Source: Natrinema salinisoli
GTDB taxonomy: Archaea > Halobacteriota > Halobacteria > Halobacteriales > Natrialbaceae
DNA: 64,000 bases
Assembly (NCBI RefSeq): GCF_020405205.1
Contig: NZ_CP084469.1
Location: 3,782,001-3,846,000 of the forward strand
Direction of reading: 5' to 3'
Both the position numbers and the translations under genes were made by a program. Shown here piece after piece: positions 1 through 64,000 of the stretch. The notes under the pieces were generated by a model that did no database searches, had not been told where the DNA came from, and worked only from the letters and a program-made list of their open reading frames with translations. The first letter of the stretch is position 1. The number at the start of each line of letters is the position of its first letter.

Positions 1-266
1 TCTTCGTGTGCCCGGCGGATCGCCGACAGCTCGCGGTCGGTCACGTCGATCTCGTCGCCGAGCTCCTCCCAGTGGCCCCAGTCGACGAGGAATATCTCGA
101 CGTCCTCGCCCGCGTAGAGCCGTTCGTACTCCCGGCGGTACCGCTCGAGTGCCGGGCCGAGCGCTACCTGGGCGCGCTCGACCAGGTCGGGCAGGCGGGT
201 CCCCGGCACGCTCGCCTTGGCCGCGGTGAGCAGGAGGACCTGCCCCTCGATCGGCTCGCCCGCCAT
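1..266 (-). CDS. Conserved hypothetical protein (3' truncated by window edge)
   Basis: The first 88 codons are visible, starting MAGEPIEGQVLLLTAAKAS; the C-terminus lies outside the window. The ATG directly abuts the stop codon of the gene at 267-527, so the two are very probably co-transcribed. The visible part is acidic and predicted helical (LERYRREYERLYAGEDVEIFLVDWGHWEELGDE in overlapping pieces), with no motif I recognise and no membrane segment or signal. Function unknown. Confidence 0.6.
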   Translation of the reverse strand, partial: MAGEPIEGQVLLLTAAKASVPGTRLPDLVERAQVALGPALERYRREYERLYAGEDVEIFLVDWGHWEELGDEIDVTDRELSAIRRAHE

Positions 267-527
267 CTACCCACCTGCGCGCATCGCCTTCTGTGCGAAC
301 TTGTCGACGAGGGGATCGAGCGTGTCCGCCTCGCCCTCGAACACTATCGAGATCTCGGTCAGTTGGAGGGAGGGGCCGATATCGACTTTCTCCGACGAAA
401 AGGTCGCGCTCCAGCCGTCGCCCTCGACGGTATCCTCGGCGACCTGTTCGCCGCCCAGATTCGTCAGATAGCGGACCACGAGCCGTTCGGAGATCCCACG
501 AAAAGAACGACTGACACGAGCTACCAT
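267..527 (-). CDS. Small conserved haloarchaeal protein, unknown function
   Basis: An 86-residue protein beginning MVARVSRSFRGISERLVVRY. The ATG at 527 is preferred because the open frame upstream of it is the non-coding strand of azlD. It shows an alternating beta/alpha pattern (basic N-terminus, then GWSATFSSEKVDIG and LQLTEISIVFEGE) and a helical C-terminus ending KAMRAGG. There is no catalytic motif, signal or membrane segment. It ends immediately before the ATG of the truncated downstream gene, which implies an operon. The C-terminal GG resembles ubiquitin-like modifiers, but the fold is not evident, so I do not call it one. Confidence 0.6.
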   Translation of the reverse strand: MVARVSRSFRGISERLVVRYLTNLGGEQVAEDTVEGDGWSATFSSEKVDIGPSLQLTEISIVFEGEADTLDPLVDKFAQKAMRAGG

Positions 528-583
528 ACCGTCGAATTCGACCGCCGGACGGATAAAGTCACGTTCGCCGGTAATGGGGCGGT

Positions 584-904
584 TCACCCAACTGCTCGGA
601 ACAGGACCACGGCCCCGACGCCGCCACACAGCGACAGCAGGATGCTCTCCGTTCGCCACATGACCAGCACGACGATACCGGCCGCGCTCCACTCCGCCGG
701 TCCGCCCGTCGCCAACTCCGGCGCGAGGATCGCGATCACGATCGCCCCCGGCAGAACCGAAAGTCCCGCCTCGAGTCGCTCGCTCACCTCGATCCGGCGC
801 AGGAGCCAGAGGCCGCCGACCTTCGTCAGCGCCGTCACGAGCGTCATCGCGAGGATGACGCCGACGACGAGCGGATCGAGCGCGAACGCCCCCTCACCGA
901 CCAT
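584..904 (-). CDS. azlD: AzlD family membrane protein (branched-chain amino acid export partner)
   Basis: A 106-residue, very hydrophobic protein with about three to four membrane helices (LVVGVILAMTLVTALTKVGG, LPGAIVIAILAPELATGG, AAGIVVLVMW, ILLSLCGGVGAVVLF). Size and pattern match AzlD. In bacteria AzlC and AzlD together export branched-chain amino acids or azaleucine from the cytoplasmic membrane. Its start overlaps the 3' end of azlC by 11 bases, which supports translational coupling and a two-subunit transporter. The substrate in this organism is inferred from the family only. Confidence 0.85.
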   Translation of the reverse strand: MVGEGAFALDPLVVGVILAMTLVTALTKVGGLWLLRRIEVSERLEAGLSVLPGAIVIAILAPELATGGPAEWSAAGIVVLVMWRTESILLSLCGGVGAVVLFRAVG

Positions 905-1688
905 GGCGGACCACCTCCACCGCGGCGGCCGCGAGCCCGCCGAGCAGGATGTACCACCGCCCCGGCAAGAGTTCCGCGGCGGTGACCGCGGTCGCGAGGG
1001 AGACGAGCCACGGCACGAGCGTCGAGTACCCCTCCCAGAGGTCGACCGCGAGCGCGACGAACACCGCCGCCAGGACGAAGTCGATGCCGTACTGGGCCGG
1101 ATCGCCGATCGCGCCGCCGGCGGCCGCCCCGACGATCGTCGACGCGACCCAGAAACACCAGATCGCGATCCCGGTTCCCAGGAGGAACGCCCCCCGGCCG
1201 CTGCCGGACTTGAGATCGCGCATCGTCAGCGCCCAGTTCTCGTCGGCCATCAGCAGGAGGCTCCCGTAGCTTCGGAGCGGCGAGAGCCGCTCGAGCCAGG
1301 GACCCAACGCAGCCCCCATCAGCGAGTACCGGAGGTTGATCGCGAGCGTCGTGAGGACGATCGTGGCGACCGGGAGCGGCTCCGCCCAGAGTTCGACGGC
1401 GACGATCTGGGCGGCACCCGCGAGAACCGTCGCACTCATCAGCGTCGCCTCGGCGACGCTCAGCCCGGCTCGACGGGCGAGCATCCCGAACGCGACGCCG
1501 TAGCCGCCGACGCCGAGCGCGACCGGGACACAGGTCAGAAAGCCGGCGCGGACCCCCGCTCGATCGAAGGTTATCGCCTCGCGGTCGTCCGCTACTGGCG
1601 ATCCGCTATCGGCCGCCGGCTCGTCCGACGCTCGGTCGGCGTGCGCACCCGGGCTGGGATCCGTATCGTCGCCGTCGGTTCGCGTCAC
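894..1688 (-). CDS. azlC: AzlC family transporter subunit
   Basis: A 264-residue membrane protein. The start chosen is the GTG at 1688 (VTRTDGDDTDPSPG); longer frames would run into the small membrane gene at 1781-1990 and have shadow-like composition. A hydrophilic acidic leader of about 40 residues is followed by AzlC signatures: GFLTCVPVALGVGGYGVAFGMLARRAGLS, MSATVLAGAAQIVAVELW and NLRYSLMGAALGPWLERL (quoted in pieces). It has roughly seven membrane helices and overlaps azlD. It is the large subunit of a presumed branched-chain amino acid exporter. Substrate unproven. Confidence 0.85.
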   Translation of the reverse strand: MTRTDGDDTDPSPGAHADRASDEPAADSGSPVADDREAITFDRAGVRAGFLTCVPVALGVGGYGVAFGMLARRAGLSVAEATLMSATVLAGAAQIVAVELWAEPLPVATIVLTTLAINLRYSLMGAALGPWLERLSPLRSYGSLLLMADENWALTMRDLKSGSGRGAFLLGTGIAIWCFWVASTIVGAAAGGAIGDPAQYGIDFVLAAVFVALAVDLWEGYSTLVPWLVSLATAVTAAELLPGRWYILLGGLAAAAVEVVRHGR

Positions 1689-1780
1689 GTTCGCCTCGAG
1701 TCGAACGAGGCCTAAAGCGTTCTCGAAATCGCCGCCGAGGGCGGTCGCCTCGATCGGTTCCGACGAACACCGGCGTCCGA

Positions 1781-1990
1781 TCACGCCCCGTAGAGGAGCA
1801 GCGCCAGCGCGACGATGCCCGCAGCGAGTCCGTACAGCGGACCGCTGACGACCCACAGCGCGATCGCGACGAGAACGAACACGAGGCCGACGAACCGACA
1901 GAGTTGCTGGACGAGCGTCCTGTTCTCGTTGCGATCGAGGAGCGTGTCGAATCCCAGCTCGAGTACCAGTTCGACGACTGCATCCAACAT
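1781..1990 (-). CDS. Small two-helix membrane protein
   Basis: A 69-residue protein: an amphipathic N-terminal part (MLDAVVELVLELGFDTLLDRNE) then two hydrophobic helices (FVGLVFVLVAIALWVVSG and GLAAGIVALALLLYG). No conserved catalytic residues. The ATG at 1990 is preceded on the minus strand by an A/T-rich stretch, consistent with a short or absent leader. It lies upstream of azlC in the same direction but about 90 bases away, so co-transcription is possible. Function unknown. Confidence 0.65.
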   Translation of the reverse strand: MLDAVVELVLELGFDTLLDRNENRTLVQQLCRFVGLVFVLVAIALWVVSGPLYGLAAGIVALALLLYGA

Positions 1991-2063
1991 ACGCGTTAGT
2001 ATTATTCAGCCGACAAAAAGCTATAGGTAATCCATATACGCCGCTGCGAACGTCGGTGGCCGA

Positions 2064-2342
2064 TTATCCACCGGCGACTGGCGGGAATACTGACACCACG
2101 TCGCCCGATTCCAGCGACGTATCGACTCCCTCCATGTGGACCACGTTACGGCCGTTCTTCAGCACGCTCAGCTGCGGTCGGATCGTCCCGTTCTCGACTA
2201 ACTGTCCCGCGAGCCCGTCGTACTCGGCTTCGAGGGCGGTGAGAACGTCGCCGACGGTCGCGTCGTCGTCGACGGTTCGCGTTCGCTCTTTCTGGCCGAC
2301 GGCCTCACGGAAGGTAGCGAAGAATCGGAGATCGATTTCCAT
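2064..2342 (-). CDS. samp1: Small archaeal modifier protein, SAMP1/MoaD-type ubiquitin-fold
   Basis: A 92-residue protein starting MEIDLRFFATFREAVGQKE and ending FPPVAGG. The beta-grasp pattern (DDDATVGDVLTALE, SVLKNGRNVVHMEGVDT, LESGDVVSVFPPVAGG) and the exposed C-terminal diglycine are diagnostic of archaeal SAMP1/MoaD. In Haloferax such proteins are adenylated by the E1-like UbaA and serve both in protein conjugation and in sulfur transfer for molybdopterin. A start nine bases upstream (MDG) is also open. UbaA is not encoded in this window. Confidence 0.88.
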   Translation of the reverse strand: MEIDLRFFATFREAVGQKERTRTVDDDATVGDVLTALEAEYDGLAGQLVENGTIRPQLSVLKNGRNVVHMEGVDTSLESGDVVSVFPPVAGG

Positions 2343-2433
2343 ACCGTCCAATCGTGTTCGGACGACATAAGTCCGGGCGATGGCGTCGGCGATTCCCGCG
2401 ATTCGCGGCCCCGATCCGCGCTCGGGACCGCGC

Positions 2434-2784
2434 TCAGGCCGTCGATGCCGCCGGCGACGACGTGTACGAGACGGAGTCGACGCCGGCAGTGTCGAGCGCC
2501 TCGTCGATCGCGGTCGCGCCCACCTCGGTCGCCTCGTCGGCGTCGTCGGCCTCGACGGTGACTGTGACGGTGAACTCGAGCGCGATCGTGTACGGGTCGA
2601 ACGGTGCGGTCGGGTGTTCGTACACGTCCGCGTCCTCGATCTCCCAGTCGGTGATCGGTCCTTCGGCCGCGAGGGACTCGAGAGTATCCGCGAGCGTCGC
2701 CGTCGCCTCGTTGCAGGCGGTCGTGTCGGACCCGCCGTGCAGAGTGATCTGCGTCGTTCCGGCGCGGGATACAGCGAACTTCAT
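2434..2784 (-). CDS. Conserved haloarchaeal hypothetical protein
   Basis: A 116-residue protein beginning MKFAVSRAGTTQITLHGGSD. The ATG at 2784 is preferred because the frame upstream becomes arginine-rich and shadow-like. Predicted alpha/beta: a helix (ATATLADTLESLAAE), beta strands (YTIALEFTVTVTVEAD) and a helix (ATEVGATAIDEALDTAG). No membrane segment or recognisable active site. It lies between samp1 and another small gene on the same strand with gaps of about 60-90 bases. Function unknown. Confidence 0.7.
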   Translation of the reverse strand: MKFAVSRAGTTQITLHGGSDTTACNEATATLADTLESLAAEGPITDWEIEDADVYEHPTAPFDPYTIALEFTVTVTVEADDADEATEVGATAIDEALDTAGVDSVSYTSSPAASTA

Positions 2785-2849
2785 GCCGTCTCTATGCAGT
2801 CCGCGAAGTTGACGTTTTGGGAGGTCGACAGAACGGGATCCGACGGCCG

Positions 2850-3236
2850 CTACAGGTCCTGCAGTCGAATCCCGTCCTCGACCAGCCGCTGGTTTCGCTC
2901 CCGGTCGAGGTGCTCGCCGAGCTCCTCGTGTTCGTGGAGCTGTGCGATCACGTCCGCGTACAGCGTCCGCCACGCGATCGCGTAGATCGGCGACTGGCCC
3001 CACGCCCGCAACTCGGGCACGAACGCGTCGTAGGTCTCGTAGCGCTCCTCGAAGCGATCGATCGCCTCGAGGACCTGCCCGGCCGCCTCGCGCTCGTCGT
3101 CGGCCTCCTCGAGGATGCGGTTGAACTGCGTCTCCCAGCCCGCGACCGCCTTCTGCATGTCCGCCGCCGCGCTCTCGTCGTTGTCCGGTAACTGGTCGAG
3201 GATCGGTTCCGGCACGCCCAGGGAAATGTCCTCCAT
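2850..3236 (-). CDS. Conserved haloarchaeal helical protein, unknown function
   Basis: A 128-residue protein starting MEDISLGVPEPILDQLPDND. The ATG at 3236 is used; upstream in frame there is only a weak TTG. Almost entirely helical and charged, with heptad-like stretches (MQKAVAGWETQFNRILEEADDER, VLEAIDRFEERYETYDAF) and aromatic residues (WRTLYADVIAQLHEHEELGEH). No membrane segment and no known motif. An A/T-rich patch just upstream (AAGAAAACCTT read on the plus strand) may be its promoter. Function unknown. Confidence 0.68.
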   Translation of the reverse strand: MEDISLGVPEPILDQLPDNDESAAADMQKAVAGWETQFNRILEEADDEREAAGQVLEAIDRFEERYETYDAFVPELRAWGQSPIYAIAWRTLYADVIAQLHEHEELGEHLDRERNQRLVEDGIRLQDL

Positions 3237-3389
3237 GTACTCTGATATGCGACCGACTGCCAAGAAAACCTTCCCGATTCGATCGACACGTGGACGGAGC
3301 TATTCGACTGCGGGCAGTTCGCCCCTGTCCCGCTTACAACGCGGTCCATCCGGGGGAGACACCGTCAGTCGAATCGGTGTGATCCACGC

Positions 3390-3536
3390 TGCGGTGGCGC
3401 GCGCTGGAGAGCGACGAGCGGCTCGAGGCCGAACGGAGTGAGGCCTCCCAGCGAGTCGCGACGGCACACCGTGCGAGGGATGCGGACCGCAGCGACCCGC
3501 GGGAGCGAGGACTGCAATCGGCTGGGGAGGATGTGG
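3390..3536 (+). repeat. Dispersed structured intergenic repeat, copy A
   Basis: Begins TGCGGTGGCGCGCGCTG and ends with AATCGGCTGGGGAGGATGTGG. The same two end blocks and a central GCGAGGGATG block occur in the same order in copy B at 35145-35255, with a different, hairpin-forming interior. This copy contains a GAGGCC...GGCCTC stem around 3425-3447. It sits in a 388-base gap downstream of the GNAT gene. I see no open frame with coding character in it. Confidence 0.6.
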
Positions 3537-3624
3537 TTTTCGTCGTCGCCAGTGCGAGCAGGGCGCTTCCCCGTATCGCGATCACCGACGACGAACCCCC
3601 GAACCCCGCCGTCGACGCTCGGCT

Positions 3625-4479
3625 CTAGGGCCACGTCGCCAGCATGATCTCGTCGACGAACTCGCCGTCGAGACAGTACTGTCCCTCGTGTTCGCCCTCG
3701 CGCTGCCAGCCGTTCTCCTCGAGGAACTCGATCGCCGCTTCGTTGGTCGCGGGCAGGTTCTGATAGAGCTTCTGATAGCCCGCGTCCGTCGCCCACTCGC
3801 ACCCGTACTCGAGCAGCGACGACCCGACGCCCTGTCGCCGATATTCGGGGTCGACGCCGACGGTGATCTCGGCCGTGTGACGGAGCGACGGGAGTTCCGG
3901 TGCGTCGACGTGGACCCAGCCGACGATATCGCGGTCCGCCATCGATAGGTCGTCACCCGTTTCCGCGCCGTCCGGTTCGGCGTCGGCCGGTTCCTCGCCG
4001 AGTTCCGCGACGAAGAAGACCCGCGACCGCTCTTCGTTGGCCCGGACGAGTGCCGGCTCGCGCTCGAGTTCCGTCGCGACGTTTGCAGCGACGACGTACG
4101 TCCCGTCGTCGGCCACCGTCCGCATCGTCTCGACGATACCGTCCCGGTCTTCCTCGTGGGCCGGCCGGATCGTGACGGTGCCGTCGGCGCATGCGAGGTC
4201 GGTCGTCGTCGCCGAGAGCGCGATCCGGAGTTTGCCGTCGACCTCTGTCAGGTACCCCTCCGTCTGCAGCGTCTCGATGCACGACCGGAGGTCGTCCGGC
4301 GCGGGCGCGACCGTTTCAGTGTACGTTCCCGATCGGGCGGGCTTCGAGTGGGCGCGACCGCCGTCGACCTCGATCGACCGCGCCAGTTCGGCCGGCGTGA
4401 CGGCCCCGTTACGCTCGACGTATTCGTAGACGCGGCGCTGTAGATCGGTTTCGAACGACCCGATTGGGTGCGTACGCAT
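3625..4479 (-). CDS. GNAT family N-acetyltransferase with N-terminal winged-helix-like domain
   Basis: A 284-residue protein starting MRTHPIGSFETDLQRRVYEY. Residues about 1-100 look like a winged-helix domain (VYEYVERNGAVTPAELARSI, LQTEGYLTEVDGKLRIALS). Residues about 110-284 are a GNAT domain: VTIRPAHEEDRDGIVETMRTV, an acidic insert, VGVDPEYRRQGVGSSLLEYG (the acetyl-CoA pyrophosphate-binding R-x-x-G-x-G/A motif) and ATNEAAIEFLEENGWQREGE. It acetylates an unknown amine substrate, possibly a protein. The fusion to a putative DNA-binding domain is the notable feature. An ATG nine codons upstream is also open. Confidence 0.85.
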   Translation of the reverse strand: MRTHPIGSFETDLQRRVYEYVERNGAVTPAELARSIEVDGGRAHSKPARSGTYTETVAPAPDDLRSCIETLQTEGYLTEVDGKLRIALSATTTDLACADGTVTIRPAHEEDRDGIVETMRTVADDGTYVVAANVATELEREPALVRANEERSRVFFVAELGEEPADAEPDGAETGDDLSMADRDIVGWVHVDAPELPSLRHTAEITVGVDPEYRRQGVGSSLLEYGCEWATDAGYQKLYQNLPATNEAAIEFLEENGWQREGEHEGQYCLDGEFVDEIMLATWP

Positions 4480-4686
4480 ACCGACCCAGCCACCGACTGC
4501 GGACATTAGTATGCGATCCGTATCGGCCGCTATCCGCGACCCGCCGCGGCGAAGCGACTGATTTCCTGTCGTCTCGAAGCCCTCCCAATCGCCCTCAGAG
4601 CCGTTTTCCCGGCCAATCTTCCATTAGCTTCGTTCTTTCGTCCGGTCGGGGTTCGCTCGAGCCGGAGACGGAATTGATATAGCCTT

Positions 4687-4700
4687 ATTTGATTTATCAG
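4687..4700 (+). repeat. Left arm of 14-bp inverted repeat, origin-like tract
   Basis: Reads ATTTGATTTATCAG on the plus strand. It is the exact reverse complement of 5748-5761. It is A/T-rich within high-GC DNA, and may be an initiator-binding site or the end of a decayed element. Confidence 0.6.
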
Positions 4701-5747
4701 AGGGTCGTCCCCGGCTAAACGGGACGCTACACGCACGGCTCGAGTAGCTGCGCCGACGGGAATCTCGACTCTCGGGACCTCGACGTGGTTTCTGGAAGCC
4801 TGGAATCGTCTCTGACTCTTCGACTCCATCTCGTTGCGCTGACGTCGAACACCAGTGAGCGCGATTCCGCGCCCAGTGTCGAGATGCCCGGAAGGACTAC
4901 TCGCATCGCGACGATCGGGAACCGCGGCCCAGCCAACCTGCCGATCAGTATACTACCACCGGAGGGCGATCATGTACTTCGATTGCGAGTCGAAAATCCG
5001 TGTTACTCCGTCGCCGTTGTCGCTCGAGTTCGTTCTGCCCGGTCCTCTCGTGAAGCGACGATCGGTTTTCGACAACACCGCTGCTCGAGTGCCATCCCGT
5101 GTCCGTAGCGTCTCGCACCGCGTATCGGTTGGCGTTCAGTTCACTTCCGTACCGACCCTCGAGTTACGTGTGTCGTAAAATCCCGTTTCCGACGCGTGAA
5201 CCCCCGGAGTGAGACGCTAGAACCGCTGTCCAGTTCGGGCTCAGAAGACCACTCGTCGGTGGCCGGATTATCGCGGGAGGTCCCGACCGGAACACATCGA
5301 ATGACCGGATAGTGAACACCCCACACGAAGACGGTCGTTGCGATACGGTTGGTCCGACTCGAGCGCCGAGTCGCTGGCACATCGCTGACGACGTCGCTAT
5401 CCGCGAGGCGGGTGGTCATCGGCGTCCCGCTCGAAAGGGTGGTCGACGGGACGGTACCGATCGATCCGCGTTCGTTCGCGGTCGATAGTTGCAATCGAGA
5501 TCCCGAGCTTACCGACTCGAGGACGAGTCGACCTGACGGACTGCCGTCGCGAACCCGGCTGTTCGATCGAATCGAGCGTCGGTCGGTGGAATCGAGCTCC
5601 GGCCCCCCGTCCGACTCGTGCGCTCTCGCTCCTGGTCAGTTCCGAGAGCGACTGTCGTTCCGATAGCGCTCCGGTCGACTTCCCTTGATACCGAATTGGG
5701 TGTCTCGCTCAGCCGCCGGTATCCCAGTCGAAACGTCCTATTCGAAG

Positions 5748-5761
5748 CTGATAAATCAAAT
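5748..5761 (-). repeat. Right arm of 14-bp inverted repeat, origin-like tract
   Basis: Reads CTGATAAATCAAAT on the plus strand, the exact reverse complement of 4687-4700. It lies about 85 bases upstream of the orc1/cdc6 start codon. Confidence 0.6.
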
Positions 5762-5845
5762 ACCACGATACGAAATCGGCGATGTTTCGGAAGTATCGGA
5801 AACGGCCCGGCGTCGTTTATTATCATCGAAACCGAACGGTGCGAC

Positions 5846-6874
5846 GTGATCGTCGACGGCCGCGTCCTGCGCGAGGATTTCGTGCCCAGCGAGGTGGTTC
5901 ACCGCCACGACGAGGTGACCCTCCTCTCGGAGACCCTCGAGCCGCTGGTGTACGGCGGACGGCCGGATCCGGCCTTCCTGTTCGGGCCGACGGGCGTCGG
6001 GAAGACCTGCATCGCTCGCTACACGCTCGCCCAGCTGTGCGAACAGGAGCCGACGGTTCGGGTGGCGTACGTCAACTGCTGGCAGGAGTACACGCGGTTT
6101 CGCGTGCTCTACAGCGTCCTCGAGGCGGTCGACCGAGCGGTCGACGTCCACCGGTCGACGCCGAAAGACGAACTGTTCGAACGGCTCTCCCGGATGGACG
6201 ACCAGCCGATCGTCGTCATCTTGGACGAGGTCGACCAGTTGGAGGAGACGGCCGCGCTGTACGACCTCCATCGGCTGCCCCACGTCTCGCCCGTGTTGAT
6301 CGCCAACCGCGAGGTGGAGCTGTTCGCGAGTTTCGACGATCGGGTGCGCTCGCGGCTCCACGCCGGGACTCGCGTCCGGTTCGACCGCTACGGCACCGAC
6401 GAACTCACCGCGATCCTGGCGGAACGGGCGTCGAAGGCGCTCGAGCCGGAGTCGATCGGTAACTCGCAACTGCGAACGATCGCCGACGCCGCGTCGGGAG
6501 ACGCCCGCGTCGGAATCGGCATCCTCCGGTCGGCCGCCCGCCGCGCGGATCGGGAGGGGGCGGAGTCGATCACGGAGGAGACGCTCGAGGCGGCGATCCC
6601 CGACGCGCGGACGGCGATCCGCCGGAAGACCATCGACGGGCTGATCGAACACCAGCGGGTGCTGTACGACGTGATCGACGAGGCCGGCGAGATCGAACCC
6701 GGCGACCTCTACGCGGAGTACGAGCGGCGGGTCGAGGAGCCGAAGACCCACCGGACCCTGCGAAACTACTTGACGAAGATGGTTCACTACGACCTGATCG
6801 AGGCCGTCGGCGAACGCCGGGGACGGACCTACCGGCTCGTCGACGGGCCCGGTGAGGACGACGGCGAGCAATAA
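5846..6874 (+). CDS. Orc1/Cdc6 replication initiator AAA+ ATPase
   Basis: A 342-residue protein. The GTG at 5846 gives MIVDGRVLREDFVPSEVVHR, matching the usual N-terminus of haloarchaeal Orc proteins; the frame upstream is non-coding in character. AAA+ motifs: Walker A GPTGVGKT (about residues 48-55), Walker B VVILDEVDQLEE (about 124-135), sensor-1 LIANRE, and an arginine-rich RVRSRL. The C-terminal about 80 residues form the winged-helix DNA-binding domain (HRTLRNYLTKMVHYDLIEAVGERRGRTYRL). It binds origin repeats and loads MCM. At 342 residues it is somewhat shorter than many paralogues. The preceding 1.37-kb non-coding tract suggests it serves a cognate origin. Confidence 0.92.
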   Translation: MIVDGRVLREDFVPSEVVHRHDEVTLLSETLEPLVYGGRPDPAFLFGPTGVGKTCIARYTLAQLCEQEPTVRVAYVNCWQEYTRFRVLYSVLEAVDRAVDVHRSTPKDELFERLSRMDDQPIVVILDEVDQLEETAALYDLHRLPHVSPVLIANREVELFASFDDRVRSRLHAGTRVRFDRYGTDELTAILAERASKALEPESIGNSQLRTIADAASGDARVGIGILRSAARRADREGAESITEETLEAAIPDARTAIRRKTIDGLIEHQRVLYDVIDEAGEIEPGDLYAEYERRVEEPKTHRTLRNYLTKMVHYDLIEAVGERRGRTYRLVDGPGEDDGEQ

Positions 6875-6948
6875 GGGCGACTCGAGCACGGCCGACGCCA
6901 CCGGTAGCCAAAAGAGCCACTTACGAGGCTCGCGCCCGTAACTGACGT

Positions 6949-7812
6949 ATGAGCCAATCTCCGGCGCTCCCGGACGAGACTCGCCCCGGTCGGAGCGCGC
7001 TTCGCGTCGCCGACGCCGCGGCGACGATCGACTTCTATCGCGACGTCGTCGGCCTCCGCGTCCGGAATCGAGACGGGACGAGAGTGACACTCGGCACCGG
7101 CGAGCGACCGCTTCTCGTGTTGCTCGTGGATCCGACCGCCGAGCCGCGCGACGAGCGGGAGACCGGACTCTACCACAACGCGTTCAGGGTCCCCTCCCGC
7201 GGGGCGCTGGGGGCCGCACTCGAGCGCGTTCGCGAGGAGTGGACGCTCGACGGCGCTTCCGATCACGGCGTCAGCGAGGCGCTGTACTGTACCGACCCCG
7301 AGGGAAACGGCGTCGAGATCTACCGCGACCGACCCCGAGACGCGTGGCCGCGCACCGACGATGGCTCCGTTCGCGCGGCCGGCGCGCCGCTCGACCTCGA
7401 GGCGCTCGCGGCTGCGGCCGACGACGGGGCGGGCTCGAACGGCTCGCAACTGGCACCCGACGAAACGACGCTCGGTCATATCCACCTCGAGGTGTCCTCG
7501 CTCGACGCGGCCCGATCGTTCTACGCGGAGCGGCTGGGATTCGACGTGTCGATGTCGTTCGCGCCCGGCGTGTGCTTTTTCGCGGCGGGGGGCTACCACC
7601 ACCACATCGGGGTGAACACGTGGAACCAGCGGTCGACGCCGGGCGACGGACTGGGACTGGCGTGGGTCGAATTCGTCGTTCCGGACGCGGACGCGATCGA
7701 TGCGATCCGAGAGCGCTTCGACGACGGTGTCGCGTCGGTCACCGCGATCGACGGCGGCATCGAGATCACGGATCCGGACGGCATCCGGATTCGAATGCGG
7801 CCGGCGGAGTGA
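6949..7812 (+). CDS. VOC superfamily protein with two tandem domains (catechol 2,3-dioxygenase-like)
   Basis: A 287-residue protein with two glyoxalase/bleomycin-resistance/dioxygenase-fold domains, about residues 15-130 (RSALRVADAAATIDFYRDVV ... CTDPEGNGVEIYRDRP) and about 165-285 (GHIHLEVSSLDAARSFYAERLGF ... ITDPDGIRIRMRP). Candidate metal ligands include His in GHIHLEV and the HHHIGVNTW cluster. It resembles CatE-type ring-cleavage dioxygenases of Bacillus and haloarchaea. The substrate cannot be read from sequence. It is a monocistronic-looking gene between orc1/cdc6 and the RadA-like/PolB2 operon. Confidence 0.85.
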   Translation: MSQSPALPDETRPGRSALRVADAAATIDFYRDVVGLRVRNRDGTRVTLGTGERPLLVLLVDPTAEPRDERETGLYHNAFRVPSRGALGAALERVREEWTLDGASDHGVSEALYCTDPEGNGVEIYRDRPRDAWPRTDDGSVRAAGAPLDLEALAAAADDGAGSNGSQLAPDETTLGHIHLEVSSLDAARSFYAERLGFDVSMSFAPGVCFFAAGGYHHHIGVNTWNQRSTPGDGLGLAWVEFVVPDADAIDAIRERFDDGVASVTAIDGGIEITDPDGIRIRMRPAE

Positions 7813-7960
7813 CCGCAGGGACGGTTTCGGAATCGGTATCGGAAACGCGACTTTCCTTCGAAGAAGCGATCTCCGCGCTTATTTCGGCGCTCGAGCGACT
7901 TTCGGAACTGTCGGAACCCGGCGTCCGTCGCTTATGCCCCGCTGGCTCGAGGCCTCGTGT

Positions 7961-8653
7961 ATGCACCAGTTCGAACTCGAGTCCGGGATCACGCTGTTGA
8001 ACGTCCCGTCGCCGCGATCGGGGATCGTCCACCGGCTGGTCTGTGATCGGTTGGCCGACTGCGAGAGGGGAGACGGATCGGCCTACTGGATCGACGCGCG
8101 ATCGGCGGCGTCGACCCACGCACTGTACGACTGTGCCTCGAGCCCGCGCGTACTCGAGGACTTGCGGATCGCGCGAGCGTTCACCGCGTACCAGCACCAC
8201 TCGCTGGTCCGAGCCGTCGCTCGGCGGGCGGACCCGTCGACGAGCCTCCTCGTCGCACCCAACGTCGCGGCTCTCTACCGGGACGACGACCTCGCGGCGT
8301 GGGAGCGCGAGGACCTGTTGGCCGCGAGTCTCGAGACGCTCTCGGAACTGGGACGGGTGCTCGACTGTCCCGTCCTCGTGACGCGCGCCGGCGGTGCCGA
8401 TGACGCTGCGACCGGCTCCGGGCCGGTTTCCGAGTACGCCGACACCGCGATCGACTGCGTTCGGACGCGCGAAGGGCTCCGACTCGAGCCGGCGGGCGAG
8501 GAGGCGGACGCGGCGAGCGCGACGGCGGGGTACTGGCACGGCAGCCAGTGGCAGACGACGATCCCCTACTGGGTCGAGCTCTGTGGCGCCGTCGACGCGG
8601 TCGATCCCGTCGTCGCCGCCCACGATCGGGGCCTGCTCGAGGTGAGCGGCTGA
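7961..8653 (+). CDS. RadA/RecA-fold paralogue lacking Walker A and Walker B
   Basis: A 230-residue protein starting MHQFELESGITLLNVPSPRS. It aligns along its length with the RadA core: GITLLNVPSPRSGIVHRLVCD stands where RadA has the P-loop but has no GKT/S; YWIDARSA matches the IDTE strand; IARAFTAYQHHSLV matches the ARAYN-DHQ segment; LLVAPNVAALYRD occupies the Walker B strand but has APN instead of VD-S; and LDCPVLVTRAGG matches the VVVTNQV strand. It is therefore a RadA relative that should not bind or hydrolyse ATP. The gene overlaps the next by one base (TGATG). In archaea, similar ATPase-dead RecA paralogues accompany PolB2; the role is probably as a repair adaptor. Confidence 0.8.
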   Translation: MHQFELESGITLLNVPSPRSGIVHRLVCDRLADCERGDGSAYWIDARSAASTHALYDCASSPRVLEDLRIARAFTAYQHHSLVRAVARRADPSTSLLVAPNVAALYRDDDLAAWEREDLLAASLETLSELGRVLDCPVLVTRAGGADDAATGSGPVSEYADTAIDCVRTREGLRLEPAGEEADAASATAGYWHGSQWQTTIPYWVELCGAVDAVDPVVAAHDRGLLEVSG

Positions 8654-8934
8654 TGGGGCGAACGAACCCGACCTACCGCGACGCACTCCGACGGATCGAG
8701 TCCGACTGGGAGCCGATGCGACGGGCGCTGCGCCGGGAGTACCAGTCGGATTTCGACCGGCTGTTCGACCGGGCGCGCGAGTTCGCCGACGCGGCGGGGT
8801 ACGCCAATCCGCCGGAGCCGGAACGGGCCCTGTTGCTGTCGCTCCTGCTCGCTCACGAGGTCGAACTGCGGCGGTTGCGGGCGGAGCTCGAGGCCCGGGA
8901 GACCGACCGAAACGAAGTGGACCAGGCGCCATGA
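8653..8934 (+). CDS. Small helical protein of the RadA-like/PolB2 operon
   Basis: A 93-residue protein beginning MGRTNPTYRDALRRIESDWE. It is almost all helix: an N-terminal charged helix pair (PMRRALRREYQSDFDRLFDRAREFADAAGY), a proline break, then a long amphipathic helix (ERALLLSLLLAHEVELRRLRAELEARE) that could form a coiled coil. No zinc or enzyme motif. It overlaps both neighbours (1 base with the RadA-like gene and 4 bases with polB2), so it is surely co-translated with them. A linker or regulatory subunit is a reasonable guess; function unproven. Confidence 0.8.
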   Translation: MGRTNPTYRDALRRIESDWEPMRRALRREYQSDFDRLFDRAREFADAAGYANPPEPERALLLSLLLAHEVELRRLRAELEARETDRNEVDQAP

Positions 8935-11114
8935 GCCCCTATGCGTTCGAGTTCGATGATGGGAGCGTCCGACAGTGGCGACTGACCGAGAGCGGTGCCG
9001 AGTCCACGACCGTGACGGACTACGCGCCGTCGCTGTTCGTCGCCGGGCCGGACGACGCGCTCTCGGAGCTGGACGAGCGCCTCGCGTCCGATCCGAAAGT
9101 CGCCACAATGGAGCGCGAGCAGTGGGCGACGAGCCTCCACGAGGCCCACGCGGGCGAGCGGAGTCAGGTCCTGCGCGCCGACCTCGAGCGCGTCGGCGAG
9201 GTCCGAACGCTGGCCCGGGAAATCCGGGGCGTCCACGAGCGCGAGACGCGGGCTCCGGGAACGTTCCGCCTGTTCGACGTGGACCTCGCGCCGGGGTTTC
9301 GGTACTGTCTCGACCGCGGGCTCGATCCCACGCCGGACCGCGATCTGCGAACGCTTCGGCTCGGCCTCGACGACGCGGCGCTGGCCGACGGCGACGTCTC
9401 GGCGCTGGAGCTGGGTGGTGAGCCCGTCGACGGTGACGAACAGCAGACGCTCCGGATGCTCGACCATCGTCTCGAGCGCCGGAATCCGGACGTCCTCGTC
9501 GTGAGCCACGCCGATCTCGTCCCGCTGCTCGAGCGCCGGGCCGAGTCGCTGGGGCTCGAGGGGTTTCATCTGGGCCGGCAGCCGGGATGGACCCAGCTGG
9601 CGAGCGAGAACACGTACGCGAGCTACGGGCGGGTGGGTCACTCGCCGGCGCGGTATCGAGTTCCCGGGCGGGCGATCATCGACGCGTCGAACAGCTTCCT
9701 CTGGCACCAGTCGGGGCTGGCGGGGATTCGATACATGGTCGAGCGGACCGGCCGCCCGCTGCAGGAGGCCGCGTGGGGGAGCATCGGCACGCTGCTGACC
9801 TCGCGACAGATTCGGCTGGCCCGCCGGGAGCGGGGCGTGCTCGCGCCGTGGAACAAGTGGGAGCCGGAGCGATTCGCGGATGTCGAGACGTTGCACGCGG
9901 CCGATCGGGGCGGGTTCACGTTCGCACCCGAGGTCGGGTTCCACGAGGACGTCCACGAGATCGACTTCGCCTCGCTGTACCCGCGGATCATCTGCGAACA
10001 CGACGTGAGCCCGGAGACGGTCGGCTGTGACTGCAGGGTCAGTAACGACGGTGGCCACCGCGTTCCGGAACTCGAGTACGACAGCTGCGGGGTCGACGCT
10101 TTCCTTCCCGCCGTCCTCGAGCCCCTCATTTCGGACCGGGCCGCGATCAAGCAGCGGCTCGAGGGGGATCTCCCCGACGACGAAGCCGCCCGGCTCCGCG
10201 CCGAGTCGGGCGCGATCAAGTGGGTGCTCGTCTCCTGTTTCGGCTATCAGGGATACCGAAACGCCAAGTTCGGCCGGATCGAGTGCCACGAGGCGATCAA
10301 CGCCTACGCCCGCGAGATCGCGCTGACGGCGAAACGCCGCCTCGAGGACGCGGGCTGGCGGATCGTCCACGGGATCGTCGACAGCCTCTGGGTCACGCCG
10401 CGGGTCGACGACCCGGACCCCCTGTCGGACGTGATCGGCGAGGTTTCCGATACCGTGGGGATTCCCCTCGAGCACGACGGCAGCTACGAGTGGGTCTGTT
10501 TCGTCCCGCTGCGCGATTCGATCGAGGCCGCCGATGGCGGCGACACGCCGGGAAGTGCGGCCCCGTCGGCGGGCGCACTCACGAAGTACTTCGGCAAACG
10601 GACGGGCGGCGAGTACAAGTTCCGCGGGATCGAGCTGCGCCAGCGGAGCACGCCGGCGTTTATCGCGGAGAGCCAGCGCGCGTTCGTCGAGGCGCTGGAC
10701 CGCGAACGCGACCCCGAGGCGGTCTGTGACGTGCTCGGCCGCCGACTGACAGACCTTCGCGAGGGTGCGGTTGAGCCGGCCGATCTCGAGATCACGAAAC
10801 GCGTCTCGAAACGGCTCGCCGACTACAGCCAGCGGACCCATACCACGGCGGCACTCCGGCGATACGAGCGTCGCGGGATCGATCGCCATCCCGGCCAGTC
10901 CGTCGAGTACGTCGTCACCGACGACGACGCTCGCGGTCCCGAGCGCGTCCGGCTCGGCCTCGAGGAGCCACGAACGTACGACGCCGACTACTACGCGACG
11001 CTGCTCGTCCGGGCGTGCGAGAGCGTCGTGTCGCCGCTCGGCTGGGACGAACGCCGAATCCGGCGCTCGCTTCGCGACGGGCGGACGGTTCGGCTCTCGA
11101 CGTTCGTCGAGTGA
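8931..11114 (+). CDS. polB2: Family-B DNA polymerase of the PolB2 type with degenerate active sites
   Basis: A 727-residue protein. The Exo I position (normally FDIE-) reads LGLDD (about 144-148). The Exo II area is shortened (PDVLVVSHADLVPLL, about 186-200) and no Exo III Y-x3-D is visible. The polymerase half keeps motif A (IDFASLYPRII, D345), a motif B-like block (KWVLVSCFGYQGY from K430) and KYFGKRTGGEYKFRGIE, but motif C, usually YGDTDS, reads HGIVDS (480-485), so the first catalytic aspartate is isoleucine. This matches the described archaeal PolB2 family, often regarded as inactivated yet implicated in DNA-damage tolerance in Sulfolobales. It ends the three-gene operon. Confidence 0.9.
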   Translation: MSPYAFEFDDGSVRQWRLTESGAESTTVTDYAPSLFVAGPDDALSELDERLASDPKVATMEREQWATSLHEAHAGERSQVLRADLERVGEVRTLAREIRGVHERETRAPGTFRLFDVDLAPGFRYCLDRGLDPTPDRDLRTLRLGLDDAALADGDVSALELGGEPVDGDEQQTLRMLDHRLERRNPDVLVVSHADLVPLLERRAESLGLEGFHLGRQPGWTQLASENTYASYGRVGHSPARYRVPGRAIIDASNSFLWHQSGLAGIRYMVERTGRPLQEAAWGSIGTLLTSRQIRLARRERGVLAPWNKWEPERFADVETLHAADRGGFTFAPEVGFHEDVHEIDFASLYPRIICEHDVSPETVGCDCRVSNDGGHRVPELEYDSCGVDAFLPAVLEPLISDRAAIKQRLEGDLPDDEAARLRAESGAIKWVLVSCFGYQGYRNAKFGRIECHEAINAYAREIALTAKRRLEDAGWRIVHGIVDSLWVTPRVDDPDPLSDVIGEVSDTVGIPLEHDGSYEWVCFVPLRDSIEAADGGDTPGSAAPSAGALTKYFGKRTGGEYKFRGIELRQRSTPAFIAESQRAFVEALDRERDPEAVCDVLGRRLTDLREGAVEPADLEITKRVSKRLADYSQRTHTTAALRRYERRGIDRHPGQSVEYVVTDDDARGPERVRLGLEEPRTYDADYYATLLVRACESVVSPLGWDERRIRRSLRDGRTVRLSTFVE

Positions 11115-11355
11115 TCGCCGTGCGCTCGTTCATCTCATCACGACCGTTACGTTGGTCTGAGAGTTAGTTTCATCAGCGAATTGAGCGCTACCTTTACACC
11201 GATCGACCGATTTTATAATCGTACTATGACTGCCGTCGATTTCTCAGTAGGCCCCTGCCGTTCTCGCATCCGGTATTGGGAAGGTATCGCGGAACTCGAG
11301 CGGGTCCTCGTCGAGCCGATCGGGAGTCACCCCTGTAGACGCAGAGTTACGACCA

Positions 11356-11820
11356 ATGAGTGAGCCAGAGACTTTCCAGACCGAGCCGGCACAGATTCTG
11401 CTCGTCGAGGACAACCCCGGCGACGTTCGCCTGACCAGAGAGGCGTTCAAAGCGGGGCGGATCGAGAACGACCTCCACGTCGTCTCCAACGGCACGGAGG
11501 CGCTGGCGTTCCTCTCCCAGCAGGGGGAGTACGCCGACGTCCCGCGGCCGGATCTCGTCTTGCTGGACCTCAACCTGCCGGGTAAGGACGGTCAGGACGT
11601 CCTCGAGGAACTGAAGGCCGATCCGTCGCTGCGATCGATTCCGGTGATCGTGTTGACGAGCTCGCGGGCGGAGGAAGACGTCGTCACGTCGTACGACCTT
11701 CATGCGAACGCGTACCTCACGAAGCCGGTCGATCCCGACGAGTTCATCGAAACCGTTCGCGCCTTCGAGAAGTTCTGGTTTTCGGTCGTGCGACTGCCGC
11801 CGGAGGCGGATAACGTATGA
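11356..11820 (+). CDS. Response regulator, single receiver domain (Rcp1-like)
   Basis: A 154-residue protein consisting of one CheY-like receiver: [18 protein letters not shown] (acidic pocket), [21 protein letters not shown] (phospho-acceptor Asp in LLDLNLP), VIVLTSS and [12 protein letters not shown] (conserved Lys). The NPGD and [19 protein letters not shown] signatures resemble the Rcp1 group that partners phytochrome-like kinases. Overlaps the next regulator gene by four bases (ATGA), so the two are co-translated. There is no output domain, so it probably relays phosphate. Confidence 0.9.
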
Positions 11821-13508
11821 GCGAATCGGACACGCAGACCGGCGGCGACGGGGACGTGGCAGCCACCGAAGCGCTCCAGATCCTCCTCATCGAGGACAAC
11901 CCGGGTGACGCCCGCCTGATTCAGGAGATGCTTCGGGACACCGAAGAGCTCGCGCAGCGAGTCCATCCCGGTGAGGCGACGGGGCAGACGCCGGAGATCT
12001 CCCGCGAAACTCGCCTCGAGAACGGGATCGACGTGATCGACTCCGAGCCGACCGACATCGTTCTCCTCGACCTGAATCTCCCCGACAGTGAGGGTGTCAA
12101 TACGCTCGAGAGGGTCCACGAGGCGGCCGCGGAAACGCCGATCGTCGTCCTGACCGGGGTCCGCGACCAGCAGGTCGGCGTCGAGGCGATCCAGCGCGGT
12201 GCGCAGGACTTCCTCGTCAAAGACGAGGTGACGAGCGAACTGCTGATCCGGACGATCCACCACGCGATCGAGCGCGCCAAACAGGAGCGAGAGCGCCGCC
12301 AGCAACGCGAGTATCTCGAGGCGCTCAACCGACTCAACCGGATCGTGCACGATATCACCCACGCGGTGATCACGAGCGAAACGCGGGCGGACCTCGAACA
12401 GCAGGTCTGCGATCGCCTCGCCGCGTCCGACGCCTACCGGTTCGCGTGGATCGGCGAGGTCAACCCGGGGAGCGATCGCGTCGTCCCGAAGGCGGCGGCC
12501 GGTATCGAGGACGGCTACCTCGACGAGATCGACGTCACCGCCGACGAGAGTGACGAGGCCGGACAGGGGCCGTCGGGAACGGCGATCCGGACCGGACAGG
12601 TCCAGGTCATGAACGATATCCAGACGAACCCCGATTTCGAGCCGTGGCGAGAGCAGGCGCGTGCCAGAGACTACCACGCGTCGGCGGCGATCCCGATCGT
12701 CTACGAGGACCTCGTCTACGGCGTGTTGAACGTCTACTCGTCGTCGTCCCGAGCGTTCGACGGACCGGAAACCGGCGTCCTCGCTCGGATTGGGGAGGTC
12801 GTCGCGCACGCGGTCACGGCGATCGAACGCAAGGACGCGCTGGTCAGCGACGCCGTCGTCGAACTCGAGTTCCGCATCGACGAGATGGCCGAACCGCTGG
12901 TCGAGCTCACGACGACCGAATCGTGTACGATCGAGTTCGAGCAACTGGTCGGCGGCGACGAGGTGTTGCTCGCCTACGGCACTGCACGCGACGTCTCGCA
13001 GGAAACGTTTGCCGACGCCGTCGACCGGACCCACGGCATCGACGACGTTCGCTTCCTCTCGGTCAGACGGGACGAACTCGAGTTCGAACTCGTGGCCCCG
13101 GCGGCCGTCTCGTTGTTCGAGACGATCGCGACCCACGGCGGCCACGTCGCATCGGCGACGATCACCGACGGGGAGTTTCGATTCGTCGTCGAACTCCCGC
13201 GGGGCCGGGACACCCGCCGGATGATCGAACTCATCAACACCCAGCGCGACGACGTCACGTACCTCGCACAGCGGACCACCGAACGCAGCGAGCGCACCGG
13301 TTCGTCCGTGCCGTCCGTCCTCGAGGAGGAACTGACCGAGAAACAGCGAGCGGCGATCGAGACGGCTTTCTTCGCGGGCTACTTCGACTGGCCGCGGGGG
13401 AGTACCGGCGAGGAGATCGCGGAACGCCTCGGGATCGCGCCGGCGACGTTCAACCAGCACCTCCGGACGGCCGAGCGGAAGTTCTTCACCGCCGTACTCG
13501 GGGAGTGA
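11817..13508 (+). CDS. Receiver-GAF-HTH_10 regulator of the bacterio-opsin activator (Bat) type
   Basis: A 563-residue protein. About residues 20-155 form a receiver ([44 protein letters not shown]). A linker coiled coil ([21 protein letters not shown]) leads into a GAF domain (about 170-340; [35 protein letters not shown]). A Bat-specific region (about 350-500) precedes a C-terminal HTH_10 (about 505-555: [35 protein letters not shown], in pieces). It therefore couples phosphorylation and ligand/redox sensing to transcription. Co-transcribed with the single-domain receiver upstream. Target genes unknown. Confidence 0.88.
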
Positions 13509-13525
13509 TGCGGTCGCTTTCTATA

Positions 13526-13601
13526 GTAGCCACTGAAAGTCAACCCACACATGATCGCATGACTTCGTTGCGATCAGTGTGTAACTCGTTTCAGTGGCTA
13601 C
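13526..13601. repeat. Long imperfect palindrome at a convergent gene junction
   Basis: Outer arms of 13 bp pair perfectly (GTAGCCACTGAAA at 13526-13538 with TTTCAGTGGCTAC at 13589-13601). Inner arms (CACACATGATCGCA and TGCGATCAGTGTG) continue the stem with small mismatches, leaving a short loop near 13560-13568. It lies between two convergent genes and supplies the last codons and the TGA of the minus-strand oxidoreductase. It may be a bidirectional terminator or a MITE-like remnant of a transposon end. Confidence 0.65.
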
Positions 13602-14622
13602 GACAGATCCCGACGCCGTCCGCGAGCAGTTCGTGAGAGCGGAGCACGTCGTCGTGGTCGGCGATGATGTTCTGTACGATCACGTCGTCGACGCCGACCC
13701 GGTCGGTAAGTTGCTCGAGCAGTTCGGCCACCGTCTCGGGGCTCCCCGAAATCGAACGCGGCCAGTCGTCATCGGGAAGGGGGTTCGGCGTGGGATCCGG
13801 GACGCCGCTGAGTTCCTCGATTGCCGCCTCGACAGACGGGGGCGAGCCGACGACGCCGCGTTGCATCCGCTGGTAGGACGCCTCGGCGGTCGCTCGCAAC
13901 CTGGCCGCGTCGTCGTCGGTATCGGCGCAGGCGACGTTCATGGCGAGCATGCCGGTCGGTTCGTCCGGGCCGGCGCCGAGTGGCGACGGGTCGAAGTTCT
14001 CGCGATAGGTCTCGAACGCGCGCTCGGCGAGGGTCGGCCGGATGAACCCGGCGAAACAGTACCGCAGGCCCAGTTCACCGGCGACTTCCGCGCTCGAGGG
14101 GCTCGAGCCGAGGACCCACACTTCCGGAACGTCGTCCTCGGAGCGGGGGAGCCGGAGGTCGGCGTAGGCGTGATCGTCCGGGAACCCGTCGTAGAGGTGG
14201 TTCACGACGGCCTCGATCTTCTCGGCGTGGTCCGCGTCGGGATTTCGCTTTTGCCGGTCGGTTCCCAGCGCGCGGTCGGCGGCTGGAATTCCTGTCGCCC
14301 GACCGAGGCCGAGATCGACGCGGCCCGGTGCCAGCGCGTCGAGGGAACTGAACGTCTCCGCGACCTTGAACGGGCGGTAGTGGTTGAGAAGGACCGTCCC
14401 GGAGCCGACCCGTATCTCGTCGGTTTCGGCCGCGAGGCGCGCGATCAGGACTTCCGGGGTCGTGCTCGCGATCGAGTCGGCCATCCCGTGGTGCTCGGCC
14501 GCCCAGAACCGCGAATAGCCGAGTTCGTCGGCCAGTTGCGCGAGTTCGACCGTATTCTCGTACGCTTCGGTCGCGCTCCCGCCCGCCGGCACGGGAGCGA
14601 GATCGACGATCGAGAGATCCAT
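13591..14622 (-). CDS. LLM-class flavin-dependent oxidoreductase (luciferase-like)
   Basis: A 343-residue protein of the bacterial-luciferase fold: MDLSIVDLAPVPAGG, YSRFWAAEHHGMADSIASTTPEVLIARLA, RVGSGTVLLNHYRPFKVAETFSSLDAL and DLGLGRATG (in pieces). This is the YhbW/MsnO8 subgroup of LLM enzymes, which use FMNH2 or reduced F420. F420 biosynthesis genes lie elsewhere in the window, so F420 use is possible but not shown. The C-terminus (GICRSH) is encoded by the arm of the 13526-13601 palindrome, so the original 3' end may have been altered by its insertion. Confidence 0.88.
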   Translation of the reverse strand: MDLSIVDLAPVPAGGSATEAYENTVELAQLADELGYSRFWAAEHHGMADSIASTTPEVLIARLAAETDEIRVGSGTVLLNHYRPFKVAETFSSLDALAPGRVDLGLGRATGIPAADRALGTDRQKRNPDADHAEKIEAVVNHLYDGFPDDHAYADLRLPRSEDDVPEVWVLGSSPSSAEVAGELGLRYCFAGFIRPTLAERAFETYRENFDPSPLGAGPDEPTGMLAMNVACADTDDDAARLRATAEASYQRMQRGVVGSPPSVEAAIEELSGVPDPTPNPLPDDDWPRSISGSPETVAELLEQLTDRVGVDDVIVQNIIADHDDVLRSHELLADGVGICRSH

Positions 14623-14783
14623 ATCGGCTGCTCGGAATCGGACGCTGAATAGCCGTTCGATTCGTCATTCGCGGAGGCTGTCACGACCGCCGCGTCGGAC
14701 GGAACGCGACTCCTGCCGGACCCGAAATCGCGCCGCGGGCGTTCGATCGATGAGTCCGTCGTCGTCGAACCGATCACGGCCGA

Positions 14784-14828
14784 GTTTTAGGTCGCACGAA
14801 AAAATATAACCGAATTGAAAACTTATAT
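14784..14828 (+). promoter_or_regulatory. dpsA promoter with TATA box and upstream half-operator
   Basis: A TATA element (CTTATATG, about 14821-14828) lies about 30 nt before the ATG at 14857, the spacing of a leaderless haloarchaeal transcript. Upstream, GTTTTAGG (14784-14791) equals one half of the DtxR-type palindrome at 16005-16020. Whether it binds the adjacent regulator is speculative. Confidence 0.45.
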
Positions 14829-14856
14829 GCGGGTGGACGCCAATCTAGCTACTGTG

Positions 14857-15402
14857 ATGAACACGCAGAAGACCGTCCAACAGGAAGCCGGTACCGTCGA
14901 GGAGAACGCGCTACGACTCGAGCCCGAGAAGGCGGAACAGATCGTCGAGGCACTGAACAGGGACCTCGCGGACGCGTACGTTCTCTACCACCAGCTTCAC
15001 AAGCACCACTGGAACGTCGAAGGTGCGGAGTTCCTCGACGTTCACGTCTTCCTCCAGGAGGTCTACGAGGACGTCGAGGCGGCGGCCGACGAGGTCGCCG
15101 AACGACTGCAGGCCCTCGGCGGCGTCCCCCACGCGAGCATGACGACGCTCGCCGAGAACGCGACCGTCGAGCCCGAGGACGAGGACGTATACGACATCCG
15201 AACCTCGCTCGCGAACGACCTCGAGATGATGGGCGACATCATCGAGAGCTACCGCGAACACATCGAACTCGCACAGGGCCTGGGCGATCACGCGACCGCC
15301 CAGATGCTCCGCGAGCAACTCGAGACCATCGAGGAACACACCCACCACATCGAGCACTACCTCGAAGACGACACGCTCGTCCTCGAGTCGGCGACGAACT
15401 GA
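14857..15402 (+). CDS. dpsA: DPS-family ferritin-like DNA-protecting protein
   Basis: A 181-residue protein, start MNTQKTVQQEAGTVEENALR. The ATG at 14857 is chosen because of the TATA spacing; two upstream in-frame ATGs lie within the promoter. The Dps ferroxidase signature is intact: YHQLHKHHWNVEGAEFLDVH, then EEVYEDVEAAADEVAERLQALGG-type residues (H, D, E ligands). Four-helix bundle, C-terminal His-rich stretch (HTHHIEHYLEDD). DpsA forms dodecamers that oxidise and store iron and limit Fenton damage. Next to a DtxR-type metal regulator, so iron-linked control is likely. Confidence 0.93.
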   Translation: MNTQKTVQQEAGTVEENALRLEPEKAEQIVEALNRDLADAYVLYHQLHKHHWNVEGAEFLDVHVFLQEVYEDVEAAADEVAERLQALGGVPHASMTTLAENATVEPEDEDVYDIRTSLANDLEMMGDIIESYREHIELAQGLGDHATAQMLREQLETIEEHTHHIEHYLEDDTLVLESATN

Positions 15403-15461
15403 CGGCGTTCGACTGTTCTCTCGAATCCCGCTTTCGGACGGTTTTCGAAGATCCGACTAGC

Positions 15462-15872
15462 TTAGCAGTTCTCGGTCGTCGACGCTCGGGCCGGGACGTC
15501 GACGGAGTCGGCGTCCTCGGCCTCCAGGAGCGTTTCGGCGACCCGCTCGGTGACGAGGGAGCTGACGCTCCCCGCGAGCGCCATCGCCTCCCGCTCCGGG
15601 TCCTCGAGTTCGAGGACGTCGCGAAAGAAGGTCGACAGGACGGCGTAGGTCTCGTAGAGCTCGGCGGCCGTCTCCCGTCCGGACGCGGTGAGCGTCGCCC
15701 CGTCGTACGGTTCGTAGGTGAGATAGCCCTGCCCCTCGAGTCGCTGGAGGGTTTCCGTCGCGACCGCCGGCGACCGGTCGAGCTCGTCCGCGACGTATCC
15801 CGGGGAAACCGATTCCTCACCGTCTTCCGCGGCGAGATAGCAGACGAGCAGGTACTGGGAGGCGTCCGTCAT
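15462..15872 (-). CDS. DtxR/SirR-type metal-dependent transcriptional regulator
   Basis: A 136-residue protein starting MTDASQYLLVCYLAAEDGEE. The N-terminal winged helix (VSPGYVADELDRSPAVATETLQRLEGQGYLTYEPYDGATLTASG, in pieces) and a short dimerisation/metal domain (YAVLSTFFRDVLELEDPEREAMALAGSVSSLVTERV) match the DtxR family, although the domain is shorter than in MntR/IdeR and there is no SH3-like domain. It represses metal-uptake genes when Fe or Mn is bound. The start overlaps the stop of a 43-codon ORF (ATGA), behind a palindromic operator, so it is probably autoregulated. Convergent with dpsA. Confidence 0.85.
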   Translation of the reverse strand: MTDASQYLLVCYLAAEDGEESVSPGYVADELDRSPAVATETLQRLEGQGYLTYEPYDGATLTASGRETAAELYETYAVLSTFFRDVLELEDPEREAMALAGSVSSLVTERVAETLLEAEDADSVDVPARASTTENC

Positions 15873-16000
15873 GCGCCTCGAGCGAGGTGACCGTGGCCGA
15901 CTCGCTGGCGGTCCTCGTGGCACGTCTCGTACCGGGAGGCGAGCGACGGGGCGACGTGGGAGCACGCTGAGCCGTGATCCCGTGGCAGATCGTCGTCCAT
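15869..16000 (-). CDS. Short leader ORF translationally coupled to the DtxR-type regulator
   Basis: A 43-codon frame (MDDDLPRDHGSACSHVAPSL...) whose ATG is the first codon after the putative promoter/operator and whose TGA overlaps the regulator's ATG. Given the TATA-like ACTATTTTAA about 30 nt upstream, ribosomes on a leaderless mRNA would meet this ORF first. It contains Cys and several His (HGSACSH, ETCHED, VGHGH), so metal binding is conceivable. It could equally be a non-functional leader. Confidence 0.5.
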   Translation of the reverse strand: MDDDLPRDHGSACSHVAPSLASRYETCHEDRQRVGHGHLARGA

Positions 16001-16004
16001 GCGT

Positions 16005-16020
16005 TTTAGGCGAACCTAAA
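16005..16020. promoter_or_regulatory. Palindromic operator TTTAGG-N4-CCTAAA of the DtxR-type regulator operon
   Basis: TTTAGG CGAA CCTAAA, a perfect 6-bp inverted repeat, sits five bases upstream of the leader-ORF ATG and just downstream of a TATA-like element (minus strand, about 16029-16038). TTAGG/CCTAA half-sites are characteristic of DtxR/IdeR/SirR boxes. Its position over the transcription start indicates repression, most simply autoregulation. Confidence 0.7.
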
Positions 16021-16081
16021 TCATTAAAATAGTTGCGGCTAGTCGATTCTCCTGACTCGATCGGCGAGGTCGAGCCCGAGA

Positions 16082-16690
16082 TCACGCGCCGCGGGGTTCG
16101 GTCGCGGGCGGCGTCACGTCGTCGATCGGTCGGGCGGCTACGGCGATGGCCACCATCGAGAGACCGGTCACGAGCAGGTTCGCGCCGACCAGAAGGCCGA
16201 TCGCCCAGGCCGCGGTCGCCGGAAAGCCGACCCAGAGGAGTCCGGCGAGGGCGATCGCGACGACGCCGCTGACGGCGATCGACGTTCGGGCGGCCGACCC
16301 GGGCATCCGCATCGCCGTCGCGAGTTCGACGAGACCGTCGACGACCAGGTACACTACGAGCGCCAGCGTCAACGTGACGAGCGCGACGGCGGGTGCCGCG
16401 AGGACGGCCAGTCCGGCGAGCACCGAGACGATCGCGAGTGCCGTCTGCCAGATCGACCCGCGCCAGCCGCGCGCGGTGAACGCGTGCGCGCCGTGGACGA
16501 ATCCGCCCACGACGAGGAGCAGTCCCAGCGCGAGCGATACCGACAGTCCGGTGACCGTCGGCGCGGCCATCGCCAGTAGCCCAATTAGCCCGACGATCCC
16601 GCCCGCGATCGCGAGGGGTCGCCATTCGTTCTCGAGAGCGTAGCCCTCGGCGTGTGCAGTGTTTGCAGAAATGCTGTTCATCGAACTCAC
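16082..16690 (-). CDS. HdeD/DUF308 family membrane protein
   Basis: A 202-residue protein with six membrane helices in three hairpin pairs (LAIAGGIVGLIGLLAMAAP, LALGLLLVVGGFVHGAHAF, ALAIVSVLAGLAVLAAP, LALVVYLVVDGLVELATAM, IAVSGVVAIALAGLLWVG, GLLVGANLLVTGLSMVAIAV), the repeat pattern of HdeD/DUF308. Bacterial HdeD is linked to acid resistance; the role here is unknown. The start is the GTG at 16690, because TATATA at 16714-16719 is 26 nt away (leaderless spacing); an ATG at 16681 is the alternative. Confidence 0.85.
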   Translation of the reverse strand: MSSMNSISANTAHAEGYALENEWRPLAIAGGIVGLIGLLAMAAPTVTGLSVSLALGLLLVVGGFVHGAHAFTARGWRGSIWQTALAIVSVLAGLAVLAAPAVALVTLTLALVVYLVVDGLVELATAMRMPGSAARTSIAVSGVVAIALAGLLWVGFPATAAWAIGLLVGANLLVTGLSMVAIAVAARPIDDVTPPATEPRGA

Positions 16691-16881
16691 CGATACTACG
16701 TACGTCGTCTCAGTATATAATACAAATGCGCGAATTGATAGTAAATCCGCGAAACGGACCGGTCCGAAACCGGGACGAATCGCAGCTTTCGGCCGGGTAG
16801 GAAGACGAATGGGACGAACGAAGCGAACGGACCGACCGGCGAATCGCGGCCGTTATTTCGGTCGGGGTGGCAGGTCGAGTC

Positions 16882-16986
16882 GTGACGGAGGAGAGCGACG
16901 ACCACCGCGACTGTGAGCTCTGTGGCGCGCGTGTTCCGGCGGCCGTCTATCACGAACACTTGCTCAAGGAATGTCCGGGTCGGTGA
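16882..16986 (+). CDS. Zinc-finger microprotein (34 residues)
   Basis: GTG-initiated, reading VTEESDDHRDCELCGARVPA then AVYHEHLLKECPGR. It has an ordered C-x2-C ... H-x-H ... C arrangement, enough for one zinc site, and an acidic N-terminus. No longer frame exists; a GTG 15 bases upstream is an alternative start. Haloarchaea encode many such zinc microproteins, several implicated in regulation. It stands alone between divergent and same-strand genes. Confidence 0.6.
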   Translation: MTEESDDHRDCELCGARVPAAVYHEHLLKECPGR

Positions 16987-17203
16987 CGCCGTCCGTCGGA
17001 CTCGCGCCGGCCGCCCGTGAATTCGGGAGAGCGATAGCCACGGTACTCGAGCGACCGACCGGCCCGACACCCCCGAATGCGGGACTGTGCTACCGACTGT
17101 AGCAGCGTTCCCCACCACTGCGCACGCTCGGTTTCGATCGGTTTCGGGACTCGAGAAACGGGAAAACACCTTTCCGACTCGTCGGAATCACAGCGAGACA
17201 GTG

Positions 17204-17347
17204 ATGGGTGCGCTCTATACGAGAATCTGGCAGTGTCCCGTGTGCGGCCGGTCCGTCAACGGATTCGTGAACGGCGATCGGTGTCCGTCCTGTCGAACGA
17301 CCGTCCTCGATCCGTCCGACGCCCGACGCGATACGGCCGAACGGTAG
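17204..17347 (+). CDS. Small zinc-ribbon protein (47 residues)
   Basis: MGALYTRIWQCPVCGRSVNG followed by GDRCPSCRTTVLDP: two C-P-x-C knuckles 17 residues apart form a rubredoxin-like zinc ribbon. The ATG at 17204 immediately precedes the conserved part; upstream codons look non-coding. It is convergent with arcS (22-base gap). Function unknown; probably a protein- or nucleic-acid-binding microprotein. Confidence 0.65.
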   Translation: MGALYTRIWQCPVCGRSVNGFVNGDRCPSCRTTVLDPSDARRDTAER

Positions 17348-17369
17348 CCCCCGCCGGTGCCGAGGCGAC

Positions 17370-19121
17370 TTATTTCTCGTCGACGTGGCGAATCTCGCAG
17401 GCGATCCCGCGCGTGCTCTCGGCCATTTCCCGACCGAACATCTCGGCGCGGCCGACGGCAAAGGCCTTCGGCCCCTCGACGATCACCTCGTCGCCGACGC
17501 GAATGTCCTCGTCGGCGTCGACGACGCCCGGCGCGAGCACGCTCCCGTGGGGAACGAAGCCGTCGATCTCGACGCGCTTCGTCGGGGCGTCGCTCTCGAG
17601 CCAGCGGCGCGCGCCTGCGAGCGTAAAGGACAGCGTCCCGTACTGTGGAACCATCGTCGCGAGCTGGGTGTCATCGGGATCGCGAACCTGAATCTTGGGA
17701 TAGCGGCTGGTCGTCTGGATGTCGTCGAAGAGTTCGTCGCCGGCACCGTCGCCCAGCAGGTAGTCAGCGATCGCGCGGACGGTGTTGTGCTCGCGCTCGC
17801 GTTTGGAGTACTTCAGTTCGCCCGACAGCGCACTCGAGAGGTTGGCGAGCGACTCGTCGTCGGTCGGGTGTTCGTCGACCGTATAGGTGATATCCAGATC
17901 GAGGGCCGCCTCGACGCGCTCGACGATGTCGCGGTAGCCCTCGTCGGGAACGTGGGCGATGATCTCCGGATAGTCGTTGCGCTCGAGGTACCGTTGCAGG
18001 ACCGTACTGACGAACCGTTTCTCGTCTTCCGACCATCGGCCCGTGACGACGGTGTCGTAGTGCTGGGCGGGGTAGGTCGTCTCGAGTTCCTGCGGGACGA
18101 CGCCGATGGGACTCGTCATGGAGACGAGGTGGGCGCGCCACTGGATGGCGTCGTGGAACTGGCGGTGGCTCTGGGACTCGCTGTAGGGCTTGGCGGCCGA
18201 ACAGGGGACGAGCACGAGCGGGTTCTGAAAGCGGTTGCGATACCGCGTCGTCACCCGGTCGGCGAAGCGCTGGATCTCGACCCGGCGGAGCGTGTCCGCG
18301 GTCGCGGCGTCGATCCGGGCGTCGCGGAGAATCGGCGTCCGTTCCTCGAGATACCCCCACTGCGAATCGAGTTCGCGCATGGCGGCGGTGAGCCACTGGT
18401 CGTGGCGGGCCTGGCCTTCGACGTAATCGCGGAGACGACCGTCGCGGATCCGACGGCGGACGATCGCCAGTTCGGATTCCAGGGCGTTGACGTTGTGGTC
18501 GGCGCAGTCCTCGCGGGTGAACTCCTCGCGGGGCTGCTGGCAGGCGGGGCACGAACAGGGGAGTTCCTCGAGGTCCTCGAGGAAGTACGCCTCGTCGGTC
18601 GTGAGGTAACGGCCTTCGGTGCCTTTCACGACGGCCGCGGTCTCGTCGAACAGGTCGACGCCGGCGTAGGCCAGCAGGGCGACGTTCCGCGGCGTCGCGA
18701 CGCCGGAGAACAGCAGGGCGGTGTCGGCGGGAATCGCCTCGCGCACGTTCACGACGGCCTCGACCAGCGCCGCCCCGTGGCCCATCACGGACTGGACGTT
18801 CGAGACGGCGTAGGCGTCCGTCCCCTGATTCTCGGCGCTCTCGCTCGAGACGACCGCGACGCTGGGATACTCGACGTCGGGGGCGTCGACGGCGAACGAC
18901 TCCCGGACTTCCTCGGCGGTGCCGCCGGGGAACGCCCGATGGGGCAGTACAGTGAGTTGCGACTCGTCACCTGCGGGGAGGTCGCGGTCGGCGCTCCAGA
19001 GCGAGCCCGCGTCCTCGAGGACGTCGTCGACGAGCGCGGGCGTCGTCACCGGCGAGGAGAGGCGGAGTTCGCCCACGCGCGCGGCCCCGTCGCGCTCGTG
19101 AACTTCGAAGTAGTCGGTCAT
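17370..19121 (-). CDS. arcS: Archaeosine synthase ArcS (TgtA2)
   Basis: A 583-residue protein starting MTDYFEVHERDGAARVGELR. A TGT-like domain occupies the N-terminal half, with a zinc-site cluster (LPCSCPACQQPREEFTREDC). The ArcS-defining motif LVLVPCSAAKPYSESQSHRQ (about residue 300) is intact, and the C-terminus is a PUA domain (LATMVPQYGTLSFTLAGARRW ... VIVEGPKAFAVGRAEM). It transfers lysine to preQ0 at tRNA position 15; RaSEA then releases glyoxylate to give archaeosine. TgtA and RaSEA are encoded within 7.5 kb. The 5' extension beyond the ATG at 19121 looks non-coding. Confidence 0.93.
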   Translation of the reverse strand: MTDYFEVHERDGAARVGELRLSSPVTTPALVDDVLEDAGSLWSADRDLPAGDESQLTVLPHRAFPGGTAEEVRESFAVDAPDVEYPSVAVVSSESAENQGTDAYAVSNVQSVMGHGAALVEAVVNVREAIPADTALLFSGVATPRNVALLAYAGVDLFDETAAVVKGTEGRYLTTDEAYFLEDLEELPCSCPACQQPREEFTREDCADHNVNALESELAIVRRRIRDGRLRDYVEGQARHDQWLTAAMRELDSQWGYLEERTPILRDARIDAATADTLRRVEIQRFADRVTTRYRNRFQNPLVLVPCSAAKPYSESQSHRQFHDAIQWRAHLVSMTSPIGVVPQELETTYPAQHYDTVVTGRWSEDEKRFVSTVLQRYLERNDYPEIIAHVPDEGYRDIVERVEAALDLDITYTVDEHPTDDESLANLSSALSGELKYSKREREHNTVRAIADYLLGDGAGDELFDDIQTTSRYPKIQVRDPDDTQLATMVPQYGTLSFTLAGARRWLESDAPTKRVEIDGFVPHGSVLAPGVVDADEDIRVGDEVIVEGPKAFAVGRAEMFGREMAESTRGIACEIRHVDEK

Positions 19122-19295
19122 ACTCGATATGGCCGCGGCGGGCGAAAGAGGTTGTCGATAGCGGCCGCCCGACGCGCGGGCGCGGCGTTCGCTCGGGTTC
19201 GACGCGACGTCCGCACTCACCGCTGGCCGGTCGCGTGCCGGAGGAGCCGTTTCGGAAACGGTCGCGCGCTCGGAGAACCGCTCCGGAAACCCGAG

Positions 19296-19652
19296 TTACG
19301 CCCGCTCGAGGAAGGTCGCCGTCGCGGAGGTGTGTCCGCGGTTGAACGAGAGGACCTTGACCCGAATCACGTCCGTCGTCTCGCAGGCGTCCGGGACGTC
19401 CTCGACGAAGAGAACGAACCCTTCGACCTTGCCGACCGCCTGCCGCTCGCCGGAGTGGTGGTCGGTGAACTCGGTGATCGCGATCTCCTCGACGTCTCCG
19501 ATATCGACCGGGGGATCGCGCTCCTGTGCCTCGTTGTGGCGTTCTCGCGATTGCCGTTCGGACGCGGAGCCGCCGCGAACGCGTTTGAACAGCCACGATC
19601 CGATCACCAGGACGACGAGGACGCCGCCGCCGAGTACTGCTGGCCCGAGCAT
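19296..19652 (-). CDS. Membrane-anchored TRAM-domain protein
   Basis: A 118-residue protein: one N-terminal membrane helix (GPAVLGGGVLVVLVIGSWLF), a basic/charged linker, then a TRAM domain (about 55-118: PPVDIGDVEEIAITEFTDHHSGERQAVGKVEGFVLFVEDV ... IRVKVLSFNRGHTSATATF). TRAM binds RNA; in archaea small TRAM proteins act as cold-shock RNA chaperones. Here it would be tethered at the inner face of the membrane. It lies upstream of arcS on the same strand with a 174-base gap, so a link with tRNA modification is possible but not shown. Confidence 0.85.
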   Translation of the reverse strand: MLGPAVLGGGVLVVLVIGSWLFKRVRGGSASERQSRERHNEAQERDPPVDIGDVEEIAITEFTDHHSGERQAVGKVEGFVLFVEDVPDACETTDVIRVKVLSFNRGHTSATATFLERA

Positions 19653-19774
19653 ACCGCAACCGGTTGTCGCCTGGGTCTTCGATGTTCCGATCCCGCCCGG
19701 CCGATCGACGGAGTCGCCCGCGGCATCGCTCGCCGAACCAGCAGGCGCTTGTCGCTCGGTCCCGATGGTCCGCC

Positions 19775-20248
19775 ATGGATATCGAGCTCGACGAGGTCGA
19801 CAGAGGGATCTTGCACCTCCTCCAGCAGGATGCGCGACACAATACCGCGACGGACATCGCCGCAGAAGTCGACGTCACGGCCAACACCGTCCGGAACCGT
19901 ATCAGCCGACTCGAGGACGCGGGTATCATCAAGGGATACGTGCCCGTCATCGATTACGAGCGGACCGACAAGTCGATGCACATGGTGATTCAGTGTACGG
20001 TTCCGATCCACGAGCGGGGAGAACTGGCGGCGACCGCGCTGGCGGTCGACGGCGTCGTCGCGGTGCGGGAGGTGATGACGGGTCACCGAAACCTCCGAAT
20101 CGACCTCGTGGCCGACGACACCGACGAGATCACGGCGGCAGTGAGTCGGCTGCAACGGCAGGGGATCGAAGTCGACGAACAGGAACTGCTCAAGGCGGAG
20201 TATCTGCAGCCGTTCGATCACTTCGGAGCCAGCGCCGCCGACGAGTGA
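19775..20248 (+). CDS. Lrp/AsnC family transcriptional regulator
   Basis: A 157-residue protein starting MDIELDEVDRGILHLLQQDA. N-terminal HTH (TATDIAAEVDVTANTVRNRISRLEDAGIIKGYVPVIDYERTD, in pieces), then the RAM ligand-binding domain (MVIQCTVPIHERGELAATAL ... RLQRQGIEVDEQELLKAEYLQPF). The size and the HTH-RAM order are typical. It probably senses an amino acid and regulates metabolism. It resembles the Lrp protein at 51198-51713 in its C-terminal tail (DHFGASAADE versus NHFHQEVAG), suggesting paralogy. Monocistronic. Confidence 0.9.
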   Translation: MDIELDEVDRGILHLLQQDARHNTATDIAAEVDVTANTVRNRISRLEDAGIIKGYVPVIDYERTDKSMHMVIQCTVPIHERGELAATALAVDGVVAVREVMTGHRNLRIDLVADDTDEITAAVSRLQRQGIEVDEQELLKAEYLQPFDHFGASAADE

Positions 20249-20324
20249 GTCGTCGACCGGCCGTTCCCGCTCGACTATCCTCCCCGCTGCGCCACTTGAA
20301 TAGAGAAAACGATGCAGAATGGGG

Positions 20325-20366
20325 TCGAAATTTAGGATAGATAAATACTGACTCTTATAATTTCGA
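20325..20366. repeat. AT-rich inverted repeat upstream of the HalOD1 gene
   Basis: TCGAAATT (20325-20332) and AATTTCGA (20359-20366) flank an A/T-rich 26-base spacer between the Lrp gene and the HalOD1 gene. It could terminate the upstream transcript or act as an operator; the role is unknown. Confidence 0.45.
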
Positions 20367-20389
20367 AATCGTAGGTGTCGCCGCTACCC

Positions 20390-20399
20390 TTTTATATAC
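20390..20399 (+). promoter_or_regulatory. TATA box of the HalOD1 gene at 20419
   Basis: CTTTTATATACT lies about 25 nt upstream of the GTG start, which fits a leaderless transcript and supports that start codon. Confidence 0.6.
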
Positions 20400-20418
20400 T
20401 GGTCCGTTCGAGTACAGA

Positions 20419-20739
20419 GTGAACAAATCGTCAAGCGGATCCGTCGACAGCGGCACCGAACCAGTGAGCATTGCCGTCGTTACCGCCGCCGCGACGTATC
20501 GGAACGCGGATCCGACGGACTTGCCGCCGCTCTACGAGTGGGTCGACCCGGACGCGCTCGATGCCCTCTTCGCGCCGACCCAACGCGGCGGGTCCCGCGG
20601 CGGCCGCTTCGAGTTCACCTACGACGGCCTCCGCGTCGCCGTCGACTGTGCCGACGACGTGTCGATCACGATCGACGGGTCGCCGATCGTCGGAGCGATG
20701 GAGGTAGACGCCGGCAACGATTCGACGACGGGCGCGTAA
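20419..20739 (+). CDS. HalOD1-domain output protein
   Basis: A 106-residue acidic protein starting at a GTG (VNKSSSGSVDSGTEPVSIAV). The HalOD1 pattern is present: VVTAAATYRNADPTDLPPLYEWVDPDALDALFAPT (in pieces), then RFEFTYDGLRVAVDCADDVSITI. HalOD1 is a haloarchaea-specific domain proposed as an output module in signalling. A second family member is at 29495-29818. No operon partner. Molecular role unknown. Confidence 0.8.
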   Translation: MNKSSSGSVDSGTEPVSIAVVTAAATYRNADPTDLPPLYEWVDPDALDALFAPTQRGGSRGGRFEFTYDGLRVAVDCADDVSITIDGSPIVGAMEVDAGNDSTTGA

Positions 20740-20820
20740 TCGACGGTCTATTAGTTTCCACGCGGTACCCGCGTCCGACTCTCCGGTCGAACCGACGAGA
20801 CGGACGGCGACGGCCCGCGG

Positions 20821-22296
20821 TCACTCGGCAGTGAGATCGACGAGCGCGACGTCTCCGGGAACGCGCTCGAGGACGTCCGCCGGCCACCCCTCGTGAGCGA
20901 GGGTGAACGCGGCGTTCGGATTCGCCTCGACGAGGCGGGCGACGCCGTCGGCCGCGGCCTCGAGCGCGCTCCGATCCGTCCGCTTCGGAACTTCGGCGGT
21001 GAGCGGATAACTCTTCGAGAGCGCCCGCGGGAAGGGGCCGAAAGGTGGTTCGATCCGCCAGGAGTCGTCGAACTCCCCGTTTCGGGGTGCGTTGCCCTCG
21101 GTGAGCAGCAGGGAGTCGGGGACGGACAGCCGCTCGAGGCGCTGGTGGTGACGGACGACTTCGGGCCGGCGAGCGCTCTCGTGGGAGGTGTAGAAGAACG
21201 ACCCCTTCGAGACGGGATCCGAGCGCTCGAGTTGCGCGGCGTGATCGAGCAGCGTGCGGTAGCCGTCGAGCATCGTCGGGTGGGCGCGGGCGCGTTGCTC
21301 GACGAGCTCGAGCAGGTTACCGGCGCGGATCGCCTGTTTGATCCGTCTGATCTCGGCGAAGGTGACGTGGAGGTTGTGGGCGGCGAGTTCGGATTCGCGC
21401 TCGCCGTCGGGGAGGGCACGGAGATCGTCGGGCGAGTACTCGGTACAGACGGCACAGGAACAGGGGAGATAGTCGAGGTCGTCGAGGGCGCGGGTTCCCC
21501 GGACCGTCAGGTAGCGGTCGTCGCGCGCGTACAGCGCGTAGGCCGCCGAATCGAAGAGGTCACAGCCCATCGCGACCGCGAGCGCGAACATCATGGGGTG
21601 GCCGGCACCGAAGAGGTGGACGGGTGCGTCGGCTCCGAGCCCGCGCTTGGCGGCGGCGACGACGTCGATCATGTCGTCGTACCGGTAGTCGTTCATCAGC
21701 GGGACGACCGCACCGACGGGGAAGACGTCGAGGTCGGTCCCGTCGGCGTGGCGCCCGGCCCGCTCGCGGAGGTCCGGGTAGGTCGACCCCTGAACGGGCG
21801 CGCTGACGAGCATGTCGCCCGTGTCGGCGGCCTCGGCGATCTCGAGTCGCTCCTGTGTGGTCTCGAGGTCGCTCTCGGCGCGTTCGTGAGAGACGTCCGG
21901 CGGCGTCGGGATGTCGACGGGCGTGGCGATGTCGGAGCCGATCTCGCGCTGGAAGTCGAGGATTTCCTCGGTCGTGACGTCGATCTCGCCGTATTCGGAG
22001 AGCTGGAAGGAGCCGGAGTCGGTCATGATCGCGCCCGGGAAATCGAGCAACTCGTGTAGGCCCTCCTCGAGGGCTCGTTCCCGGAGCTCGTCGTCGCCGT
22101 GGATGATATAGGAGTTCGTGATGAGGATCTCCGCGCCGAACTCCGAGGCAAGCCGGCGTGGGCTGATCGTGTCCAAGTTCGGGTTGATGACAGGCAACAG
22201 CGCCGGGGTTTCGACGGTGGTGTCCGCACGGGGGACGGTAAGCTCCCCGATGCGGCCGCCAGCGTCGGTGTCCCGGACTTCGAAAGATTCGCGCAT
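20821..22296 (-). CDS. tgtA: tRNA-guanine(15) transglycosylase
   Basis: A 491-residue protein starting [20 protein letters not shown]. The TGT catalytic core is clear: [89 protein letters not shown]. The zinc site follows ([20 protein letters not shown] ... AAHNLHV). The C-terminal extension ([20 protein letters not shown]) is the archaeal type. It exchanges G15 of tRNA for preQ0, the first tRNA-level step of archaeosine synthesis, upstream of ArcS and RaSEA encoded nearby. Confidence 0.95.
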
Positions 22297-22644
22297 TGAC
22301 TCTGGGTTGGACCGTCGGACGTAAGTCGTGACGGTTTCGTCCGAAGTGGTTGCGATTCATATCATCTATACAGCTATATTCCCTTTCGGGAGAACCGCTC
22401 TTGATCGACGAAACTGCCGGTCGATAGTCCCTAATCGATAACAGGCAAACCGAGTTGCGGCATAGAGTCACGGTATCGAGACGATCGTATTCGGTGTCTG
22501 AACAGAGATGAATCGGCACACATATGCAAAATTAGAGCTGCAGTGACTCGAAAGAGTCGGATCCGAGAACGGCCTGTCTCGATACTCGGACCGAACCGGT
22601 TGGTCGTTCACTCGCGGATAGTAGCACCGAAGCGTCGGCTAGAG
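22297..22644. other. Intergenic region without recognisable gene (348 bases)
   Basis: Lower in GC than the surroundings, like the adjoining PKD-domain gene. It holds the tgtA promoter side (A/T-rich ATCATCTATACAGCTATATTCC near 22360-22382). I see no supportable ORF, tRNA or repeat. Confidence 0.6.
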
Positions 22645-23610
22645 TTATTCTTCCGGTCTAAAGCTATCGTTTATCTGGGCACTCACGCCTTCACTATTCT
22701 CCACGCGAAGCGTGAACGTGTGTAGGACGTCGGTCTCCCAGTTTTCTTCGATGACTTCCCCGGACCGCTCGAGTTCCCCGATCTTGTTCTCGTTTTCATA
22801 TTTCCTGATAGACCAATCGTAGCTCTCGATGGTGCCAACGGGCGTCGTCGACTCGCTTGCGTCCAGTTTTATCGGATTCTGTGGGGTAACCTCGTCCGGA
22901 TAGATGTTGACCACCGGATTCGGTGCGTCGGGATTTTCTTGTGGCGTAATCTCTATTCTGTCCCGGTCGGTGTTACCGGCTGAATTGGTGACTTCGAGTC
23001 CAACTTGCCACTTATCTCCCTCTGAGAGGCCTTCTTCGTACGTCTCGCCGGAACTGATCGGGGAATCGTCGAAGAGAGGCTCGGAGTTCCTGGAGGTGTT
23101 TCGGACGTACCAATCGTAGCTCTCGATTTCGCCGGAGGGAGTAGTAGATTCGCTCGCGTCGAACGTAATGGGATTATACACTGGGTCCTGCGGCGAGAAT
23201 TCGAAGTTTGCGGTCGGAACTGGGTCGCTCGGTTCTTGATCCTGGATCTGACCGCTTTTGCTCACGTACGTGGATTCTCCGTTGGATTGGTTGACTGTGA
23301 GATACGCCGTGTACTCCCCGGCCTCTTCGAACGTGGTCGAGACCCTTCGTCCGGTGTACTGTTCGAAGCCGCTCGGGCCGACGATAACCCAATCGTACTC
23401 TGCGAACGCCCTCGTGCAAGTAAACGACGTCTCTTTTCCGGTTTCCGGCTGAGAAGGATCGACTGCGATCGTTATCTCGGCACTCGCTGCACTGGCTGTA
23501 CCATTTGCACCAATTAACGCAGCTGCACCGGTCCCGAAGGCCGCGAGCGCACCGCGTCGAGTCGTTAGCTTGTTTCCTGGACTATTTCCGTTCGTGTTGT
23601 CTTCAGACAT
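22645..23610 (-). CDS. Tat-exported protein with PKD/Ig-like domains
   Basis: A 321-residue protein starting MSEDNTNGNSPGNKLTTRRG. The twin-arginine signal (TTRRGALAAFGTGAAALIGANGTASA, in pieces) is followed by three beta-sandwich domains; the last two share FDASESTTPSGEIESYDW / LDASESTTPVGTIESYDW, a PKD-like repeat. No C-terminal anchor or catalytic domain. Codon use is strikingly A/T-richer than in the neighbours and the flanks are also low GC, which points to recent acquisition. Probably a secreted or surface adhesion-type protein. Confidence 0.8.
   Translation of the reverse strand: MSEDNTNGNSPGNKLTTRRGALAAFGTGAAALIGANGTASAASAEITIAVDPSQPETGKETSFTCTRAFAEYDWVIVGPSGFEQYTGRRVSTTFEEAGEYTAYLTVNQSNGESTYVSKSGQIQDQEPSDPVPTANFEFSPQDPVYNPITFDASESTTPSGEIESYDWYVRNTSRNSEPLFDDSPISSGETYEEGLSEGDKWQVGLEVTNSAGNTDRDRIEITPQENPDAPNPVVNIYPDEVTPQNPIKLDASESTTPVGTIESYDWSIRKYENENKIGELERSGEVIEENWETDVLHTFTLRVENSEGVSAQINDSFRPEE
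22812..22830 (+). repeat. 19-bp intragenic direct repeat, copy 1 (PKD-coding)
   Basis: ACCAATCGTAGCTCTCGAT occurs here and at 23111-23129. Both copies encode the ESYDW core of successive PKD domains, so the domains arose by relatively recent tandem duplication. Confidence 0.6.
23111..23129 (+). repeat. 19-bp intragenic direct repeat, copy 2 (PKD-coding)
   Basis: Exact copy of 22812-22830 within the preceding PKD domain of the same gene. Confidence 0.6.
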
Positions 23611-23782
23611 CAACTAGTAGCGACAGCCCACGGATAGTAATATTAATCATTTCTATCGATATTACATCATAATCTGTCACTCGAATATTCATTGAGCACT
23701 CGTACTCAATGAGAGACGTCCTCACGGCTCTGCCCGCGCAGGGACGACGGGTCTTTACCGATCGGGCGGCTATCGAGCGATA

Positions 23783-24883
23783 ATGAGTAAACCCACGCCC
23801 GAGGTCTACGAGCAGGGCAAGGGCATGGACGCCCACAATCAGGCGATGCGGGAGATCCGCTCGCGGAAGGAGGCCAGTTACGACCCCCACGAGCCCACGC
23901 GCGTCTGGCTCGACGAAGACAACACCCCCGACGGCGTCAAGTCGAGTCTGACGATCATCCTCAACACCGGCGGCTGCCGGTGGGCCCGCGCCGGCGGCTG
24001 TACGATGTGTGGCTACGTCGCCGAAAGCGTCGACGGCGGCTCCGTGACCCACGAGGCCCTGATGGACCAGATCGACGTCTGTCTCGCACACGAGGCCGAC
24101 AACGCCGAGGAACCCGCCGACCTCATCAAGATCTACACCTCCGGCTCGTTCCTCGACGAGCGGGAAGTCGGCGCGGAGAGCCGCCGGGCGATCGCGGACA
24201 CCTTCGCCGACCGCGACCGGATGGTCGTCGAGTCCCTGCCCGACTTCGTCGACCGCGAGAAGATCGGCGACTTCACCCGGCACGGCATCGACACGGACGT
24301 CGCGATCGGCCTCGAGACCGCGACCGACCGCGTGCGCCACGACTGCGTGAACAAGTACTTCGACTTCGCGGACTTCGAGGACGCCTGCGAGGAAGCAGCC
24401 ACCGCCGACGCGGAGGCAGGTGACGACGTCGAGGCCGGTATCAAGGCCTACCTCCTGATGAAGCCGCCCTTCCTCACCGAGTCCGAGGCCGTCACGGACA
24501 TGATCTCGTCGATCGAGCGCTGTGCCGACGTCGACGGCTGTCACACCGTCTCGATGAACCCCTGCAACGTCCAGCGCTACACGATGGTCGACGACCTCTA
24601 CTTCAACGACGGCTACCGACCGCCGTGGCTCTGGTCGGTGGCACACGTCCTCGAGGAAACGGCGGACGTCGACGCCATCGTCGTCTCGGATCCGGTCGGC
24701 CACGGCTCCGATCGCGGGCCGCACAACTGCCAGGAGTGTGACGACCGCGTCCAGAAGGCGATCAAGGACTTCGACCTGCGGCAGGATCCCACGGTCTTCG
24801 AACAGGTGTCCTGCGAGTGCGAGCTGACGTGGGAGACGGTCATGGAGCACGAGCGGAGTTTCAACCAGCCGCTGACCCGATAG
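23783..24883 (+). CDS. raSEA: Archaeosine biosynthesis radical SAM protein RaSEA
   Basis: A 366-residue radical-SAM protein starting MSKPTPEVYEQGKGMDAHNQ. The cluster-binding segment is NTGGCRWARAGGCTMCGYVA (C-x7-C-x2-C, about residues 70-85), as in the ELP3/RaSEA-like group. Other conserved parts are KIYTSGSFLDEREV, VESLPDFVDREKI, AIGLETATDRVRHDCVNKYF and MNPCNVQRYTMVDDL, with a C-terminal Cys cluster (HNCQECDDRVQ ... VSCECEL). It completes archaeosine formation by cleaving the lysine adduct made by ArcS. Encoded 4.7 kb from arcS. Confidence 0.92.
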   Translation: MSKPTPEVYEQGKGMDAHNQAMREIRSRKEASYDPHEPTRVWLDEDNTPDGVKSSLTIILNTGGCRWARAGGCTMCGYVAESVDGGSVTHEALMDQIDVCLAHEADNAEEPADLIKIYTSGSFLDEREVGAESRRAIADTFADRDRMVVESLPDFVDREKIGDFTRHGIDTDVAIGLETATDRVRHDCVNKYFDFADFEDACEEAATADAEAGDDVEAGIKAYLLMKPPFLTESEAVTDMISSIERCADVDGCHTVSMNPCNVQRYTMVDDLYFNDGYRPPWLWSVAHVLEETADVDAIVVSDPVGHGSDRGPHNCQECDDRVQKAIKDFDLRQDPTVFEQVSCECELTWETVMEHERSFNQPLTR

Positions 24884-24940
24884 CGTCACGCTGTGAGTGC
24901 CGGGAGTACGTACTTCACTCCCGTCGCGGTAACGGGCGAC

Positions 24941-25105
24941 ATGGGACTACCGTCCTACTCCGAGTACTGGAACGAACTCGAGCCCGCGGTGGTGATCCTC
25001 GTCGGATTCCTCCTGTTCGTCTTTCCCGAACCAGCGACGTCCGCGCTGGGGGCGGGGCTCATGCTGCTCGGTGCGAGCTGGTGGTTCTACGAGTGGGGCC
25101 GTTGA
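24941..25105 (+). CDS. Small membrane protein (54 residues)
   Basis: MGLPSYSEYWNELEPAVVIL leads into two short hydrophobic helices (AVVILVGFLLFVFPEPAT and ALGAGLMLLGASWWFYEWGR). The ATG at 24941 is preferred; an in-frame GTG 48 bases upstream would add 16 residues. Follows raSEA by 57 bases on the same strand. Function unknown. Confidence 0.65.
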   Translation: MGLPSYSEYWNELEPAVVILVGFLLFVFPEPATSALGAGLMLLGASWWFYEWGR

Positions 25106-25115
25106 GAAGCCGTCC

Positions 25116-28100
25116 CTAATCGCTCGTCGCCGGCTCGTCCGAGGCCGATCCGATCGACTCCGCGTCGGCTCGGGGGACCTCGAGCGTGACGACGGTACCG
25201 CGGGGATCGTTGTCGCTGAACGACAGGTGGCCGCCCGCCTGGGTGACGACCCAGTTGACGAGCCAGAGGCCGAGCCCGCTCGCGTGGCGAAGCTGCGTGA
25301 TCTCGCGGTCGCCCTCGAGCAGTTCCCGTTCCTCGTCGGGCATTCCGGGTCCGTCGTCGGCGATCGCCACCGTCAGTGACTCGTCGTCGGGACCGTCACG
25401 CAGCGTGACGTCGATGGTCGGTCGCGGTCGGTCATTGTGTTCGACGGCGTTCTCGAGGACCTGGAAGAGGGCCATCTGGAGGTACTCGTCGGCTCGGGCG
25501 AAGCGTCGGTCCGGGAGCGATGCGGTGACCTCGACGTCGGGGTGAGCGGTTTCGAGGCGGGAGATCGCCCGTTCGATGGCGTCGGCGAGGTCGATCGGGC
25601 CTGCCGCGACCCCCTCGCGGTCGAGGACCCGCTCGACGGCGCGCGTCTTTTCCGCGAGACCGATGAGTTCGTTCGTTCGGCCCCGAATGGTTTCGACGTG
25701 CTCCTGCCCATCGTCGTCGACGGTGTCCGCGAGCAGCTCCGCACAGCCGTCGATGATATTCATCCCGTTTCGCAGGTCGTGGCGCAGGACGCGGTTGAGG
25801 ATCTCGAGGCGTTTCTGTCGTTGTTTCTGTGCAGTGATGTCGGTGTAGAGCCCGAAGGCGCGATCCGACGAGCCGTCCGTCTCTATCGGGACGACCCGAA
25901 GTCTGAAATCGCGCAATCCGTCCGCCGTTTGCCGTTTGACTTCCGCCTCGCCGATTTCGCCGTGACTGCCCCGACGGTTGAGCGTGTCGGCCTCGGTCGT
26001 TCTGTCGGGTGGCACGATGAAGTCGTCGAGCGGTTCGCCGACGAGTTCCGCCTCGTCGAACCCGAAGATCCGTTCGAACGCGGGGTTGACGTCCTCGGTG
26101 ATCGGACCGTCCTCGAGCCGACTGACGCTGACGACGGCGTCGGGGACGTTCTCGAACAGCGCCACGAATCGATCGCGTTCGGTTCGCAGGCGCTTTTCGA
26201 ACTCGATTCGATCGAGCGCGTCGGTGACGTGGGAGAGCAGCAGTTCCGCCAGGTCGGTGTCGGCCGGCGTAAATGCCGACGGCTCCGTGGAAACGGCCTG
26301 AAACACGCCGCGATCGTCGATCGGGACGCTCAGTACCGATCTGAGCCCGTCGACTTTCGGTGCCGCGTCGTCGTCGGCGAGGATGTCGTCGACCCGGTAC
26401 GGCTGCTGCGTGCGATAGGTCTTGCCGGCGATCCCATCGCCGATCGGCATCTCTTCATCGAGGTCCACATCGAGCGTGGACGAAATGGCCTGCTTGACGA
26501 GGTACTCTCCGCGGACGCTGTCGACGCAACAGACGTCGAAATTGAGCACGTCTTCGGCGGCTTCCACGGTTTCCTCGTAGACTTCCTCGCGGGTCGTACA
26601 GTCGTCGAGTCGGGAGGCGACCTCGTGAAGGGCTTCGATCTTCGCCTTCCTGTCGACGAGCTTTCGCTCCATCCGTTTTCGGTCGCTGATGTCGCGGGCG
26701 ATGCCGACGGTCCCCTCGATCTCGCCGTCGGACCGCAACAGCGCCATGTTGACCTCGCCCGGTGTCCGTTCGCCGTCGGGCCCGGTCAGCGTGACCTCGT
26801 ACGTCGCGACTCGTTGCTCGTCGTCGTCGACGAGCGCCTGAACCTGCCGTTGCCCGCGTTCGAGGCTCTCGTCCGTGAGGATCTTCGAGACGTGTTCGCC
26901 GAGGAGGTCGTCGCGGTCGTAGTCGATCTCCCCCATCCTGGTATCATTGACGGTGACGAACCGGCCGTCGCTGTCGAGCTGGTAGACGCAGTCGCCGACC
27001 GCCTCGACGACGGTCTTCGTCCGCTCGAGTTCGCGTTCGCGCGCCGCCCGATCGAGCGCCGCTTCGGCGGTCGACGCGAGGACGTGGAGCAGGTGGATCT
27101 CGGCGTCGCCGAAGGTCTCGTCGCCCGACGCTGCGACGGTAAACAGCCCGTGATCGCCCAGCGGCTGGAAGAGTACGTTCCCGATTTCGGTCTCGACGTC
27201 GTAGGGAATGCGCTCCATCGGGACGTTCTCCACGATGGTCGGCATTTGATCCGCGTAGGCCTCCCAGAAGATGGTGCTTCCCGGGCCGACCGACGGGATC
27301 TCGTCGGTGTGTTCGTCGAACGTCGTCGTGGTACTCGCAAGCTCGAGCGTCTCGCTGTCCTCGTCGTAGAGCCGGATCCCGGCGAGGGACTGATCGAGTA
27401 CGTCCTCGGTCGCCGTCATCACGATGTCCGCGATCTCGTTGGCGGACTCGGCTCGCAGTAACTCCTGGGTCGTCTCCTGAAGCGCTTCGAGCGCGCTCGC
27501 CCGCGTGTGTTCGTCAGTGACGTCCCGGACGAACGAGAGGACGCTGACGACGTCGCCGTCGTCGTCGACGAGCGGCGTGTTCACCCACTCGCAGGTGATC
27601 GTCGTGCCGTCCTTGCAGACGTTCGGATTGACCCAGCAGACCGAGTCGCCGTCGACGATCCGGTCTCGCCACTGGAGAACGGTGTCGCGGTCGTGTTCGG
27701 GAACGATCAGCTCGAAGGCGGAGTCGCCGATCGCCTCGTCGGCGGTATACCCGAACAGCTCGGTCGCCGCCGAATTCCAGTCTCGGATTTCGTACTCGAG
27801 GGTCCACTCGACGACCGCGAGCGGCAACCGGTCGACGAACGACTCGAGGCGATCCGTCGGATCGGCCGTCGATTCCGAAAGTGTCGCGTCGGTAACCGAC
27901 GGGCCGGTTGCGGGTGTGTCCGCAGATCGGTCGCCGGACGAGCGGTCGGCGGTCAATTCGCGTAGTCGCTTCGTCAGCGTTTCGACGCCCTCCGAGCGGG
28001 GAACGTAGCCGTCGGCCCCCGCGGCGACGACCGCACCCGCAAGCGCTTCGCTGCCGTCCGCGGGGTAGACGACGATCGGATTCTCGACGCCGCGGTCCCG

Positions 28101-28310
28101 AATCGTTCGACAGCATTCGACGGGATCCGTGTCGGATCGCGTGTCCCCGATCACGACGCAGTCGTCGCTCGAGAGCGTCTCGAGACATGCGTCGGCCGTC
28201 TCGACGACGTCGACGGTGGTGTGCGTTCCATCGAGAACGCGTTCGACAGCCCCTCCCGAGCCGGAATCGACCGCGACGATCCGGGTCGTCGGTCCGATAT
28301 TCGTGCCCAT
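25116..28310 (-). CDS. Multi-sensor histidine kinase (REC-like, PAS, GAF, PAS, GAF, PAS, HisKA, HATPase)
   Basis: A 1064-residue soluble kinase. Order: a degenerate receiver (about 10-120), PAS (about 160-280), GAF (about 285-430), PAS (about 435-555), GAF (about 565-715), PAS (about 720-840), HisKA with phospho-acceptor H844 (VLRHDLRNGMNII), and HATPase_c with the N box around N954 (ENAVEHNDRP), DDGPGMP and GLGLWLV. No membrane segment, so it senses cytoplasmic signals such as redox, light or small ligands. It is an orphan kinase: no response regulator adjoins it. Confidence 0.93.
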   Translation of the reverse strand: MGTNIGPTTRIVAVDSGSGGAVERVLDGTHTTVDVVETADACLETLSSDDCVVIGDTRSDTDPVECCRTIRDRGVENPIVVYPADGSEALAGAVVAAGADGYVPRSEGVETLTKRLRELTADRSSGDRSADTPATGPSVTDATLSESTADPTDRLESFVDRLPLAVVEWTLEYEIRDWNSAATELFGYTADEAIGDSAFELIVPEHDRDTVLQWRDRIVDGDSVCWVNPNVCKDGTTITCEWVNTPLVDDDGDVVSVLSFVRDVTDEHTRASALEALQETTQELLRAESANEIADIVMTATEDVLDQSLAGIRLYDEDSETLELASTTTTFDEHTDEIPSVGPGSTIFWEAYADQMPTIVENVPMERIPYDVETEIGNVLFQPLGDHGLFTVAASGDETFGDAEIHLLHVLASTAEAALDRAARERELERTKTVVEAVGDCVYQLDSDGRFVTVNDTRMGEIDYDRDDLLGEHVSKILTDESLERGQRQVQALVDDDEQRVATYEVTLTGPDGERTPGEVNMALLRSDGEIEGTVGIARDISDRKRMERKLVDRKAKIEALHEVASRLDDCTTREEVYEETVEAAEDVLNFDVCCVDSVRGEYLVKQAISSTLDVDLDEEMPIGDGIAGKTYRTQQPYRVDDILADDDAAPKVDGLRSVLSVPIDDRGVFQAVSTEPSAFTPADTDLAELLLSHVTDALDRIEFEKRLRTERDRFVALFENVPDAVVSVSRLEDGPITEDVNPAFERIFGFDEAELVGEPLDDFIVPPDRTTEADTLNRRGSHGEIGEAEVKRQTADGLRDFRLRVVPIETDGSSDRAFGLYTDITAQKQRQKRLEILNRVLRHDLRNGMNIIDGCAELLADTVDDDGQEHVETIRGRTNELIGLAEKTRAVERVLDREGVAAGPIDLADAIERAISRLETAHPDVEVTASLPDRRFARADEYLQMALFQVLENAVEHNDRPRPTIDVTLRDGPDDESLTVAIADDGPGMPDEERELLEGDREITQLRHASGLGLWLVNWVVTQAGGHLSFSDNDPRGTVVTLEVPRADAESIGSASDEPATSD

Positions 28311-28427
28311 CCCCTGTATTCAGTCGGTGACGAGGAGTCCCGGCACTATTACTCTTCGACTCGACTCACGAACTGAGTCGTCCACGTTTTCCGAGCAGTT
28401 GTCTCTGGATAAAAGTCGTATGGAGGC

Positions 28428-29120
28428 TTAGACGCCGGTTTCTTCCGATTCGAAGCCGCGGAGAACCCCCTGTCCGTCGGTCGGGCCGATGTCGGGCAAG
28501 GTCGCGCGTTCGGGGTGGGGCATCAACACCGCGACGGACTCGCGGTCGCCGAGGACGCCGGCGACGCTGTGCTTGGAGCCGTTCGGGTTCGCGTCCGGGC
28601 TTGTTTCGCCGTGTTCGTCACAGTACCGAAAGAGGACGCGGCCGTCGTCCTCGAGTTCGGCCAACCGCTCGTCGTCGATCTCGTAGCGGCCTTCGCCGTG
28701 TGCGATCGGGACCTCGATGACCTCGCCCTCGTCGTAGTGGGCGGTCCAGGGCGTGTCGTCGCGCTCGACGCGCAGGTAGACGTGCTCACACTGGAAGCGC
28801 GCGCTCTCGTTGGTCGTGAACGCGCCCTCGGTCAGCCCCGACTCGCAGCCGACCTGGGCGCCGTTACAGACGCCGAGCACGGGGACGCCGTCGGCCGCGG
28901 CCTCGCGGACCTCGGCCATGATCGGCGAGCGGGCCGCCATCGCTCCAGCCCGAAGATAGTCCCCGTAGGAGAACCCGCCGGGGAGGACGACGCCCGTCGT
29001 GTCGTCCGGAAGCCCGTCCTCGTGCCAGACGATCTCGGCGTCGATGTCGAGGTGTGTCAGGGCGCGTTCGGCGTCGCGGTCGCAGTTCGAGCCGCCGAAG
29101 CGGATGATCGAAACCGTCAT
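28428..29120 (-). CDS. purQ: Phosphoribosylformylglycinamidine synthase subunit PurQ (glutaminase)
   Basis: A 230-residue class-I glutamine amidotransferase. MTVSIIRFGGSNCDRDAERA and the nucleophile elbow VLGVCNGAQVG (catalytic Cys) are present, as is the C-terminal His/Glu (LMPHPERAT). It supplies ammonia for FGAM synthase, step 4 of de novo purine synthesis, acting with PurL and PurS. The start abuts the purS stop codon, so the genes form a purSQ operon. PurL is not in the window. Confidence 0.96.
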   Translation of the reverse strand: MTVSIIRFGGSNCDRDAERALTHLDIDAEIVWHEDGLPDDTTGVVLPGGFSYGDYLRAGAMAARSPIMAEVREAAADGVPVLGVCNGAQVGCESGLTEGAFTTNESARFQCEHVYLRVERDDTPWTAHYDEGEVIEVPIAHGEGRYEIDDERLAELEDDGRVLFRYCDEHGETSPDANPNGSKHSVAGVLGDRESVAVLMPHPERATLPDIGPTDGQGVLRGFESEETGV

Positions 29121-29372
29121 CTACCGTTCGGCGACCTCCACGTCGTAGTCGTGGATGGTCGGGTTCGCCAGCAGCCGTTCGGCCATCTCGTCGGCGCGCT
29201 CGCGTGCGCCGTCCGCGGAGTCTGCCTCGAGGTCGACCTCGAACCGGTCGGCCGACCGCAGGTCCTCGAGGTCGAAGCCCAGCCGCTCGAGGGCCTGTTT
29301 CGTGGTCTCGGCCTCGGGGTCCAGGACGCCCCGCTTGAGTCGAACCGTCACCGTCGCGGTGTAGGCGGTCAT
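29121..29372 (-). CDS. purS: Phosphoribosylformylglycinamidine synthase subunit PurS
   Basis: An 83-residue protein, MTAYTATVTVRLKRGVLDPE ... GFDLEDLRSADRFEVDLEADS, the size and pattern of PurS, which dimerises and bridges PurL and PurQ. Directly followed by purQ with no gap. Confidence 0.95.
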   Translation of the reverse strand: MTAYTATVTVRLKRGVLDPEAETTKQALERLGFDLEDLRSADRFEVDLEADSADGARERADEMAERLLANPTIHDYDVEVAER

Positions 29373-29494
29373 TACCTGTTACCCCGTAACCGTGCTCAAA
29401 AACGCTTTCGCCTTGGCTCCGTAATACACGTTCGTGGATATTCAGGGGGACCGTCCACGCAGCGGTTTCGAGCCGGCTGCCCGCTGCCGGCCGA

Positions 29495-29818
29495 TCACGG
29501 CGCTGGTGCGACGACGATGTCTCCCGTCGCGTGAACGGTGATCGTGTACCCGTCCAGCTGGAACGATACCTGCCCGGTGTTTCGGGCCACGGTGTCCCTC
29601 GTCGGCGCGAAGAGGGCCTCGAGGCTTTCGGGATCGATCCGGTCGTAGAGTCGCTCGACGTCGGTCGGGTCGCGTCCGGAGAGTTCCGCGACCGTCGAGA
29701 CGATCGTGTTCGTCAGCGAATCGGTGCCCGCCCAGTCGTGTGAGACGAACGCCGTCTTCCGTTCGCGATCGATTCGTGATCGGCCGTGGTCGTCGTGAGT
29801 TGCCGTCATTGTGTTCAC
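29495..29818 (-). CDS. HalOD1-domain output protein
   Basis: A 107-residue protein; the GTG at 29818 gives VNTMTATHDDHGRSRIDRER, with an ATG at 29809 as alternative. HalOD1 pattern: TIVSTVAELSGRDPTDVERLYDRIDPESLEALFAPT (in pieces), VSFQLDGYTITVHATGDIVV. It is a clear paralogue of 20419-20739. Between its TATA (TTTATACG on the minus strand, about 29873-29880) and its start lies a perfect 6-bp palindrome (29835-29849), suggesting repressor control. Confidence 0.8.
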   Translation of the reverse strand: MNTMTATHDDHGRSRIDRERKTAFVSHDWAGTDSLTNTIVSTVAELSGRDPTDVERLYDRIDPESLEALFAPTRDTVARNTGQVSFQLDGYTITVHATGDIVVAPAP

Positions 29819-29834
29819 CTATCGGCTGGCGACT

Positions 29835-29849
29835 GTCACGCTGCGTGAC
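29835..29849. promoter_or_regulatory. Palindrome GTCACG-N3-CGTGAC upstream of the HalOD1 gene
   Basis: A perfect inverted repeat, GTCACG CTG CGTGAC, between the TATA element (about 29873-29880) and the start at 29818. It could be a repressor operator or a 5'-UTR hairpin. Confidence 0.5.
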
Positions 29850-30177
29850 TGAACGCTCGTACCACAGTCCGGCGTATAAAACCCTGTCAGACACATTACA
29901 TCCGTTTGTAGGACAAAATAAAGGTGTCTCGGGGACGGGCGGGTGGTCGATCACGAGCGTCCGTCATACGCCTCTCGCGGACGACCGCCGACCGGCTTCC
30001 GAGCCGAAATCGAAGTGATCGCCACCTTCATTGCGTTCGGAATACAAATTTACGCATGAATTCGACACACAATGAACGTAGTGCGGGCGATTCTCACGCG
30101 TCTCTCCGGAAAGCAGGACTTTTAGCCGCCCGTGGACTGCAATCCGTCGTGATGAATCGATATTCGCTCGAGCGGAG

Positions 30178-31137
30178 GTGGCAGCGGTGACGACCGACGT
30201 GACGGAAATCACGGTGATCGGAGACGACGACACCGGGCTGGTCGCCAACGTGACCAGCCTCCTGTTCGAGCGCGGGATCAATATCGAGGACCTCGACCAG
30301 GCGGTCCGCGACGGCGTCTTCCGGATGTACCTCGCCGTCGACACCTCCGAGATGGTCTGTACGGAGGCGACGCTTCGCGAGGACCTCAACGAACTCGGCG
30401 AGGACCTCGGGCTGGACGTCCAGGTTAGGTTCCCCGCCGACCGCGAGACCCAGCAGATCGCCGTCCTCGTCACGAAGGAGAGCCACTGCCTCGAGGCGCT
30501 GTTCGAGGCCTGGGCCAACGACGAACTCGGCGCGGACATCGGGGTGGTCATCGGCAACCACGACGACCTCCAGCCGCTGGCCGAGCACTACGACGTGCCC
30601 TTCCACGACATCGGCGACGAGGGCGGGCAGCAAAACGAGGAGCGGCTCCTCGAACTCCTCGCGGAGTACGACGTCGACCTGATCGTCCTCGCGCGGTACA
30701 TGCGCATCCTCAGTCCGAACGTCGTCTTCCGCTACGAGGATCGCATCATCAACGTCCACCCCTCCCTGCTGCCGGCGTTCCCCGGCGCGGAGGCCTACCG
30801 GCAGGCCGTCGAGGAAGGGGTTCGGGTCGCGGGCGTCACCGCCCACTACGTGACGACCGACCTCGATCAGGGGCCGATCATCACCCAGCGCGCGTTCGAC
30901 GTCCCCGACGACGCCGACCTCGAGGAGATGAAACGCCGCGGGCAGCCCCTGGAGGCCGACGCCCTGCTCGAGGCCGTCCAGTTGCACCTGAACGGCGACG
31001 TCTCGGTCCACCGCGGTCGGACCTCGGTCCGAGAGAACGGCGCTCAGTACCAGCTCGGCCTGCCCGACGAGATCGAGGAGTTCACCCCCGATCGGCCGGT
31101 CGACGGGATCGGCAGCGCGGTCGCCGAGGATCGGTAA
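30178..31137 (+). CDS. purU: Formyltetrahydrofolate deformylase-like protein (PurU type)
   Basis: A 319-residue protein; the GTG at 30178 or the GTG at 30187 (VTTDVTEITVIGDDDTG) starts it. N-terminal ACT domain (about 5-80: GLVANVTSLLFERGINIEDL), then a formyltransferase fold with IAVLVTKESHCLEALFEAW, ARYMRILSPNVV, the catalytic HPSLLPAFPGA and VTAHYVTTDLDQGPII. The C-terminus is longer than in bacterial PurU. It hydrolyses formyl-THF or uses it in a related transfer, which in purine-making archaea could supply formate for PurP. It lies close to, but divergent from, purSQ. Confidence 0.88.
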   Translation: MAAVTTDVTEITVIGDDDTGLVANVTSLLFERGINIEDLDQAVRDGVFRMYLAVDTSEMVCTEATLREDLNELGEDLGLDVQVRFPADRETQQIAVLVTKESHCLEALFEAWANDELGADIGVVIGNHDDLQPLAEHYDVPFHDIGDEGGQQNEERLLELLAEYDVDLIVLARYMRILSPNVVFRYEDRIINVHPSLLPAFPGAEAYRQAVEEGVRVAGVTAHYVTTDLDQGPIITQRAFDVPDDADLEEMKRRGQPLEADALLEAVQLHLNGDVSVHRGRTSVRENGAQYQLGLPDEIEEFTPDRPVDGIGSAVAEDR

Positions 31138-31179
31138 TCTCCCGCCAGCGATCGATCGATCCGCCGTTCTGTTCGACCG

Positions 31180-32421
31180 TCACTTTCGGGCCGTCGCATT
31201 CGTTCTCTCGGGCGGAGTGACGACACCGGACGCGTCGGCGGAGTCGTCACAGTGCGGAAATACGACGAAAAACGTCGATCCCGCTCCGGCTTCCGATTCG
31301 ACCCGGATTTCCCCGTCGTGGCGCTCGACGATCCGCTTGCACAGCGCCAATCCGATTCCCGAACCCCCCTGTTCCTCGATCGAGTGACAGCGTTGAAAGA
31401 TCTCGAAGATCCGATCGGTATCGTCGGCATCGATACCGATTCCCTCGTCGCGAACCGAAATCGTCCACTCGCTCCCATCCCGCGTCGCCGACACGTGTAT
31501 CCGCGGGGGTTCGTCGCCGCTGTAATCGATCGCATTGCTCACCAGATTCTGGAACAGCTGCTGGAACTGTCGTCCGTCTCCCTCGACGGTAGGCAACGGC
31601 TCTCGCGAGATCTCGGTGTCGGTCTCGTCGATCTTGAACTGCAGATCGGTGAGGACGTCGTCGAGGACGGCCTCGAGATCGACGGCTTCGAAGGAATCGC
31701 CCTGGGTTTCGACCCGGGAATACTCGAGCAAGCCGTCGATCATCGCACGCATGCGGTCGGCGCCGTCGACGGCGAATTCGATGAACTCCGTGCAATCGTC
31801 GTCGAGTTCGTCGCCGTACCGATTGTCGATGAGTCGCAGATAGCTCGTCACCATCCGGAGCGGCTCCTGTAAGTCGTGCGAGGCGGCGTACGCGAACTGC
31901 TCCAGCCGATCGTTCGAGTCTTCCAGTTCGGTGACCGCCTCCTCGAGGCGCTCTTCGGTTCGTTTCAGTTGGTCGTTTCGCGCCTCGAGGACTTCGGCCT
32001 GAATGAGCGTCTGGGCCTCGTAGACGCCGATCCCCAGTCCCGCGATCGTGCCGATCGCCAGCAGGACCGCCTGCGTCCCGAACGTGAAGTCGACGGTGAC
32101 GCCGGGATGGAGCACGCGCAGGACGAGCACGACGGCCATGACGACGACGCCACCGACGGCCCGCGTCACGATGCGGGGATAGAACCTGACCGGAATGTCG
32201 CTGCCGGGTAACCAGAGCCAGATGTACAGGAGGACGGCTCCGAGAGAGCCGATCAGAACGAAATCGAGGATAGCTTCCAGGAGGATGCCGCTACTGCTCA
32301 GGGTGTGGATCGATTTCCAGATCGCGCCGAGGAGAATCACGATCCCGAGCGCGGGAACGACGCGGTGCCAGCGGCTCAGCCTACTCAGATACGATTCGAA
32401 TCCGCTGGAATTCCCTACCAC
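31180..32421 (-). CDS. Membrane-bound histidine kinase
   Basis: A 413-residue protein beginning at a GTG (VVGNSSGFESYLSRLSRWHR). About four membrane helices lie in residues 20-135 with very short external loops, then a coiled coil (145-175), HisKA with H182 (FAYAASHDLQEPLRMV, the phytochrome/bacteriophytochrome-type H box), and HATPase_c (QNLVSNAIDYSG, VRDEGIGID, GSGIGLALCKRIVERHDG). It belongs to the class that senses a membrane-associated signal. Upstream of a Bat-type HTH gene on the same strand (56-base gap), which may be its partner. Confidence 0.92.
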   Translation of the reverse strand: MVGNSSGFESYLSRLSRWHRVVPALGIVILLGAIWKSIHTLSSSGILLEAILDFVLIGSLGAVLLYIWLWLPGSDIPVRFYPRIVTRAVGGVVVMAVVLVLRVLHPGVTVDFTFGTQAVLLAIGTIAGLGIGVYEAQTLIQAEVLEARNDQLKRTEERLEEAVTELEDSNDRLEQFAYAASHDLQEPLRMVTSYLRLIDNRYGDELDDDCTEFIEFAVDGADRMRAMIDGLLEYSRVETQGDSFEAVDLEAVLDDVLTDLQFKIDETDTEISREPLPTVEGDGRQFQQLFQNLVSNAIDYSGDEPPRIHVSATRDGSEWTISVRDEGIGIDADDTDRIFEIFQRCHSIEEQGGSGIGLALCKRIVERHDGEIRVESEAGAGSTFFVVFPHCDDSADASGVVTPPERTNATARK

Positions 32422-32477
32422 TACGTCTCATACGAGCGGCGAGACGGTTCAGGTGAGATTTTTAGTATACAACATAC

Positions 32478-33134
32478 TTAAATAGATTCCTCGGATTTGG
32501 CGAGCGCCTCGCCAAGAACTCGATCGATACCGCGCCGGAGCCGAGACGCGACCGCCTGCTGCGTGATGCCGAGTTCGTCGCCGAGCTCCGCCATCGTCAC
32601 GTCCCGCGGCGAATTGAAGTAGCCGCGATCGTATGCGAGGCGCAGCGCCTCCACCTGTGGGTCGGTCAACGCCGCCTCGGTCGCCGTCTCGATCGGCATG
32701 AGCGCGTTGAGCTTCGTCAGCGTGATCGGAACGCCGTCCTCTCGACAGCGTTTCTGAAAGACGGCGATGTCGCTCTGATCGTCTCCGCGGACGTCGAACG
32801 TCCACTGCCGGTTCGTCCCGACCGCCCTGACGAGCGGAATCGCCGTCTCCGTCAACGCGCTCAGAACGCCCTCGTACTCTCGGGACCACTCGACGCGAAA
32901 CAGGTATTCGTCCGCGACGGAATCGACGAGTTCGATCCGTTTCACGCCCGGATGGTCGGTAAACGTGCGCTCGATGTCGTCGACTCGAGTCCCCCGAACC
33001 CAGACGTACGGCACCACCACGTTTCGGGCCGGGATGACCCGCTCGAGTTCGACCGTCACGTCCGGGAGCCGGTCGAACACGCTCCCCAGCGGAAACCGGT
33101 CGGACGGAACGGTAAACGTCGCTTCGGTGGCCAT
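32478..33134 (-). CDS. Bacterio-opsin activator (Bat)-type HTH regulator
   Basis: A 218-residue protein starting MATEATFTVPSDRFPLGSVF. The N-terminal 140 residues are the Bat-associated sensor-like domain (LPDVTVELERVIPARNVVVPYVWVRG). C-terminal HTH_10, about 160-215: LTDPQVEALRLAYDRGYFNSPRDVTMAELGDELGITQQAVASRLRRG (in pieces). No receiver, so regulation is by direct ligand or by the kinase encoded just downstream. Targets unknown. Confidence 0.88.
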   Translation of the reverse strand: MATEATFTVPSDRFPLGSVFDRLPDVTVELERVIPARNVVVPYVWVRGTRVDDIERTFTDHPGVKRIELVDSVADEYLFRVEWSREYEGVLSALTETAIPLVRAVGTNRQWTFDVRGDDQSDIAVFQKRCREDGVPITLTKLNALMPIETATEAALTDPQVEALRLAYDRGYFNSPRDVTMAELGDELGITQQAVASRLRRGIDRVLGEALAKSEESI

Positions 33135-33240
33135 CGTTCGACCGCTACGCCCGCTCGGTAAAGCCCTGTTCGGGGGCGTCACCCGAGATGGGGCGCGAAC
33201 CAGTCCACGGCGCGGTCGGCGCAACGCCGTCGAACGGTCG

Positions 33241-33411
33241 TCAGGCCGAATTCGACGACTCCCACTGCTCGCGGCAGTCGTCGCTACAGAAGTGTCGGTA
33301 GACGGTCTCGGCGTCTTCGACCGACGTCACGACGCGCTGTTCGGAAGACGGTCCTACGGGATCGCCACAGGATCGGCAGTCGGGTGAGTCCTCGTCCGTC
33401 GAATCAGTCAT
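33241..33411 (-). CDS. Small zinc-binding protein (TRASH/YHS-like Cys pattern)
   Basis: A 56-residue protein starting MTDSTDEDSPDCRSCGDPVG, followed by VYRHFCSDDCREQWESS. The C-x2-C ... F-C-x3-C arrangement resembles the TRASH/YHS metal-binding fold used for sensing or trafficking copper and other metals. The ATG at 33411 is preferred, but the frame stays open upstream to 33714 (see separate entry). Function unknown. Confidence 0.65.
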   Translation of the reverse strand: MTDSTDEDSPDCRSCGDPVGPSSEQRVVTSVEDAETVYRHFCSDDCREQWESSNSA

Positions 33412-33714
33412 TGGGTGACAGGTGGGACGAGACCCACTTGAACGAATCCATTGCGGCGTATTCGGCCACCCTTCCCAAAACTGGACGCTTACCGCGCAAG
33501 CGGTGGACAATAGGCCGAACGCGGCTCGATCCTCGACTGTCGGGAACTCGAGCCCGTCGTCGCGATCGCTCGACACCGATCGGACGTTCTCCCGGCCGAT
33601 CGTCACGCCCTCGAAGAGTGGAGTCCGCTCATCGATGAGCCGGGATTTCAGGTCCGGCGACTCGCCGGCCGTCAGCGCGACCGCGAGCGCGTCGGTGAAC
33701 GGCGACTCGAGCAT
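33412..33714 (-). other. Open frame fused in phase to the zinc protein; extension or gene remnant
   Basis: The frame reading MLESPFTDALAVALTAGESP and continuing through LIDERTPLFEGVTIGRENV has good haloarchaeal codon use for about 70 residues. It then degrades (WEGWPNTPQWIRSSGSRP) before entering the zinc protein with no stop. It is either an N-terminal extension of that protein or the 5' remnant of another gene. I cannot decide from sequence alone. Confidence 0.35.
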
Positions 33715-33815
33715 AATTTCACGCCGAACTGCCGTTCGTTCGAGACGGTATCCCGCTCATCATCGGTTCCGTGAACAGCACCCTTATCGCTGCCAGCGAC
33801 GAACCACGATATGGT

Positions 33816-35123
33816 ATGGCACAACGAGAAGTCCAACAGGAGTTGTCCGTCGACCAGTACACGCTCGGCCTCGTCGGTCCCGATCAGGAGTGGGCGGGAA
33901 CCGTCGCGGACGGCGGCACGATTCGGACGTACACCCCGCCGGGCTGTTGGGGGCCGATGGTCACACCAGAATTCCACGGCGGCCACGAGGTCACGCGACC
34001 GATCCGGGTCGAAGGAGCGGAGGTCGGCGACGCCGTCGCGCTCCACATTCGAGACGTCGACGTGACGAGCATGGCGACGAGCACGGGATCGATGGACGAG
34101 CGCGAGGGGGCCTTCGGCGACGATCCGTTCGTCGATCACCGCTGTCCGGAGTGTGGCACGGAGTGGCCCGACTCCGTCGTCGAGGGCACTGGCCCGGAAT
34201 CGATCAAGTGCGCCGAGTGCGGCGCGAACGCCTCCTCCTTCGGCTTCGAGTACGGCTACACCGTCGCCTTCGACGACGACAACACCGTCGGGATCACTCT
34301 CGACGAGGACGCCGCCCACGAGCTCGCGAAAGACGCCGACGAGGTGATGGACATCCCCGAGAACTCCCGCCAGCACCCCATCCTGCTGTACGAACCCGGC
34401 GAGATGCCCGGCACGCTGGGTCGGCTGCGCCCGTTCATCGGAAACATCGGGACGACGCCGCCGGTCACGATGCCCGACTCGCACAACGCCGGCGACTTCG
34501 GTCAGTTCCTCATCGGGGCCGAGCACGACTACGGCGTCGACAGCGAGGACGACCTCGAGGCCCGGACTGACGGCCACATGGACATCCCGCAGGTCCGGCC
34601 CGGCGCGACCCTGATCTGTCCCGTCAAGGTCGACGGCGCAGGGATCTACGTCGGCGACCTGCACGCCAATCAGGGCGACGGCGAGCTCTCCCTGCACACG
34701 ACCGACGTGAGCGGATCCGTCACGATGGACGTCGAGGTCATCGAGGACCTCGAGCTCGACGGACCGGTCCTCCTGCCGCCCGAGGAGGACCTGCCGTTCA
34801 TCAGCGAACCCTACAGCGACGAGGAGCGCGAGGCGGGCCGCGAACTCGGTGCCGAGCACGACGTCGACGTCGAAACCGATATGGGCCCGATCCAGGTCGT
34901 CGGCTCCGGCGCGACGGTCAACGACGCCACGCAGAACGCCTTCGACCGCGCGACGAAACTGCTCGACATGACCGAGGGCGAGGTCCGCTCGCGGTGTACG
35001 TTCACCGGCGGCGTCCAGATTGGCCGCCTCCCCGGCGTCGTCCAACTCGACATGCTCGCGCCGATGGCCGTCCTCGAGGACCGCGGCATCGACCACCTGG
35101 TGCGCGAGCAGTACGATCTGTAG
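33816..35123 (+). CDS. Acetamidase/formamidase family protein with an internal zinc-ribbon motif
   Basis: A 435-residue protein starting MAQREVQQELSVDQYTLGLV; an upstream ATG at 33771 is less likely. FmdA/AmdA signatures: IRTYTPPGCWGPMVTPEFHGG, PFIGNIGTTPPVTMPDSHNAGDFG (in pieces), GATLICPVKVDGAGIYVGDLHANQGDGE, SRCTFTGGVQIGRLPGVVQ. It hydrolyses short-chain amides to ammonia and acid, a nitrogen-scavenging reaction. Unusual: an internal C-P-E-C ... C-A-E-C pair (about residues 109-142) that looks like a zinc ribbon. Monocistronic. Confidence 0.88.
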   Translation: MAQREVQQELSVDQYTLGLVGPDQEWAGTVADGGTIRTYTPPGCWGPMVTPEFHGGHEVTRPIRVEGAEVGDAVALHIRDVDVTSMATSTGSMDEREGAFGDDPFVDHRCPECGTEWPDSVVEGTGPESIKCAECGANASSFGFEYGYTVAFDDDNTVGITLDEDAAHELAKDADEVMDIPENSRQHPILLYEPGEMPGTLGRLRPFIGNIGTTPPVTMPDSHNAGDFGQFLIGAEHDYGVDSEDDLEARTDGHMDIPQVRPGATLICPVKVDGAGIYVGDLHANQGDGELSLHTTDVSGSVTMDVEVIEDLELDGPVLLPPEEDLPFISEPYSDEEREAGRELGAEHDVDVETDMGPIQVVGSGATVNDATQNAFDRATKLLDMTEGEVRSRCTFTGGVQIGRLPGVVQLDMLAPMAVLEDRGIDHLVREQYDL

Positions 35124-35144
35124 GCACACTGGCCTCCTTCTTTT

Positions 35145-35255
35145 GCGGTGGCGCGCGCTGTGGCGCGGTGAGCCGACGGCGAACCGCGCAACGAAATTGC
35201 GCGAGGGATGAGTGAGCGCCGTGAGGCGCGAACGAATCGGCTGGGGAGGGCGTGG
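35145..35255 (+). repeat. Dispersed structured intergenic repeat, copy B
   Basis: Starts TGCGGTGGCGCGCGCTG, identical over 17 bases to copy A at 3390, and ends AATCGGCTGGGGAGGGCGTGG (two mismatches to copy A). The interior forms different hairpins (GCGCAACGAAATTGCGC; GCGCC GTGA GGCGC). It lies between convergent genes, 22 bases after the amidase stop codon. Confidence 0.6.
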
Positions 35256-35347
35256 CTATTCCCTGTTGCCGCGATAGCAGCGAACGCTGCTCGTGTCGTT
35301 CACTCCACCGTTTGCCTGTTGGGCAGTTCGACGTGATCACCGATCGT

Positions 35348-36148
35348 CTATATCTCGCGTCCGTCGTAGGCCGCGAGCAACTCCTGCAGATGGGTTTTCA
35401 CCGCCGTTGCTCGCTCCGCCGTCTCGCAGGGCAGCGCCGGCGGCGGATTGTACAGTTTATCCGCGATCCATGAGAGGAATTTCCCGACGGCATCGTCCGG
35501 TAACTCCCCCGGCTCCCAGCCGAGCGCGAGCACCGTCCCGTCCTCACTGATCGTCGCCCGCTCGAGATTCGTCAGTCCGTAGCACGTCGCTTTCTGACCG
35601 TCGAGCGTCTCTACGCAGAGCGAGCCGCCCTGTATTCTCCACTGCCGATCCTCGGCGACCCACTCGAACTGGCTCTCGGTGGGAACCAGACACGCATCGT
35701 GCCCGCTCAGGCCGACGATTTCGCCGGATTGGATCGCAGCATCGAGCAGCGTCGCATCGATTCTCGCATCCGAGTGATGCGGAATCGCCTCGAGCACGGG
35801 CCTTTCGCCGGTGCGGCACTCGAGTTGAAACACGAAGTGTACGCCGGCGATGCCGTCCGTCAGTGCGACCAGCTCGAACAGGGCCTCCTGCCCCGCTTCG
35901 GTGGTCGTCGGAACTCGCCACGCGGTAGCCTCGTTCCGGTCTCGCTCGGGAACCCGTTCCAGCCGATCCCGAACGGCGTCCCACACTCGCCGACAGTCGT
36001 CGCCGTCCGGGTCCATCTCCAGCTCGTCCTCTCGAACCCGGACGATCGCGGTCGTCGTGTCGGAAAGGACCAGCTCGAGGAGTGCCTGGAACTCTTCGGT
36101 GAAGCCCTCGCACTCGAGGTGGTGCGTTCGGTTCAACTCGGCGGACAT
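35348..36148 (-). CDS. Conserved haloarchaeal hypothetical protein
   Basis: A 266-residue acidic cytoplasmic-type protein starting MSAELNRTHHLECEGFTEEF. Mixed alpha/beta: helices at EEFQALLELVLSDT and VWDAVRDRLERVPERD, beta strands in the middle (GVHFVFQLECRTGERPVLEAIPHHSD), and a C-terminal helical part (WIADKLYNPPPALPCETAERATAVKTHLQELLAAY). No signal, membrane segment or known catalytic motif. Same strand as the MoaD-like gene, 58 bases downstream of it. Function unknown. Confidence 0.7.
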   Translation of the reverse strand: MSAELNRTHHLECEGFTEEFQALLELVLSDTTTAIVRVREDELEMDPDGDDCRRVWDAVRDRLERVPERDRNEATAWRVPTTTEAGQEALFELVALTDGIAGVHFVFQLECRTGERPVLEAIPHHSDARIDATLLDAAIQSGEIVGLSGHDACLVPTESQFEWVAEDRQWRIQGGSLCVETLDGQKATCYGLTNLERATISEDGTVLALGWEPGELPDDAVGKFLSWIADKLYNPPPALPCETAERATAVKTHLQELLAAYDGREI

Positions 36149-36206
36149 ATTCCGACGTAGATCGCCGGCTGAAATGAATTTGTTCGACCGATGGGTTCGC
36201 GGCGCT

Positions 36207-36479
36207 TTACGTCGCGGAACCGCCCTGTACGGCGGGAACGACAGACAGAGCCGCGTCTTCCGGAACTCGATCCTCGAGCCCCGCGCGCTCGCCGTCGATC
36301 GAGACCCTGACGCTCGCTCGGATCTCCTCGTCGTCGTAGAGGTGGGGCTCCGCTCGCGGGTACGACTCGACGATTGCCGCCACGGCGTCGGCGACGGTGC
36401 CGCCTGCCCACTCGAGGGTCACCGTCTTGTCGCCGGTCGCACTCCGGACGGGTCCGTACACGGTAACTACCGTCTCCAT
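36207..36479 (-). CDS. MoaD/SAMP-like beta-grasp protein with residues beyond GG
   Basis: A 90-residue protein starting METVVTVYGPVRSATGDKTV. The ubiquitin-like pattern matches SAMP1 in this window (GGTVADAVAAIVESYPRAEP, SVRVSIDGERAGLEDRVPED, AALSVVPAVQGGSAT). Unlike SAMP1, the diglycine is followed by Ser-Ala-Thr, so conjugation or sulfur transfer would need proteolytic exposure of GG, or the protein is not a modifier. Located upstream of a hypothetical gene on the same strand. Confidence 0.78.
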   Translation of the reverse strand: METVVTVYGPVRSATGDKTVTLEWAGGTVADAVAAIVESYPRAEPHLYDDEEIRASVRVSIDGERAGLEDRVPEDAALSVVPAVQGGSAT

Positions 36480-36555
36480 GGTTGAGCAGCGGTGCGACGG
36501 GACAAGAACCTGACTACCGATTCGCCGTCGCGAAACGAAAACGGGCGCTCGAGGC

Positions 36556-36765
36556 TCAGTCGTCGCTCGGCTCGACGCTGCCCGCACCGGTCGAGGCGAC
36601 GTCGTGCTCGCCGATCCACTCCGAGGAGAACAGCGGTGCGGCGGCGAACCCGACCAGTGCGAGTACGAATAGCGTCAACATGACGCCTGCGACGGCCGTG
36701 ATCCCGGTCGTGAGGTTGAACAGGACGATACTCGCTGCGATTCCGCCGGCGATAGCGGGGGTCAT
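36556..36765 (-). CDS. Small membrane protein (69 residues)
   Basis: MTPAIAGGIAASIVLFNLTT, then two hydrophobic helices (GGIAASIVLFNLTTGITAVAG and VMLTLFVLALVGFAAAPLF) and a short acidic tail. Start at the ATG at 36765; an ATG 75 bases upstream adds a polar stretch. No motif. Function unknown; same strand as the MoaD-like gene. Confidence 0.65.
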   Translation of the reverse strand: MTPAIAGGIAASIVLFNLTTGITAVAGVMLTLFVLALVGFAAAPLFSSEWIGEHDVASTGAGSVEPSDD

Positions 36766-36895
36766 TTGCTGTCGGCCGGACGTAGCTCGGCCCCCAATAT
36801 GAGGGTTACTCTGTCCGTCCGGTTTGCGGACTGATACCACTGTTCACGGAGGAAGGGGATCGAATTCGTGGATCGCGAGAGACGATCTGCGTCAC

Positions 36896-37915
36896 TCAGA
36901 GGCGCCGAACCGCGCCGATCGCGCTCGAGAGCGGCGGTGCGTCGAAGAACTCCTGCCCGGTGTAGGCGTTAGCGCCGGCACGGTAGAGATCGCTGGCGGT
37001 CTCGAGGACCGAGTCCTCGAGCGGCTCGGGTGCCTCGTCACAGAGCGCCTTCCAGTCGGCCACGTCTTCTCGTTTCGCCTGGGCTTTGGCGGCGTCGACG
37101 GCCTGGACCCACTCGGGCTGGGTGCGCTTGTGGTACTGGCGGAGCACTTCCTTCGAGAGCTGGGTGCCCTCGTAGCTGAAGCGGTTCTCGTCGAAGGTGC
37201 CGACGACGTCGCCCACGCGGATTTCGCCCTGGTAGTAGAGGCACTCGATCTTGCCGTCCTCGTGGACCAGTCCGGCGGCGTCGGCCTGCTCGGTGATGAT
37301 CCGGTTGACGTCGCGGGCGAGCGACTCCAGGTCGTCGATCGCCGCCTTCCCGGCGATGGCGTCGGCCTCCTCGCGTGCGAGGTACCGATCGCTCTCCTCG
37401 TACTTCGTGGAGAATTCGACGATCGGCTCGTCGAGATCGACTGCCTCCTCGGGCCAGCTATCGATCTCGAGCCCGTGGTCGCCGGGGTCGGTCCGGCTCC
37501 GCAGGCTCGAGCCGACGGGGACTCGGTTGCGGAAGACGATCTCGAGGGGGATCAGGTAGTTCTCGCCGGCCGCGTCGTGGTAGTGGTCGTAGTCGTACTC
37601 CCGGCCCTCGTGAGGCAGGTCGGGCACCTGCGTCAGGTCGATCGCCATCTCCCACGGCGGGTGGGAGGCGTCCGCGAGGTCGACGACGTCTCCGTTCTCG
37701 ACCACGCCGCGGTAGTGGGTCGGGATCCCCTCGCTCTCGAGGAGTTCGAAGTTGAACGCGCCCATCGTACAGAGGCTCGCCCCCTTCTTGGGGATCTGGT
37801 CGGGCATCTTCCCCCAGTCGAAGACGGAGTAGTCGTCCGTGAAGACGAACGCGCCGCGACCGAGTTCCTCGTCGGTCGCCTCGGCTTCGATCCGGAACTC
37901 TTTGACACTCGTCAT
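36896..37915 (-). CDS. purC: Phosphoribosylaminoimidazole-succinocarboxamide synthase
   Basis: A 339-residue protein starting [26 protein letters not shown] synthetase signatures: [24 protein letters not shown] (in pieces), [47 protein letters not shown] and [20 protein letters not shown]. It joins aspartate to CAIR using ATP in de novo purine synthesis. It is the larger archaeal form with a C-terminal extension. Other purine genes in the window: purS, purQ, purU. Monocistronic. Confidence 0.95.
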
Positions 37916-38053
37916 ACGAGACACCCCAGGACGTGTCCGCCACCGCAGTTCATATCCCAGTTGCCGTGGCCGGACCGTAAGAAGTTTTCAGTATCGGACC
38001 GGCGGCCGGAAACCGGGGTAGCGCGTCGACGATCGGTTCGAGGGCGCTCGCCC

Positions 38054-38344
38054 TCACTCGTCGTCGACGCTCGCCAGGAGCGATTCCGCCTCTCCCCGAA
38101 GCGGCTCCTCGAGACAGTCCGCGTCGACGAGCTCGCGAAGCGTCGACTCGCACTGGGACGTCGCGACCGACTCGAGGGCGACCCGGCGATACTGCTCGTC
38201 GAGATTCGAGTTGCGGACGAGCCCCTCGAGTTCGTCGCATTCGTTTGCCGTCTTCAGTTCTCGAATCGCGTCCAGCCGCGTTCCCTCGGCGGCGTCCGCT
38301 GCGAGGGCGAGTTCGATACACTCCTCAGGCGTCCGTGAACTCAT
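38054..38344 (-). CDS. Small HEAT-repeat-like helical protein
   Basis: A 96-residue protein starting MSSRTPEECIELALAADAAE. Repeating helix pairs (GTRLDAIRELKTANECDELE, RVALESVATSQCESTLREL, EEPLRGEAESLLASV) resemble HEAT-like scaffolds. No enzyme motif. Likely protein-binding. Upstream ATG at 38365 possible. Confidence 0.65.
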   Translation of the reverse strand: MSSRTPEECIELALAADAAEGTRLDAIRELKTANECDELEGLVRNSNLDEQYRRVALESVATSQCESTLRELVDADCLEEPLRGEAESLLASVDDE

Positions 38345-38584
38345 GGGGGGTCGTTCTCGGGCCACGCCGATAACTCCGAGACTTGCGTTCGACGGATGTG
38401 GGGACGAAAGCGACCGACTCAGGCCAAACGCAGGGAGCAGCCGGTCGGTACGTTTTCCGACTCGGAATCGAACCCGATAGCGTGCACACTGTCACTCCTA
38501 CTCAACACGTCGCACGTCGGCATCCGTCACGAGCCGATGGCCTCGACGAACTGGCGGCTCGTTCCGTCTCGAGGTGGCGATGAC

Positions 38585-39586
38585 GTGAATCCCGTTCCGT
38601 TCGTCCTCGGTGTATTCCTGCTCGTCGCCGTCGTGGTGGATCTCCTGTGGACTACGCTCTGGGTCGAGGGGGGTGCCGGTCCGCTCACCTCGCGACTGAT
38701 GGCGGTGACCTGGAGCGGGTTCCGCCGGGTCGGCGATCGGGGCGCTCGGCTGCTCACTCTCTCGGGACCGGTGATCCTCGTTTTCGGTCTCGTGACCTGG
38801 ATCGCCCTCCTCTGGGGCGGGTGGACGCTCGTCTTCGCGGGTGCCGAGTACCCCCTCATCGATACGGTCGGCGGGGATCCGATCTCCTGGTCGGACCGGG
38901 TGTACTACACCGGGTACACGATATTCACGCTGGGCAACGGCGATCTCGTTCCGCGAGACGGCCCGTGGCAGATCGCGACCACGCTCGCGACGGCCAGTGG
39001 AATGCTCTTCGTCACTCTGAGCGTCACCTACGTCCTCTCCGTCCTCGATGCCGTCACGCAAAAGCGGTCGTTCGCCAGCAGCGTGAGCGGGCTCGGCACT
39101 CGTAGCGACGAGATCCTTCGAACGAGCTGGAACGGCGACGAGTTCGACGGCCTCGAGCTCTCCCTGAACGCGCTCACGTCGCAGCTGAATACGCTCACGG
39201 CGAACCACAAGGCGTACCCGGTCCTCCATTACTTCCATACCGCTCAATCCGATCGGGCACCGGTGACGAGCGTCGCCCTCCTCGACGACACGCTCACGCT
39301 GCTTCGGTTCGGCGTTCCCGAACGGACCCGACCCAGCGATACGATCGTCAAAAACGCCCGGGCGAGCGTCAACAGTTATCTCGGGACCCTCCACGAGGCG
39401 TTTATCCAGCCGGCGGATCGGTCCCCGCCGGCACCGGATATCGAGGCGCTTCGCGATGCGGACGTCCCGACCGTCGCCGACGCCGAGTTCGAGGCGTCCG
39501 TCGCGGATCTGCACGACCGTCGACGGCTATTGCTCGCCCTCGTCGAATCCGACGTTCGACAGTGGCCGTCCTCGGAAACGACGTGA
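38585..39586 (+). CDS. Two-TM-type ion channel protein with TLGNGD filter
   Basis: A 333-residue protein. The GTG at 38585 gives VNPVPFVLGVFLLVAVVVDL as the first membrane helix; an ATG at 38537 is also open. Further helices are VILVFGLVTWIALLWGGWTL and GMLFVTLSVTYVLSVLDAV, with a pore loop between them, YYTGYTIFTLGNGDLVPRDG. The filter reads TLGNGD, where canonical K+ channels have T-V-G-Y-G-D. The C-terminal about 190 residues are soluble and helical. Probably a K+-type channel with altered selectivity or gating. Confidence 0.8.
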   Translation: MNPVPFVLGVFLLVAVVVDLLWTTLWVEGGAGPLTSRLMAVTWSGFRRVGDRGARLLTLSGPVILVFGLVTWIALLWGGWTLVFAGAEYPLIDTVGGDPISWSDRVYYTGYTIFTLGNGDLVPRDGPWQIATTLATASGMLFVTLSVTYVLSVLDAVTQKRSFASSVSGLGTRSDEILRTSWNGDEFDGLELSLNALTSQLNTLTANHKAYPVLHYFHTAQSDRAPVTSVALLDDTLTLLRFGVPERTRPSDTIVKNARASVNSYLGTLHEAFIQPADRSPPAPDIEALRDADVPTVADAEFEASVADLHDRRRLLLALVESDVRQWPSSETT

Positions 39587-39728
39587 CTGGTCTCTCGCGT
39601 CGTAATCGGTGGCCTGCCGGTCCCTCTCCGCGAGGAGAGTGCAGGCGACGGGGCGCTCCGATCTCCTCTCGGGTCCGTGAATCCACAATCCACCATGCTT
39701 TTCTCGCTGTACTGGTATCGTTACGTCG

Positions 39729-41108
39729 ATGGAGCGACCGGTGACCGAGGCCGACCTCACGTTCGAACACGTTCCCGAAACCGACCAGTCGTTCGAGAAC
39801 GCACTGGCGAAAGCACGCGACGGCGACCGACTCGCGGTCGACGACGCGATCGAGTTACTCACGACGGGGACCGAGAGCGAGGGGATCGACCGCCGGCGCA
39901 AGGAACGCGTCCTCGAGGCGGCCGACCGGCGCCGCGCCGAGGAGGTCGGCGAGGAGGTCACCTTCATCGCGAACCTGAACAACAACGTCACGACGGCCTG
40001 TAACGTGGGTTGTCTGTTCTGTAACTTCAAGGACGCCGCCCACACCTTCGAGAGCGACACGGAGATCGAGACGGCCGGTTTCACGAAGACGCCCGCGGAG
40101 TCCCGCGAGATCGTCGCCGACGCCGTCGACCGGGGGATCTACGAGGTCACGTCCGTTTCGGGCCTCCACCCCGCGTTCGCGCTCGACGAGGAACACCGGG
40201 AAATCCTCGACGACCACCCGAACCCGAAGGAGGTCAACTACAAGCCGCCCGAGCTCTACGATACGAGCCCCGGAACCTACACGGATCAGCTGTCGGCGAT
40301 GAGCGTCGACGGCGTCCACGTCCACTCGATGACCCCCGAAGAGGCTTACCACGCCCGCCGGGGGACCGACTGGTCCTACGAGGAGGTCTACCGCCGGCTG
40401 AAAGACGCCGGCCTCGATACCGTCCCCGGAACGGCGGCGGAGATCCTCGTCGAGGAGGTCCGCGAGGTGATCTGCCCCGGCAAGATCAGTTCCGACGGCT
40501 GGCTCGAGGCCATGGAGGCCGCGGCCAACGTCGGTCTCGGGATGACGGCGACGATCATGTACGGCCACGTCGACAACGAGGCCCACCGCGCGATGCACCT
40601 GAAACGGATCCGCGACTTGCAGGATCGGACCGGGAACATCACCGAGTTCGTGCCGCTCTCGTTTATCCACCAGAACACGCCGCTGTTCGAACACGACGTG
40701 GTGAGCGGCGGCCCGAGCATCGACGAGGACGAACTGCTGATCGCCGTCTCGCGGCTCTTCCTCGACAACGTCGAGCACATCCAGTCCTCGTGGGTCAAGT
40801 ACGGCGACGAGCAGGGGCTGAAGATGCTCTCGTGTGGGGCCGACGACTACATGGGGACGATCCTCTCCGAGGAGATCACCAAGCGCGCGGGCGGCGGCTA
40901 CGGCGAGTTCCGGTCGTTCGAGGACTACGTCGAGATGATCGCCTCGATCGGCCGCGTGCCCGTCGAGCGCTCGACCGACTACGAGCAACGCCGCGTCATC
41001 GATCCCGACGATCCGCCCTTCGGCCCACGTCTCGGGCCGAAGGCCGACGGCACGCCGCTGCTGACTCGAGCGGAGCGCGATGAGCGCGCGGTTCCCGCTG
41101 ACGACTGA
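39729..41108 (+). CDS. cofH: 5-amino-6-(D-ribitylamino)uracil-L-tyrosine 4-hydroxyphenyl transferase CofH
   Basis: A 459-residue radical-SAM protein. Cluster motif ACNVGCLFCNFKDAAHTFES (C-x3-C-x2-C, about residues 92-99). CofH features follow: VSGLHPAFALDEEHREIL, VHVHSMTPEEAYHARRGTDW, DTVPGTAAEILVEEVREVIC, PGKISSDGWLEAM and SCGADDYMGTILSEE. It condenses tyrosine with the pyrimidine precursor in F420 deazaflavin synthesis. Its partner cofG is at 52363-53529 on the other strand, so the two are not in one operon. Confidence 0.94.
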   Translation: MERPVTEADLTFEHVPETDQSFENALAKARDGDRLAVDDAIELLTTGTESEGIDRRRKERVLEAADRRRAEEVGEEVTFIANLNNNVTTACNVGCLFCNFKDAAHTFESDTEIETAGFTKTPAESREIVADAVDRGIYEVTSVSGLHPAFALDEEHREILDDHPNPKEVNYKPPELYDTSPGTYTDQLSAMSVDGVHVHSMTPEEAYHARRGTDWSYEEVYRRLKDAGLDTVPGTAAEILVEEVREVICPGKISSDGWLEAMEAAANVGLGMTATIMYGHVDNEAHRAMHLKRIRDLQDRTGNITEFVPLSFIHQNTPLFEHDVVSGGPSIDEDELLIAVSRLFLDNVEHIQSSWVKYGDEQGLKMLSCGADDYMGTILSEEITKRAGGGYGEFRSFEDYVEMIASIGRVPVERSTDYEQRRVIDPDDPPFGPRLGPKADGTPLLTRAERDERAVPADD

Positions 41109-41172
41109 TCAGCCGACGCCGCTCTCTTTTCAGGTGGACGCCGATTCGGACCGTCGGCGCTGCGTCGTCGAT

Positions 41173-42042
41173 TCAGTCGTGTTCCGCCCCCGTCTCAGCG
41201 AACCGATCGATCTCGGAGAGCGCGTCAGCGAACGACACGGACCCCTGCTCTCGGATCCTCGTCGGATCGAGCACGGGGGCGTCGAGGACCTCCTGTGGTG
41301 TCAGCCACGGCCACTCGCAGTCCTCGTTCGTCTCGCTGATCGCGTTGAGTTCGTGCTCGAGGAAATCCGGGCTAAACGGTGCGAGCAACGGTGGGTCGTC
41401 GCTCCCTTCGAACGTATCCTCGTAGTCCGGCACGTCGTCAGCCGTGAGATCGCCCACGACGAGACGCATACTCATCCCGAGAACGTGGTGTGGCCCGCAG
41501 TAGACGTCGTAGACGCCCGGCTCGGTGAACTCGTAGAGCCAGGCGCTACCGACGCTGAGTACCGGCGACGAGAACGGTGGAACCCCGTCGGGAACCCGCT
41601 GCTGGAAGCCCTGTGCAGGGTGGTAGGCCGTAATCGTGTGGTCCGGTGATTCGCCGACGAACTGCACGACATCACCGGTTTCGGCGGAGATGCCGCTCGG
41701 CTCGAAGTGGAAGAACGGCGGGCGGTCCGGACTCTCCGGGTTTTCGGGCATATCAGTGTGGAGTTCGACGGTGTGATCGGGAGAGAGATCATCGGACAGT
41801 GCGTCGGCGTCCGGCGTCGCGAAGCCGTACAGCGGATCGATTTCCCCCGCGCTCGGCCCGGTATCGGCGGTACCGTCCGAATCGGATCCATTACCGCTTC
41901 GGGCGGCTGCGACCCCGCTGCCGAGCGGGAGCGCGATCCCCGCACCGAGGGCTTTCAACAGCGGTCGTCGCTTCCCGTCGAGATACCCGCTCGTCGGTTC
42001 GTGGAACGATTCCCCTGTTCTCTCCGCCTCGGATGACGTCAT
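41173..42042 (-). CDS. Blue copper (plastocyanin/halocyanin-like) protein, Tat-type signal
   Basis: A 289-residue protein. The N-terminus carries a twin-arginine-like segment (KRRPLLKALGAGIALPLGSG) after a long polar leader. The cupredoxin core has type-1 copper ligands in order: His in SPDHTITAYHP, then Cys, His and Met in YDVYCGPHHVLGMSM. A C-terminal about 90-residue acidic extension (PDYEDTFEGSDDPPLLAPF ...) is unusual for halocyanins. It probably transfers electrons outside the membrane. No lipobox Cys is seen, so it would be secreted or held by its N-terminus. Confidence 0.85.
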   Translation of the reverse strand: MTSSEAERTGESFHEPTSGYLDGKRRPLLKALGAGIALPLGSGVAAARSGNGSDSDGTADTGPSAGEIDPLYGFATPDADALSDDLSPDHTVELHTDMPENPESPDRPPFFHFEPSGISAETGDVVQFVGESPDHTITAYHPAQGFQQRVPDGVPPFSSPVLSVGSAWLYEFTEPGVYDVYCGPHHVLGMSMRLVVGDLTADDVPDYEDTFEGSDDPPLLAPFSPDFLEHELNAISETNEDCEWPWLTPQEVLDAPVLDPTRIREQGSVSFADALSEIDRFAETGAEHD

Positions 42043-42374
42043 CGTAAGTCCCTCCAGTTGCCGCCGACTGCATCGACCCCATCGTGTGACGGCTGCAAAT
42101 AGCGACGTGATCGTTTCACGCTGCTAGGATCACCCGCTCGATACGTCGCACGGTCACGCGTTCCGTCGATCACTCGTCGGCCGTATCATGGTAATAACTA
42201 GCATACTGTGGCGAGATCGTGACAACCGTTCGTTGAGAGACGATTGTCGCCCGAGAATCGGTGCGAAGTGAGGACGAGATCGAACGGAATCCGTCCGTTC
42301 GATCGAACGTCGGCGATCGTCTCGGTAGTCTACCAGTAACTGCGTCGTCTCGAGGGTCCGTTAGGGTGGCAGAG
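42043..42374. other. Intergenic region (332 bases) with a strong stem-loop
   Basis: Contains no supportable ORF. It holds the upstream region of the copper protein gene (A/T-rich ATCATGGTAATAACTAGC near 42187-42204) and a perfect 11-bp hairpin at 42278-42304 downstream of the cyclase gene. Confidence 0.6.
42278..42304. terminator. Perfect 11-bp stem-loop downstream of the cyclase gene
   Basis: GATCGAACGGA (42278-42288) pairs with TCCGTTCGATC (42294-42304) around a 5-base loop, about 70 bases after the cyclase stop codon. No T-run follows on the minus strand, so it may stabilise the mRNA end or be a protein-binding palindrome rather than a terminator. Confidence 0.45.
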
Positions 42375-43016
42375 TCATTCCATATTACTGACTCCGACGG
42401 CCCGCACCGGCGCGCCGTCGCTCGCGAGCGCCAGCGGATACGCCCGGAGTTCGAACCGGTCCCCGACGGCCCCGAGGTTCGTCAGGTTCTCGAGGATCAG
42501 CAGGTCGTTGCCGAGCAGCGCGTGGTGGACCTGAAACCCCTCGGGCTCGTCGTCGGTGGCGTTCTCCGTCGGGGTCGGATCGGGGTTGAGCGCGTCCACT
42601 GCGACGTCGAATCCCCGCTCGACGCACGCCTCGGCGGCGGCCGACGAGAGGTACGGATGATCGAGATACCGCTCGGTTTCCCAGTGGTCGTCCCAGCCAG
42701 TCCAGGGGGCCACGAGATCGACGTCGACGTCCGGAATCCGCTCGGCCGGAATCGGTTCCCGAGCGCCGAGATCGCGACAGTCGACGCGAACTGCATCGAA
42801 GACGAACCGGTCGACGGGGTAGGACTCGAGGGTCTTCCCGTTCGGCTCCGTGTGTGCGGGCGCGTCGACGTGGGTGCCGGTGTGGCTCCCGCACTCGAGG
42901 GCGTCGACGCGGACGCCGTGTTCCTCGTGGCCCGCGTGCTGGCGGACGACGACGGCTGGATCGTCGGGATAGGTTTGCATCCCGGTCCGGATTCGGTGAC
43001 TCAGATCGACGTGCAT
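42375..43016 (-). CDS. Cyclase family protein (kynurenine formamidase-like metal hydrolase)
   Basis: A 213-residue protein starting MHVDLSHRIRTGMQTYPDDP. The family signature GSHTGTHVDAPAHTEPNGKT (H-x-G-T-H-x-D metal ligands, about residues 44-54) is intact, with DDHWETERYLDHPYLSSAAAE and VHHALLGNDLLILENLTNL near the C-terminus. It hydrolyses an amide or ester, with a divalent metal at the active site. The substrate cannot be inferred; kynurenine, isatin or polyketide-type substrates are known for relatives. Divergent from the symporter operon. Confidence 0.85.
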   Translation of the reverse strand: MHVDLSHRIRTGMQTYPDDPAVVVRQHAGHEEHGVRVDALECGSHTGTHVDAPAHTEPNGKTLESYPVDRFVFDAVRVDCRDLGAREPIPAERIPDVDVDLVAPWTGWDDHWETERYLDHPYLSSAAAEACVERGFDVAVDALNPDPTPTENATDDEPEGFQVHHALLGNDLLILENLTNLGAVGDRFELRAYPLALASDGAPVRAVGVSNME

Positions 43017-43060
43017 AGCGGTACCCAGCGGACGGCGTCGTAAAACGATGTGTGATAGCC

Positions 43061-43101
43061 CTCACCACAACATTTATTAGAAGTGTCCGTTATGTGGTGA
43101 G
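43061..43101. promoter_or_regulatory. Inverted repeat flanking the symporter promoter TATA box
   Basis: CTCACCACA (43061-43069) and TGTGGTGAG (43093-43101) are exact reverse complements. The TATA-like TTTATTA (about 43073-43079) lies between them and the ATG of the leader ORF is 5 bases after the right arm. The arrangement (arms over BRE and transcription start) is that of a repressor operator on a leaderless promoter. Confidence 0.65.
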
Positions 43102-43105
43102 CAGG

Positions 43106-43180
43106 ATGTGGCAACCTATTACCACCCATGGGACGGACCCGCCTGACCGGTTCGTCCTCGAGGTGATCGGCGATGAGTAG
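43106..43180 (+). CDS. 24-residue leader ORF overlapping the symporter gene
   Basis: MWQPITTHGTDPPDRFVLEV followed by IGDE and a TAG that overlaps the symporter start (ATGAGTAG). Its ATG is about 30 nt from the TATA box, so on a leaderless mRNA it would be the first translated ORF, with the symporter translated by reinitiation. It may be a true small protein or a regulatory leader. Confidence 0.5.
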   Translation: MWQPITTHGTDPPDRFVLEVIGDE

Positions 43181-44747
43181 TCCCGGTATCGGCTACGCGC
43201 TACTCGGCGCGTGGGCGGTCGCGATGGTCGGATTGAGTTACCTCATTTTCCGACGGCAACACGTCGACGACACGAGGGAGTTCATCACGGCCGGCGGGCG
43301 CGCACAGGTCGGCCTGACGACCGCGTCGTTCGCCGTGACGTGGATGTGGGCGGGGGACATCCTCGGCGTTCCCGAGTACGTCGGACTCACCGGTGTCGCG
43401 GGGATCTGGATGTACGCGGCCCCGGCCGTTCTCTCCTCGCTGATCGTCATTCCCTTCGCACTCCGGATGCGTCGACTCTTCCCGCAGGGGCTGACCTACA
43501 GCGAGTACTTCATCGAGCGGTTCGACAAACGAGCCCACGTCGCCGTGATCTTCGTCATTCTGTACACGATGATCCTCGGCGGCGTCATCCAGCTGTACGT
43601 CGGCGGGACCGTCATCGGCGGGCTGACGGGGATCGACCCGAACGTCGTGATGGCGATCCTGATGGGGACGATCGGGATTTACATCCTGCTCGGCGGGCTC
43701 TGGGGGTCGATGACCACGGACCTCGTCCAGTTCGTCAGCGCGATCATCCTGACCGTCGTCTTCGTTCCGCTGTTGCTGTTCGAGGCGGGCGGCCCGACGG
43801 GGGTGTACGAGGGAATGATCGAGAACCTCGGCGAGAACGCCGACCCGTTCCTGACGGCGTCGAACCTCAACTGGATCGAGGACCTGTTCCTGCCGTACGC
43901 GCTCGGTCTCGGCGTCTGGGGCGTCGTCTCGCTGTCGACGTGGCAGCGCATCTTCGCCGTGCGCCGCGACAAGACGTCCCGATTCCTCACTGCCGGCGGA
44001 ATCGGCGTCTTCACGACGATCGCGATGTACGGCGTCATCGGGCTCGTCGGTCTCGCTGCGTTCCCCGAGGTCGCACCGGGGAACCTCTCGATCGAAGCGC
44101 TCGGTCTTTTGCCCGGCTGGGCGACGATCCTCTTCCTGGTAATCGCACTGATGGTTCTGGGTTCGTCCGTCGACTCCTACCTGACCGCCATCGCGAGCCT
44201 CACGTCGCGGGACATCTACTACCGTCACCTCGCGACCGACGCCTCGGACGAGGATCAGCTCCGGGTCGCTCGAGTCGCGTCGCTCGGTTTCGCAGTCATT
44301 ATCTTCGGCGCGACGGTGTTCGCACTCGATACGTTCGGGTTCATCCAGTTGCTGCTCATCGGCGGCATCGGCGCGACGGCCCTCGTGGGTCCGTTCGCGC
44401 TGTCGCTGTTCTGGACGGGCACCTCGAGTGAGGGCTTCATCGCCGGCGTCGTCGGGTCGCAGCTGGTGACGGCCTACTTGCTGGCGGCGAATTACGGTTT
44501 CGTCGTCACGGAACCGTCACTGAAACTCTGGGAGATCATGGCCGTCGGCCACCTCCTCGCGACCGCGCTGGCCGTGGTCGTCTCGGCGATCTCCCCGGAC
44601 GAGTTCGAGTTCGACTCGATCGCGCGCGAGCCGACGACCGGACCCGCGACCGACGCGGAATCGGCCGCGCGAACCGATGGAGGTACGGCGAGCGAAGCGA
44701 GCCGTGCCACGGGAGAACACGGTTCTGCCGGAGGTGAAGATCGATGA
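43173..44747 (+). CDS. Sodium:solute symporter (SSS family)
   Basis: A 524-residue protein starting MSSPGIGYALLGAWAVAMVG, with about 13 membrane helices and SSS-family features: FITAGGRAQVGLTTASFAVTWMWAGDILGVPEYVG, LTYSEYFIERFDKRAHV, GGLWGSMTTDLVQFVSA, SLSTWQRIFAVRRDKTSR and LGSSVDSYLTAIASLTSRDIYYR (in pieces). The C-terminus is polar and acidic. It imports an organic solute with Na+; the substrate is unknown, but the sequence is closer to the pantothenate/proline-type branch. Followed by a small membrane protein with 4-base overlap. Confidence 0.9.
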   Translation: MSSPGIGYALLGAWAVAMVGLSYLIFRRQHVDDTREFITAGGRAQVGLTTASFAVTWMWAGDILGVPEYVGLTGVAGIWMYAAPAVLSSLIVIPFALRMRRLFPQGLTYSEYFIERFDKRAHVAVIFVILYTMILGGVIQLYVGGTVIGGLTGIDPNVVMAILMGTIGIYILLGGLWGSMTTDLVQFVSAIILTVVFVPLLLFEAGGPTGVYEGMIENLGENADPFLTASNLNWIEDLFLPYALGLGVWGVVSLSTWQRIFAVRRDKTSRFLTAGGIGVFTTIAMYGVIGLVGLAAFPEVAPGNLSIEALGLLPGWATILFLVIALMVLGSSVDSYLTAIASLTSRDIYYRHLATDASDEDQLRVARVASLGFAVIIFGATVFALDTFGFIQLLLIGGIGATALVGPFALSLFWTGTSSEGFIAGVVGSQLVTAYLLAANYGFVVTEPSLKLWEIMAVGHLLATALAVVVSAISPDEFEFDSIAREPTTGPATDAESAARTDGGTASEASRATGEHGSAGGEDR

Positions 44748-44971
44748 TGGGGCAAACCGCCTTCACCGTGATGATCGCGGTGTTCTGGCTCGCCGAACTC
44801 GCCTTCGGCTCGCTGGTCGTCTACTGGTTCGTCACGCAAGGGTTCGACGACGACAGCGGGACCCTGTCTACCGTCACCCCGCTCGAGGATCGCTCGTACA
44901 CGATGCAGTCGCTGGCGATGTGGGTCGTGTTCTTCGTGATCCTCGTCGCCGGAATCCTGCTCGCGTCGTAA
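44744..44971 (+). CDS. Small membrane protein co-translated with the symporter
   Basis: A 75-residue protein, MMGQTAFTVMIAVFWLAELA, with two membrane helices (FTVMIAVFWLAELAFGSLVVYWFV and AMWVVFFVILVAGILLAS). It overlaps the symporter stop by four bases (ATGATG). Many SSS transporters have such an accessory small subunit, so a role in assembly or gating of the same transporter is likely. Confidence 0.75.
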   Translation: MMGQTAFTVMIAVFWLAELAFGSLVVYWFVTQGFDDDSGTLSTVTPLEDRSYTMQSLAMWVVFFVILVAGILLAS

Positions 44972-45046
44972 CGGCCGCCGATTTCGGTTTCGACCGACTT
45001 CGCTTTCGGTACTAACTGTCTCCGTTTTCTCCCGAACGTCACCCGC

Positions 45047-46012
45047 TCAGAGCCGTCGGCGTGCGGTCGGCACCGGTTCGAACTCGCCGCGCGGACGGAT
45101 TCCGGCGAGCGATTCCCACTCGGTTCCCAGCCCGTGTTCGGAGAGGAGGGAAATCGCGGTTTCGCTCGCTCCGACGTACGTGAGCGACGCGAAGTCCCAG
45201 CTGGGATTGCCGGCGGGAAACGGCCCCGACTCGCGCGGCCGACGGAGGTCGATCGCGCCGCCGATCGCGTCGCGGGTCGCCGCAGCGAGGTCCCGCCCTT
45301 CCTCGAAGCGCGTGAGCGGAAACTCCCGGTTGTCCACGATGAACACGCCGGTCTCGCCGTCGAGGTAGCGTTCGACGTCGGTCCGCCCCGCCTCGACGAG
45401 CAGGCTGATGACGTCCATCGTCGCGTCCTCGCCGCTGATCGCGTCGATATATCGCTTGATCTCGCCGTCGTACTCGACCAGTCCCGCCGTGATCAGCCGC
45501 GAGTCGATCCCGTGGGAGAGCAAGACGCCGTCCAGCGAGATGCTCGAGGGGAAGGCCAGCTCGATCCCGTCGCCCGGATCACCGGTCGCGGAAACGAGGA
45601 TCGGGCCGAGGCCCGACTCGTGAAGCGCTTCGAGGCGGTCGAAGGCCGGTTCGATCGCGTCGTCGCGGAGCCGTACCGTCCCGACGACCAGTTCGCCGAC
45701 GTCATCGGTCGGATCGTACGTGACCCGGCTCGTCAGGGTGGCGATTTGCTCGCGGACGCTCTCGAGACGGCCGCTGACGTCGCCCCGTCGGAGTTCGTTT
45801 CGGCCCCGATCGGTCAGTTTACGTCCCTTTCCGGCGACCTTCTCCGTCAGTCCGGCCTCGTCGAGATCGGACAGCATGAGTCGGATCGTCCGACCCTTGA
45901 TCGAGTAGCCGTGTCGTTGCATCTGCTCGACGAGTCGGATACTCCCGATCGGCTCGTGTTCGCCGATCAGGCGTAACAGATCGTAGGTGCGCCGGTCGTC
46001 GTTCGGGACCAT
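45047..46012 (-). CDS. nrpR: NrpR-type nitrogen regulator (HTH plus NRD domain)
   Basis: A 321-residue protein starting MVPNDDRRTYDLLRLIGEHE. The N-terminal winged helix, about 5-75 (IGSIRLVEQMQRHGYSIKGRTIRLMLSDLDEAGLTEKVAGKGRKLTDRG, in pieces), matches the NrpR DNA-binding domain. Residues about 95-315 match one NrpR regulatory domain (VGTVRLRDDAIEPAFDRL, GIELAFPSSISLDGVLLSHGI, DVERYLDGETGVFIVDNREFPLTRF). In methanogens NrpR represses nitrogen genes and is released by 2-oxoglutarate. Divergent from an aminotransferase-agmatinase operon, with a consensus NrpR site between them. Confidence 0.88.
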   Translation of the reverse strand: MVPNDDRRTYDLLRLIGEHEPIGSIRLVEQMQRHGYSIKGRTIRLMLSDLDEAGLTEKVAGKGRKLTDRGRNELRRGDVSGRLESVREQIATLTSRVTYDPTDDVGELVVGTVRLRDDAIEPAFDRLEALHESGLGPILVSATGDPGDGIELAFPSSISLDGVLLSHGIDSRLITAGLVEYDGEIKRYIDAISGEDATMDVISLLVEAGRTDVERYLDGETGVFIVDNREFPLTRFEEGRDLAAATRDAIGGAIDLRRPRESGPFPAGNPSWDFASLTYVGASETAISLLSEHGLGTEWESLAGIRPRGEFEPVPTARRRL

Positions 46013-46087
46013 CCGTTCGATCGTTTCCCTCCCCCGATAAAAATCCCTGTCGACCCTCCGCCGCGGTCGTCGCTCCCAGGAACAGGT

Positions 46088-46101
46088 GGAAGAATTGTTC
46101 C
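46088..46101. promoter_or_regulatory. NrpR-type operator GGAA-N6-TTCC
   Basis: GGAA GAATTG TTCC exactly matches the operator consensus established for methanogen NrpR (GGAA-N6-TTCC). It lies in the 243-base divergent region, 76 bases upstream of nrpR and about 155 bases upstream of the aminotransferase start, so it may control either or both. Confidence 0.7.
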
Positions 46102-46181
46102 GCATATGCTGTGGTCGTCGACCGGGGCGAAGTCCGGTCGGGTCGCCGTTGTCGTCGTAATTTGACCGCGTGGCGAATTTC

Positions 46182-46204
46182 GAGACCTCAAAGCTTTTGG
46201 TCTC
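46182..46204. promoter_or_regulatory. Second palindrome in the nrpR-aminotransferase promoter region
   Basis: GAGACC (46182-46187) and GGTCTC (46199-46204) flank TCAAAGCTTTT, whose centre AAAGCTTT is itself palindromic. It is about 52-74 bases before the aminotransferase ATG. It could be an operator for another regulator or a structure in the 5' UTR. An AAGGAGGTG Shine-Dalgarno-like stretch at 46214-46222 is 34 bases from the ATG, too far to act on it directly. Confidence 0.45.
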
Positions 46205-46255
46205 GTCATCGTAAGGAGGTGGCAAGGGTGGCATACTACTGCCACGCAATCTCCC

Positions 46256-47596
46256 ATGGCACGCCAGACAGACACGACCGTAACGAACGACGGGATCACC
46301 GACCAGTACGAGGAGTACCTGATGCCGATCTGGAAGGACCTGCACGTCCCCGTCCAGCGGGCGTCGGGCTGTACGCTCGAGGACTTCGAGGGCAACGAGT
46401 ACCTCGATCTCTTCTCGGGGATCGCCGTCACGAACGTGGGCCACGGCGACGACGCCGTCGTCGAGGCCGCGAAGGACCAGCTCGACGAGTTCGTCCACGG
46501 CTGTACGTACGTCCATCCCCAGGGACCGGCCGCGGAGCTCGCCGAACGACTCGCCGAGGTTACGCCCGGCGACCTGCAGAAAACGTTCTTCTGTAACTCC
46601 GGGACCGAATCCGTCGAGGGTGCGATCAAACTCGCCCGGAAGTACACCGGCTCGAAGGAAGTCATCGCGCTCGAAATGGGATTCCACGGCCGTACCCTCG
46701 GTTCGCTCGCGCTCACCGGCAACAAGGCGTACAAGGCCGACATGGCCCCGACGATCAACGACGTCGCGCACACGCCCGCGCCTTACCGCTACCGCTCTCC
46801 GTACCGGGACGCCGACGACGAAACGTTCGTCGAACAGACGACGGCCGACCTCGAGCGCGTGATCGGCACGCACACCGCGGACGATCTGGCGGCGATCGTC
46901 GTCGAGCCCGTAATGGGTGAAGGCGGGATCATCGTGCCACCGACGGGCTACCTGCAGCGACTCAAAGAGATCGCGCACGACCACGGCGCGCTTCTGATCG
47001 CCGACGAGGTCCAGTCCGGCTACGGCCGGACGGGCGAACTGTTCGCCAGCGAGCACTACGACGCCGTTCCGGACATCCTCACGCAGGCCAAGGGGATCGC
47101 GAACGGCCTCCCGCTCGGCGCGTTCACCGCCCCGGCCGAGATCGCGGACGCCTTCGATTCCGGCGACCACCTCTCGACGTTCGGCGGCAACCCCGTCGCC
47201 TGCGCCGCCGCGCTGGCCACGATCGATCGCCTCGAGGACGAGATCACCGCAAACGCCCGCGAGCAGGGCGCGTGGCTCAGCGACGAACTGGCCGCGCTCG
47301 AGGCCGACTACGACGTCGTCGGCGAGGCGCGCGGGATCGGGTTGATGCAGGGACTCGAGTTCGTCGACCCCAGCGGGGGGACCGGACCGGCCGGCATCGC
47401 GCCCGAACCGGACGCCGAGTTCGCGAAACACGTCGGGAGCCACCTCCGCGAGCAGGGGATCGTCGCGGGCGTCGGCGGCTACTACAAGAACGTCCTGCGG
47501 CTGCAGCCGCCGCTCTCGATCGACCGCGAGCAACTCGAGCGGGGCGTGTCCGGTATTCGCGACGCGATCGACGCCGAACTGGAGGCGAGTCGATGA
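46256..47596 (+). CDS. Class-III PLP-dependent aminotransferase
   Basis: A 446-residue protein. LDLFSGIAVTNVGHGDDAVV, FFCNSGTESVEGAIKLARKY, LEMGFHGRTLGSLALTGNK, VVEPVMGEGGIIVPP, LLIADEVQSGYGRTGELFA and the PLP-lysine segment ILTQAKGIANGLPLGAF are all present. Closest in type to 4-aminobutyrate, ornithine or alanine-glyoxylate aminotransferases. Its overlap with agmatinase suggests a role in putrescine or arginine breakdown, moving amino groups to 2-oxoglutarate or pyruvate. First gene of a two-gene operon behind the NrpR-type site. Confidence 0.9.
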   Translation: MARQTDTTVTNDGITDQYEEYLMPIWKDLHVPVQRASGCTLEDFEGNEYLDLFSGIAVTNVGHGDDAVVEAAKDQLDEFVHGCTYVHPQGPAAELAERLAEVTPGDLQKTFFCNSGTESVEGAIKLARKYTGSKEVIALEMGFHGRTLGSLALTGNKAYKADMAPTINDVAHTPAPYRYRSPYRDADDETFVEQTTADLERVIGTHTADDLAAIVVEPVMGEGGIIVPPTGYLQRLKEIAHDHGALLIADEVQSGYGRTGELFASEHYDAVPDILTQAKGIANGLPLGAFTAPAEIADAFDSGDHLSTFGGNPVACAAALATIDRLEDEITANAREQGAWLSDELAALEADYDVVGEARGIGLMQGLEFVDPSGGTGPAGIAPEPDAEFAKHVGSHLREQGIVAGVGGYYKNVLRLQPPLSIDREQLERGVSGIRDAIDAELEASR

Positions 47597-48606
47597 CGGG
47601 AGACGGCCGGAGCCCCGCGGCGGCGTTCCGCGAGTCGACGCCCGGCAGCGAGGTCGAACTCGCCTACGCCGGCTTCGACACGTTCCTCAAGAGCGACCCC
47701 ACCGACGTCGAGGACGTCGCGGGCGCGGACGCCGCGGTGCTGGGCGCTCCCTACGACGGCTCCGTGAGCAATCGACCGGGCGCGCGCTACGGTCCGCGTG
47801 CCGTCCGCCGTGCCAGCGGCTGGCTCGCCTACCTCTCGGGCTACAAGGGCGGACTGACGAACATGCGGACGGGCAAGCAGGTCGACTTCAGCTCCCTCGA
47901 CGTCGTCGACTGCGGCGACGTGCCGGTGTTTCCGACGGACCTCGAGACGACCGCCGAATCGATCACGGCCCACGTCGCGACGGTGGCCGAACAGGGCGTC
48001 ATGCCGGTCTTCATCGGCGGCGATCACTACTGTACGTTCCCCGCGTTCCGCGGCTTCGCGGAAGGGTCGGAGCACGAGACCGTCGGGCTGGTCCAGATTG
48101 ACGCCCACACCGACACCGCAGCCGAAAGTCCGGTTTTCGGCGAACACTTCCACGGCTCGCCGACCCACCACATCTCGGAGTCGCCCCACACTGACTTCGA
48201 ACACGTCGCGCAGGTCGGCATCCGCGGCTACGAGTCGCCCGAGTTCTTCGAGTTCGCCGAGGAGACCGGCCTCGGGCTGTACACCATTCGCGACGTCGAA
48301 GAGCGCGGCGTTCGAGACGTCGTGGGGGACGCCATCGAGCACGCCGCGGCCGAGACCGACGCCGTCTACGTCACCTTCGACATCGACTCGGTCGACCCTT
48401 CGGTCGCCCCCGGCACCGGCACGCCGGAACCCGGCGGCCTCTCGGCCTCACAGGCGCTGGCCGTCGTCGAAACGCTCGGCGCACATCCCGCCGTCGGGGC
48501 CGCCGACCTGATGGAGGTCGCGCCGCCGTACGACCCCACCGACGAGACGGCGAACCTCGCCGCCTATCTGCTGACGACGCTGCTCGAGCGCCAGTTCGCC
48601 GAATAA
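47593..48606 (+). CDS. speB: Agmatinase / ureohydrolase family protein
   Basis: A 337-residue protein starting MTGDGRSPAAAFRESTPGSE. The manganese-site motifs are intact: FIGGDHYCTFPAF (GGDH), VQIDAHTDTAAESPVFGEHFHG (D-A-H-x-D) and FDIDSVDPSVAPGTGTPEPGG. VLGAPYDGSVSNRPGARYGPRAVR is the agmatinase-type N-terminal block. It releases urea from agmatine or a guanidino acid, giving putrescine or a related amine. Overlaps the aminotransferase by four bases (ATGA). Confidence 0.92.
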   Translation: MTGDGRSPAAAFRESTPGSEVELAYAGFDTFLKSDPTDVEDVAGADAAVLGAPYDGSVSNRPGARYGPRAVRRASGWLAYLSGYKGGLTNMRTGKQVDFSSLDVVDCGDVPVFPTDLETTAESITAHVATVAEQGVMPVFIGGDHYCTFPAFRGFAEGSEHETVGLVQIDAHTDTAAESPVFGEHFHGSPTHHISESPHTDFEHVAQVGIRGYESPEFFEFAEETGLGLYTIRDVEERGVRDVVGDAIEHAAAETDAVYVTFDIDSVDPSVAPGTGTPEPGGLSASQALAVVETLGAHPAVGAADLMEVAPPYDPTDETANLAAYLLTTLLERQFAE

Positions 48607-48704
48607 GCCGACTGCCGATCCGTCTCCGTTCTCTATTTCACCTCCCTCGAGCGGTTCCGCCCGATGGGACCAGCGTTTATACACCCGCTCGATAATGTGT
48701 GGGT

Positions 48705-49463
48705 ATGCGACTCGAAGGCAAGACAGCATTTATCACGGGAGCAGGCTCCGGCCTCGGCCGGGAAGCAGCCGAACGGTTCGCTCGAGAGGGAGCCACGATC
48801 GTCGCGGCCGACGTCGATCTCGAGGGGGCTGAAGAAACGATCGACCGGGTCGAGGCCGCGGGGCAAGGGGGGACCGCGCTCGAGTTGGACGTCCGGGATT
48901 CCGACGCGGTTCACGCGGCGGTCGACGAGGCGGTCTCGGAGTTCGGTCTCGATATCATGGTCAACAACGCGGGCGTCAGCCACGATCGGATGCGGATCGA
49001 GGAGATCGGGGAGGGCGAACGCGATCGCGTCATCGACGTGAACGTCAAGGGCGTCTGGAACGGCTGCCACGCCGTTATCCCCCACTTCAAGGAGCAGGGG
49101 TCGGGGGCGATCGTCAACACCGCGTCGCTGGCCGGCGTCATCGGCGCGCCGCAACTCGGAGCATACTCGCTGTCGAAAGGCGCGGTCGTCAACTTCACGC
49201 GAACGGTCGCGGCGGAAGTCGGGCCGGCCGGCGTCCGGGCGAACGCGGTCTGTCCGGGTGTGACCGACACGCCGATGCCACGGAAGGGCCAGACCGAGGA
49301 AGAGTGGGAGGCGACCAAAGAGGAGATGGCGCGCCACTATCCGCTCAAGCGACTCGGCGAGCCCGAAGACATCGCCAACGCAATGTTGTTCCTGGCCAGC
49401 GACGAAGCCGACTGGATCACCGGCCAGGCGCTCGTCGTCGACGGCGGGTTCTCCTGTACCTGA
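48705..49463 (+). CDS. SDR family oxidoreductase
   Basis: A 252-residue classical short-chain dehydrogenase starting MRLEGKTAFITGAGSGLGRE. Cofactor motif TGAGSGLG, IMVNNAGVSHDRM (NNAG), catalytic S in NTASLAGVIGA, YSLSKGAVVNFTR (Y-x3-K), and VCPGVTDTPMP. D37-type acidic residue (AADVDLEGAE) suggests NAD rather than NADP. TTTATACA at 48678-48685 is about 24 nt before the ATG, supporting a leaderless start. Similar to 3-oxoacyl-ACP reductase or 2,5-diol type SDRs; substrate unknown. Confidence 0.92.
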   Translation: MRLEGKTAFITGAGSGLGREAAERFAREGATIVAADVDLEGAEETIDRVEAAGQGGTALELDVRDSDAVHAAVDEAVSEFGLDIMVNNAGVSHDRMRIEEIGEGERDRVIDVNVKGVWNGCHAVIPHFKEQGSGAIVNTASLAGVIGAPQLGAYSLSKGAVVNFTRTVAAEVGPAGVRANAVCPGVTDTPMPRKGQTEEEWEATKEEMARHYPLKRLGEPEDIANAMLFLASDEADWITGQALVVDGGFSCT

Positions 49464-49514
49464 TCGGGTCCGCCGAGAGGAAGTATTTCGGCACCGGCGA
49501 CGGAAGACTCCGTC

Positions 49515-49967
49515 ATGACGACGGACGAATCCTACGTGCGACGCGCGATCGAGCTCTCGGAGTCGGCGGTCGAGCACGGAAACACGCCCTTCGGCTCGCT
49601 GCTCGTCGTAGACGACGAGGTAATCCGGACGGCCGAGAACACGACCCTCACGGACGACGATATCGCCGCCCACCCCGAGTTCGAGCTGGCTCGGTGGGCC
49701 GCGAGCGAACTCGAGCCGGCCGAGCGCGCGTCGTGTACGATGTACACCAGCACCGAACCGTGTCCGATGTGTGCGAGCGCGATCGTCTACGCCGGGCTCG
49801 ACCGGGTCGTCTACAGCGTATCTGTCGACTCGCTCGCGGAACTGCGCGAGGACGGCGTGATCGAGATCCCCTGCGAGGAGGTCGTCGATCGAGCCGGCGG
49901 GTCGACGACCGTGGAGGGGCCGGTGCTCGAGAGCGAGGGGCTCGCGGTCCACGAAGCGTATTTTTAG
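49515..49967 (+). CDS. Nucleoside deaminase family zinc enzyme
   Basis: A 150-residue protein starting MTTDESYVRRAIELSESAVE. The zinc/catalytic motifs are HPEFEL (H-x-E position) and STEPCPMCASAIVYAGLDR (P-C-x2-C). The fold is that of guanine/cytosine/tRNA-adenosine-type deaminases. It probably deaminates a purine base such as guanine, or a related compound, in salvage. Follows the SDR gene by 51 bases on the same strand. Confidence 0.9.
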   Translation: MTTDESYVRRAIELSESAVEHGNTPFGSLLVVDDEVIRTAENTTLTDDDIAAHPEFELARWAASELEPAERASCTMYTSTEPCPMCASAIVYAGLDRVVYSVSVDSLAELREDGVIEIPCEEVVDRAGGSTTVEGPVLESEGLAVHEAYF

Positions 49968-49991
49968 CGAGAAAACGCACACGGACGTCTT

Positions 49992-50417
49992 TCAGTCCGT
50001 GCTATCTCGATCGGTGGTCCAGCCGGACACTTCACCGGCCCACGCCAGATGGGCGACCGTGTAGAGAAAGCCGGCGAGAAGGATACCGGTCGAGACATCG
50101 CGGAGCAGCACAGGTGGTATCGTCCTCGACAGGACCAACAGTCCGGCGATGACGACGAACAGAACGATGGCAGTTCCCCGCCCGCGGGCCCCGATTCCGC
50201 GAAACCACTCACCGATCCGTTTGCCGAGTGACGTGGCCGCAGCCGGACCGAGGGCAACGGCGGTCGCCAGAAATCTGAGGACAACTACCGGCCACGACAC
50301 CGACGCGGTGACGAACTGTAACGCGGCCAAGGCACCGCCGGCGATACCGCTCGTGACCTCCAGACCCGTCGGCGACCGATCCGGAAAATACCCCGTCGGT
50401 CCGAATCTATCCCTCAT
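49992..50417 (-). CDS. Conserved membrane protein, unknown function
   Basis: A 141-residue protein starting MRDRFGPTGYFPDRSPTGLE; an ATG eight codons upstream (MHREDVLK) is also possible. Four hydrophobic stretches (GIAGGALAALQFVTASVSWPVVVLRFLATAVAL, AIVLFVVIAGLLVLSR, STGILLAGFLYTVAHLAW). No motif recognised. Convergent with the deaminase gene. Confidence 0.65.
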   Translation of the reverse strand: MRDRFGPTGYFPDRSPTGLEVTSGIAGGALAALQFVTASVSWPVVVLRFLATAVALGPAAATSLGKRIGEWFRGIGARGRGTAIVLFVVIAGLLVLSRTIPPVLLRDVSTGILLAGFLYTVAHLAWAGEVSGWTTDRDSTD

Positions 50418-50854
50418 TTTCAATACGTCTTCTCGATGCATGAATAATAGTTGCTATCGAACGATCTCTTCTCGAGCGAGCGACCGTCTCCCTCCGTTTC
50501 CCAGCGAAACGCGGGGTATGGTGCTCACGGGCGCTACCGGTCGTCTCCGCTCCCCACAGAGCTGCTCAAGCAACTACTACCGAATAGATATCGACATAGT
50601 TTGCATTAGTTATAAATGATAATGCGATAACAGTAAATCGGAGCGAGTCTCCGAACGCGCGACCGCGGGGGCGCGTCGAAACGCCCCGGGTGTCCATAGC
50701 ACCCGAGACTTGCTTCCAATCCCGCCAAGGGATTCGAAAGCATGACCGCATACATCCTACCGGGATATAAACGTCCCGAACGACAGTGGAATCAACTCCG
50801 ACGAGCAGCGATTGCGCCGGCTCGAGCCCGCACAAACGACACGCGGAGGGCACG
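50418..50854. other. Intergenic region (437 bases) with a TATA-containing palindrome
   Basis: A/T-rich around 50580-50640 (TTGCATTAGTTATAAATGATAATGCG). CGGGATATAAACGTCCCG at 50761-50778 is an imperfect palindrome centred on a TATA element. A weak stem GCTTCCAATCCC / GGGATTCGAAAGC occurs near 50711-50742. No ORF with coding character besides a possible 5' extension of the next gene from a GTG at 50786. Confidence 0.55.
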
Positions 50855-51079
50855 ATGAGTGACCCCGACGAGGCGGGTAGTGACTCGAGCGAAGACGACC
50901 GGACCGAACCCGACGAAACAAGTGAGGCACCCGAGCCGTGGGTGCTCTCGCTGCCTGACTGCCCGGTCTGCGGTGAGCCGGTCACGAACGTGACCGTCAC
51001 CGGCCCGCGCAGCGGGACCGCCGAACCCTGTGGCTGCTCGGTGCTGCCGGGCACCCTCGATCGGACGCCGCGTACCTGA
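50855..51079 (+). CDS. Small acidic zinc-binding protein
   Basis: A 74-residue protein, MSDPDEAGSDSSEDDRTEPD then LPDCPVCGEPVTNVTVTGPR and EPCGCSVLPGTLDR. Two Cys pairs (C-P-V-C and C-G-C) make a zinc-ribbon-like site after an acidic leader. A GTG at 50786, 19 nt from a TATA box, could add 23 residues containing Cys and His. Function unknown. Confidence 0.65.
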   Translation: MSDPDEAGSDSSEDDRTEPDETSEAPEPWVLSLPDCPVCGEPVTNVTVTGPRSGTAEPCGCSVLPGTLDRTPRT

Positions 51080-51197
51080 CCGGGCCTCGAGTCGCAGCCC
51101 GCTGGTTCGAGAGCGGGACTCGAGGCTGCCGGCCCCGACCGCTCTGTTGGCCGGTTCAGGCAGACGATTCAATTGATGTGCCAACGAAACCCATGGC

Positions 51198-51713
51198 ATG
51201 GTCGACGACCCACTGGACAATCTCGACCGCCGGATCCTGCATCTCCTCCATCTAGACGCGCGCGGTGCGAGCGATACGGACATCGCCACGGAAACCGACG
51301 TCACCGGGACGACGGTTCACAATCGGATCAAGGAACTGGAGGAACAGGGAATCATTATCGGGTACAATCCGGAAATCGATTACGAGGCGGCGGGGTATCC
51401 GATGCGCGTCCTCTTCATCTGCTCGACGGACCTGTCCGATCGATCGAAGATGGCGGAGCAGGCTCTCGGCGTACGGGGGGTGGTCAACGTCCGAGAGATG
51501 CTGGCCGGCGAGGAGAACCTCCACGTCGAAGTCGTGGCCGAAGCGACCTCCGACGTCAAGGAAAGCACCGAACAGCTACACGACCTGGGGTTGCGGATCG
51601 TGAGCAGCGATATCCTGGCGGAGGAACACGTCCAGCCGTGGAATCACTTCCACCAGGAGGTCGCCGGCGAGGACGCCGAATCACCCACCGATATCGGCGA
51701 GTCCGAAGAGTAG
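51198..51713 (+). CDS. Lrp/AsnC family transcriptional regulator
   Basis: A 171-residue protein starting MVDDPLDNLDRRILHLLHLD. HTH (DTDIATETDVTGTTVHNRIKELEEQGIIIGY, in pieces) then the RAM domain (MRVLFICSTDLSDRSKMAEQ ... LGLRIVSSDILAEEHVQPWNHF). Paralogue of the regulator at 19775-20248 in length, HTH and C-terminal tail. Its ligand and regulon are unknown. Monocistronic. Confidence 0.9.
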   Translation: MVDDPLDNLDRRILHLLHLDARGASDTDIATETDVTGTTVHNRIKELEEQGIIIGYNPEIDYEAAGYPMRVLFICSTDLSDRSKMAEQALGVRGVVNVREMLAGEENLHVEVVAEATSDVKESTEQLHDLGLRIVSSDILAEEHVQPWNHFHQEVAGEDAESPTDIGESEE

Positions 51714-51910
51714 CTCCGGACCGTAACAACGGATTGCTCTCCGGACGGCCAGCGGTCGTTGGCCTATTGAACGCTTACCGAGAGCATGACGATAGACGCA
51801 CCTCGATCGCTTGAGAAAGTCAACTGTTCGCCCGCCTCCGCACAGGATTGTGAAATACGTAGAGCTATCGCAAAAAAGAGGTTAAGACGGTCTAGACCAA
51901 TCGATACGTG

Positions 51911-52267
51911 ATGGCAGAACAGAATCCGTCACGGCTGACTGAAACATTCGATCTCTTGACGCACCCGTACCGGCGCTACGCGCTATATTATCTCACGAGG
52001 GAATCCGAGACGGTCTCCATCGACACCCTCGCGGCCGCGATCGCCACCTGGGACGGAGACCACACTGGAACGGAGCCGAGTACCGATTCCAGAGACGTCG
52101 AAGCCGCCCTTCATCACGCACACATCCCGAAACTCGCTGATGCCGGCATCGTGCTGTTCGACGTGAACGGGGGCACGATCGAACTCGAAGAACCGGACAG
52201 AGTCGAGGGCTTTCTCGAGGACACGGCACGGACCGACGGGTACGTCCAGACCGCCGCCAGCGACTGA
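51911..52267 (+). CDS. Haloarchaeal winged-helix-like small regulator (DUF7344-type)
   Basis: A 118-residue protein starting MAEQNPSRLTETFDLLTHPY. The pattern FDLLTHPYRRYALYYLTRE, a middle helix set (IDTLAAAIATWDG), EAALHHAHIPKLADAGIVLF and NGGTIELEEPDRVEGF is the haloarchaeal HTH family that resembles ArsR-like proteins without metal sites. A perfect 10-bp palindrome, GGTCTAGACC, lies at 51889-51898, 12 bases before the ATG, and may be its own operator. Confidence 0.8.
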   Translation: MAEQNPSRLTETFDLLTHPYRRYALYYLTRESETVSIDTLAAAIATWDGDHTGTEPSTDSRDVEAALHHAHIPKLADAGIVLFDVNGGTIELEEPDRVEGFLEDTARTDGYVQTAASD

Positions 52268-52362
52268 GAAGCGGACCGGACGCGACCGGTTCCGGATCCG
52301 ACAAAACTGATTCTCCGATACTCTCGGTCAGACACGACGCTGGGAAAGTGCCGGATGGACGT

Positions 52363-53529
52363 TCAGCGCGAGGCGGCCGTCGCCTCGTCCCGAAGCACCG
52401 CCCGATAGCGCTCGCCGGCGGAATCGGCCGCCTCGAGCGCGTCCCGAATCGTCGGCGAGATCCACTCACGTTCGTCGCCGTCCGCGCCGTCGGCCACCCT
52501 CCCCTCGAACGCGCCCGTTCGCAGGTCGGGTGGCAGGAACCGCTCGTAGACCGGGAGCCGCTCTCCGAGCGGCAGGTCCGCCGAAGCCGCTATCTCCTCG
52601 AGTTCGCGCAGCGCGGGCCACTTGTAGTCGGGATTGATGTGATCGTCGGTGACGGGCGAGACGCCGCCCAGATCGTCGACGCCGCAGTCGATCAGGTCCG
52701 CGGCGGGCGCGAGGTTCGGCGGCACCTGCACGGAGACCTCCTCAGGCAAGGCGGCGCGCGCCATCGCGGTCACCTGCCGCATCGTCGCGAGATCGGGCGA
52801 GCCGTCGGACCAGCGTTCGTTCTCCACGACGGGCTGGATAATCACCTCCTGAATGTGGTCGTAGCGCTCGTGGAGCTCGCGGATCGCGAGCAGGCTCTCG
52901 GCGCGGTCGCGCCAGTCCTCGCCGATGCCGACCAGAATCCCGGTGGTGAAGGCCACGTCCAGTTTCCCCGCGTTCTCGAGCGTCCGCAGCCGCTGGCCGG
53001 GCACCTTGCGCCGCGGGCCGGCGTGAGCCCCGACCTCGGCGGTCGTCTCGAACATCACGCCCATGCTGGCGTTGACGTCCGCGACGGTCGCCAGCTGCTC
53101 GCGGGTCTGATCGCCCGGGTTCGCGTGCGGCAGCAGTCCCTCCTCGAGCGCGACCTCGCAGGCCTCGCGCAGGTAGGTGTGAATCGAGTCGTGGCCCCAC
53201 GCCGCGAGCTGGTCGTGGATCTCGGTGTAGCGCTCGTCCGGATCGTCGCCGAAGGTAAACAGCGCCTCCGTACAGCCCGCGTCGGCCCCGCGCCGGCAGA
53301 TCTCGCGGACCTCCTCGAGCGAGAGCAGGGAGGCCTGCCCCGGCGGGTCGAAGTACGTACAGTAGGTGCAGGTGTAGCGACAGGCCGTGGTGAGCGGGAC
53401 GAACACGTTGCGCGAAAAGGTTAGCGATGGCGGTGCCTCGACGTCGCTCGGGCTGGTCTGGAGGAGGTCCTCGACGGCCCGATCGTCGACCGCGACGTCC
53501 ACACCGTACTCGCTCGCCCCGGGGAACAT
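52363..53529 (-). CDS. cofG: 7,8-didemethyl-8-hydroxy-5-deazariboflavin synthase subunit CofG
   Basis: A 388-residue radical-SAM protein starting MFPGASEYGVDVAVDDRAVE. Cluster motif TTACRYTCTYCTYFDPPGQA (C-x3-C-x2-C, about residues 48-56). CofG blocks: ALFTFGDDPDERYTEIHDQL, LLPHANPGDQTREQLATV, ASMGVMFETTAEVGAHAGPR, FTTGILVGIGEDWRDRAESL and PPNLAPAADLIDCGVDDLGG. It completes the deazaflavin ring of F420 using the CofH product. cofC lies 1.3 kb away on the same strand. Confidence 0.94.
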   Translation of the reverse strand: MFPGASEYGVDVAVDDRAVEDLLQTSPSDVEAPPSLTFSRNVFVPLTTACRYTCTYCTYFDPPGQASLLSLEEVREICRRGADAGCTEALFTFGDDPDERYTEIHDQLAAWGHDSIHTYLREACEVALEEGLLPHANPGDQTREQLATVADVNASMGVMFETTAEVGAHAGPRRKVPGQRLRTLENAGKLDVAFTTGILVGIGEDWRDRAESLLAIRELHERYDHIQEVIIQPVVENERWSDGSPDLATMRQVTAMARAALPEEVSVQVPPNLAPAADLIDCGVDDLGGVSPVTDDHINPDYKWPALRELEEIAASADLPLGERLPVYERFLPPDLRTGAFEGRVADGADGDEREWISPTIRDALEAADSAGERYRAVLRDEATAASR

Positions 53530-53611
53530 TACCTCTGGTTGTCGTCGCTCGGCACATAAGCGCTTCACTTCCTCGCTGTGCGACCTTGCCGGTCGCCGTT
53601 CGCCGGCGAAC

Positions 53612-54745
53612 TCACGTACGACCGGCCAGCCGGTGGACGTCGATCGGATTGTCGGTGTCCCCGTCGGTCACGAAGTCCGCCAGCGTTTCGCCGACCACGC
53701 TACAGAACTTGAAGCCGTGGCCGGTAAAGCCCGCTGCGATCGAGACGTGCGGGTAGTCCGGGTGCGTGTCGAGGTAGAAGTGCCCGTCGTTCGATTCCGT
53801 CACCAGACAGGTTTCCATCGCCATCGTCGGCCCTGCACCGCCCCTGAGGTGATTCTCGGGGAGCCGCCGGAGTAGCGTCTCGTCCTCCGGGGTCGGCTCA
53901 TCCCGCCAGTCGTCCGGATCGACGGTTTCGGCGAGGCGAGGCGTCCGACCGAACTTGAATCCGGGTCGCTCGTGGACGGGGAAGCCGTAGAAGCTCCCGT
54001 CCGGAACGTCGGCGCGGAACACGGGGAAGGCTTCGGGTGCGAACCGCTCGGGCGTTTCGGGCTGGAGCCAGATCATGACGCGTCGCTTCGGCGTGAGGGC
54101 ATCAGCGAGCACCTCGAGTTGCCCGGCCGCCCACGCGCCCGCCGTGACGACGAGATTCTCGGCCTCGTAGACGTCCCGATCGGTCCGCACTCGGACGCCG
54201 GATTCCCGGGGTTCCCACCCGCAGACGCGCTCGCGAGCGCGAACGACGGCCCCGTGGTCGTGCGCCCGATTCACGTGCGTCGTCACGGCCCGCTCGCAGT
54301 CGAGGTACCCGCCGTCGGGCTGGTAGACGGCCCGGTGCCCTGCCGGGAGGTCGAAGGCAGGAAACCGCTCTGCGAGTTCCGATTCGGTCAGCAGTTCGTG
54401 CGGGAGGCCGTGGGCTCGGCAGGACTCGAGCGCGTCCGCGACGGTGTCACCGTCGGCGGGGCCGGCGTGGACCGAACCGGTCTCCGTGAGGAGGTCGACG
54501 CCGGCTTCGGCTTCCAGCTCCCGCCAGAGCTCCCGCGCCCGCCGGGCGAGCGGAACGTAATCGGGGTGTTCCGGCTGTGTCAGTCGGAAAATTCGCGTCT
54601 CACCGTGGGACGAGCCGCGGCCGTGGGGGATATCGTAGCGCTCGAGGCCGAGGACGTCGACGCCCCGGGCTGCCAGGTGAGAGACGGCTGCGCTCCCCAT
54701 GCCGCCGACGCCGAGCACGATCGCGTCGAACGAGTCACGTGTCAT
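53612..54745 (-). CDS. FAD-dependent N-methyl amino acid oxidase (SolA/MSOX-like)
   Basis: A 377-residue protein starting MTRDSFDAIVLGVGGMGSAA. Dinucleotide motif G-V-G-G-M-G-S-A, GLERYDIPHGRGSSHGETRI (the SolA/MSOX block), GGYLDCERAVTTHV, VVTAGAWAAGQLEVL, and the covalent-flavin Cys region FTGHGFKFCSVVGETLADF. It oxidatively demethylates or deaminates N-methyl amino acids such as sarcosine or N-methyltryptophan, giving H2O2. Between cofG and cofC on the same strand (65-80 base gaps), without an obvious functional link. Confidence 0.9.
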   Translation of the reverse strand: MTRDSFDAIVLGVGGMGSAAVSHLAARGVDVLGLERYDIPHGRGSSHGETRIFRLTQPEHPDYVPLARRARELWRELEAEAGVDLLTETGSVHAGPADGDTVADALESCRAHGLPHELLTESELAERFPAFDLPAGHRAVYQPDGGYLDCERAVTTHVNRAHDHGAVVRARERVCGWEPRESGVRVRTDRDVYEAENLVVTAGAWAAGQLEVLADALTPKRRVMIWLQPETPERFAPEAFPVFRADVPDGSFYGFPVHERPGFKFGRTPRLAETVDPDDWRDEPTPEDETLLRRLPENHLRGGAGPTMAMETCLVTESNDGHFYLDTHPDYPHVSIAAGFTGHGFKFCSVVGETLADFVTDGDTDNPIDVHRLAGRT

Positions 54746-54810
54746 CGCCGCACACGACGGTGCAGGTTGTCAAAGGGTTTGCGTCGGGCCGCCGGTATCG
54801 AACCCCGACG

Positions 54811-55500
54811 TCAGTCGGTCGAGCCGTTCGATCGTCGCGCCTCGACCCGTCCCTCGAGGCGATCGATATCGAAGCCGAACTCGCGGAGGACGGTCGGCGC
54901 GCGGTCGCGCTCGCGGCCGTGGACGAGTACTTCGACGAGATCCGCCGGCTCGTCGATGTCGGTTCCCAGTCGGAACGAGTCGACGGTCTCGAGGCTGGCA
55001 CCGACCTCGCGGGCGATCTCGCGGTGGTCGAGATAGGAGGTACCGTGGTAATCCGTGCGGAACTCGGGGTGGCGGACGAGCAGGGCGTTCGTCCCGCTGC
55101 CCCGTCCCGGCGCGATCGCGACGTCGGCCGTCGACGTCAGCAGTCGATCGAGCGCGTCCGGCGTCGCCAGCGCGAGGTCGGCCATGACGACGCCGACGGG
55201 AGCGGGCCCGTCCGGGGTCGTTGCCGCGTCGCCCCCCGGAAGTCGCGCGTTGACCGCCTCCGTCAGCGGGCGGTCGTCGACGGTGACCGACGCCGCTGCA
55301 GCGACCTCGCCCGGAAGCGCGAGCGTCTCGAGGTCCAGCGGCGCGGTCGAGACGACCAGCGGTTCGTGGCCGGTTTCGACGATCGCACACAGCACGTCCG
55401 CGAGCATGGCCCGGGCGAACGCCGACCGCTCTGGCGACGTGAGAACTGACTCGAGGCGAGTCTTCGGCGTCTCGGCTGCGAACGGGACGACGACGCGCAT
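54811..55500 (-). CDS. cofC: 2-phospho-L-lactate guanylyltransferase CofC
   Basis: A 229-residue nucleotidyltransferase starting MRVVVPFAAETPKTRLESVL. The CofC pattern is clear: PFAAETPKTRLESVLTSPER, VVMADLALATPDALDRLL, IAPGRGSGTNALLVRHPEFR and SFRLGTDIDEPADLVEVLVHG. It activates 2-phospholactate with GTP for F420 synthesis. With cofG nearby and cofH 14 kb away this makes three F420 genes in the window. Confidence 0.93.
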   Translation of the reverse strand: MRVVVPFAAETPKTRLESVLTSPERSAFARAMLADVLCAIVETGHEPLVVSTAPLDLETLALPGEVAAAASVTVDDRPLTEAVNARLPGGDAATTPDGPAPVGVVMADLALATPDALDRLLTSTADVAIAPGRGSGTNALLVRHPEFRTDYHGTSYLDHREIAREVGASLETVDSFRLGTDIDEPADLVEVLVHGRERDRAPTVLREFGFDIDRLEGRVEARRSNGSTD

Positions 55501-55631
55501 CTGAATCTAGTTACGGTACTGTCGGCGCGGTCAAAAACACGTCGGAGTCGTTCGAAATCCATACCGCGACTGCGGGCGATCTCGCGCCCCCCGACCCGAG
55601 TGTGGCCGCTCGCGCCGTCGAGAGCGAGGGC

Positions 55632-56813
55632 CTAGAAGAGCGGCTCGAGCTCGTCTTCGTCGTCCTCCACGAGTTCCTCGAGGTTCTCTTCGCTCTCCTG
55701 CTGGATGTCGTCGATGTTGTCCTGTGCCTCGATGGCGACCTGCTGGAGGCGCTTGATCCGCGGGACGTTCGTCACGCCCGAGAGCAAGATCGCTGCTGCC
55801 ACTTCGGGCTCCTCTCGCGGGAAGTCGCCACCGCGAACTTCCATGCTGCCCGTTTCCTCCTCGAGCCACTTGCGGCCGCGCTCGATGCCTTTCCGGTTGA
55901 GGTACTCCGGCGGTCCGGAGAGGACGAGTAGCGCGCGCTCGGTGCCTTCGATCTCACAGGGGAGCGTGAGGCGGCCGAGGGCGGCCTTGCGTACGAGGCT
56001 CGTGATGCGGTTCGTCGTGTTCGCGGCGTCGAGATCGTCGTCGGCACCGCCGTCTTCGCCGGTGAACCGCGAGAGGAGGCCGCCGCCCGAGTTCAGCTCG
56101 ACCTCCTCCGAGGCGAAGCCGACGGTGGAGACACCACCGCCGGAGAGCGTGTTGATGATTTCCGAAGAGTCGACCACGCTTTCGGCCACTTCCTGGCCGT
56201 CGCCGACCTCGCCGGCACCGAAGAGGATGCCGAATCGACGGACGATCTCCTCGTTGATCTGGTCGTAGCCGCCTTCGACGGACTCGCCGGTCTGTCGCCA
56301 GGAGTCGTTGTCGAAGACGAGCAGGTTGTCGACCTCGCGGACGAACGTCTGGAAGGATCGCGCCGCGTTGAGCGTGTAGATACCACCCTCGTCCGTGCCC
56401 GGCAGGACGCCGAGCCCGTAGACGGGGATCGTGTAGATCCGCTTGAGGTGTTTGGCGAGGACCGGTGCGCCGCCCGACCCGGTGCCGCCGCCCATCCCGG
56501 AGACGATCAGGAAGGCGTCGACCTCGTGGGTCGGGATCTGATCGATGGCGTTTTGGACCTCGTCGATGTCCTCCTCGGCGACTTCCGCGCCGAGCTCGTT
56601 GTCAGCACCCACGCCGTGGCCCTTGACCCGGGCCTGGCCGATGAGTACGCGATTCTCCTGTGGAATGTTGTCGAGACCGATGAGGTCCGCTTTCGCGGAG
56701 TTGACGGCGATCGCCGCGCGGACGATTCCGCTACCCGTCCGATCGTCGTAATCGAGGAATCGATCGACGATTTTGCCACCGGCCTGTCCGAATCCGATCA
56801 TCGCCAGCTTCAT
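55632..56813 (-). CDS. cetZ1: Tubulin-superfamily GTPase CetZ1
   Basis: A 393-residue protein, MKLAMIGFGQAGGKIVDRFL. The GTP-binding T4 loop SGMGGGTGSGGAPV lies at about 105-118. The T7 loop AESVVDSSEIINTL carries E218, the position whose mutation blocks CetZ1 function in Haloferax. Other parts: GHGVGADNELGAEVAEEDID, GLGVLPGTDEGGIYTLNA and an acidic C-terminal tail (ELVEDDEDELEPLF). In Haloferax CetZ1 polymerises at the membrane and is needed for rod shape and swimming, not division. A TATA element (CTTATATCC, minus strand, about 56859-56867) lies about 50 bases upstream. Confidence 0.95.
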   Translation of the reverse strand: MKLAMIGFGQAGGKIVDRFLDYDDRTGSGIVRAAIAVNSAKADLIGLDNIPQENRVLIGQARVKGHGVGADNELGAEVAEEDIDEVQNAIDQIPTHEVDAFLIVSGMGGGTGSGGAPVLAKHLKRIYTIPVYGLGVLPGTDEGGIYTLNAARSFQTFVREVDNLLVFDNDSWRQTGESVEGGYDQINEEIVRRFGILFGAGEVGDGQEVAESVVDSSEIINTLSGGGVSTVGFASEEVELNSGGGLLSRFTGEDGGADDDLDAANTTNRITSLVRKAALGRLTLPCEIEGTERALLVLSGPPEYLNRKGIERGRKWLEEETGSMEVRGGDFPREEPEVAAAILLSGVTNVPRIKRLQQVAIEAQDNIDDIQQESEENLEELVEDDEDELEPLF

Positions 56814-56894
56814 TATTTGTCAGGGGGCTCCGTTGAATTGGTAACAGAGCGATAGAGGATATAAGTCTTGTGCTAATCTGAATGTCTCAATTAA

Positions 56895-56906
56895 CGTAAT
56901 ATTACG
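56895..56906. promoter_or_regulatory. Perfect 12-bp palindrome upstream of cetZ1
   Basis: CGTAATATTACG, A/T-rich at the centre, lies about 30 bases upstream of the cetZ1 TATA element. Position and symmetry suit an activator or repressor site. A chance palindrome cannot be excluded. Confidence 0.4.
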
Positions 56907-56917
56907 CCTAATCACGT

Positions 56918-56945
56918 GACCGGAGCGGGATTCGAGTCCCAACGT
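56918..56945 (-). pseudogene. tRNA 3'-end-like fragment
   Basis: The minus strand reads GGGACTCGAATCCCGCTCCGG, resembling a T-arm (GGGA / TCCC stem around CTCGAA) followed by the 3' acceptor strand of a tRNA. No anticodon or D-arm can be found on the 5' side. It may be a relic of integration at a tRNA gene, or chance. Confidence 0.3.
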
Positions 56946-57042
56946 CGATTCGGAAATCGGTGTTTACTCCGGCCGTATGTGTTTTTTATACTACGTATGT
57001 CCGACGAGTGCAAGCGCGGTGTGTCGCCCTCCGTACACCGAG

Positions 57043-57963
57043 TCAGGCCGCTCCGATCGGTTCCTCGGGGGAAGCGGCTTCCTCGAGTCCGAGATAGGAA
57101 CCGAGCGTCGTCAACGAGTCGGGATCGCGGTCGAAGACGGTCACGTCGTTGTCGGAGACGGTATTGTCGAACTCGAGCGACCGGGCCTGATCGAGCCCGA
57201 ACGGAATAAACGGCAACGATTCGGCGGCCGAGAGGCCGAATTTCGCCAGTCCCATCGGGATCGAGACGACGGTGACGTCTTTCCCCTCGGCCGCGTAGAC
57301 CAGTTCCGTGATGTCCGCGAGCGTGGCGACCTGCGGGCCGCCGAGTTCGTACGTTTCGCCGACGTGGGACTCGTCCTCGAGTGCGTCCGCCAGCATCGGT
57401 ACGAGGTCGCCGACCCAGATGGGTTGGAACCGGGTCTTGCCGCCTCCCGGCAAGCCAGTCACGTACGGCGTTGTCAGGGTCTTCGTGAACGCGACGAACT
57501 CGCCGTCCTCGCCGAAGACGACGGACGGACGGACGATCGTCCACTCGAGGTCCGACTCCCGAACGACCGCCTCCGCCTTGCCCTTGGCGCGAATGTAGGC
57601 AGTTGGACCGCTCGGATCGGCTCCGAGCGCGCTCATCTGGAGGAATCTGTCGACATCACCCTCCTCGGCAGCCCGGATGAGGTTCTCGGTGCCGCCGAGG
57701 TGGACCTCCTCGTGGCTCGTTCCGCTGGGAGGCTTGAACAGCGGCGAGAGCGAGACGAGGTTGACGATGGCATCGTGGCCCGCCACGGTACCGGCGATCG
57801 AGTCGTAGGCGCTGACGTCCCCCATCGCGGACTCGACGCCATCGGGGAGCTCACTATCCGTCGGGGAGCGCGACAGGGTCGTCACCTCGTGATCGCGCTC
57901 GGCCAGTTCCGCACAGAGGTTCGTGCCGATGAAGCCGGTCCCGCCGGCGACGAGGATCTTCAT
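57043..57963 (-). CDS. NDUFA9-like NAD(P)-binding extended SDR protein
   Basis: A 306-residue atypical SDR starting MKILVAGGTGFIGTNLCAEL. The nucleotide motif GGTGFIG, then AIVNLVSLSPLFKPPSGTSH, LQMSALGADPSGPTAYIRAKGKAEAVV (Y-x3-K-like YIRAK) and WTIVRPSVVFGEDGEFVAF (in pieces) match the complex I NDUFA9/YwnB-like group. Such proteins bind NAD(P) and may stabilise respiratory or sterol-like enzymes. Upstream of cetZ1 on the same strand but separated by 230 bases. Confidence 0.88.
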   Translation of the reverse strand: MKILVAGGTGFIGTNLCAELAERDHEVTTLSRSPTDSELPDGVESAMGDVSAYDSIAGTVAGHDAIVNLVSLSPLFKPPSGTSHEEVHLGGTENLIRAAEEGDVDRFLQMSALGADPSGPTAYIRAKGKAEAVVRESDLEWTIVRPSVVFGEDGEFVAFTKTLTTPYVTGLPGGGKTRFQPIWVGDLVPMLADALEDESHVGETYELGGPQVATLADITELVYAAEGKDVTVVSIPMGLAKFGLSAAESLPFIPFGLDQARSLEFDNTVSDNDVTVFDRDPDSLTTLGSYLGLEEAASPEEPIGAA

Positions 57964-58066
57964 ACACGATATCTGACGCTCCAGCGATAAATAGGTAAAC
58001 GGCTACGCTGTGAGGCTCGCTCGAGACTCTCGACAGATTGTAGTAGCCGTCCCGACGAGTGCGACT

Positions 58067-58669
58067 ATGCTCGTCACGCTCGAGGGACTGGACGGCAGCG
58101 GCAAGACGACGGTCTGGGAGGCCGTACGCGAGCGCTATCCCGAGGCAACGTTCACGCGGGAACCGACGAACTCGTGGTACGGCGACGCCGTCTACCGCTC
58201 GATCGAGGACGACGACGCCGATCCGCTCGCGGAACTGTTCCTCTACACCGCAGATCACGCCGACCACCTCTCGCGGGTGATCGAACCAGCTCTCGACGAT
58301 GACGAGCTCGTCATCTCCGACCGGTATTCCGACTCTCGCTTCGCCTATCAGGGCGCGACGCTCGAGGCGGCAACGGGTCACGATATCGACGATCCGCTCG
58401 AGTACGTCGTCGACGTCCACCGCCCGTTCTCGATCGAGCCGGACCTGACGATCTACCTCGACCTCGATCCCGAGACCGCGGCTACGCGCGCGGGAACGAC
58501 GAACAAGTTCGAGCGCGCCGAGTACCTCGAGTCGGTCCGCGAGAACTACGAGCGACTGATCGAGCGCGACCCCGGTCGGTTCGCCCGCGTCGACGCGACG
58601 CAATCGCCCGACGCGGTGCTCGAGGACGTGACGGACGTGCTGGCCGAGGCGATATCGGATCCGCGGTGA
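58067..58669 (+). CDS. tmk: Thymidylate kinase
   Basis: A 200-residue P-loop kinase starting [20 protein letters not shown]. Walker A GLDGSGKT, the DR-motif [18 protein letters not shown], and the LID-type [21 protein letters not shown]. It phosphorylates dTMP to dTDP using ATP. The ATG at 58067 fits the P-loop spacing; upstream codons are non-coding. Divergent from the NDUFA9-like gene. Confidence 0.93.
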
Positions 58670-58775
58670 TTTCCCTCGCCTCCTTCGTTTCTCACCTCTC
58701 TTTCATCGACCCATCGCCGTTCGAGGCCCGGTTCGGGCAAAGGCTTTAGTCGTGCCAGAGTGTACCACACCGCCG

Positions 58776-59006
58776 ATGGTCCACGCGTTCATCATGGTGA
58801 AGACGGCCGCCGGGAAGTCCGAGGGCCTCCTGGCGGAGATCGACGGCCTCGAGTCGGTCGCCGAGGCCCACATCGTCGCGGGCAACTACGACATCATCGC
58901 GGAAGTCGACGCGCCGGAAGTCTACGACGTGCTCCAGACGGTGTCCTCGAGCGTGCAGGGGCTCGGCGGCGTCACGGACACGAAGACGTACATCGCCATG
59001 GCGTAA
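58776..59006 (+). CDS. Stand-alone Lrp RAM (ligand-binding) domain protein
   Basis: A 76-residue protein starting MVHAFIMVKTAAGKSEGLLA. It consists only of the RAM fold: IDGLESVAEAHIVAGNYDII, AEVDAPEVYDVLQTVSSSVQ, LGGVTDTKTYIAMA. It has no HTH, so it probably assembles with other RAM proteins and binds an amino acid. It precedes trkA, and a second RAM protein follows trkA. Confidence 0.88.
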   Translation: MVHAFIMVKTAAGKSEGLLAEIDGLESVAEAHIVAGNYDIIAEVDAPEVYDVLQTVSSSVQGLGGVTDTKTYIAMA

Positions 59007-59130
59007 TCCGCCGGCGTGGCTGCGCTCTGGGGACGGATCACCGCGGTCGTCGACGCCGCGTTCGAACCGGACTCTTCTGGCGACGTCCCCGCTCGAGGGG
59101 CACCGATCGACCGAACGCTTCCCATGGTAA

Positions 59131-59156
59131 ACCGGGGCAAACTTATTCACCGGGGC
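59131..59156 (+). promoter_or_regulatory. Direct repeat flanking the trkA promoter TATA
   Basis: ACCGGGGC occurs at 59131-59138 and at 59149-59156 with AAACTTATTC (TATA-like) between, 17-42 bases upstream of the trkA ATG. The 18-bp spacing suggests a tandem operator. Confidence 0.45.
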
Positions 59157-59172
59157 GAGCGTACCCCTGTGC

Positions 59173-59931
59173 ATGCGGTTCGTGATTATCGGGGCCGGAC
59201 GGGTCGGTCTGCGTACAGCACGCGTCTTGCGTGACGAAGGCCACGACGTGACGATCGTCGAACGCGACGAGCCGACGCTCAGACGCGCCCGCGATCAGGA
59301 GTTTACCGTCGTCGAGGGCGACGGCTCCCGCGAGGACGTTCTCGAGGAAGCCGGCGTCACGGAGGCCGACGGCGTCGGTGCGCTCACCGGCGATCTCAAC
59401 GTCAATTTCACCGCCTGCATGATCGCCAACCACTACGGCTGTCGGACCGTGATGCGGATCGACGAGGCCTACCGCGAGGGGATCTACCGCAAGTACGCTG
59501 AGCAGGTCGATGAGATCGTCTACCCCGAGCGCCTCGGCGCGATCGGCGCCAAAAACGCCCTCCTGGGCGGGACGATCCGTGCGATCGCCGACATCGCCCC
59601 GCATCTGCAGGTCGTCGAACTCACGATCACGACCGAGGCCCCGGTCAACGGCTACTCGATCAGCGAACTGCAACTGCCGGCCGACGCGACCGTCCTCGCC
59701 TTCGGCAAGCGCGATCGGGACCTCGGGATCCCGAACGACGACCTCTCGCTCGAGGACGGCGACCGACTCGTCGTCCTCGCCGATTTCGACGTCTTGAGCG
59801 AGGTGCGACAGATCCTGGTCGGCGAGACGGCGACCCGAGCGGCCGCGAACGCGGGCGCGGGCTCGAGTTCCGCGGCGGCGGAACTGCGGGGAGATTCGGA
59901 GACGGATTCCGATTCTGGAGGTGTCAACTAA
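59173..59931 (+). CDS. trkA: TrkA-type potassium transport regulatory subunit
   Basis: A 252-residue protein starting MRFVIIGAGRVGLRTARVLR. RCK-N (Rossmann, about 1-120: IIGAGRVG, IVERDEPTLRRARD, VVEGDGSREDVLEEAG) and RCK-C (about 130-215: LQVVELTITTEAPVNGYSIS). The C-terminal 35 residues are low-complexity acidic. It binds NAD(H)/ATP and gates a TrkH/KtrB-type K+ channel, important for the high-K+ salt-in strategy. No membrane subunit is encoded here. The stop codon overlaps the next ATG by one base (TAATG), so it is coupled to the RAM protein. Confidence 0.93.
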   Translation: MRFVIIGAGRVGLRTARVLRDEGHDVTIVERDEPTLRRARDQEFTVVEGDGSREDVLEEAGVTEADGVGALTGDLNVNFTACMIANHYGCRTVMRIDEAYREGIYRKYAEQVDEIVYPERLGAIGAKNALLGGTIRAIADIAPHLQVVELTITTEAPVNGYSISELQLPADATVLAFGKRDRDLGIPNDDLSLEDGDRLVVLADFDVLSEVRQILVGETATRAAANAGAGSSSAAAELRGDSETDSDSGGVN

Positions 59932-60161
59932 TGGTTACGGCGTTCATCATGATCAAGGCGAACACGGGCGAGGCGGATCGACTCAAAGACAGCATCGAGG
60001 CCATCGACGGCGTTCAATCGGCCCACATCGTCGCCGGCGACGTTGACCTCATCGCGAAAGCCAACGTCGAGTCCCCGGCCGCGGTCAAGGAGATCGCGGC
60101 GACCCACATCCAGGGCATCGAGGGTGTTGAAGATACGCAGACGTACATCGCGATGGACTAA
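59931..60161 (+). CDS. Stand-alone Lrp RAM-domain protein coupled to trkA
   Basis: A 76-residue protein starting MVTAFIMIKANTGEADRLKD. The RAM fold matches the protein at 58776-59006 almost helix for helix (IDGVQSAHIVAGDVDLIAKA, AAVKEIAATHIQGIEGVEDT, QTYIAMD). Coupled to trkA (TAATG), which implies a stoichiometric or regulatory relationship between amino-acid sensing and K+ transport. Function unproven. Confidence 0.88.
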   Translation: MVTAFIMIKANTGEADRLKDSIEAIDGVQSAHIVAGDVDLIAKANVESPAAVKEIAATHIQGIEGVEDTQTYIAMD

Positions 60162-60166
60162 AGAAC

Positions 60167-60238
60167 CGAAATTTTACGCTGCGGTCTGCCGCGCTGGTGA
60201 CTCCGTCACACAGCGCGGCGTCCCTCGGTAAAATTTCG
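60167..60238. repeat. Long stem-loop element after the trkA operon
   Basis: CGAAATTTTAC (60167-60177) pairs perfectly with GTAAAATTTCG (60228-60238). Inside, GCCGCGCTG GTGAC ... GTCAC-A-CAGCGCGGC (60188-60219) forms a second long stem. It lies directly after the RAM gene stop codon and before a T-rich stretch (CCTTTTTTCC near 60258), so it may act as a terminator. It is part of a structured intergenic region similar in style to copies A and B. Confidence 0.6.
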
Positions 60239-60465
60239 ATTAAAAGCACTCACACCGACCTTTTTTCCGCTCGGGTTCACTGCGTTCACCCCTCGCGCAA
60301 AAAATCTCGACCAAAAAAGGCCGCTCGCTCACCCTTCGGGTTCGCTCGCGGTCAGTGACGGTGAATCGCCTGCCCTCCCCCGGGTCGTGTGGCTCTCGCT
60401 ACTGCTCGAGCCACACTCTCGGCCATACCACTGCGATCGCAGCCGAAAAAACGCTCGGCAGCGAA
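60239..60465. other. Structured convergent intergenic region
   Basis: No ORF. It holds A/T runs and hairpin-forming GC segments (GCGCAAAAAATCTCGACC, GGCCGCTCGCTCACCCTTCGGG). On the minus strand GCGCGAGGGGTGAACGCAGTG resembles the GCGAGGGATGAG block of repeat copy B, and GGGGAGGGCAGGCGATTC resembles its GGGGAGGGCG end, so this may be a rearranged relative of that element. Confidence 0.4.
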
Positions 60466-61002
60466 CTATAACGGCATGCCGCCACTGGATCCGTCGCCGT
60501 CACCGTCCGCGGCTTGCTGACCCGTGTTCTGGGCGTTCTCGAGCAGCGTCGCCGCTTCGTCGCGATACTCGTAGCCGGGGATGATTCCCTGCGCGAAAGT
60601 ACCTTCGACGAACTCGATCAGGGCCTTGGCGTCGTCGACGCCTTCGCCGGCGTCCCAGGCGGTGTATTCGAGGATAACACGGACCTCCTCGTCGTCGCGT
60701 TCGATGATGGGCTCATCGTGGGTGCCCGTGTGCGCGACGGTGAAGACGTCCGCGAGGCGTCGCTCGAGGGTTTCGAACCAGCCGTCTTCGACGGGGGTCG
60801 CGACGACTTCGTCGGCCACGGCGGCGTCGAGCGTCGGGAGGAAGACGGTGACGTGGAACCGGCCGTCTCGTTTCCCCTCCGCGTCGTCGGCCGTAATCGT
60901 CGTCTCGAAGACCGTTGTCGTGAGATCGAAGCCGTCGTCGCTTTGGGCGAACGCGTCGTGGGACTCGAGTTCCCGAGCGATGGGATCTGGCAGGTCGGTC
61001 AT
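60466..61002 (-). CDS. Conserved haloarchaeal protein (DUF5813-like)
   Basis: A 178-residue acidic protein starting MTDLPDPIARELESHDAFAQ. Alpha/beta with FDLTTTVFETTITADDAEGK, RFHVTVFLPTLDAAVADEVV, WFETLERRLADVFTVAHTGT and VRVILEYTAWDAGEGVDDAK. The size and pattern recall the haloarchaeal DUF5813 family. No membrane segment. A glycine/acidic tail ends GGMPL. Function unknown. Confidence 0.75.
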   Translation of the reverse strand: MTDLPDPIARELESHDAFAQSDDGFDLTTTVFETTITADDAEGKRDGRFHVTVFLPTLDAAVADEVVATPVEDGWFETLERRLADVFTVAHTGTHDEPIIERDDEEVRVILEYTAWDAGEGVDDAKALIEFVEGTFAQGIIPGYEYRDEAATLLENAQNTGQQAADGDGDGSSGGMPL

Positions 61003-61190
61003 TGGAAGGACTCACGGGCGTGGCGGAAAAGGGTGTTACGCTGTCCCGACGGCAAAGGGATCGATCTGTAGGAAATCGTTACGCGGTCGAAACCACGGGA
61101 CGGTATCGGCATCGTTTCGTCCGGGAAGTAACGCGTTTCCCTCGGAAACGGCCCGCATTACTACAAGGGAAACCGTCCTCTATCGACGGC

Positions 61191-61394
61191 ATGAGTTTAG
61201 ATAGACACGCTGCGGAACGCCGTCGTTTCGCTCGCCTCCTCGGAACGGACGGCGATCGCGGGTCCGGCCTGCCGATCGGTCGACAGGACGCCGACGGCGA
61301 GGCGGAGGTCCGAGACGGAAGCGACACCGACGGCGATACCGACGATGGCGACGGCTCGAGCGACGACGTCCCTACGAGATCTCGCGGCTGCTGA
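61191..61394 (+). CDS. Small acidic hypothetical protein
   Basis: A 67-residue frame starting MSLDRHAAERRRFARLLGTD, with a basic helix then a low-complexity acidic tail (DTDGDTDDGDGSSDD). It overlaps the 3' end of the convergent gene at 61372-61761 by 23 bases. Composition is haloarchaeal, but there is no domain and the tail could be spurious, so this call is tentative. Confidence 0.45.
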   Translation: MSLDRHAAERRRFARLLGTDGDRGSGLPIGRQDADGEAEVRDGSDTDGDTDDGDGSSDDVPTRSRGC

Positions 61395-61761
61395 GGAACG
61401 TATCGAGTGCCGTTGCGACTTCTTCGAAGTCTTTGACCGTCAACCCGTCAGTCGTGACGAAGACGCCCTCGCTGTCGTTGGTCACGCGGATCAAAAACCC
61501 GTTCTCGAAGACGCGGATCGTGTAGTCGTACGCACCGAGTTCCGACCCCTCGTAGGCGGTCTGCGTGGTCTTGAAGCCGCGCCACTCGTGGCCGATGAAC
61601 GTCGAGAGGTCGGCGTCGCGCTCCAGGTCTTCGCGGAGGTAGACCTGTTCGTAGTCGTCGCGCGTGAAGTAGGTGACCGAACGCAGACTGTCGCCGATCG
61701 CCGTTCGACAGGTCGCGACGATCTGTTCCGACGCATCCGAGGTGAGTAATCCGGTCGGCAT
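61372..61761 (-). CDS. Conserved haloarchaeal hypothetical protein
   Basis: A 129-residue protein starting MPTGLLTSDASEQIVATCRT. Compact alpha/beta: helix ASEQIVATCRTAIGDSLRSV, strand VTYFTRDDYEQVYLREDLER, IGHEWRGFKTTQTAYEGSEL, GAYDYTIRVFENGFLIRVTN and SEGVFVTTDGLTVKDFEEVA. The VRVTNDSEGVFVTTD strand pair recalls roadblock/profilin-like folds, but this is only an impression. Function unknown. Confidence 0.75.
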   Translation of the reverse strand: MPTGLLTSDASEQIVATCRTAIGDSLRSVTYFTRDDYEQVYLREDLERDADLSTFIGHEWRGFKTTQTAYEGSELGAYDYTIRVFENGFLIRVTNDSEGVFVTTDGLTVKDFEEVATALDTFLSSREIS

Positions 61762-61856
61762 AGGTGACCAGTCGAACGCGGTGACCTTAACGACGAGGGC
61801 TAGTCACCGCGAACTGAAACGACAGTCGGGGGAAGATGTTCGCTGCCGTCCGCGAT

Positions 61857-63149
61857 CTATACCTGTTCGATCGCCCGATCGAGATCCGCGATGACGTCGT
61901 CGACGTCTTCGATCCCCACCGAGAGGCGCACGAGGTCGTCGGTCACGCCGCTGGCCAGCTTCTCCTCTTCGGTGAGCTGCTGGTGGGTCGTGCTCGCGGG
62001 GTGGATGATCAGCGTCTTCGCGTCGCCGACGTTCGCGAGCAGACTCGAGAGCTCGACCTCGTTACAGACCGTTTCCGCGGCCTCGTACCCGCCCTCGAGT
62101 CCGAAGGTGATCATGCCGCCGTAGCCGCCCTCGAGGTACTCCTGAGCGTTGTCGTGGGTCTCGTGGCTCTCGAGGCCGGGGTAGTTGACCCACTCGACGG
62201 CCTGGTGGTCGTCGAGGTACTCCGCGACGGCCATCGCGTTGTCGCAGTGTTTCTCCATGCGCAGGGGCAGGGACTCGAGTTTCTGCAGGGTGACCCAGGC
62301 GTCGAAGGGGGCCTGCTGGTTGCCCAGATCTCGCAGGCCGCGGGTGCGGGCGACGACGGAGAACGCCGCGTCGCCGAAGGTCTCGCGGAAGTTCACGCCG
62401 TGGTAGGCCGGATTCGGCTCGGTGATCTCGGGGTAGTCGCCGTCCTCCCAGGGGAAGGACCCGCCGTCGACGAGGATGCCGCCGACCGTCGAGCCCGCGC
62501 CGTGGATCCACTTGGTCGTCGAGTTCCAGACGAGGTCCGCGCCGTGCTCGAGCGGCCGGCAGAGGTACGGCGTCGCGAAGGTGTTATCGACGAACAGCGG
62601 CACGTCGTGGTCGTGGGCGATGTCGGCTATCCGCTCGATGTCCGGCGTCACGAGCGCGGGATTGCCGATCGTCTCGAGGTGGACGAAGGCGGTGTCCTCG
62701 TCGATCGCCTCCGCGTAGGCCTCGTAGTCCAGCGTGTCGACGAATTTCGTCTCGATACCGCGCTTCGCGACGGTGTGTGTGAGGTAGGTGTAGGTCCCGC
62801 CGTACAGCGACGACGAGGAGACGATGTTGTCGCCTACCTCCGCGAGGATGAAGGTAGCGAGGTCGAACGCGGCCATTCCCGAGGAGGTAGCCAGCGCGCC
62901 GACGCCGCCCTCGAGGGTCGCGATGCGTTCCTCGAGCATCGCGTTCGTCGGGTTCATGATCCGCGAATAGATGTTGCCCGTCTCCTCGAGGCCGAACAGT
63001 GCGGCGGCGTGGTCGGTGTCCTCGAACTCGTAGGACGTGGTTTGATACAGGGGCGGCGCGCGAGCTCCCGTCGCGGAATCGGGTTCCTGTCCGGCGTGGA
63101 TGCTGTTCGTGGCAAAACGGTGCCCTTCTGAGTCGGGATCGTCGCTCAT
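61857..63149 (-). CDS. metY: O-acetylhomoserine aminocarboxypropyltransferase (OAH sulfhydrylase)
   Basis: A 430-residue Cys/Met-metabolism PLP enzyme starting [20 protein letters not shown]. Family blocks: [80 protein letters not shown], the PLP-lysine in [16 protein letters not shown], and [12 protein letters not shown]-type C-terminus ([20 protein letters not shown]). The large size and an extended active-site loop favour MetY over MetB/C. It makes homocysteine from O-acetylhomoserine and sulfide. Monocistronic. Confidence 0.93.
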
Positions 63150-63257
63150 ACCCGTCTCCTTACAGGCAGCCTAAGTAAAACCACTAGACGAATCCCTTCG
63201 AACAGGAAGTCCGTCGATCGTCGTCGGACGTCGGCCGAGGCCAGATCGTATCGGTTC

Positions 63258-64000
63258 TCAGAACTCGAGCACGCTGACGATGCGCAGACTCTCCAGCAGG
63301 AGCCAACAGACGAACGCCGCGTAGAGCACCAGCAGCGACCACGCTTCCCGTCGAGAGAGCTGCATTCCGGTCCGCGAAATTGCGAAGAACACGATGGTCG
63401 CCAGTACCAGAAACCCCATCATCGGGACGATGTGGGCGAAGTTCACCGGCAGGGACCCCGCCACGAGGACGCCGACCGGCACGGCGACGAGCAGGTCGAA
63501 CGTGTTGCTCCCGAGGACGTTCGCCAGCGTGACCGTCGGTCGATCGGCCTTCGCAGCCGTGAGGCTGACGAACGTATCCGGCAGGCTCGAGCCGGCAGCC
63601 ACGACGGTCATCCCCCACAGGAACGAGGGGGTTCCGAAGGCGTCGCCGAGCCCGATCGCTGCGCGGACGAGCGCCTCGACGCCGACGACGATGAACACCA
63701 GCCCGACGACGAACCAGAACCACGTCCGAGCGAGTGCGATCGACGCGTCGGCCGCCTCGTCGGACTCCGCGGCGTCGAGGTACTGCGTGAACAGGTAGAG
63801 CCCGTAGAGCGCGACCGGGAACAGGGCGAGCGGTCTCGAGACGTCTCCTCGTATGGGTCCGCCGACGGTCTCGACGGGGTTGTAGATGACCGCGAGCGAG
63901 AACGTCAACAGCAACGACGCGACCGCGAGCATGTAAAACAGCGACTCCTTGTAGACCAGTTCGCGCGTCGTGTCGATCCCGCCGCCGACGAGCACGGCGA
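63258..64000 (-). CDS. Sodium/calcium antiporter (CaCA family), 5' truncated by window edge
   Basis: The C-terminal about 247 residues of a CaCA-family exchanger are present; the gene continues beyond the window. The second alpha-repeat is intact: GTPSFLWGMTVVAAGSSLPD, FVSLTAAKADRPTVTLANVL, GSNTFDLLVAVPVGVLVAG (the GSN-F-D motif). Five to seven membrane helices. The first alpha-repeat lies outside. Family members exchange Na+ for Ca2+ or another cation. An in-frame GTG at 63995 is not the true start. Confidence 0.85.
   Translation of the reverse strand, partial: AVLVGGGIDTTRELVYKESLFYMLAVASLLLTFSLAVIYNPVETVGGPIRGDVSRPLALFPVALYGLYLFTQYLDAAESDEAADASIALARTWFWFVVGLVFIVVGVEALVRAAIGLGDAFGTPSFLWGMTVVAAGSSLPDTFVSLTAAKADRPTVTLANVLGSNTFDLLVAVPVGVLVAGSLPVNFAHIVPMMGFLVLATIVFFAISRTGMQLSRREAWSLLVLYAAFVCWLLLESLRIVSVLEF

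Follow-up and report, generated by a model that had tools for sequence, protein, structure and literature searches.

The association of the polymerase PolB2 with an inactivated RadA and a small protein of arCOG07300 in one operon was described by Makarova in 2014, with haloarchaea and a nearby arORC2 included (PMC4104785). Timinskas in 2025 named the two partners iRadA and PPB2, modelled the complex as a heteropentamer that includes a PPB2 trimer, concluded that an MGRT arm and a D(K/R) motif are important, and noted orc1/cdc6 neighbours that are enriched in archaea and not universal (PMC11791011). The S. islandicus representative, Dpo2, which has IID at motif C, is a robust polymerase without exonuclease that extends past lesions (PMC8764526), and the damage-induced mutagenesis of that species is due solely to it (PMC7390963). 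The Orc paralogue Orc1-2 of Sulfolobus, for its part, binds its own promoter and regulates damage-inducible genes, Dpo2 among them (PMC9738581). The arrangement also resembles the bacterial E. coli Pol V (UmuD'2C-RecA) and ImuA-ImuB-DnaE2, where a RecA-family protein works with a small or inactive partner and an error-prone polymerase; bacterial Pol V is under SOS control, whereas the polymerase of the haloarchaeal operon belongs to the B family and, in contrast to the ImuA-ImuB-DnaE2 set, the operon has neither a Y-family ImuB nor a C-family DnaE2 subunit.

The window analysed in this work (the whole stretch of 64,000 nucleotides from Natrinema salinisoli) contains such an operon, together with the following neighbours and promoter elements.

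5787-5801, + strand: promoter box of orc, TCGGAAGTATCGGAA, found by the genome pattern search; TATA-like TTTA at 5816-5819, start codon at +59
5846-6874, + strand: Orc1/Cdc6-family AAA+ protein, candidate regulator; probable GTG start at 5846, 342 aa, Pfam Cdc6_lid and AAA
6949-7812, + strand: glyoxalase-family gene (Pfam Glyoxalase), between orc and the operon and outside the system
7825-7844, + strand: second, looser pair of half-sites, TTTCGGAATCGGTATCGGAA, farther upstream of the operon, recognised in the sequence only
7902-7916, + strand: promoter box of the mutasome operon, TCGGAACTGTCGGAA; TATA-like CTTA at 7931-7934, probable leaderless start at 7961 (+59)
7961-8653, + strand: iRadA, a RadA/Rad51 paralogue of 230 aa; ATG at 7961, TGA at 8651-8653
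8653-8934, + strand: PPB2 (arCOG07300), a helical protein of 93 aa; ATG at 8653, stop at 8932-8934
8931-11114, + strand: PolB2, a family-B polymerase; ATG at 8931, stop at 11112-11114

Our reading, to which we would give a probability of roughly 80%, is that this is a haloarchaeal PolB2 mutasome with a working extender polymerase, placed under an Orc-linked, damage-responsive promoter box, and that integrases are wired to the same signal. The operon is the PolB2 mutasome already published for archaea and bacteria generally; the promoter box joining it to orc and to the integrases of mobile elements is the part that looks new. The three genes are adjacent, on one strand and in the published order, and they share with the described system (PMC11791011, PMC4104785) a RadA without ATPase motifs, a helical PPB2 of about 90 aa with its MGRT arm, a PolB2 with a substituted motif C, a lost exonuclease and the D(K/R) motif, and an orc1/cdc6 neighbour. 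Compared with that mutasome the proteins show no distinguishing feature. Since every testable protein feature of the PMC11791011 description is present, the earlier note, which had seen here a damage-tolerance complex of a dead RadA, a helical protein and PolB2, was right in outline and its complex is not new; the core idea stands, its restriction to haloarchaea does not, and its dead scaffold is probably wrong.

The RadA-like fold without Walker motifs, claimed before from the sequence alone, is borne out by three kinds of comparison. The iRadA sequence alone scores just above the Pfam Rad51 cut-off (E 8e-5), a profile of 16 iRadA sequences retrieves RadA/Rad51 chains from the PDB (E 1.4e-13), and the AlphaFold model (pLDDT 82) resembles RadA/Rad51 structures in Foldseek (E 6e-11). 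What is present is the RadA/Rad51 core without the N-terminal domain, beginning about 15 residues ahead of the Walker A position, which reads VPSPRSGIVHR; the Walker B position reads VAPNVAALYRDDD, and the ATPase motifs are absent. By eye, the C-termini of iRadA (...GLLEVSG) and PolB2 (...RLSTFVE) have no QxxLxxFF, only the strong form of this motif being scored; only a fraction of members have a C-terminal PCNA motif on one or the other of these proteins (PMC11791011).

PPB2 begins with MGRTNPTYR, with Arg3 and Arg9. An MGRT or VGRT start is found in 61 of the 71 relatives scored, all 61 of which have Arg9, and in the structural model residues 1-7 are an arm without structure and helices make up the rest, the final one being long. 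Foldseek against the PDB gave no match to this fold (best E 4.3), nor did it reproduce the published sigma-factor-like resemblance. PPB2 has a match to a PHROG whose function is not assigned (E 7e-24); an origin of PPB2 and iRadA as viral genes was considered and rejected, PPB2 being absent from a viral-contig scan and from a phage-record search. The idea of a proofreader acting in trans, encoded by a separate ORF of RNase H-like (exonuclease-type) character in the neighbourhood of PPB2, was likewise discarded, as such an ORF occurs in only 7 of 80 loci and its place varies.

The coordinates confirm exactly the three-gene operon with overlaps of 1 and 4 bases that had been reported, TGATG joining iRadA to PPB2 and ATGA joining PPB2 to PolB2. 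Among 80 haloarchaeal polB2 loci the first overlap is 1 base in 21 and 14 bases in another 21, and the second is 4 bases in 23; as the same lengths recur across these loci, the overlaps are non-random. iRadA and PPB2 lie directly upstream of polB2 in 66 of the 80, and the exceptions often belong to a second, plasmid-borne polB2 lineage, with iRadA-PPB2 a few kb away (114 plasmid records have a polB2 match). Co-occurrence was scored in 292 haloarchaeal genomes at least 90% complete, with polB2 called by an E-value threshold and the presence lists entered by hand: the complete set is present in 170 genomes and entirely missing from 107, while 7 genomes carry polB2 but not both partners, and in 4 the two partners occur although a full polB2 does not. 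Both partners are thus present in 170 of 177 polB2-positive genomes, as opposed to 4 of 115 lacking a full polB2 (Fisher P 4e-66, a value that overstates independence because the species are related). The check proposed with the earlier note, whether polB2 is routinely found without the other two genes, therefore leaves the three-part set unrefuted.

Upstream of the operon, the Orc-like protein retains an intact Walker A (GPTGVGKT) and Walker B (ILDEVD). It matches the AAA+ and Cdc6 lid families, Cdc6_C being unmatched and the C-terminus looking winged-helix-like by eye; its GTG start is suggested by the promoter spacing and by the conserved VIVD start. In 39 of 70 loci orc is co-oriented with iRadA and upstream of it. 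The co-oriented Orc-like gene and the box it shares with the operon lie upstream of the coordinates given in the earlier note, which missed them.

That box is TCGGAA-N2-3-TCGGAA, about 29 nt upstream of a TATA-like sequence. In the regions upstream of 68 iRadA genes, counting of k-mers shows enrichment of TTCCGAAA/TTTCGGAA and of a GCTTAT element, with the box mostly 57-62 nt ahead of the iRadA start codon; with these spacings the transcripts are probably leaderless. The box is conserved in orc promoters too, about 56-63 nt ahead of the start; 24 of those of the relatives have it at -56 to -62. The N. salinisoli genome (4.7 Mb) has 8 exact copies, and none of the reversed pattern. A wider pattern run over 938 kb from 80 loci matched 59 times; 26 of the matches lie in promoters of iRadA, 24 in those of orc and 9 at other places, and the reversed control gave 0 matches in the same 938 kb. 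The searched form of the box was unmatched in 36 of the 68 iRadA promoters, those of other lineages, where it is diverged or absent. The Sulfolobus operator ANTTTC was also tried as a candidate and rejected: ACTTTC is enriched (15 against 2.9 expected), but the stronger TTTCGGAA element explains this better, and the conserved element in the iRadA promoter of the window, which reads ACTTTCGGAA, is TCGGAA-N2-3-TCGGAA and not ANTTTC.

The reach of the box goes beyond the two promoters of the window. A search for the box plus TATA element in 76 genomes from the family of N. salinisoli gave about 75 sites, and 0 for the reversed pattern; of 70 distinct sites 33 lie ahead of orc and 12 ahead of iRadA, and the start codon is nearly always at +58 to +61. 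Among the further sites checked, 22 of 23 have a tyrosine integrase downstream (identified in sampled members by Pfam Phage_integrase and the PHROG integrase). The integrase transcripts share a covarying hairpin leader, 7 of whose base pairs have both bases replaced in one or more sequences and for which an Rfam search found no match, and a peptide of about 25 residues (M..xTRxHGKSTGYCN...EVGR) is conserved immediately ahead of the integrase gene or of a small ORF. Six N. salinisoli promoters combine box and TATA element, namely those of orc, iRadA, two integrase-type leaders and two 111-aa plasmid ORFs, while among the roughly 44 one-mismatch boxes of this genome only 1 is accompanied by a correctly spaced TATA element. 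A polB2 separated from its partners has a box of its own (locus L209) or, at the same place, the degenerate form TGAAAYCCGGAA. With a wider pattern, 193 genomes of the class gave about 120 matches in 68 genomes of several families, against 8 reversed, and of 31 such sites that were read about half lie ahead of orc and a few ahead of iRadA. Being rare, fixed in its spacing and recurrent before non-homologous genes, the box is strongly supported as a functional promoter element, to judge by sequence comparison.

We put at about even odds the stronger statement that the tandem TCGGAA box defines an SOS-like regulon, in which both orc and the mutasome are under the control of the Orc-like protein and into which the integrases, with their RNA leader and peptide, are co-wired. 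The adjacency of orc, the box before orc itself and the CGGAAAC core that the box has in common with the haloarchaeal ORB-like element TAACAGCGGAAACAGTGGGG point to Orc as the probable binder, and the nature of the mutasome together with the Sulfolobus Orc1-2 precedent suggests a response to damage. As in the Orc1-2 regulon, an Orc1/Cdc6-family gene and a polB2 operon have a promoter element in common (PMC9738581), but there the element is the DDRE ANTTTC, whereas here it is a tandem TCGGAA before the TATA-like sequence, found also at integrases, with Orc as a candidate binder only. The part of a Halobacterium UV study covered here reports induction of radA1 and others and does not mention polB2 or orc. 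It is somewhat less probable, though a serious contender, that the box is real and read by some other transcription factor, with orc only one of its targets and perhaps replication stress or another cue as the trigger. The box also stands on 111-aa plasmid ORFs of unknown function, which would suit another reader; however, no gene follows the box more often than orc does (33 of 70 sites), the box is kept in genomes without polB2, as autoregulation predicts, and Sulfolobus Orc1-2 provides the precedent (PMC9738581). The persistence of both orc and its box in such genomes also means that orc is not dedicated to the mutasome.

The mutasome reading depends further on what PolB2 does. The protein scores 831 bits against NCBIfam NF004418 (cut-off 692). 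Compared with a KOD-type polymerase, motif A (DFASLYP) is intact, motif B is kept as KWVLVSCFGYQG with the canonical NSxYG absent, so that the persistence of both motifs, asserted earlier, holds; the Exo I and Exo II residues are gone, and motif C is HGIVDS instead of the canonical Y-x-DTD, the first Asp being replaced by Ile and the second retained. In 81 of 81 aligned haloarchaeal PolB2s the motif-A Asp, the second motif-C Asp, the motif-B core and the DRGG loop are invariant, the last being the D(K/R) motif of the published mutasome; so is a Trp two residues past VDS, and each residue of HGI is found in 80 of the 81. Being near-invariant throughout these sequences, HGIVDS is a maintained signature of the group and not decay. 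To call this polymerase decayed is misleading, as a gene in decay would not be conserved in this way.

S. islandicus Dpo2 has the same combination, with Ile for the first Asp of motif C, the second kept and no exonuclease (PMC8764526, PMC7390963); it differs in being crenarchaeal and in having its activity and its part in damage-induced mutagenesis shown, the haloarchaeal PolB2 being known here from its sequence. As Dpo2 with IID is active, catalytic activity may be expected of the haloarchaeal protein as well, which is most likely a translesion extender without exonuclease, active through its retained carboxylates. It is unlikely that PolB2 is instead non-catalytic and that its only role, shared with iRadA and PPB2, is to bind to primer ends or stalled forks and recruit other enzymes. 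The Ile in motif C, the missing exonuclease motifs and an iRadA clearly without ATPase motifs are what such a role would lead one to expect, but the Asp of motif A, the retained Asp of motif C and the core of motif B do not vary among the 81 sequences, which fits kept catalysis, and Dpo2, with a similar substitution, is active (PMC8764526); the dead PolB2 scaffold proposed earlier is probably wrong for this same reason. According to a passage of a review, which gives no phenotype, polB2 is deletable in Haloferax volcanii. Finally, it is very improbable that the operon, linked to orc, acts in the initiation of replication or in fork restart, with the TCGGAA repeats as origin recognition boxes and not operators, for although an Orc/Cdc6 gene adjoins, TAACAGCGGAAACAGTGGGG has CGGAAAC in common with the box and an initiation link was proposed in 2014 (PMC4104785), the repeats are direct rather than inverted, keep a constant distance to the TATA-like element and the start codon, stand before unrelated genes (integrases, a split polB2, a plasmid ORF), and no G-string was seen in the elements inspected.

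If the preferred reading, that of an active mutasome under an Orc-linked box, is correct, iRadA would dock on PolB2 in the way that successive RadA subunits do in a filament, one MGRT arm of the PPB2 trimer would enter the cleft among PolB2, iRadA and DNA (an architecture taken from the published models), and translational coupling would hold the subunits together. Upon DNA damage the box would be bound by the Orc-like AAA+ protein or by a factor that works together with this protein, which would switch on the Orc-like gene itself and the mutasome, and the integrase operons of mobile elements would tap the same signal. No description of a box common to orc and integrases was found in PMC11791011 or PMC4104785, and the portions of the open-access PMC literature covered hold nothing relevant on a haloarchaeal damage operator, the string TCGGAA included.

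In conclusion, the operon adds a haloarchaeal example, and large-scale support from co-occurrence, to a machine for which a model was published in 2025 and biochemical tests exist from Sulfolobus. The box matters more than the operon, as it is short, rare and sharply positioned, and joins an Orc-family gene, a mutagenic polymerase and integrases; it can be tested directly by a reporter in a genetically tractable haloarchaeon. If the proposal is true, the box would correspond, in archaea, to the control of mutagenesis and prophage induction by LexA, and damage would trigger mutagenic bypass and the movement of mobile elements at once.

A second lineage of polB2, often plasmid-borne, occupies the haloarchaeal loci L056, L059, L063, L064, L069, L071, L072, L077 and L078, where inserted genes part it from the pair iRadA (the RadA paralogue without Walker motifs) and PPB2, or where neither partner lies in the locus DNA examined. 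The insert is a TnpB-like ORF in L078, and a DUF7342 regulator in several loci of this lineage. In some plasmid-type loci, an exonuclease-type ORF stands alone immediately 3′ of PPB2:

L063:2809-3519, stand-alone RNase_H_2-family ORF
L078:520-1230, stand-alone RNase_H_2-family ORF
Five other loci, stand-alone RNase_H_2-family ORF

Since the PolB2 of these loci is devoid of its own exonuclease, it is conceivable that this ORF serves it as a proofreader in trans.

Five polB2 places are seen on a single 599-kb plasmid of Haladaptatus halobius (NZ_CP085339.1). At some Haladaptatus loci (L034, L035, L040), the ORF directly 5′ of polB2 resembles PPB2 but lacks the MGRT arm, and no iRadA is recognisable in the locus DNA examined.

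The N. salinisoli genome itself holds broken-down traces of additional polB2 copies with internal stops, both in the chromosome (C1:2390042-2390182; L085) and on a plasmid-sized contig (C3:106116-106619; L082, L083), the latter site adjoined by an Orc/Cdc6-like ORF (C3:104724-105953). Two smaller contigs carry paralogous 111-aa ORFs (C3:95119, C2:136136; L095, L202) that start 59 nt past the box, i.e., the TCGGAA-N2-3-TCGGAA promoter element; the C3 copy matches nothing in Pfam or PHROG.

The box also heads integrase operons of mobile elements (L146, L151, L163, L164, L182 and 17 others), with own-genome instances at C1:780441 and C1:2288268. The RNA leader of these operons forms a GC-rich, covarying hairpin, and at their start they also encode a conserved peptide of ~25 aa overlapping the next ORF; attenuation or translational control is possible.

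Follow-up and report, generated by a model that had tools for sequence, protein, structure and literature searches.

The closest described relatives of the system considered here are the NrpR regulators of methanogens. In M. mazei, NrpRI is a single HTH protein with one NRD domain. For M. maripaludis NrpR, the operator GGAAN6TTCC and the regulon have been published, and nif carries two operators according to the title of a reference cited in the same paper (PMC2723118). The known inducer of NrpR is 2-oxoglutarate (PMC4902934). A study of Haloferax volcanii states that the master regulator NrpR is not conserved in haloarchaea (PMC6801745), and our literature search found no paper joining NrpR with agmatinase. 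Here we describe a 64-kb stretch of the haloarchaeon Natrinema salinisoli (hereafter the window), in which an NrpR-like protein is, on comparison of sequences, quite probably the local regulator of a guanidino/polyamine module, acting via GGTGG(C/A)A-N6-T(G/T)CCACC with a GGAA-N6-TTCC site, O1, as an accessory.

The window protein shares with M. maripaludis NrpR the combination of an HTH and an NRD domain, an inverted repeat with N6 spacing, a GGMA half-site and a second operator in the promoter region. Unlike that protein, it has one NRD domain only, its half-site is extended (mostly GGTGGCA), and its predicted targets belong to a guanidino/polyamine catabolic module instead of nif, glnA, and amt. 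Its architecture is like that of M. mazei NrpRI, but the window genome lacks the NRD-only NrpRII partner: a search of the whole genome returned one PF01995 match and no second NRD protein or NrpRII. HTH_12 and NRD1_2 both exceed the Pfam gathering score (PF01995, 66.5 bits; PF08461, 44.2 bits), with one NRD match in the chain. An AlphaFold model (mean pLDDT 86.9) matched the M. jannaschii NRD structure 3NEK in Foldseek (E 1e-13, TM 0.81 of target), as well as a winged-helix DNA-binding domain. A preliminary description of the locus had called the protein an NrpR homologue, and the domain and fold matches support this. PF01995 scores are about 30–100 bits for haloarchaeal proteins versus about 300 for methanogens, and the haloarchaeal protein is a divergent relative of methanogen NrpR. 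A sample of 292 genomes of the class yielded PF01995 in 24, and homologues of the NrpR-like protein occur in 20 of 101 genomes of the family. A contig search with this protein as single query found three loci; the N. salsiterrestre protein is 98% identical to it, and a segment of N. ejinorense is 87% identical to the window locus.

A gap of 243 bp parts nrpR, on the minus strand, from an aminotransferase–agmatinase pair (46256–48606) on the plus strand (Table 1). The agmatinase-family protein scores only just over the TIGR01230 cut-off and its substrate is uncertain, guanidinobutyrase being an alternative assignment. No specific NCBIfam family was matched over its cut-off by the aminotransferases, the nitrilase, or the transporters of these modules. 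The gene pairing recurs, with nrpR beside agmatinase-family genes in Natrinema, Natrononativus, Haladaptatus, Halomarina, and further genomes of several families. Aminotransferase genes of class III or class I are usual in such neighborhoods as well, and transport is represented in one of two ways: by a sodium:solute symporter, or by an ABC transporter of the spermidine/putrescine-like type accompanied by a nitrilase-family gene.

Table 1. Features of the nrpR locus, in window coordinates.
Feature	Position	Strand	Remarks
O4, GGTGGCAGAGTCATTCCATA	42365–42384		Operator-like by matrix; overlaps cyclase stop codon
Cyclase/arylformamidase-like protein	42375–43016	-	PF04199; divergent from symporter across O3
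O3, TGTGGCA-ACCTAT-TACCACC	43107–43126		Symporter promoter, between symporter and divergent cyclase-family gene
Sodium:solute symporter	43173–44747	+	PF00474; putative regulon member by O3
NrpR-like regulator	45047–46012	-	321 aa; winged helix (HTH_12) and one NRD domain
O1, GGTGGAA-GAATTG-TTCCGCA	46085–46104		nrpR side of the gap
O2, main operator, GGTGGCA-TACTAC-TGCCACG	46227–46246		9 nt before aminotransferase ATG
Class III aminotransferase	46256–47596	+	PF00202, 387 bits
Agmatinase-family ureohydrolase	47593–48606	+	PF00491; TIGR01230 agmatinase 180.7 bits (cut-off 174.3)

The main operator emerged from a discovery set of 35 promoter regions taken from other genera, with the window clade left out. 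In an unbiased dyad search the commonest exact dyad was GGCA-N6-TGCC, found in 15 of the 35 promoters; across 100 random sets, no dyad was present in more than 4. These GGCA half-sites, with the N6 spacing of NrpR, lie within a full conserved site, GGTGGCA-N6-TGCCACC, in which GGAA/TTCC or TACC halves occur occasionally. In module promoters the site is found approximately 20–35 bp after a TATA-like box and often runs into the ATG, such that it presumably covers the transcription start of the first genes of the module. A weight matrix trained without three close Natrinema loci and then run over the window returned O3 (20.7 bits) and O2 (19.6 bits) as its top two matches; the best of 200 random windows reached 18.2. 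O2 stands about 30 nt after a TATA-like GCTTTTGG (46193–46200), and orthologous aminotransferase promoters beside nrpR carry an O2-type site. O3 is likewise conserved, both in other Natrinema and in other families. Among loci outside the training set (other haloarchaeal families and further Natrinema), most module-first promoters score 12–28. The aminotransferase promoters of two nrpR-bearing loci, L173 and L177, score low and carry CCGGAA-N6-TTCCGG or GGAA-type sites.

Two further operator-like sequences lie within genes or at their ends. O4 is conserved in other Natrinema, and its position in L174 and L175, which belong to another family, is immediately ahead of an aldehyde ferredoxin oxidoreductase-like gene; because the same place is a promoter in that family, the window copy is probably a relic. 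An operator-like palindrome at 46922–46941, in the aminotransferase coding sequence (GGIIVPP codons), is also present in L169 and L170 and probably reflects coding constraint.

Comparison across genomes establishes, besides the operator and its place, a dependence on the presence of nrpR. Agmatinase orthologues from seven nrpR-less genomes (61–80% identity to the nearest reference), albeit a small set, score at most 2.4 and are without the motif, suggesting that the operator follows the regulator. The link between protein and motif is one of co-occurrence, and further regulators are encoded nearby, such as an Lrp-like gene at 51198 within the window, so the palindromes could in principle belong to another regulator with NrpR a mere neighbor. 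We regard this as highly improbable, given that the motif tracks nrpR presence, that no other regulator constantly adjoins the module in annotated plasmid regions, and that in its N6 spacing and GGMA half-site the motif is similar to the operator published for NrpR (PMC2723118). Counts of a looser 16-base pattern, GTGGMA-N6-TKCC, across 101 genomes failed to separate those with nrpR from those without.

The preliminary description had placed the NrpR-type operator of the aminotransferase–agmatinase operon at GGAAGAATTGTTCC (46088–46101), within the 243-bp gap. The site is where it was said to be, reads GGAA-GAATTG-TTCC, and is the sole GGAAN6TTCC in the window. N6 palindromes do stand at the adjacent promoters, but a main-operator role is not supported for the GGAA site and falls to O2, and the two strong copies O2 and O3 had been missed; the earlier interpretation is thus supported in part. 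As a bare pattern the palindrome proves nothing: chance predicts 0.93 matches per 64 kb, 57 of 100 shuffles contain one or more, and the 4.7-Mb genome has 79. The reversed pattern occurs 15 times, an imbalance due at least in part to dinucleotide content, as window shuffles yield about 0.9 per 64 kb. Because both of its half-sites are GGAA, O1 scores only 8.1 with the matrix derived from other genera, which is chance level.

These figures, together with the absence of O1 from L176 and L180, which have the same gene order, and from the short-gap arrangement, would fit a reading in which O1 is a chance palindrome and O2 and O3 alone matter. Conservation makes this reading unlikely. The N. ejinorense copy retains the half-sites GGTGGAA..TTCCG around a different spacer, CTTAAT in place of GAATTG. 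Of nine genomes that share the gene arrangement, seven have a perfect GGMA-N6-T(not C)CC at a distance of 141–145 bp from the main operator, the chance of such a match being 0.00056 per genome for a 7-position slot. The seven genomes (four Natrinema and three of another family) are related and do not represent seven independent events. GGAA-N6-TTCC occurs as O1 here and also in some relatives, but it is GGTGGCA-N6-TGCCACC that dominates among the conserved operators. On the strength of half-sites and spacing kept in two families, O1 is probably an accessory operator, a weaker third copy. It lies 142 bp from O2 and about 40 bp upstream of the TATA-like TTTTTATC (46037–46044) that precedes nrpR, whose transcript is probably leaderless, and this position makes nrpR autoregulation through O1 possible.

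Classic sequences also take the main position in some relatives. The start-proximal operator of L172, L174, and L175 is itself GGTGGAA-N6-TTCCATA, and GGAA-N6-TTCC-type sites precede aminotransferase–nrpR operons in L034, L167, L171, L173, and L177, indicating that the haloarchaeal NrpR family also accommodates the classic sequence. These start-proximal canonical sites, the NRD domain and M. jannaschii-like fold, the shared N6 spacing, the known response of NrpR to 2-oxoglutarate (PMC4902934), and the paired operators indicated for M. maripaludis nif by the reference title cited in PMC2723118 are what one would expect if a true NrpR senses 2-oxoglutarate, acts through GGAA-N6-TTCC to subject polyamine use to global nitrogen control, and regulates its own gene. 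Several observations render this doubtful. First, neither a GGAA-type nor a GGCA-type motif stands at the glnA and amt loci of the window genome, two of each. Second, there is no genome-wide excess of sites, as the extended site with up to 2 mismatches occurs 44 times versus 45 for the reversed control. Third, the genome encodes a single NRD protein and no NrpRII, and the master NrpR is stated not to be conserved in haloarchaea (PMC6801745). The earlier proposal that NrpR control had been extended here from glutamine synthetase and nitrogen control is, in view of the first two of these results, not supported. Further near-operator sites of the genome (L063, L065, and L067) stand at unrelated genes, and we claim no wider regulon; the downstream SDR and deaminase genes, which have no motif, were also left out. 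O1, O2, and O3 cluster within 5 kb. With glnA and amt devoid of the motif, a single NRD protein, and no excess of sites, the regulon looks local and pathway-specific instead of an extension of global nitrogen control.

For this local regulator, we infer a mechanism of binding, repression, and induction as follows. The controlled module would comprise the symporter, the aminotransferase, and the agmatinase-family enzyme, serving guanidino/polyamine catabolism. An NrpR-like dimer would bind the GGTGG(C/A)A-N6-T(G/T)CCACC palindromes just downstream of the TATA box, and from its place over the transcription start would block initiation until an inducer, bound by the NRD domain, relieved the block. 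O1, on the nrpR side, may add cooperativity or mild autoregulation. The protein most likely acts as a repressor, which the operator's predicted place over the start fits, activation being an alternative. Given how local the regulon looks, the inducer is no less likely to be a pathway metabolite than 2-oxoglutarate. Like other pathway-specific local repressors, the regulator has a gene that adjoins its targets, an operator that would lie over the transcription start, and a motif that is lost with it; in contrast to them, it is built from the NrpR family, otherwise that of a global nitrogen regulator.

Many haloarchaeal module loci contain two nrpR genes. Both carry an HTH, which sets them apart from the NrpRI/NrpRII pair of M. 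mazei, and the paralogues could form heterodimers or respond to two inducers. At L034, L036, L040–L042, L044, L047, L058, L167, and L177, two NrpR paralogues in facing orientation enclose the genes of a nitrilase and a spermidine/putrescine-like ABC transporter. The class I/III aminotransferases of two-nrpR modules, as at 7300–8469 and 17133–18536 of L058, resemble GntC and GntE of guanidino-arginine chemistry below NCBIfam cut-offs, which raises the possibility of an unusual guanidino compound as substrate.

A broader proposal, whose chances we judge to be evenly balanced, is that in haloarchaea a global sensor of 2-oxoglutarate, NrpR, has been turned into a family of pathway-specific regulators responding to guanidino/polyamine metabolites, with the operator GGTGGCA-N6-TGCCACC and often two paralogues per catabolic island. 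NrpR is regarded as the nitrogen master regulator of euryarchaea and as not conserved in haloarchaea. If the proposal is true, a conserved, diverged branch of the family, recognizing an operator of its own and acting on local targets, would illustrate the turn from global regulator to pathway switch, and it would offer a testable regulon, with operator, targets, and nrpR-less controls, in a group whose nitrogen regulation is poorly understood.
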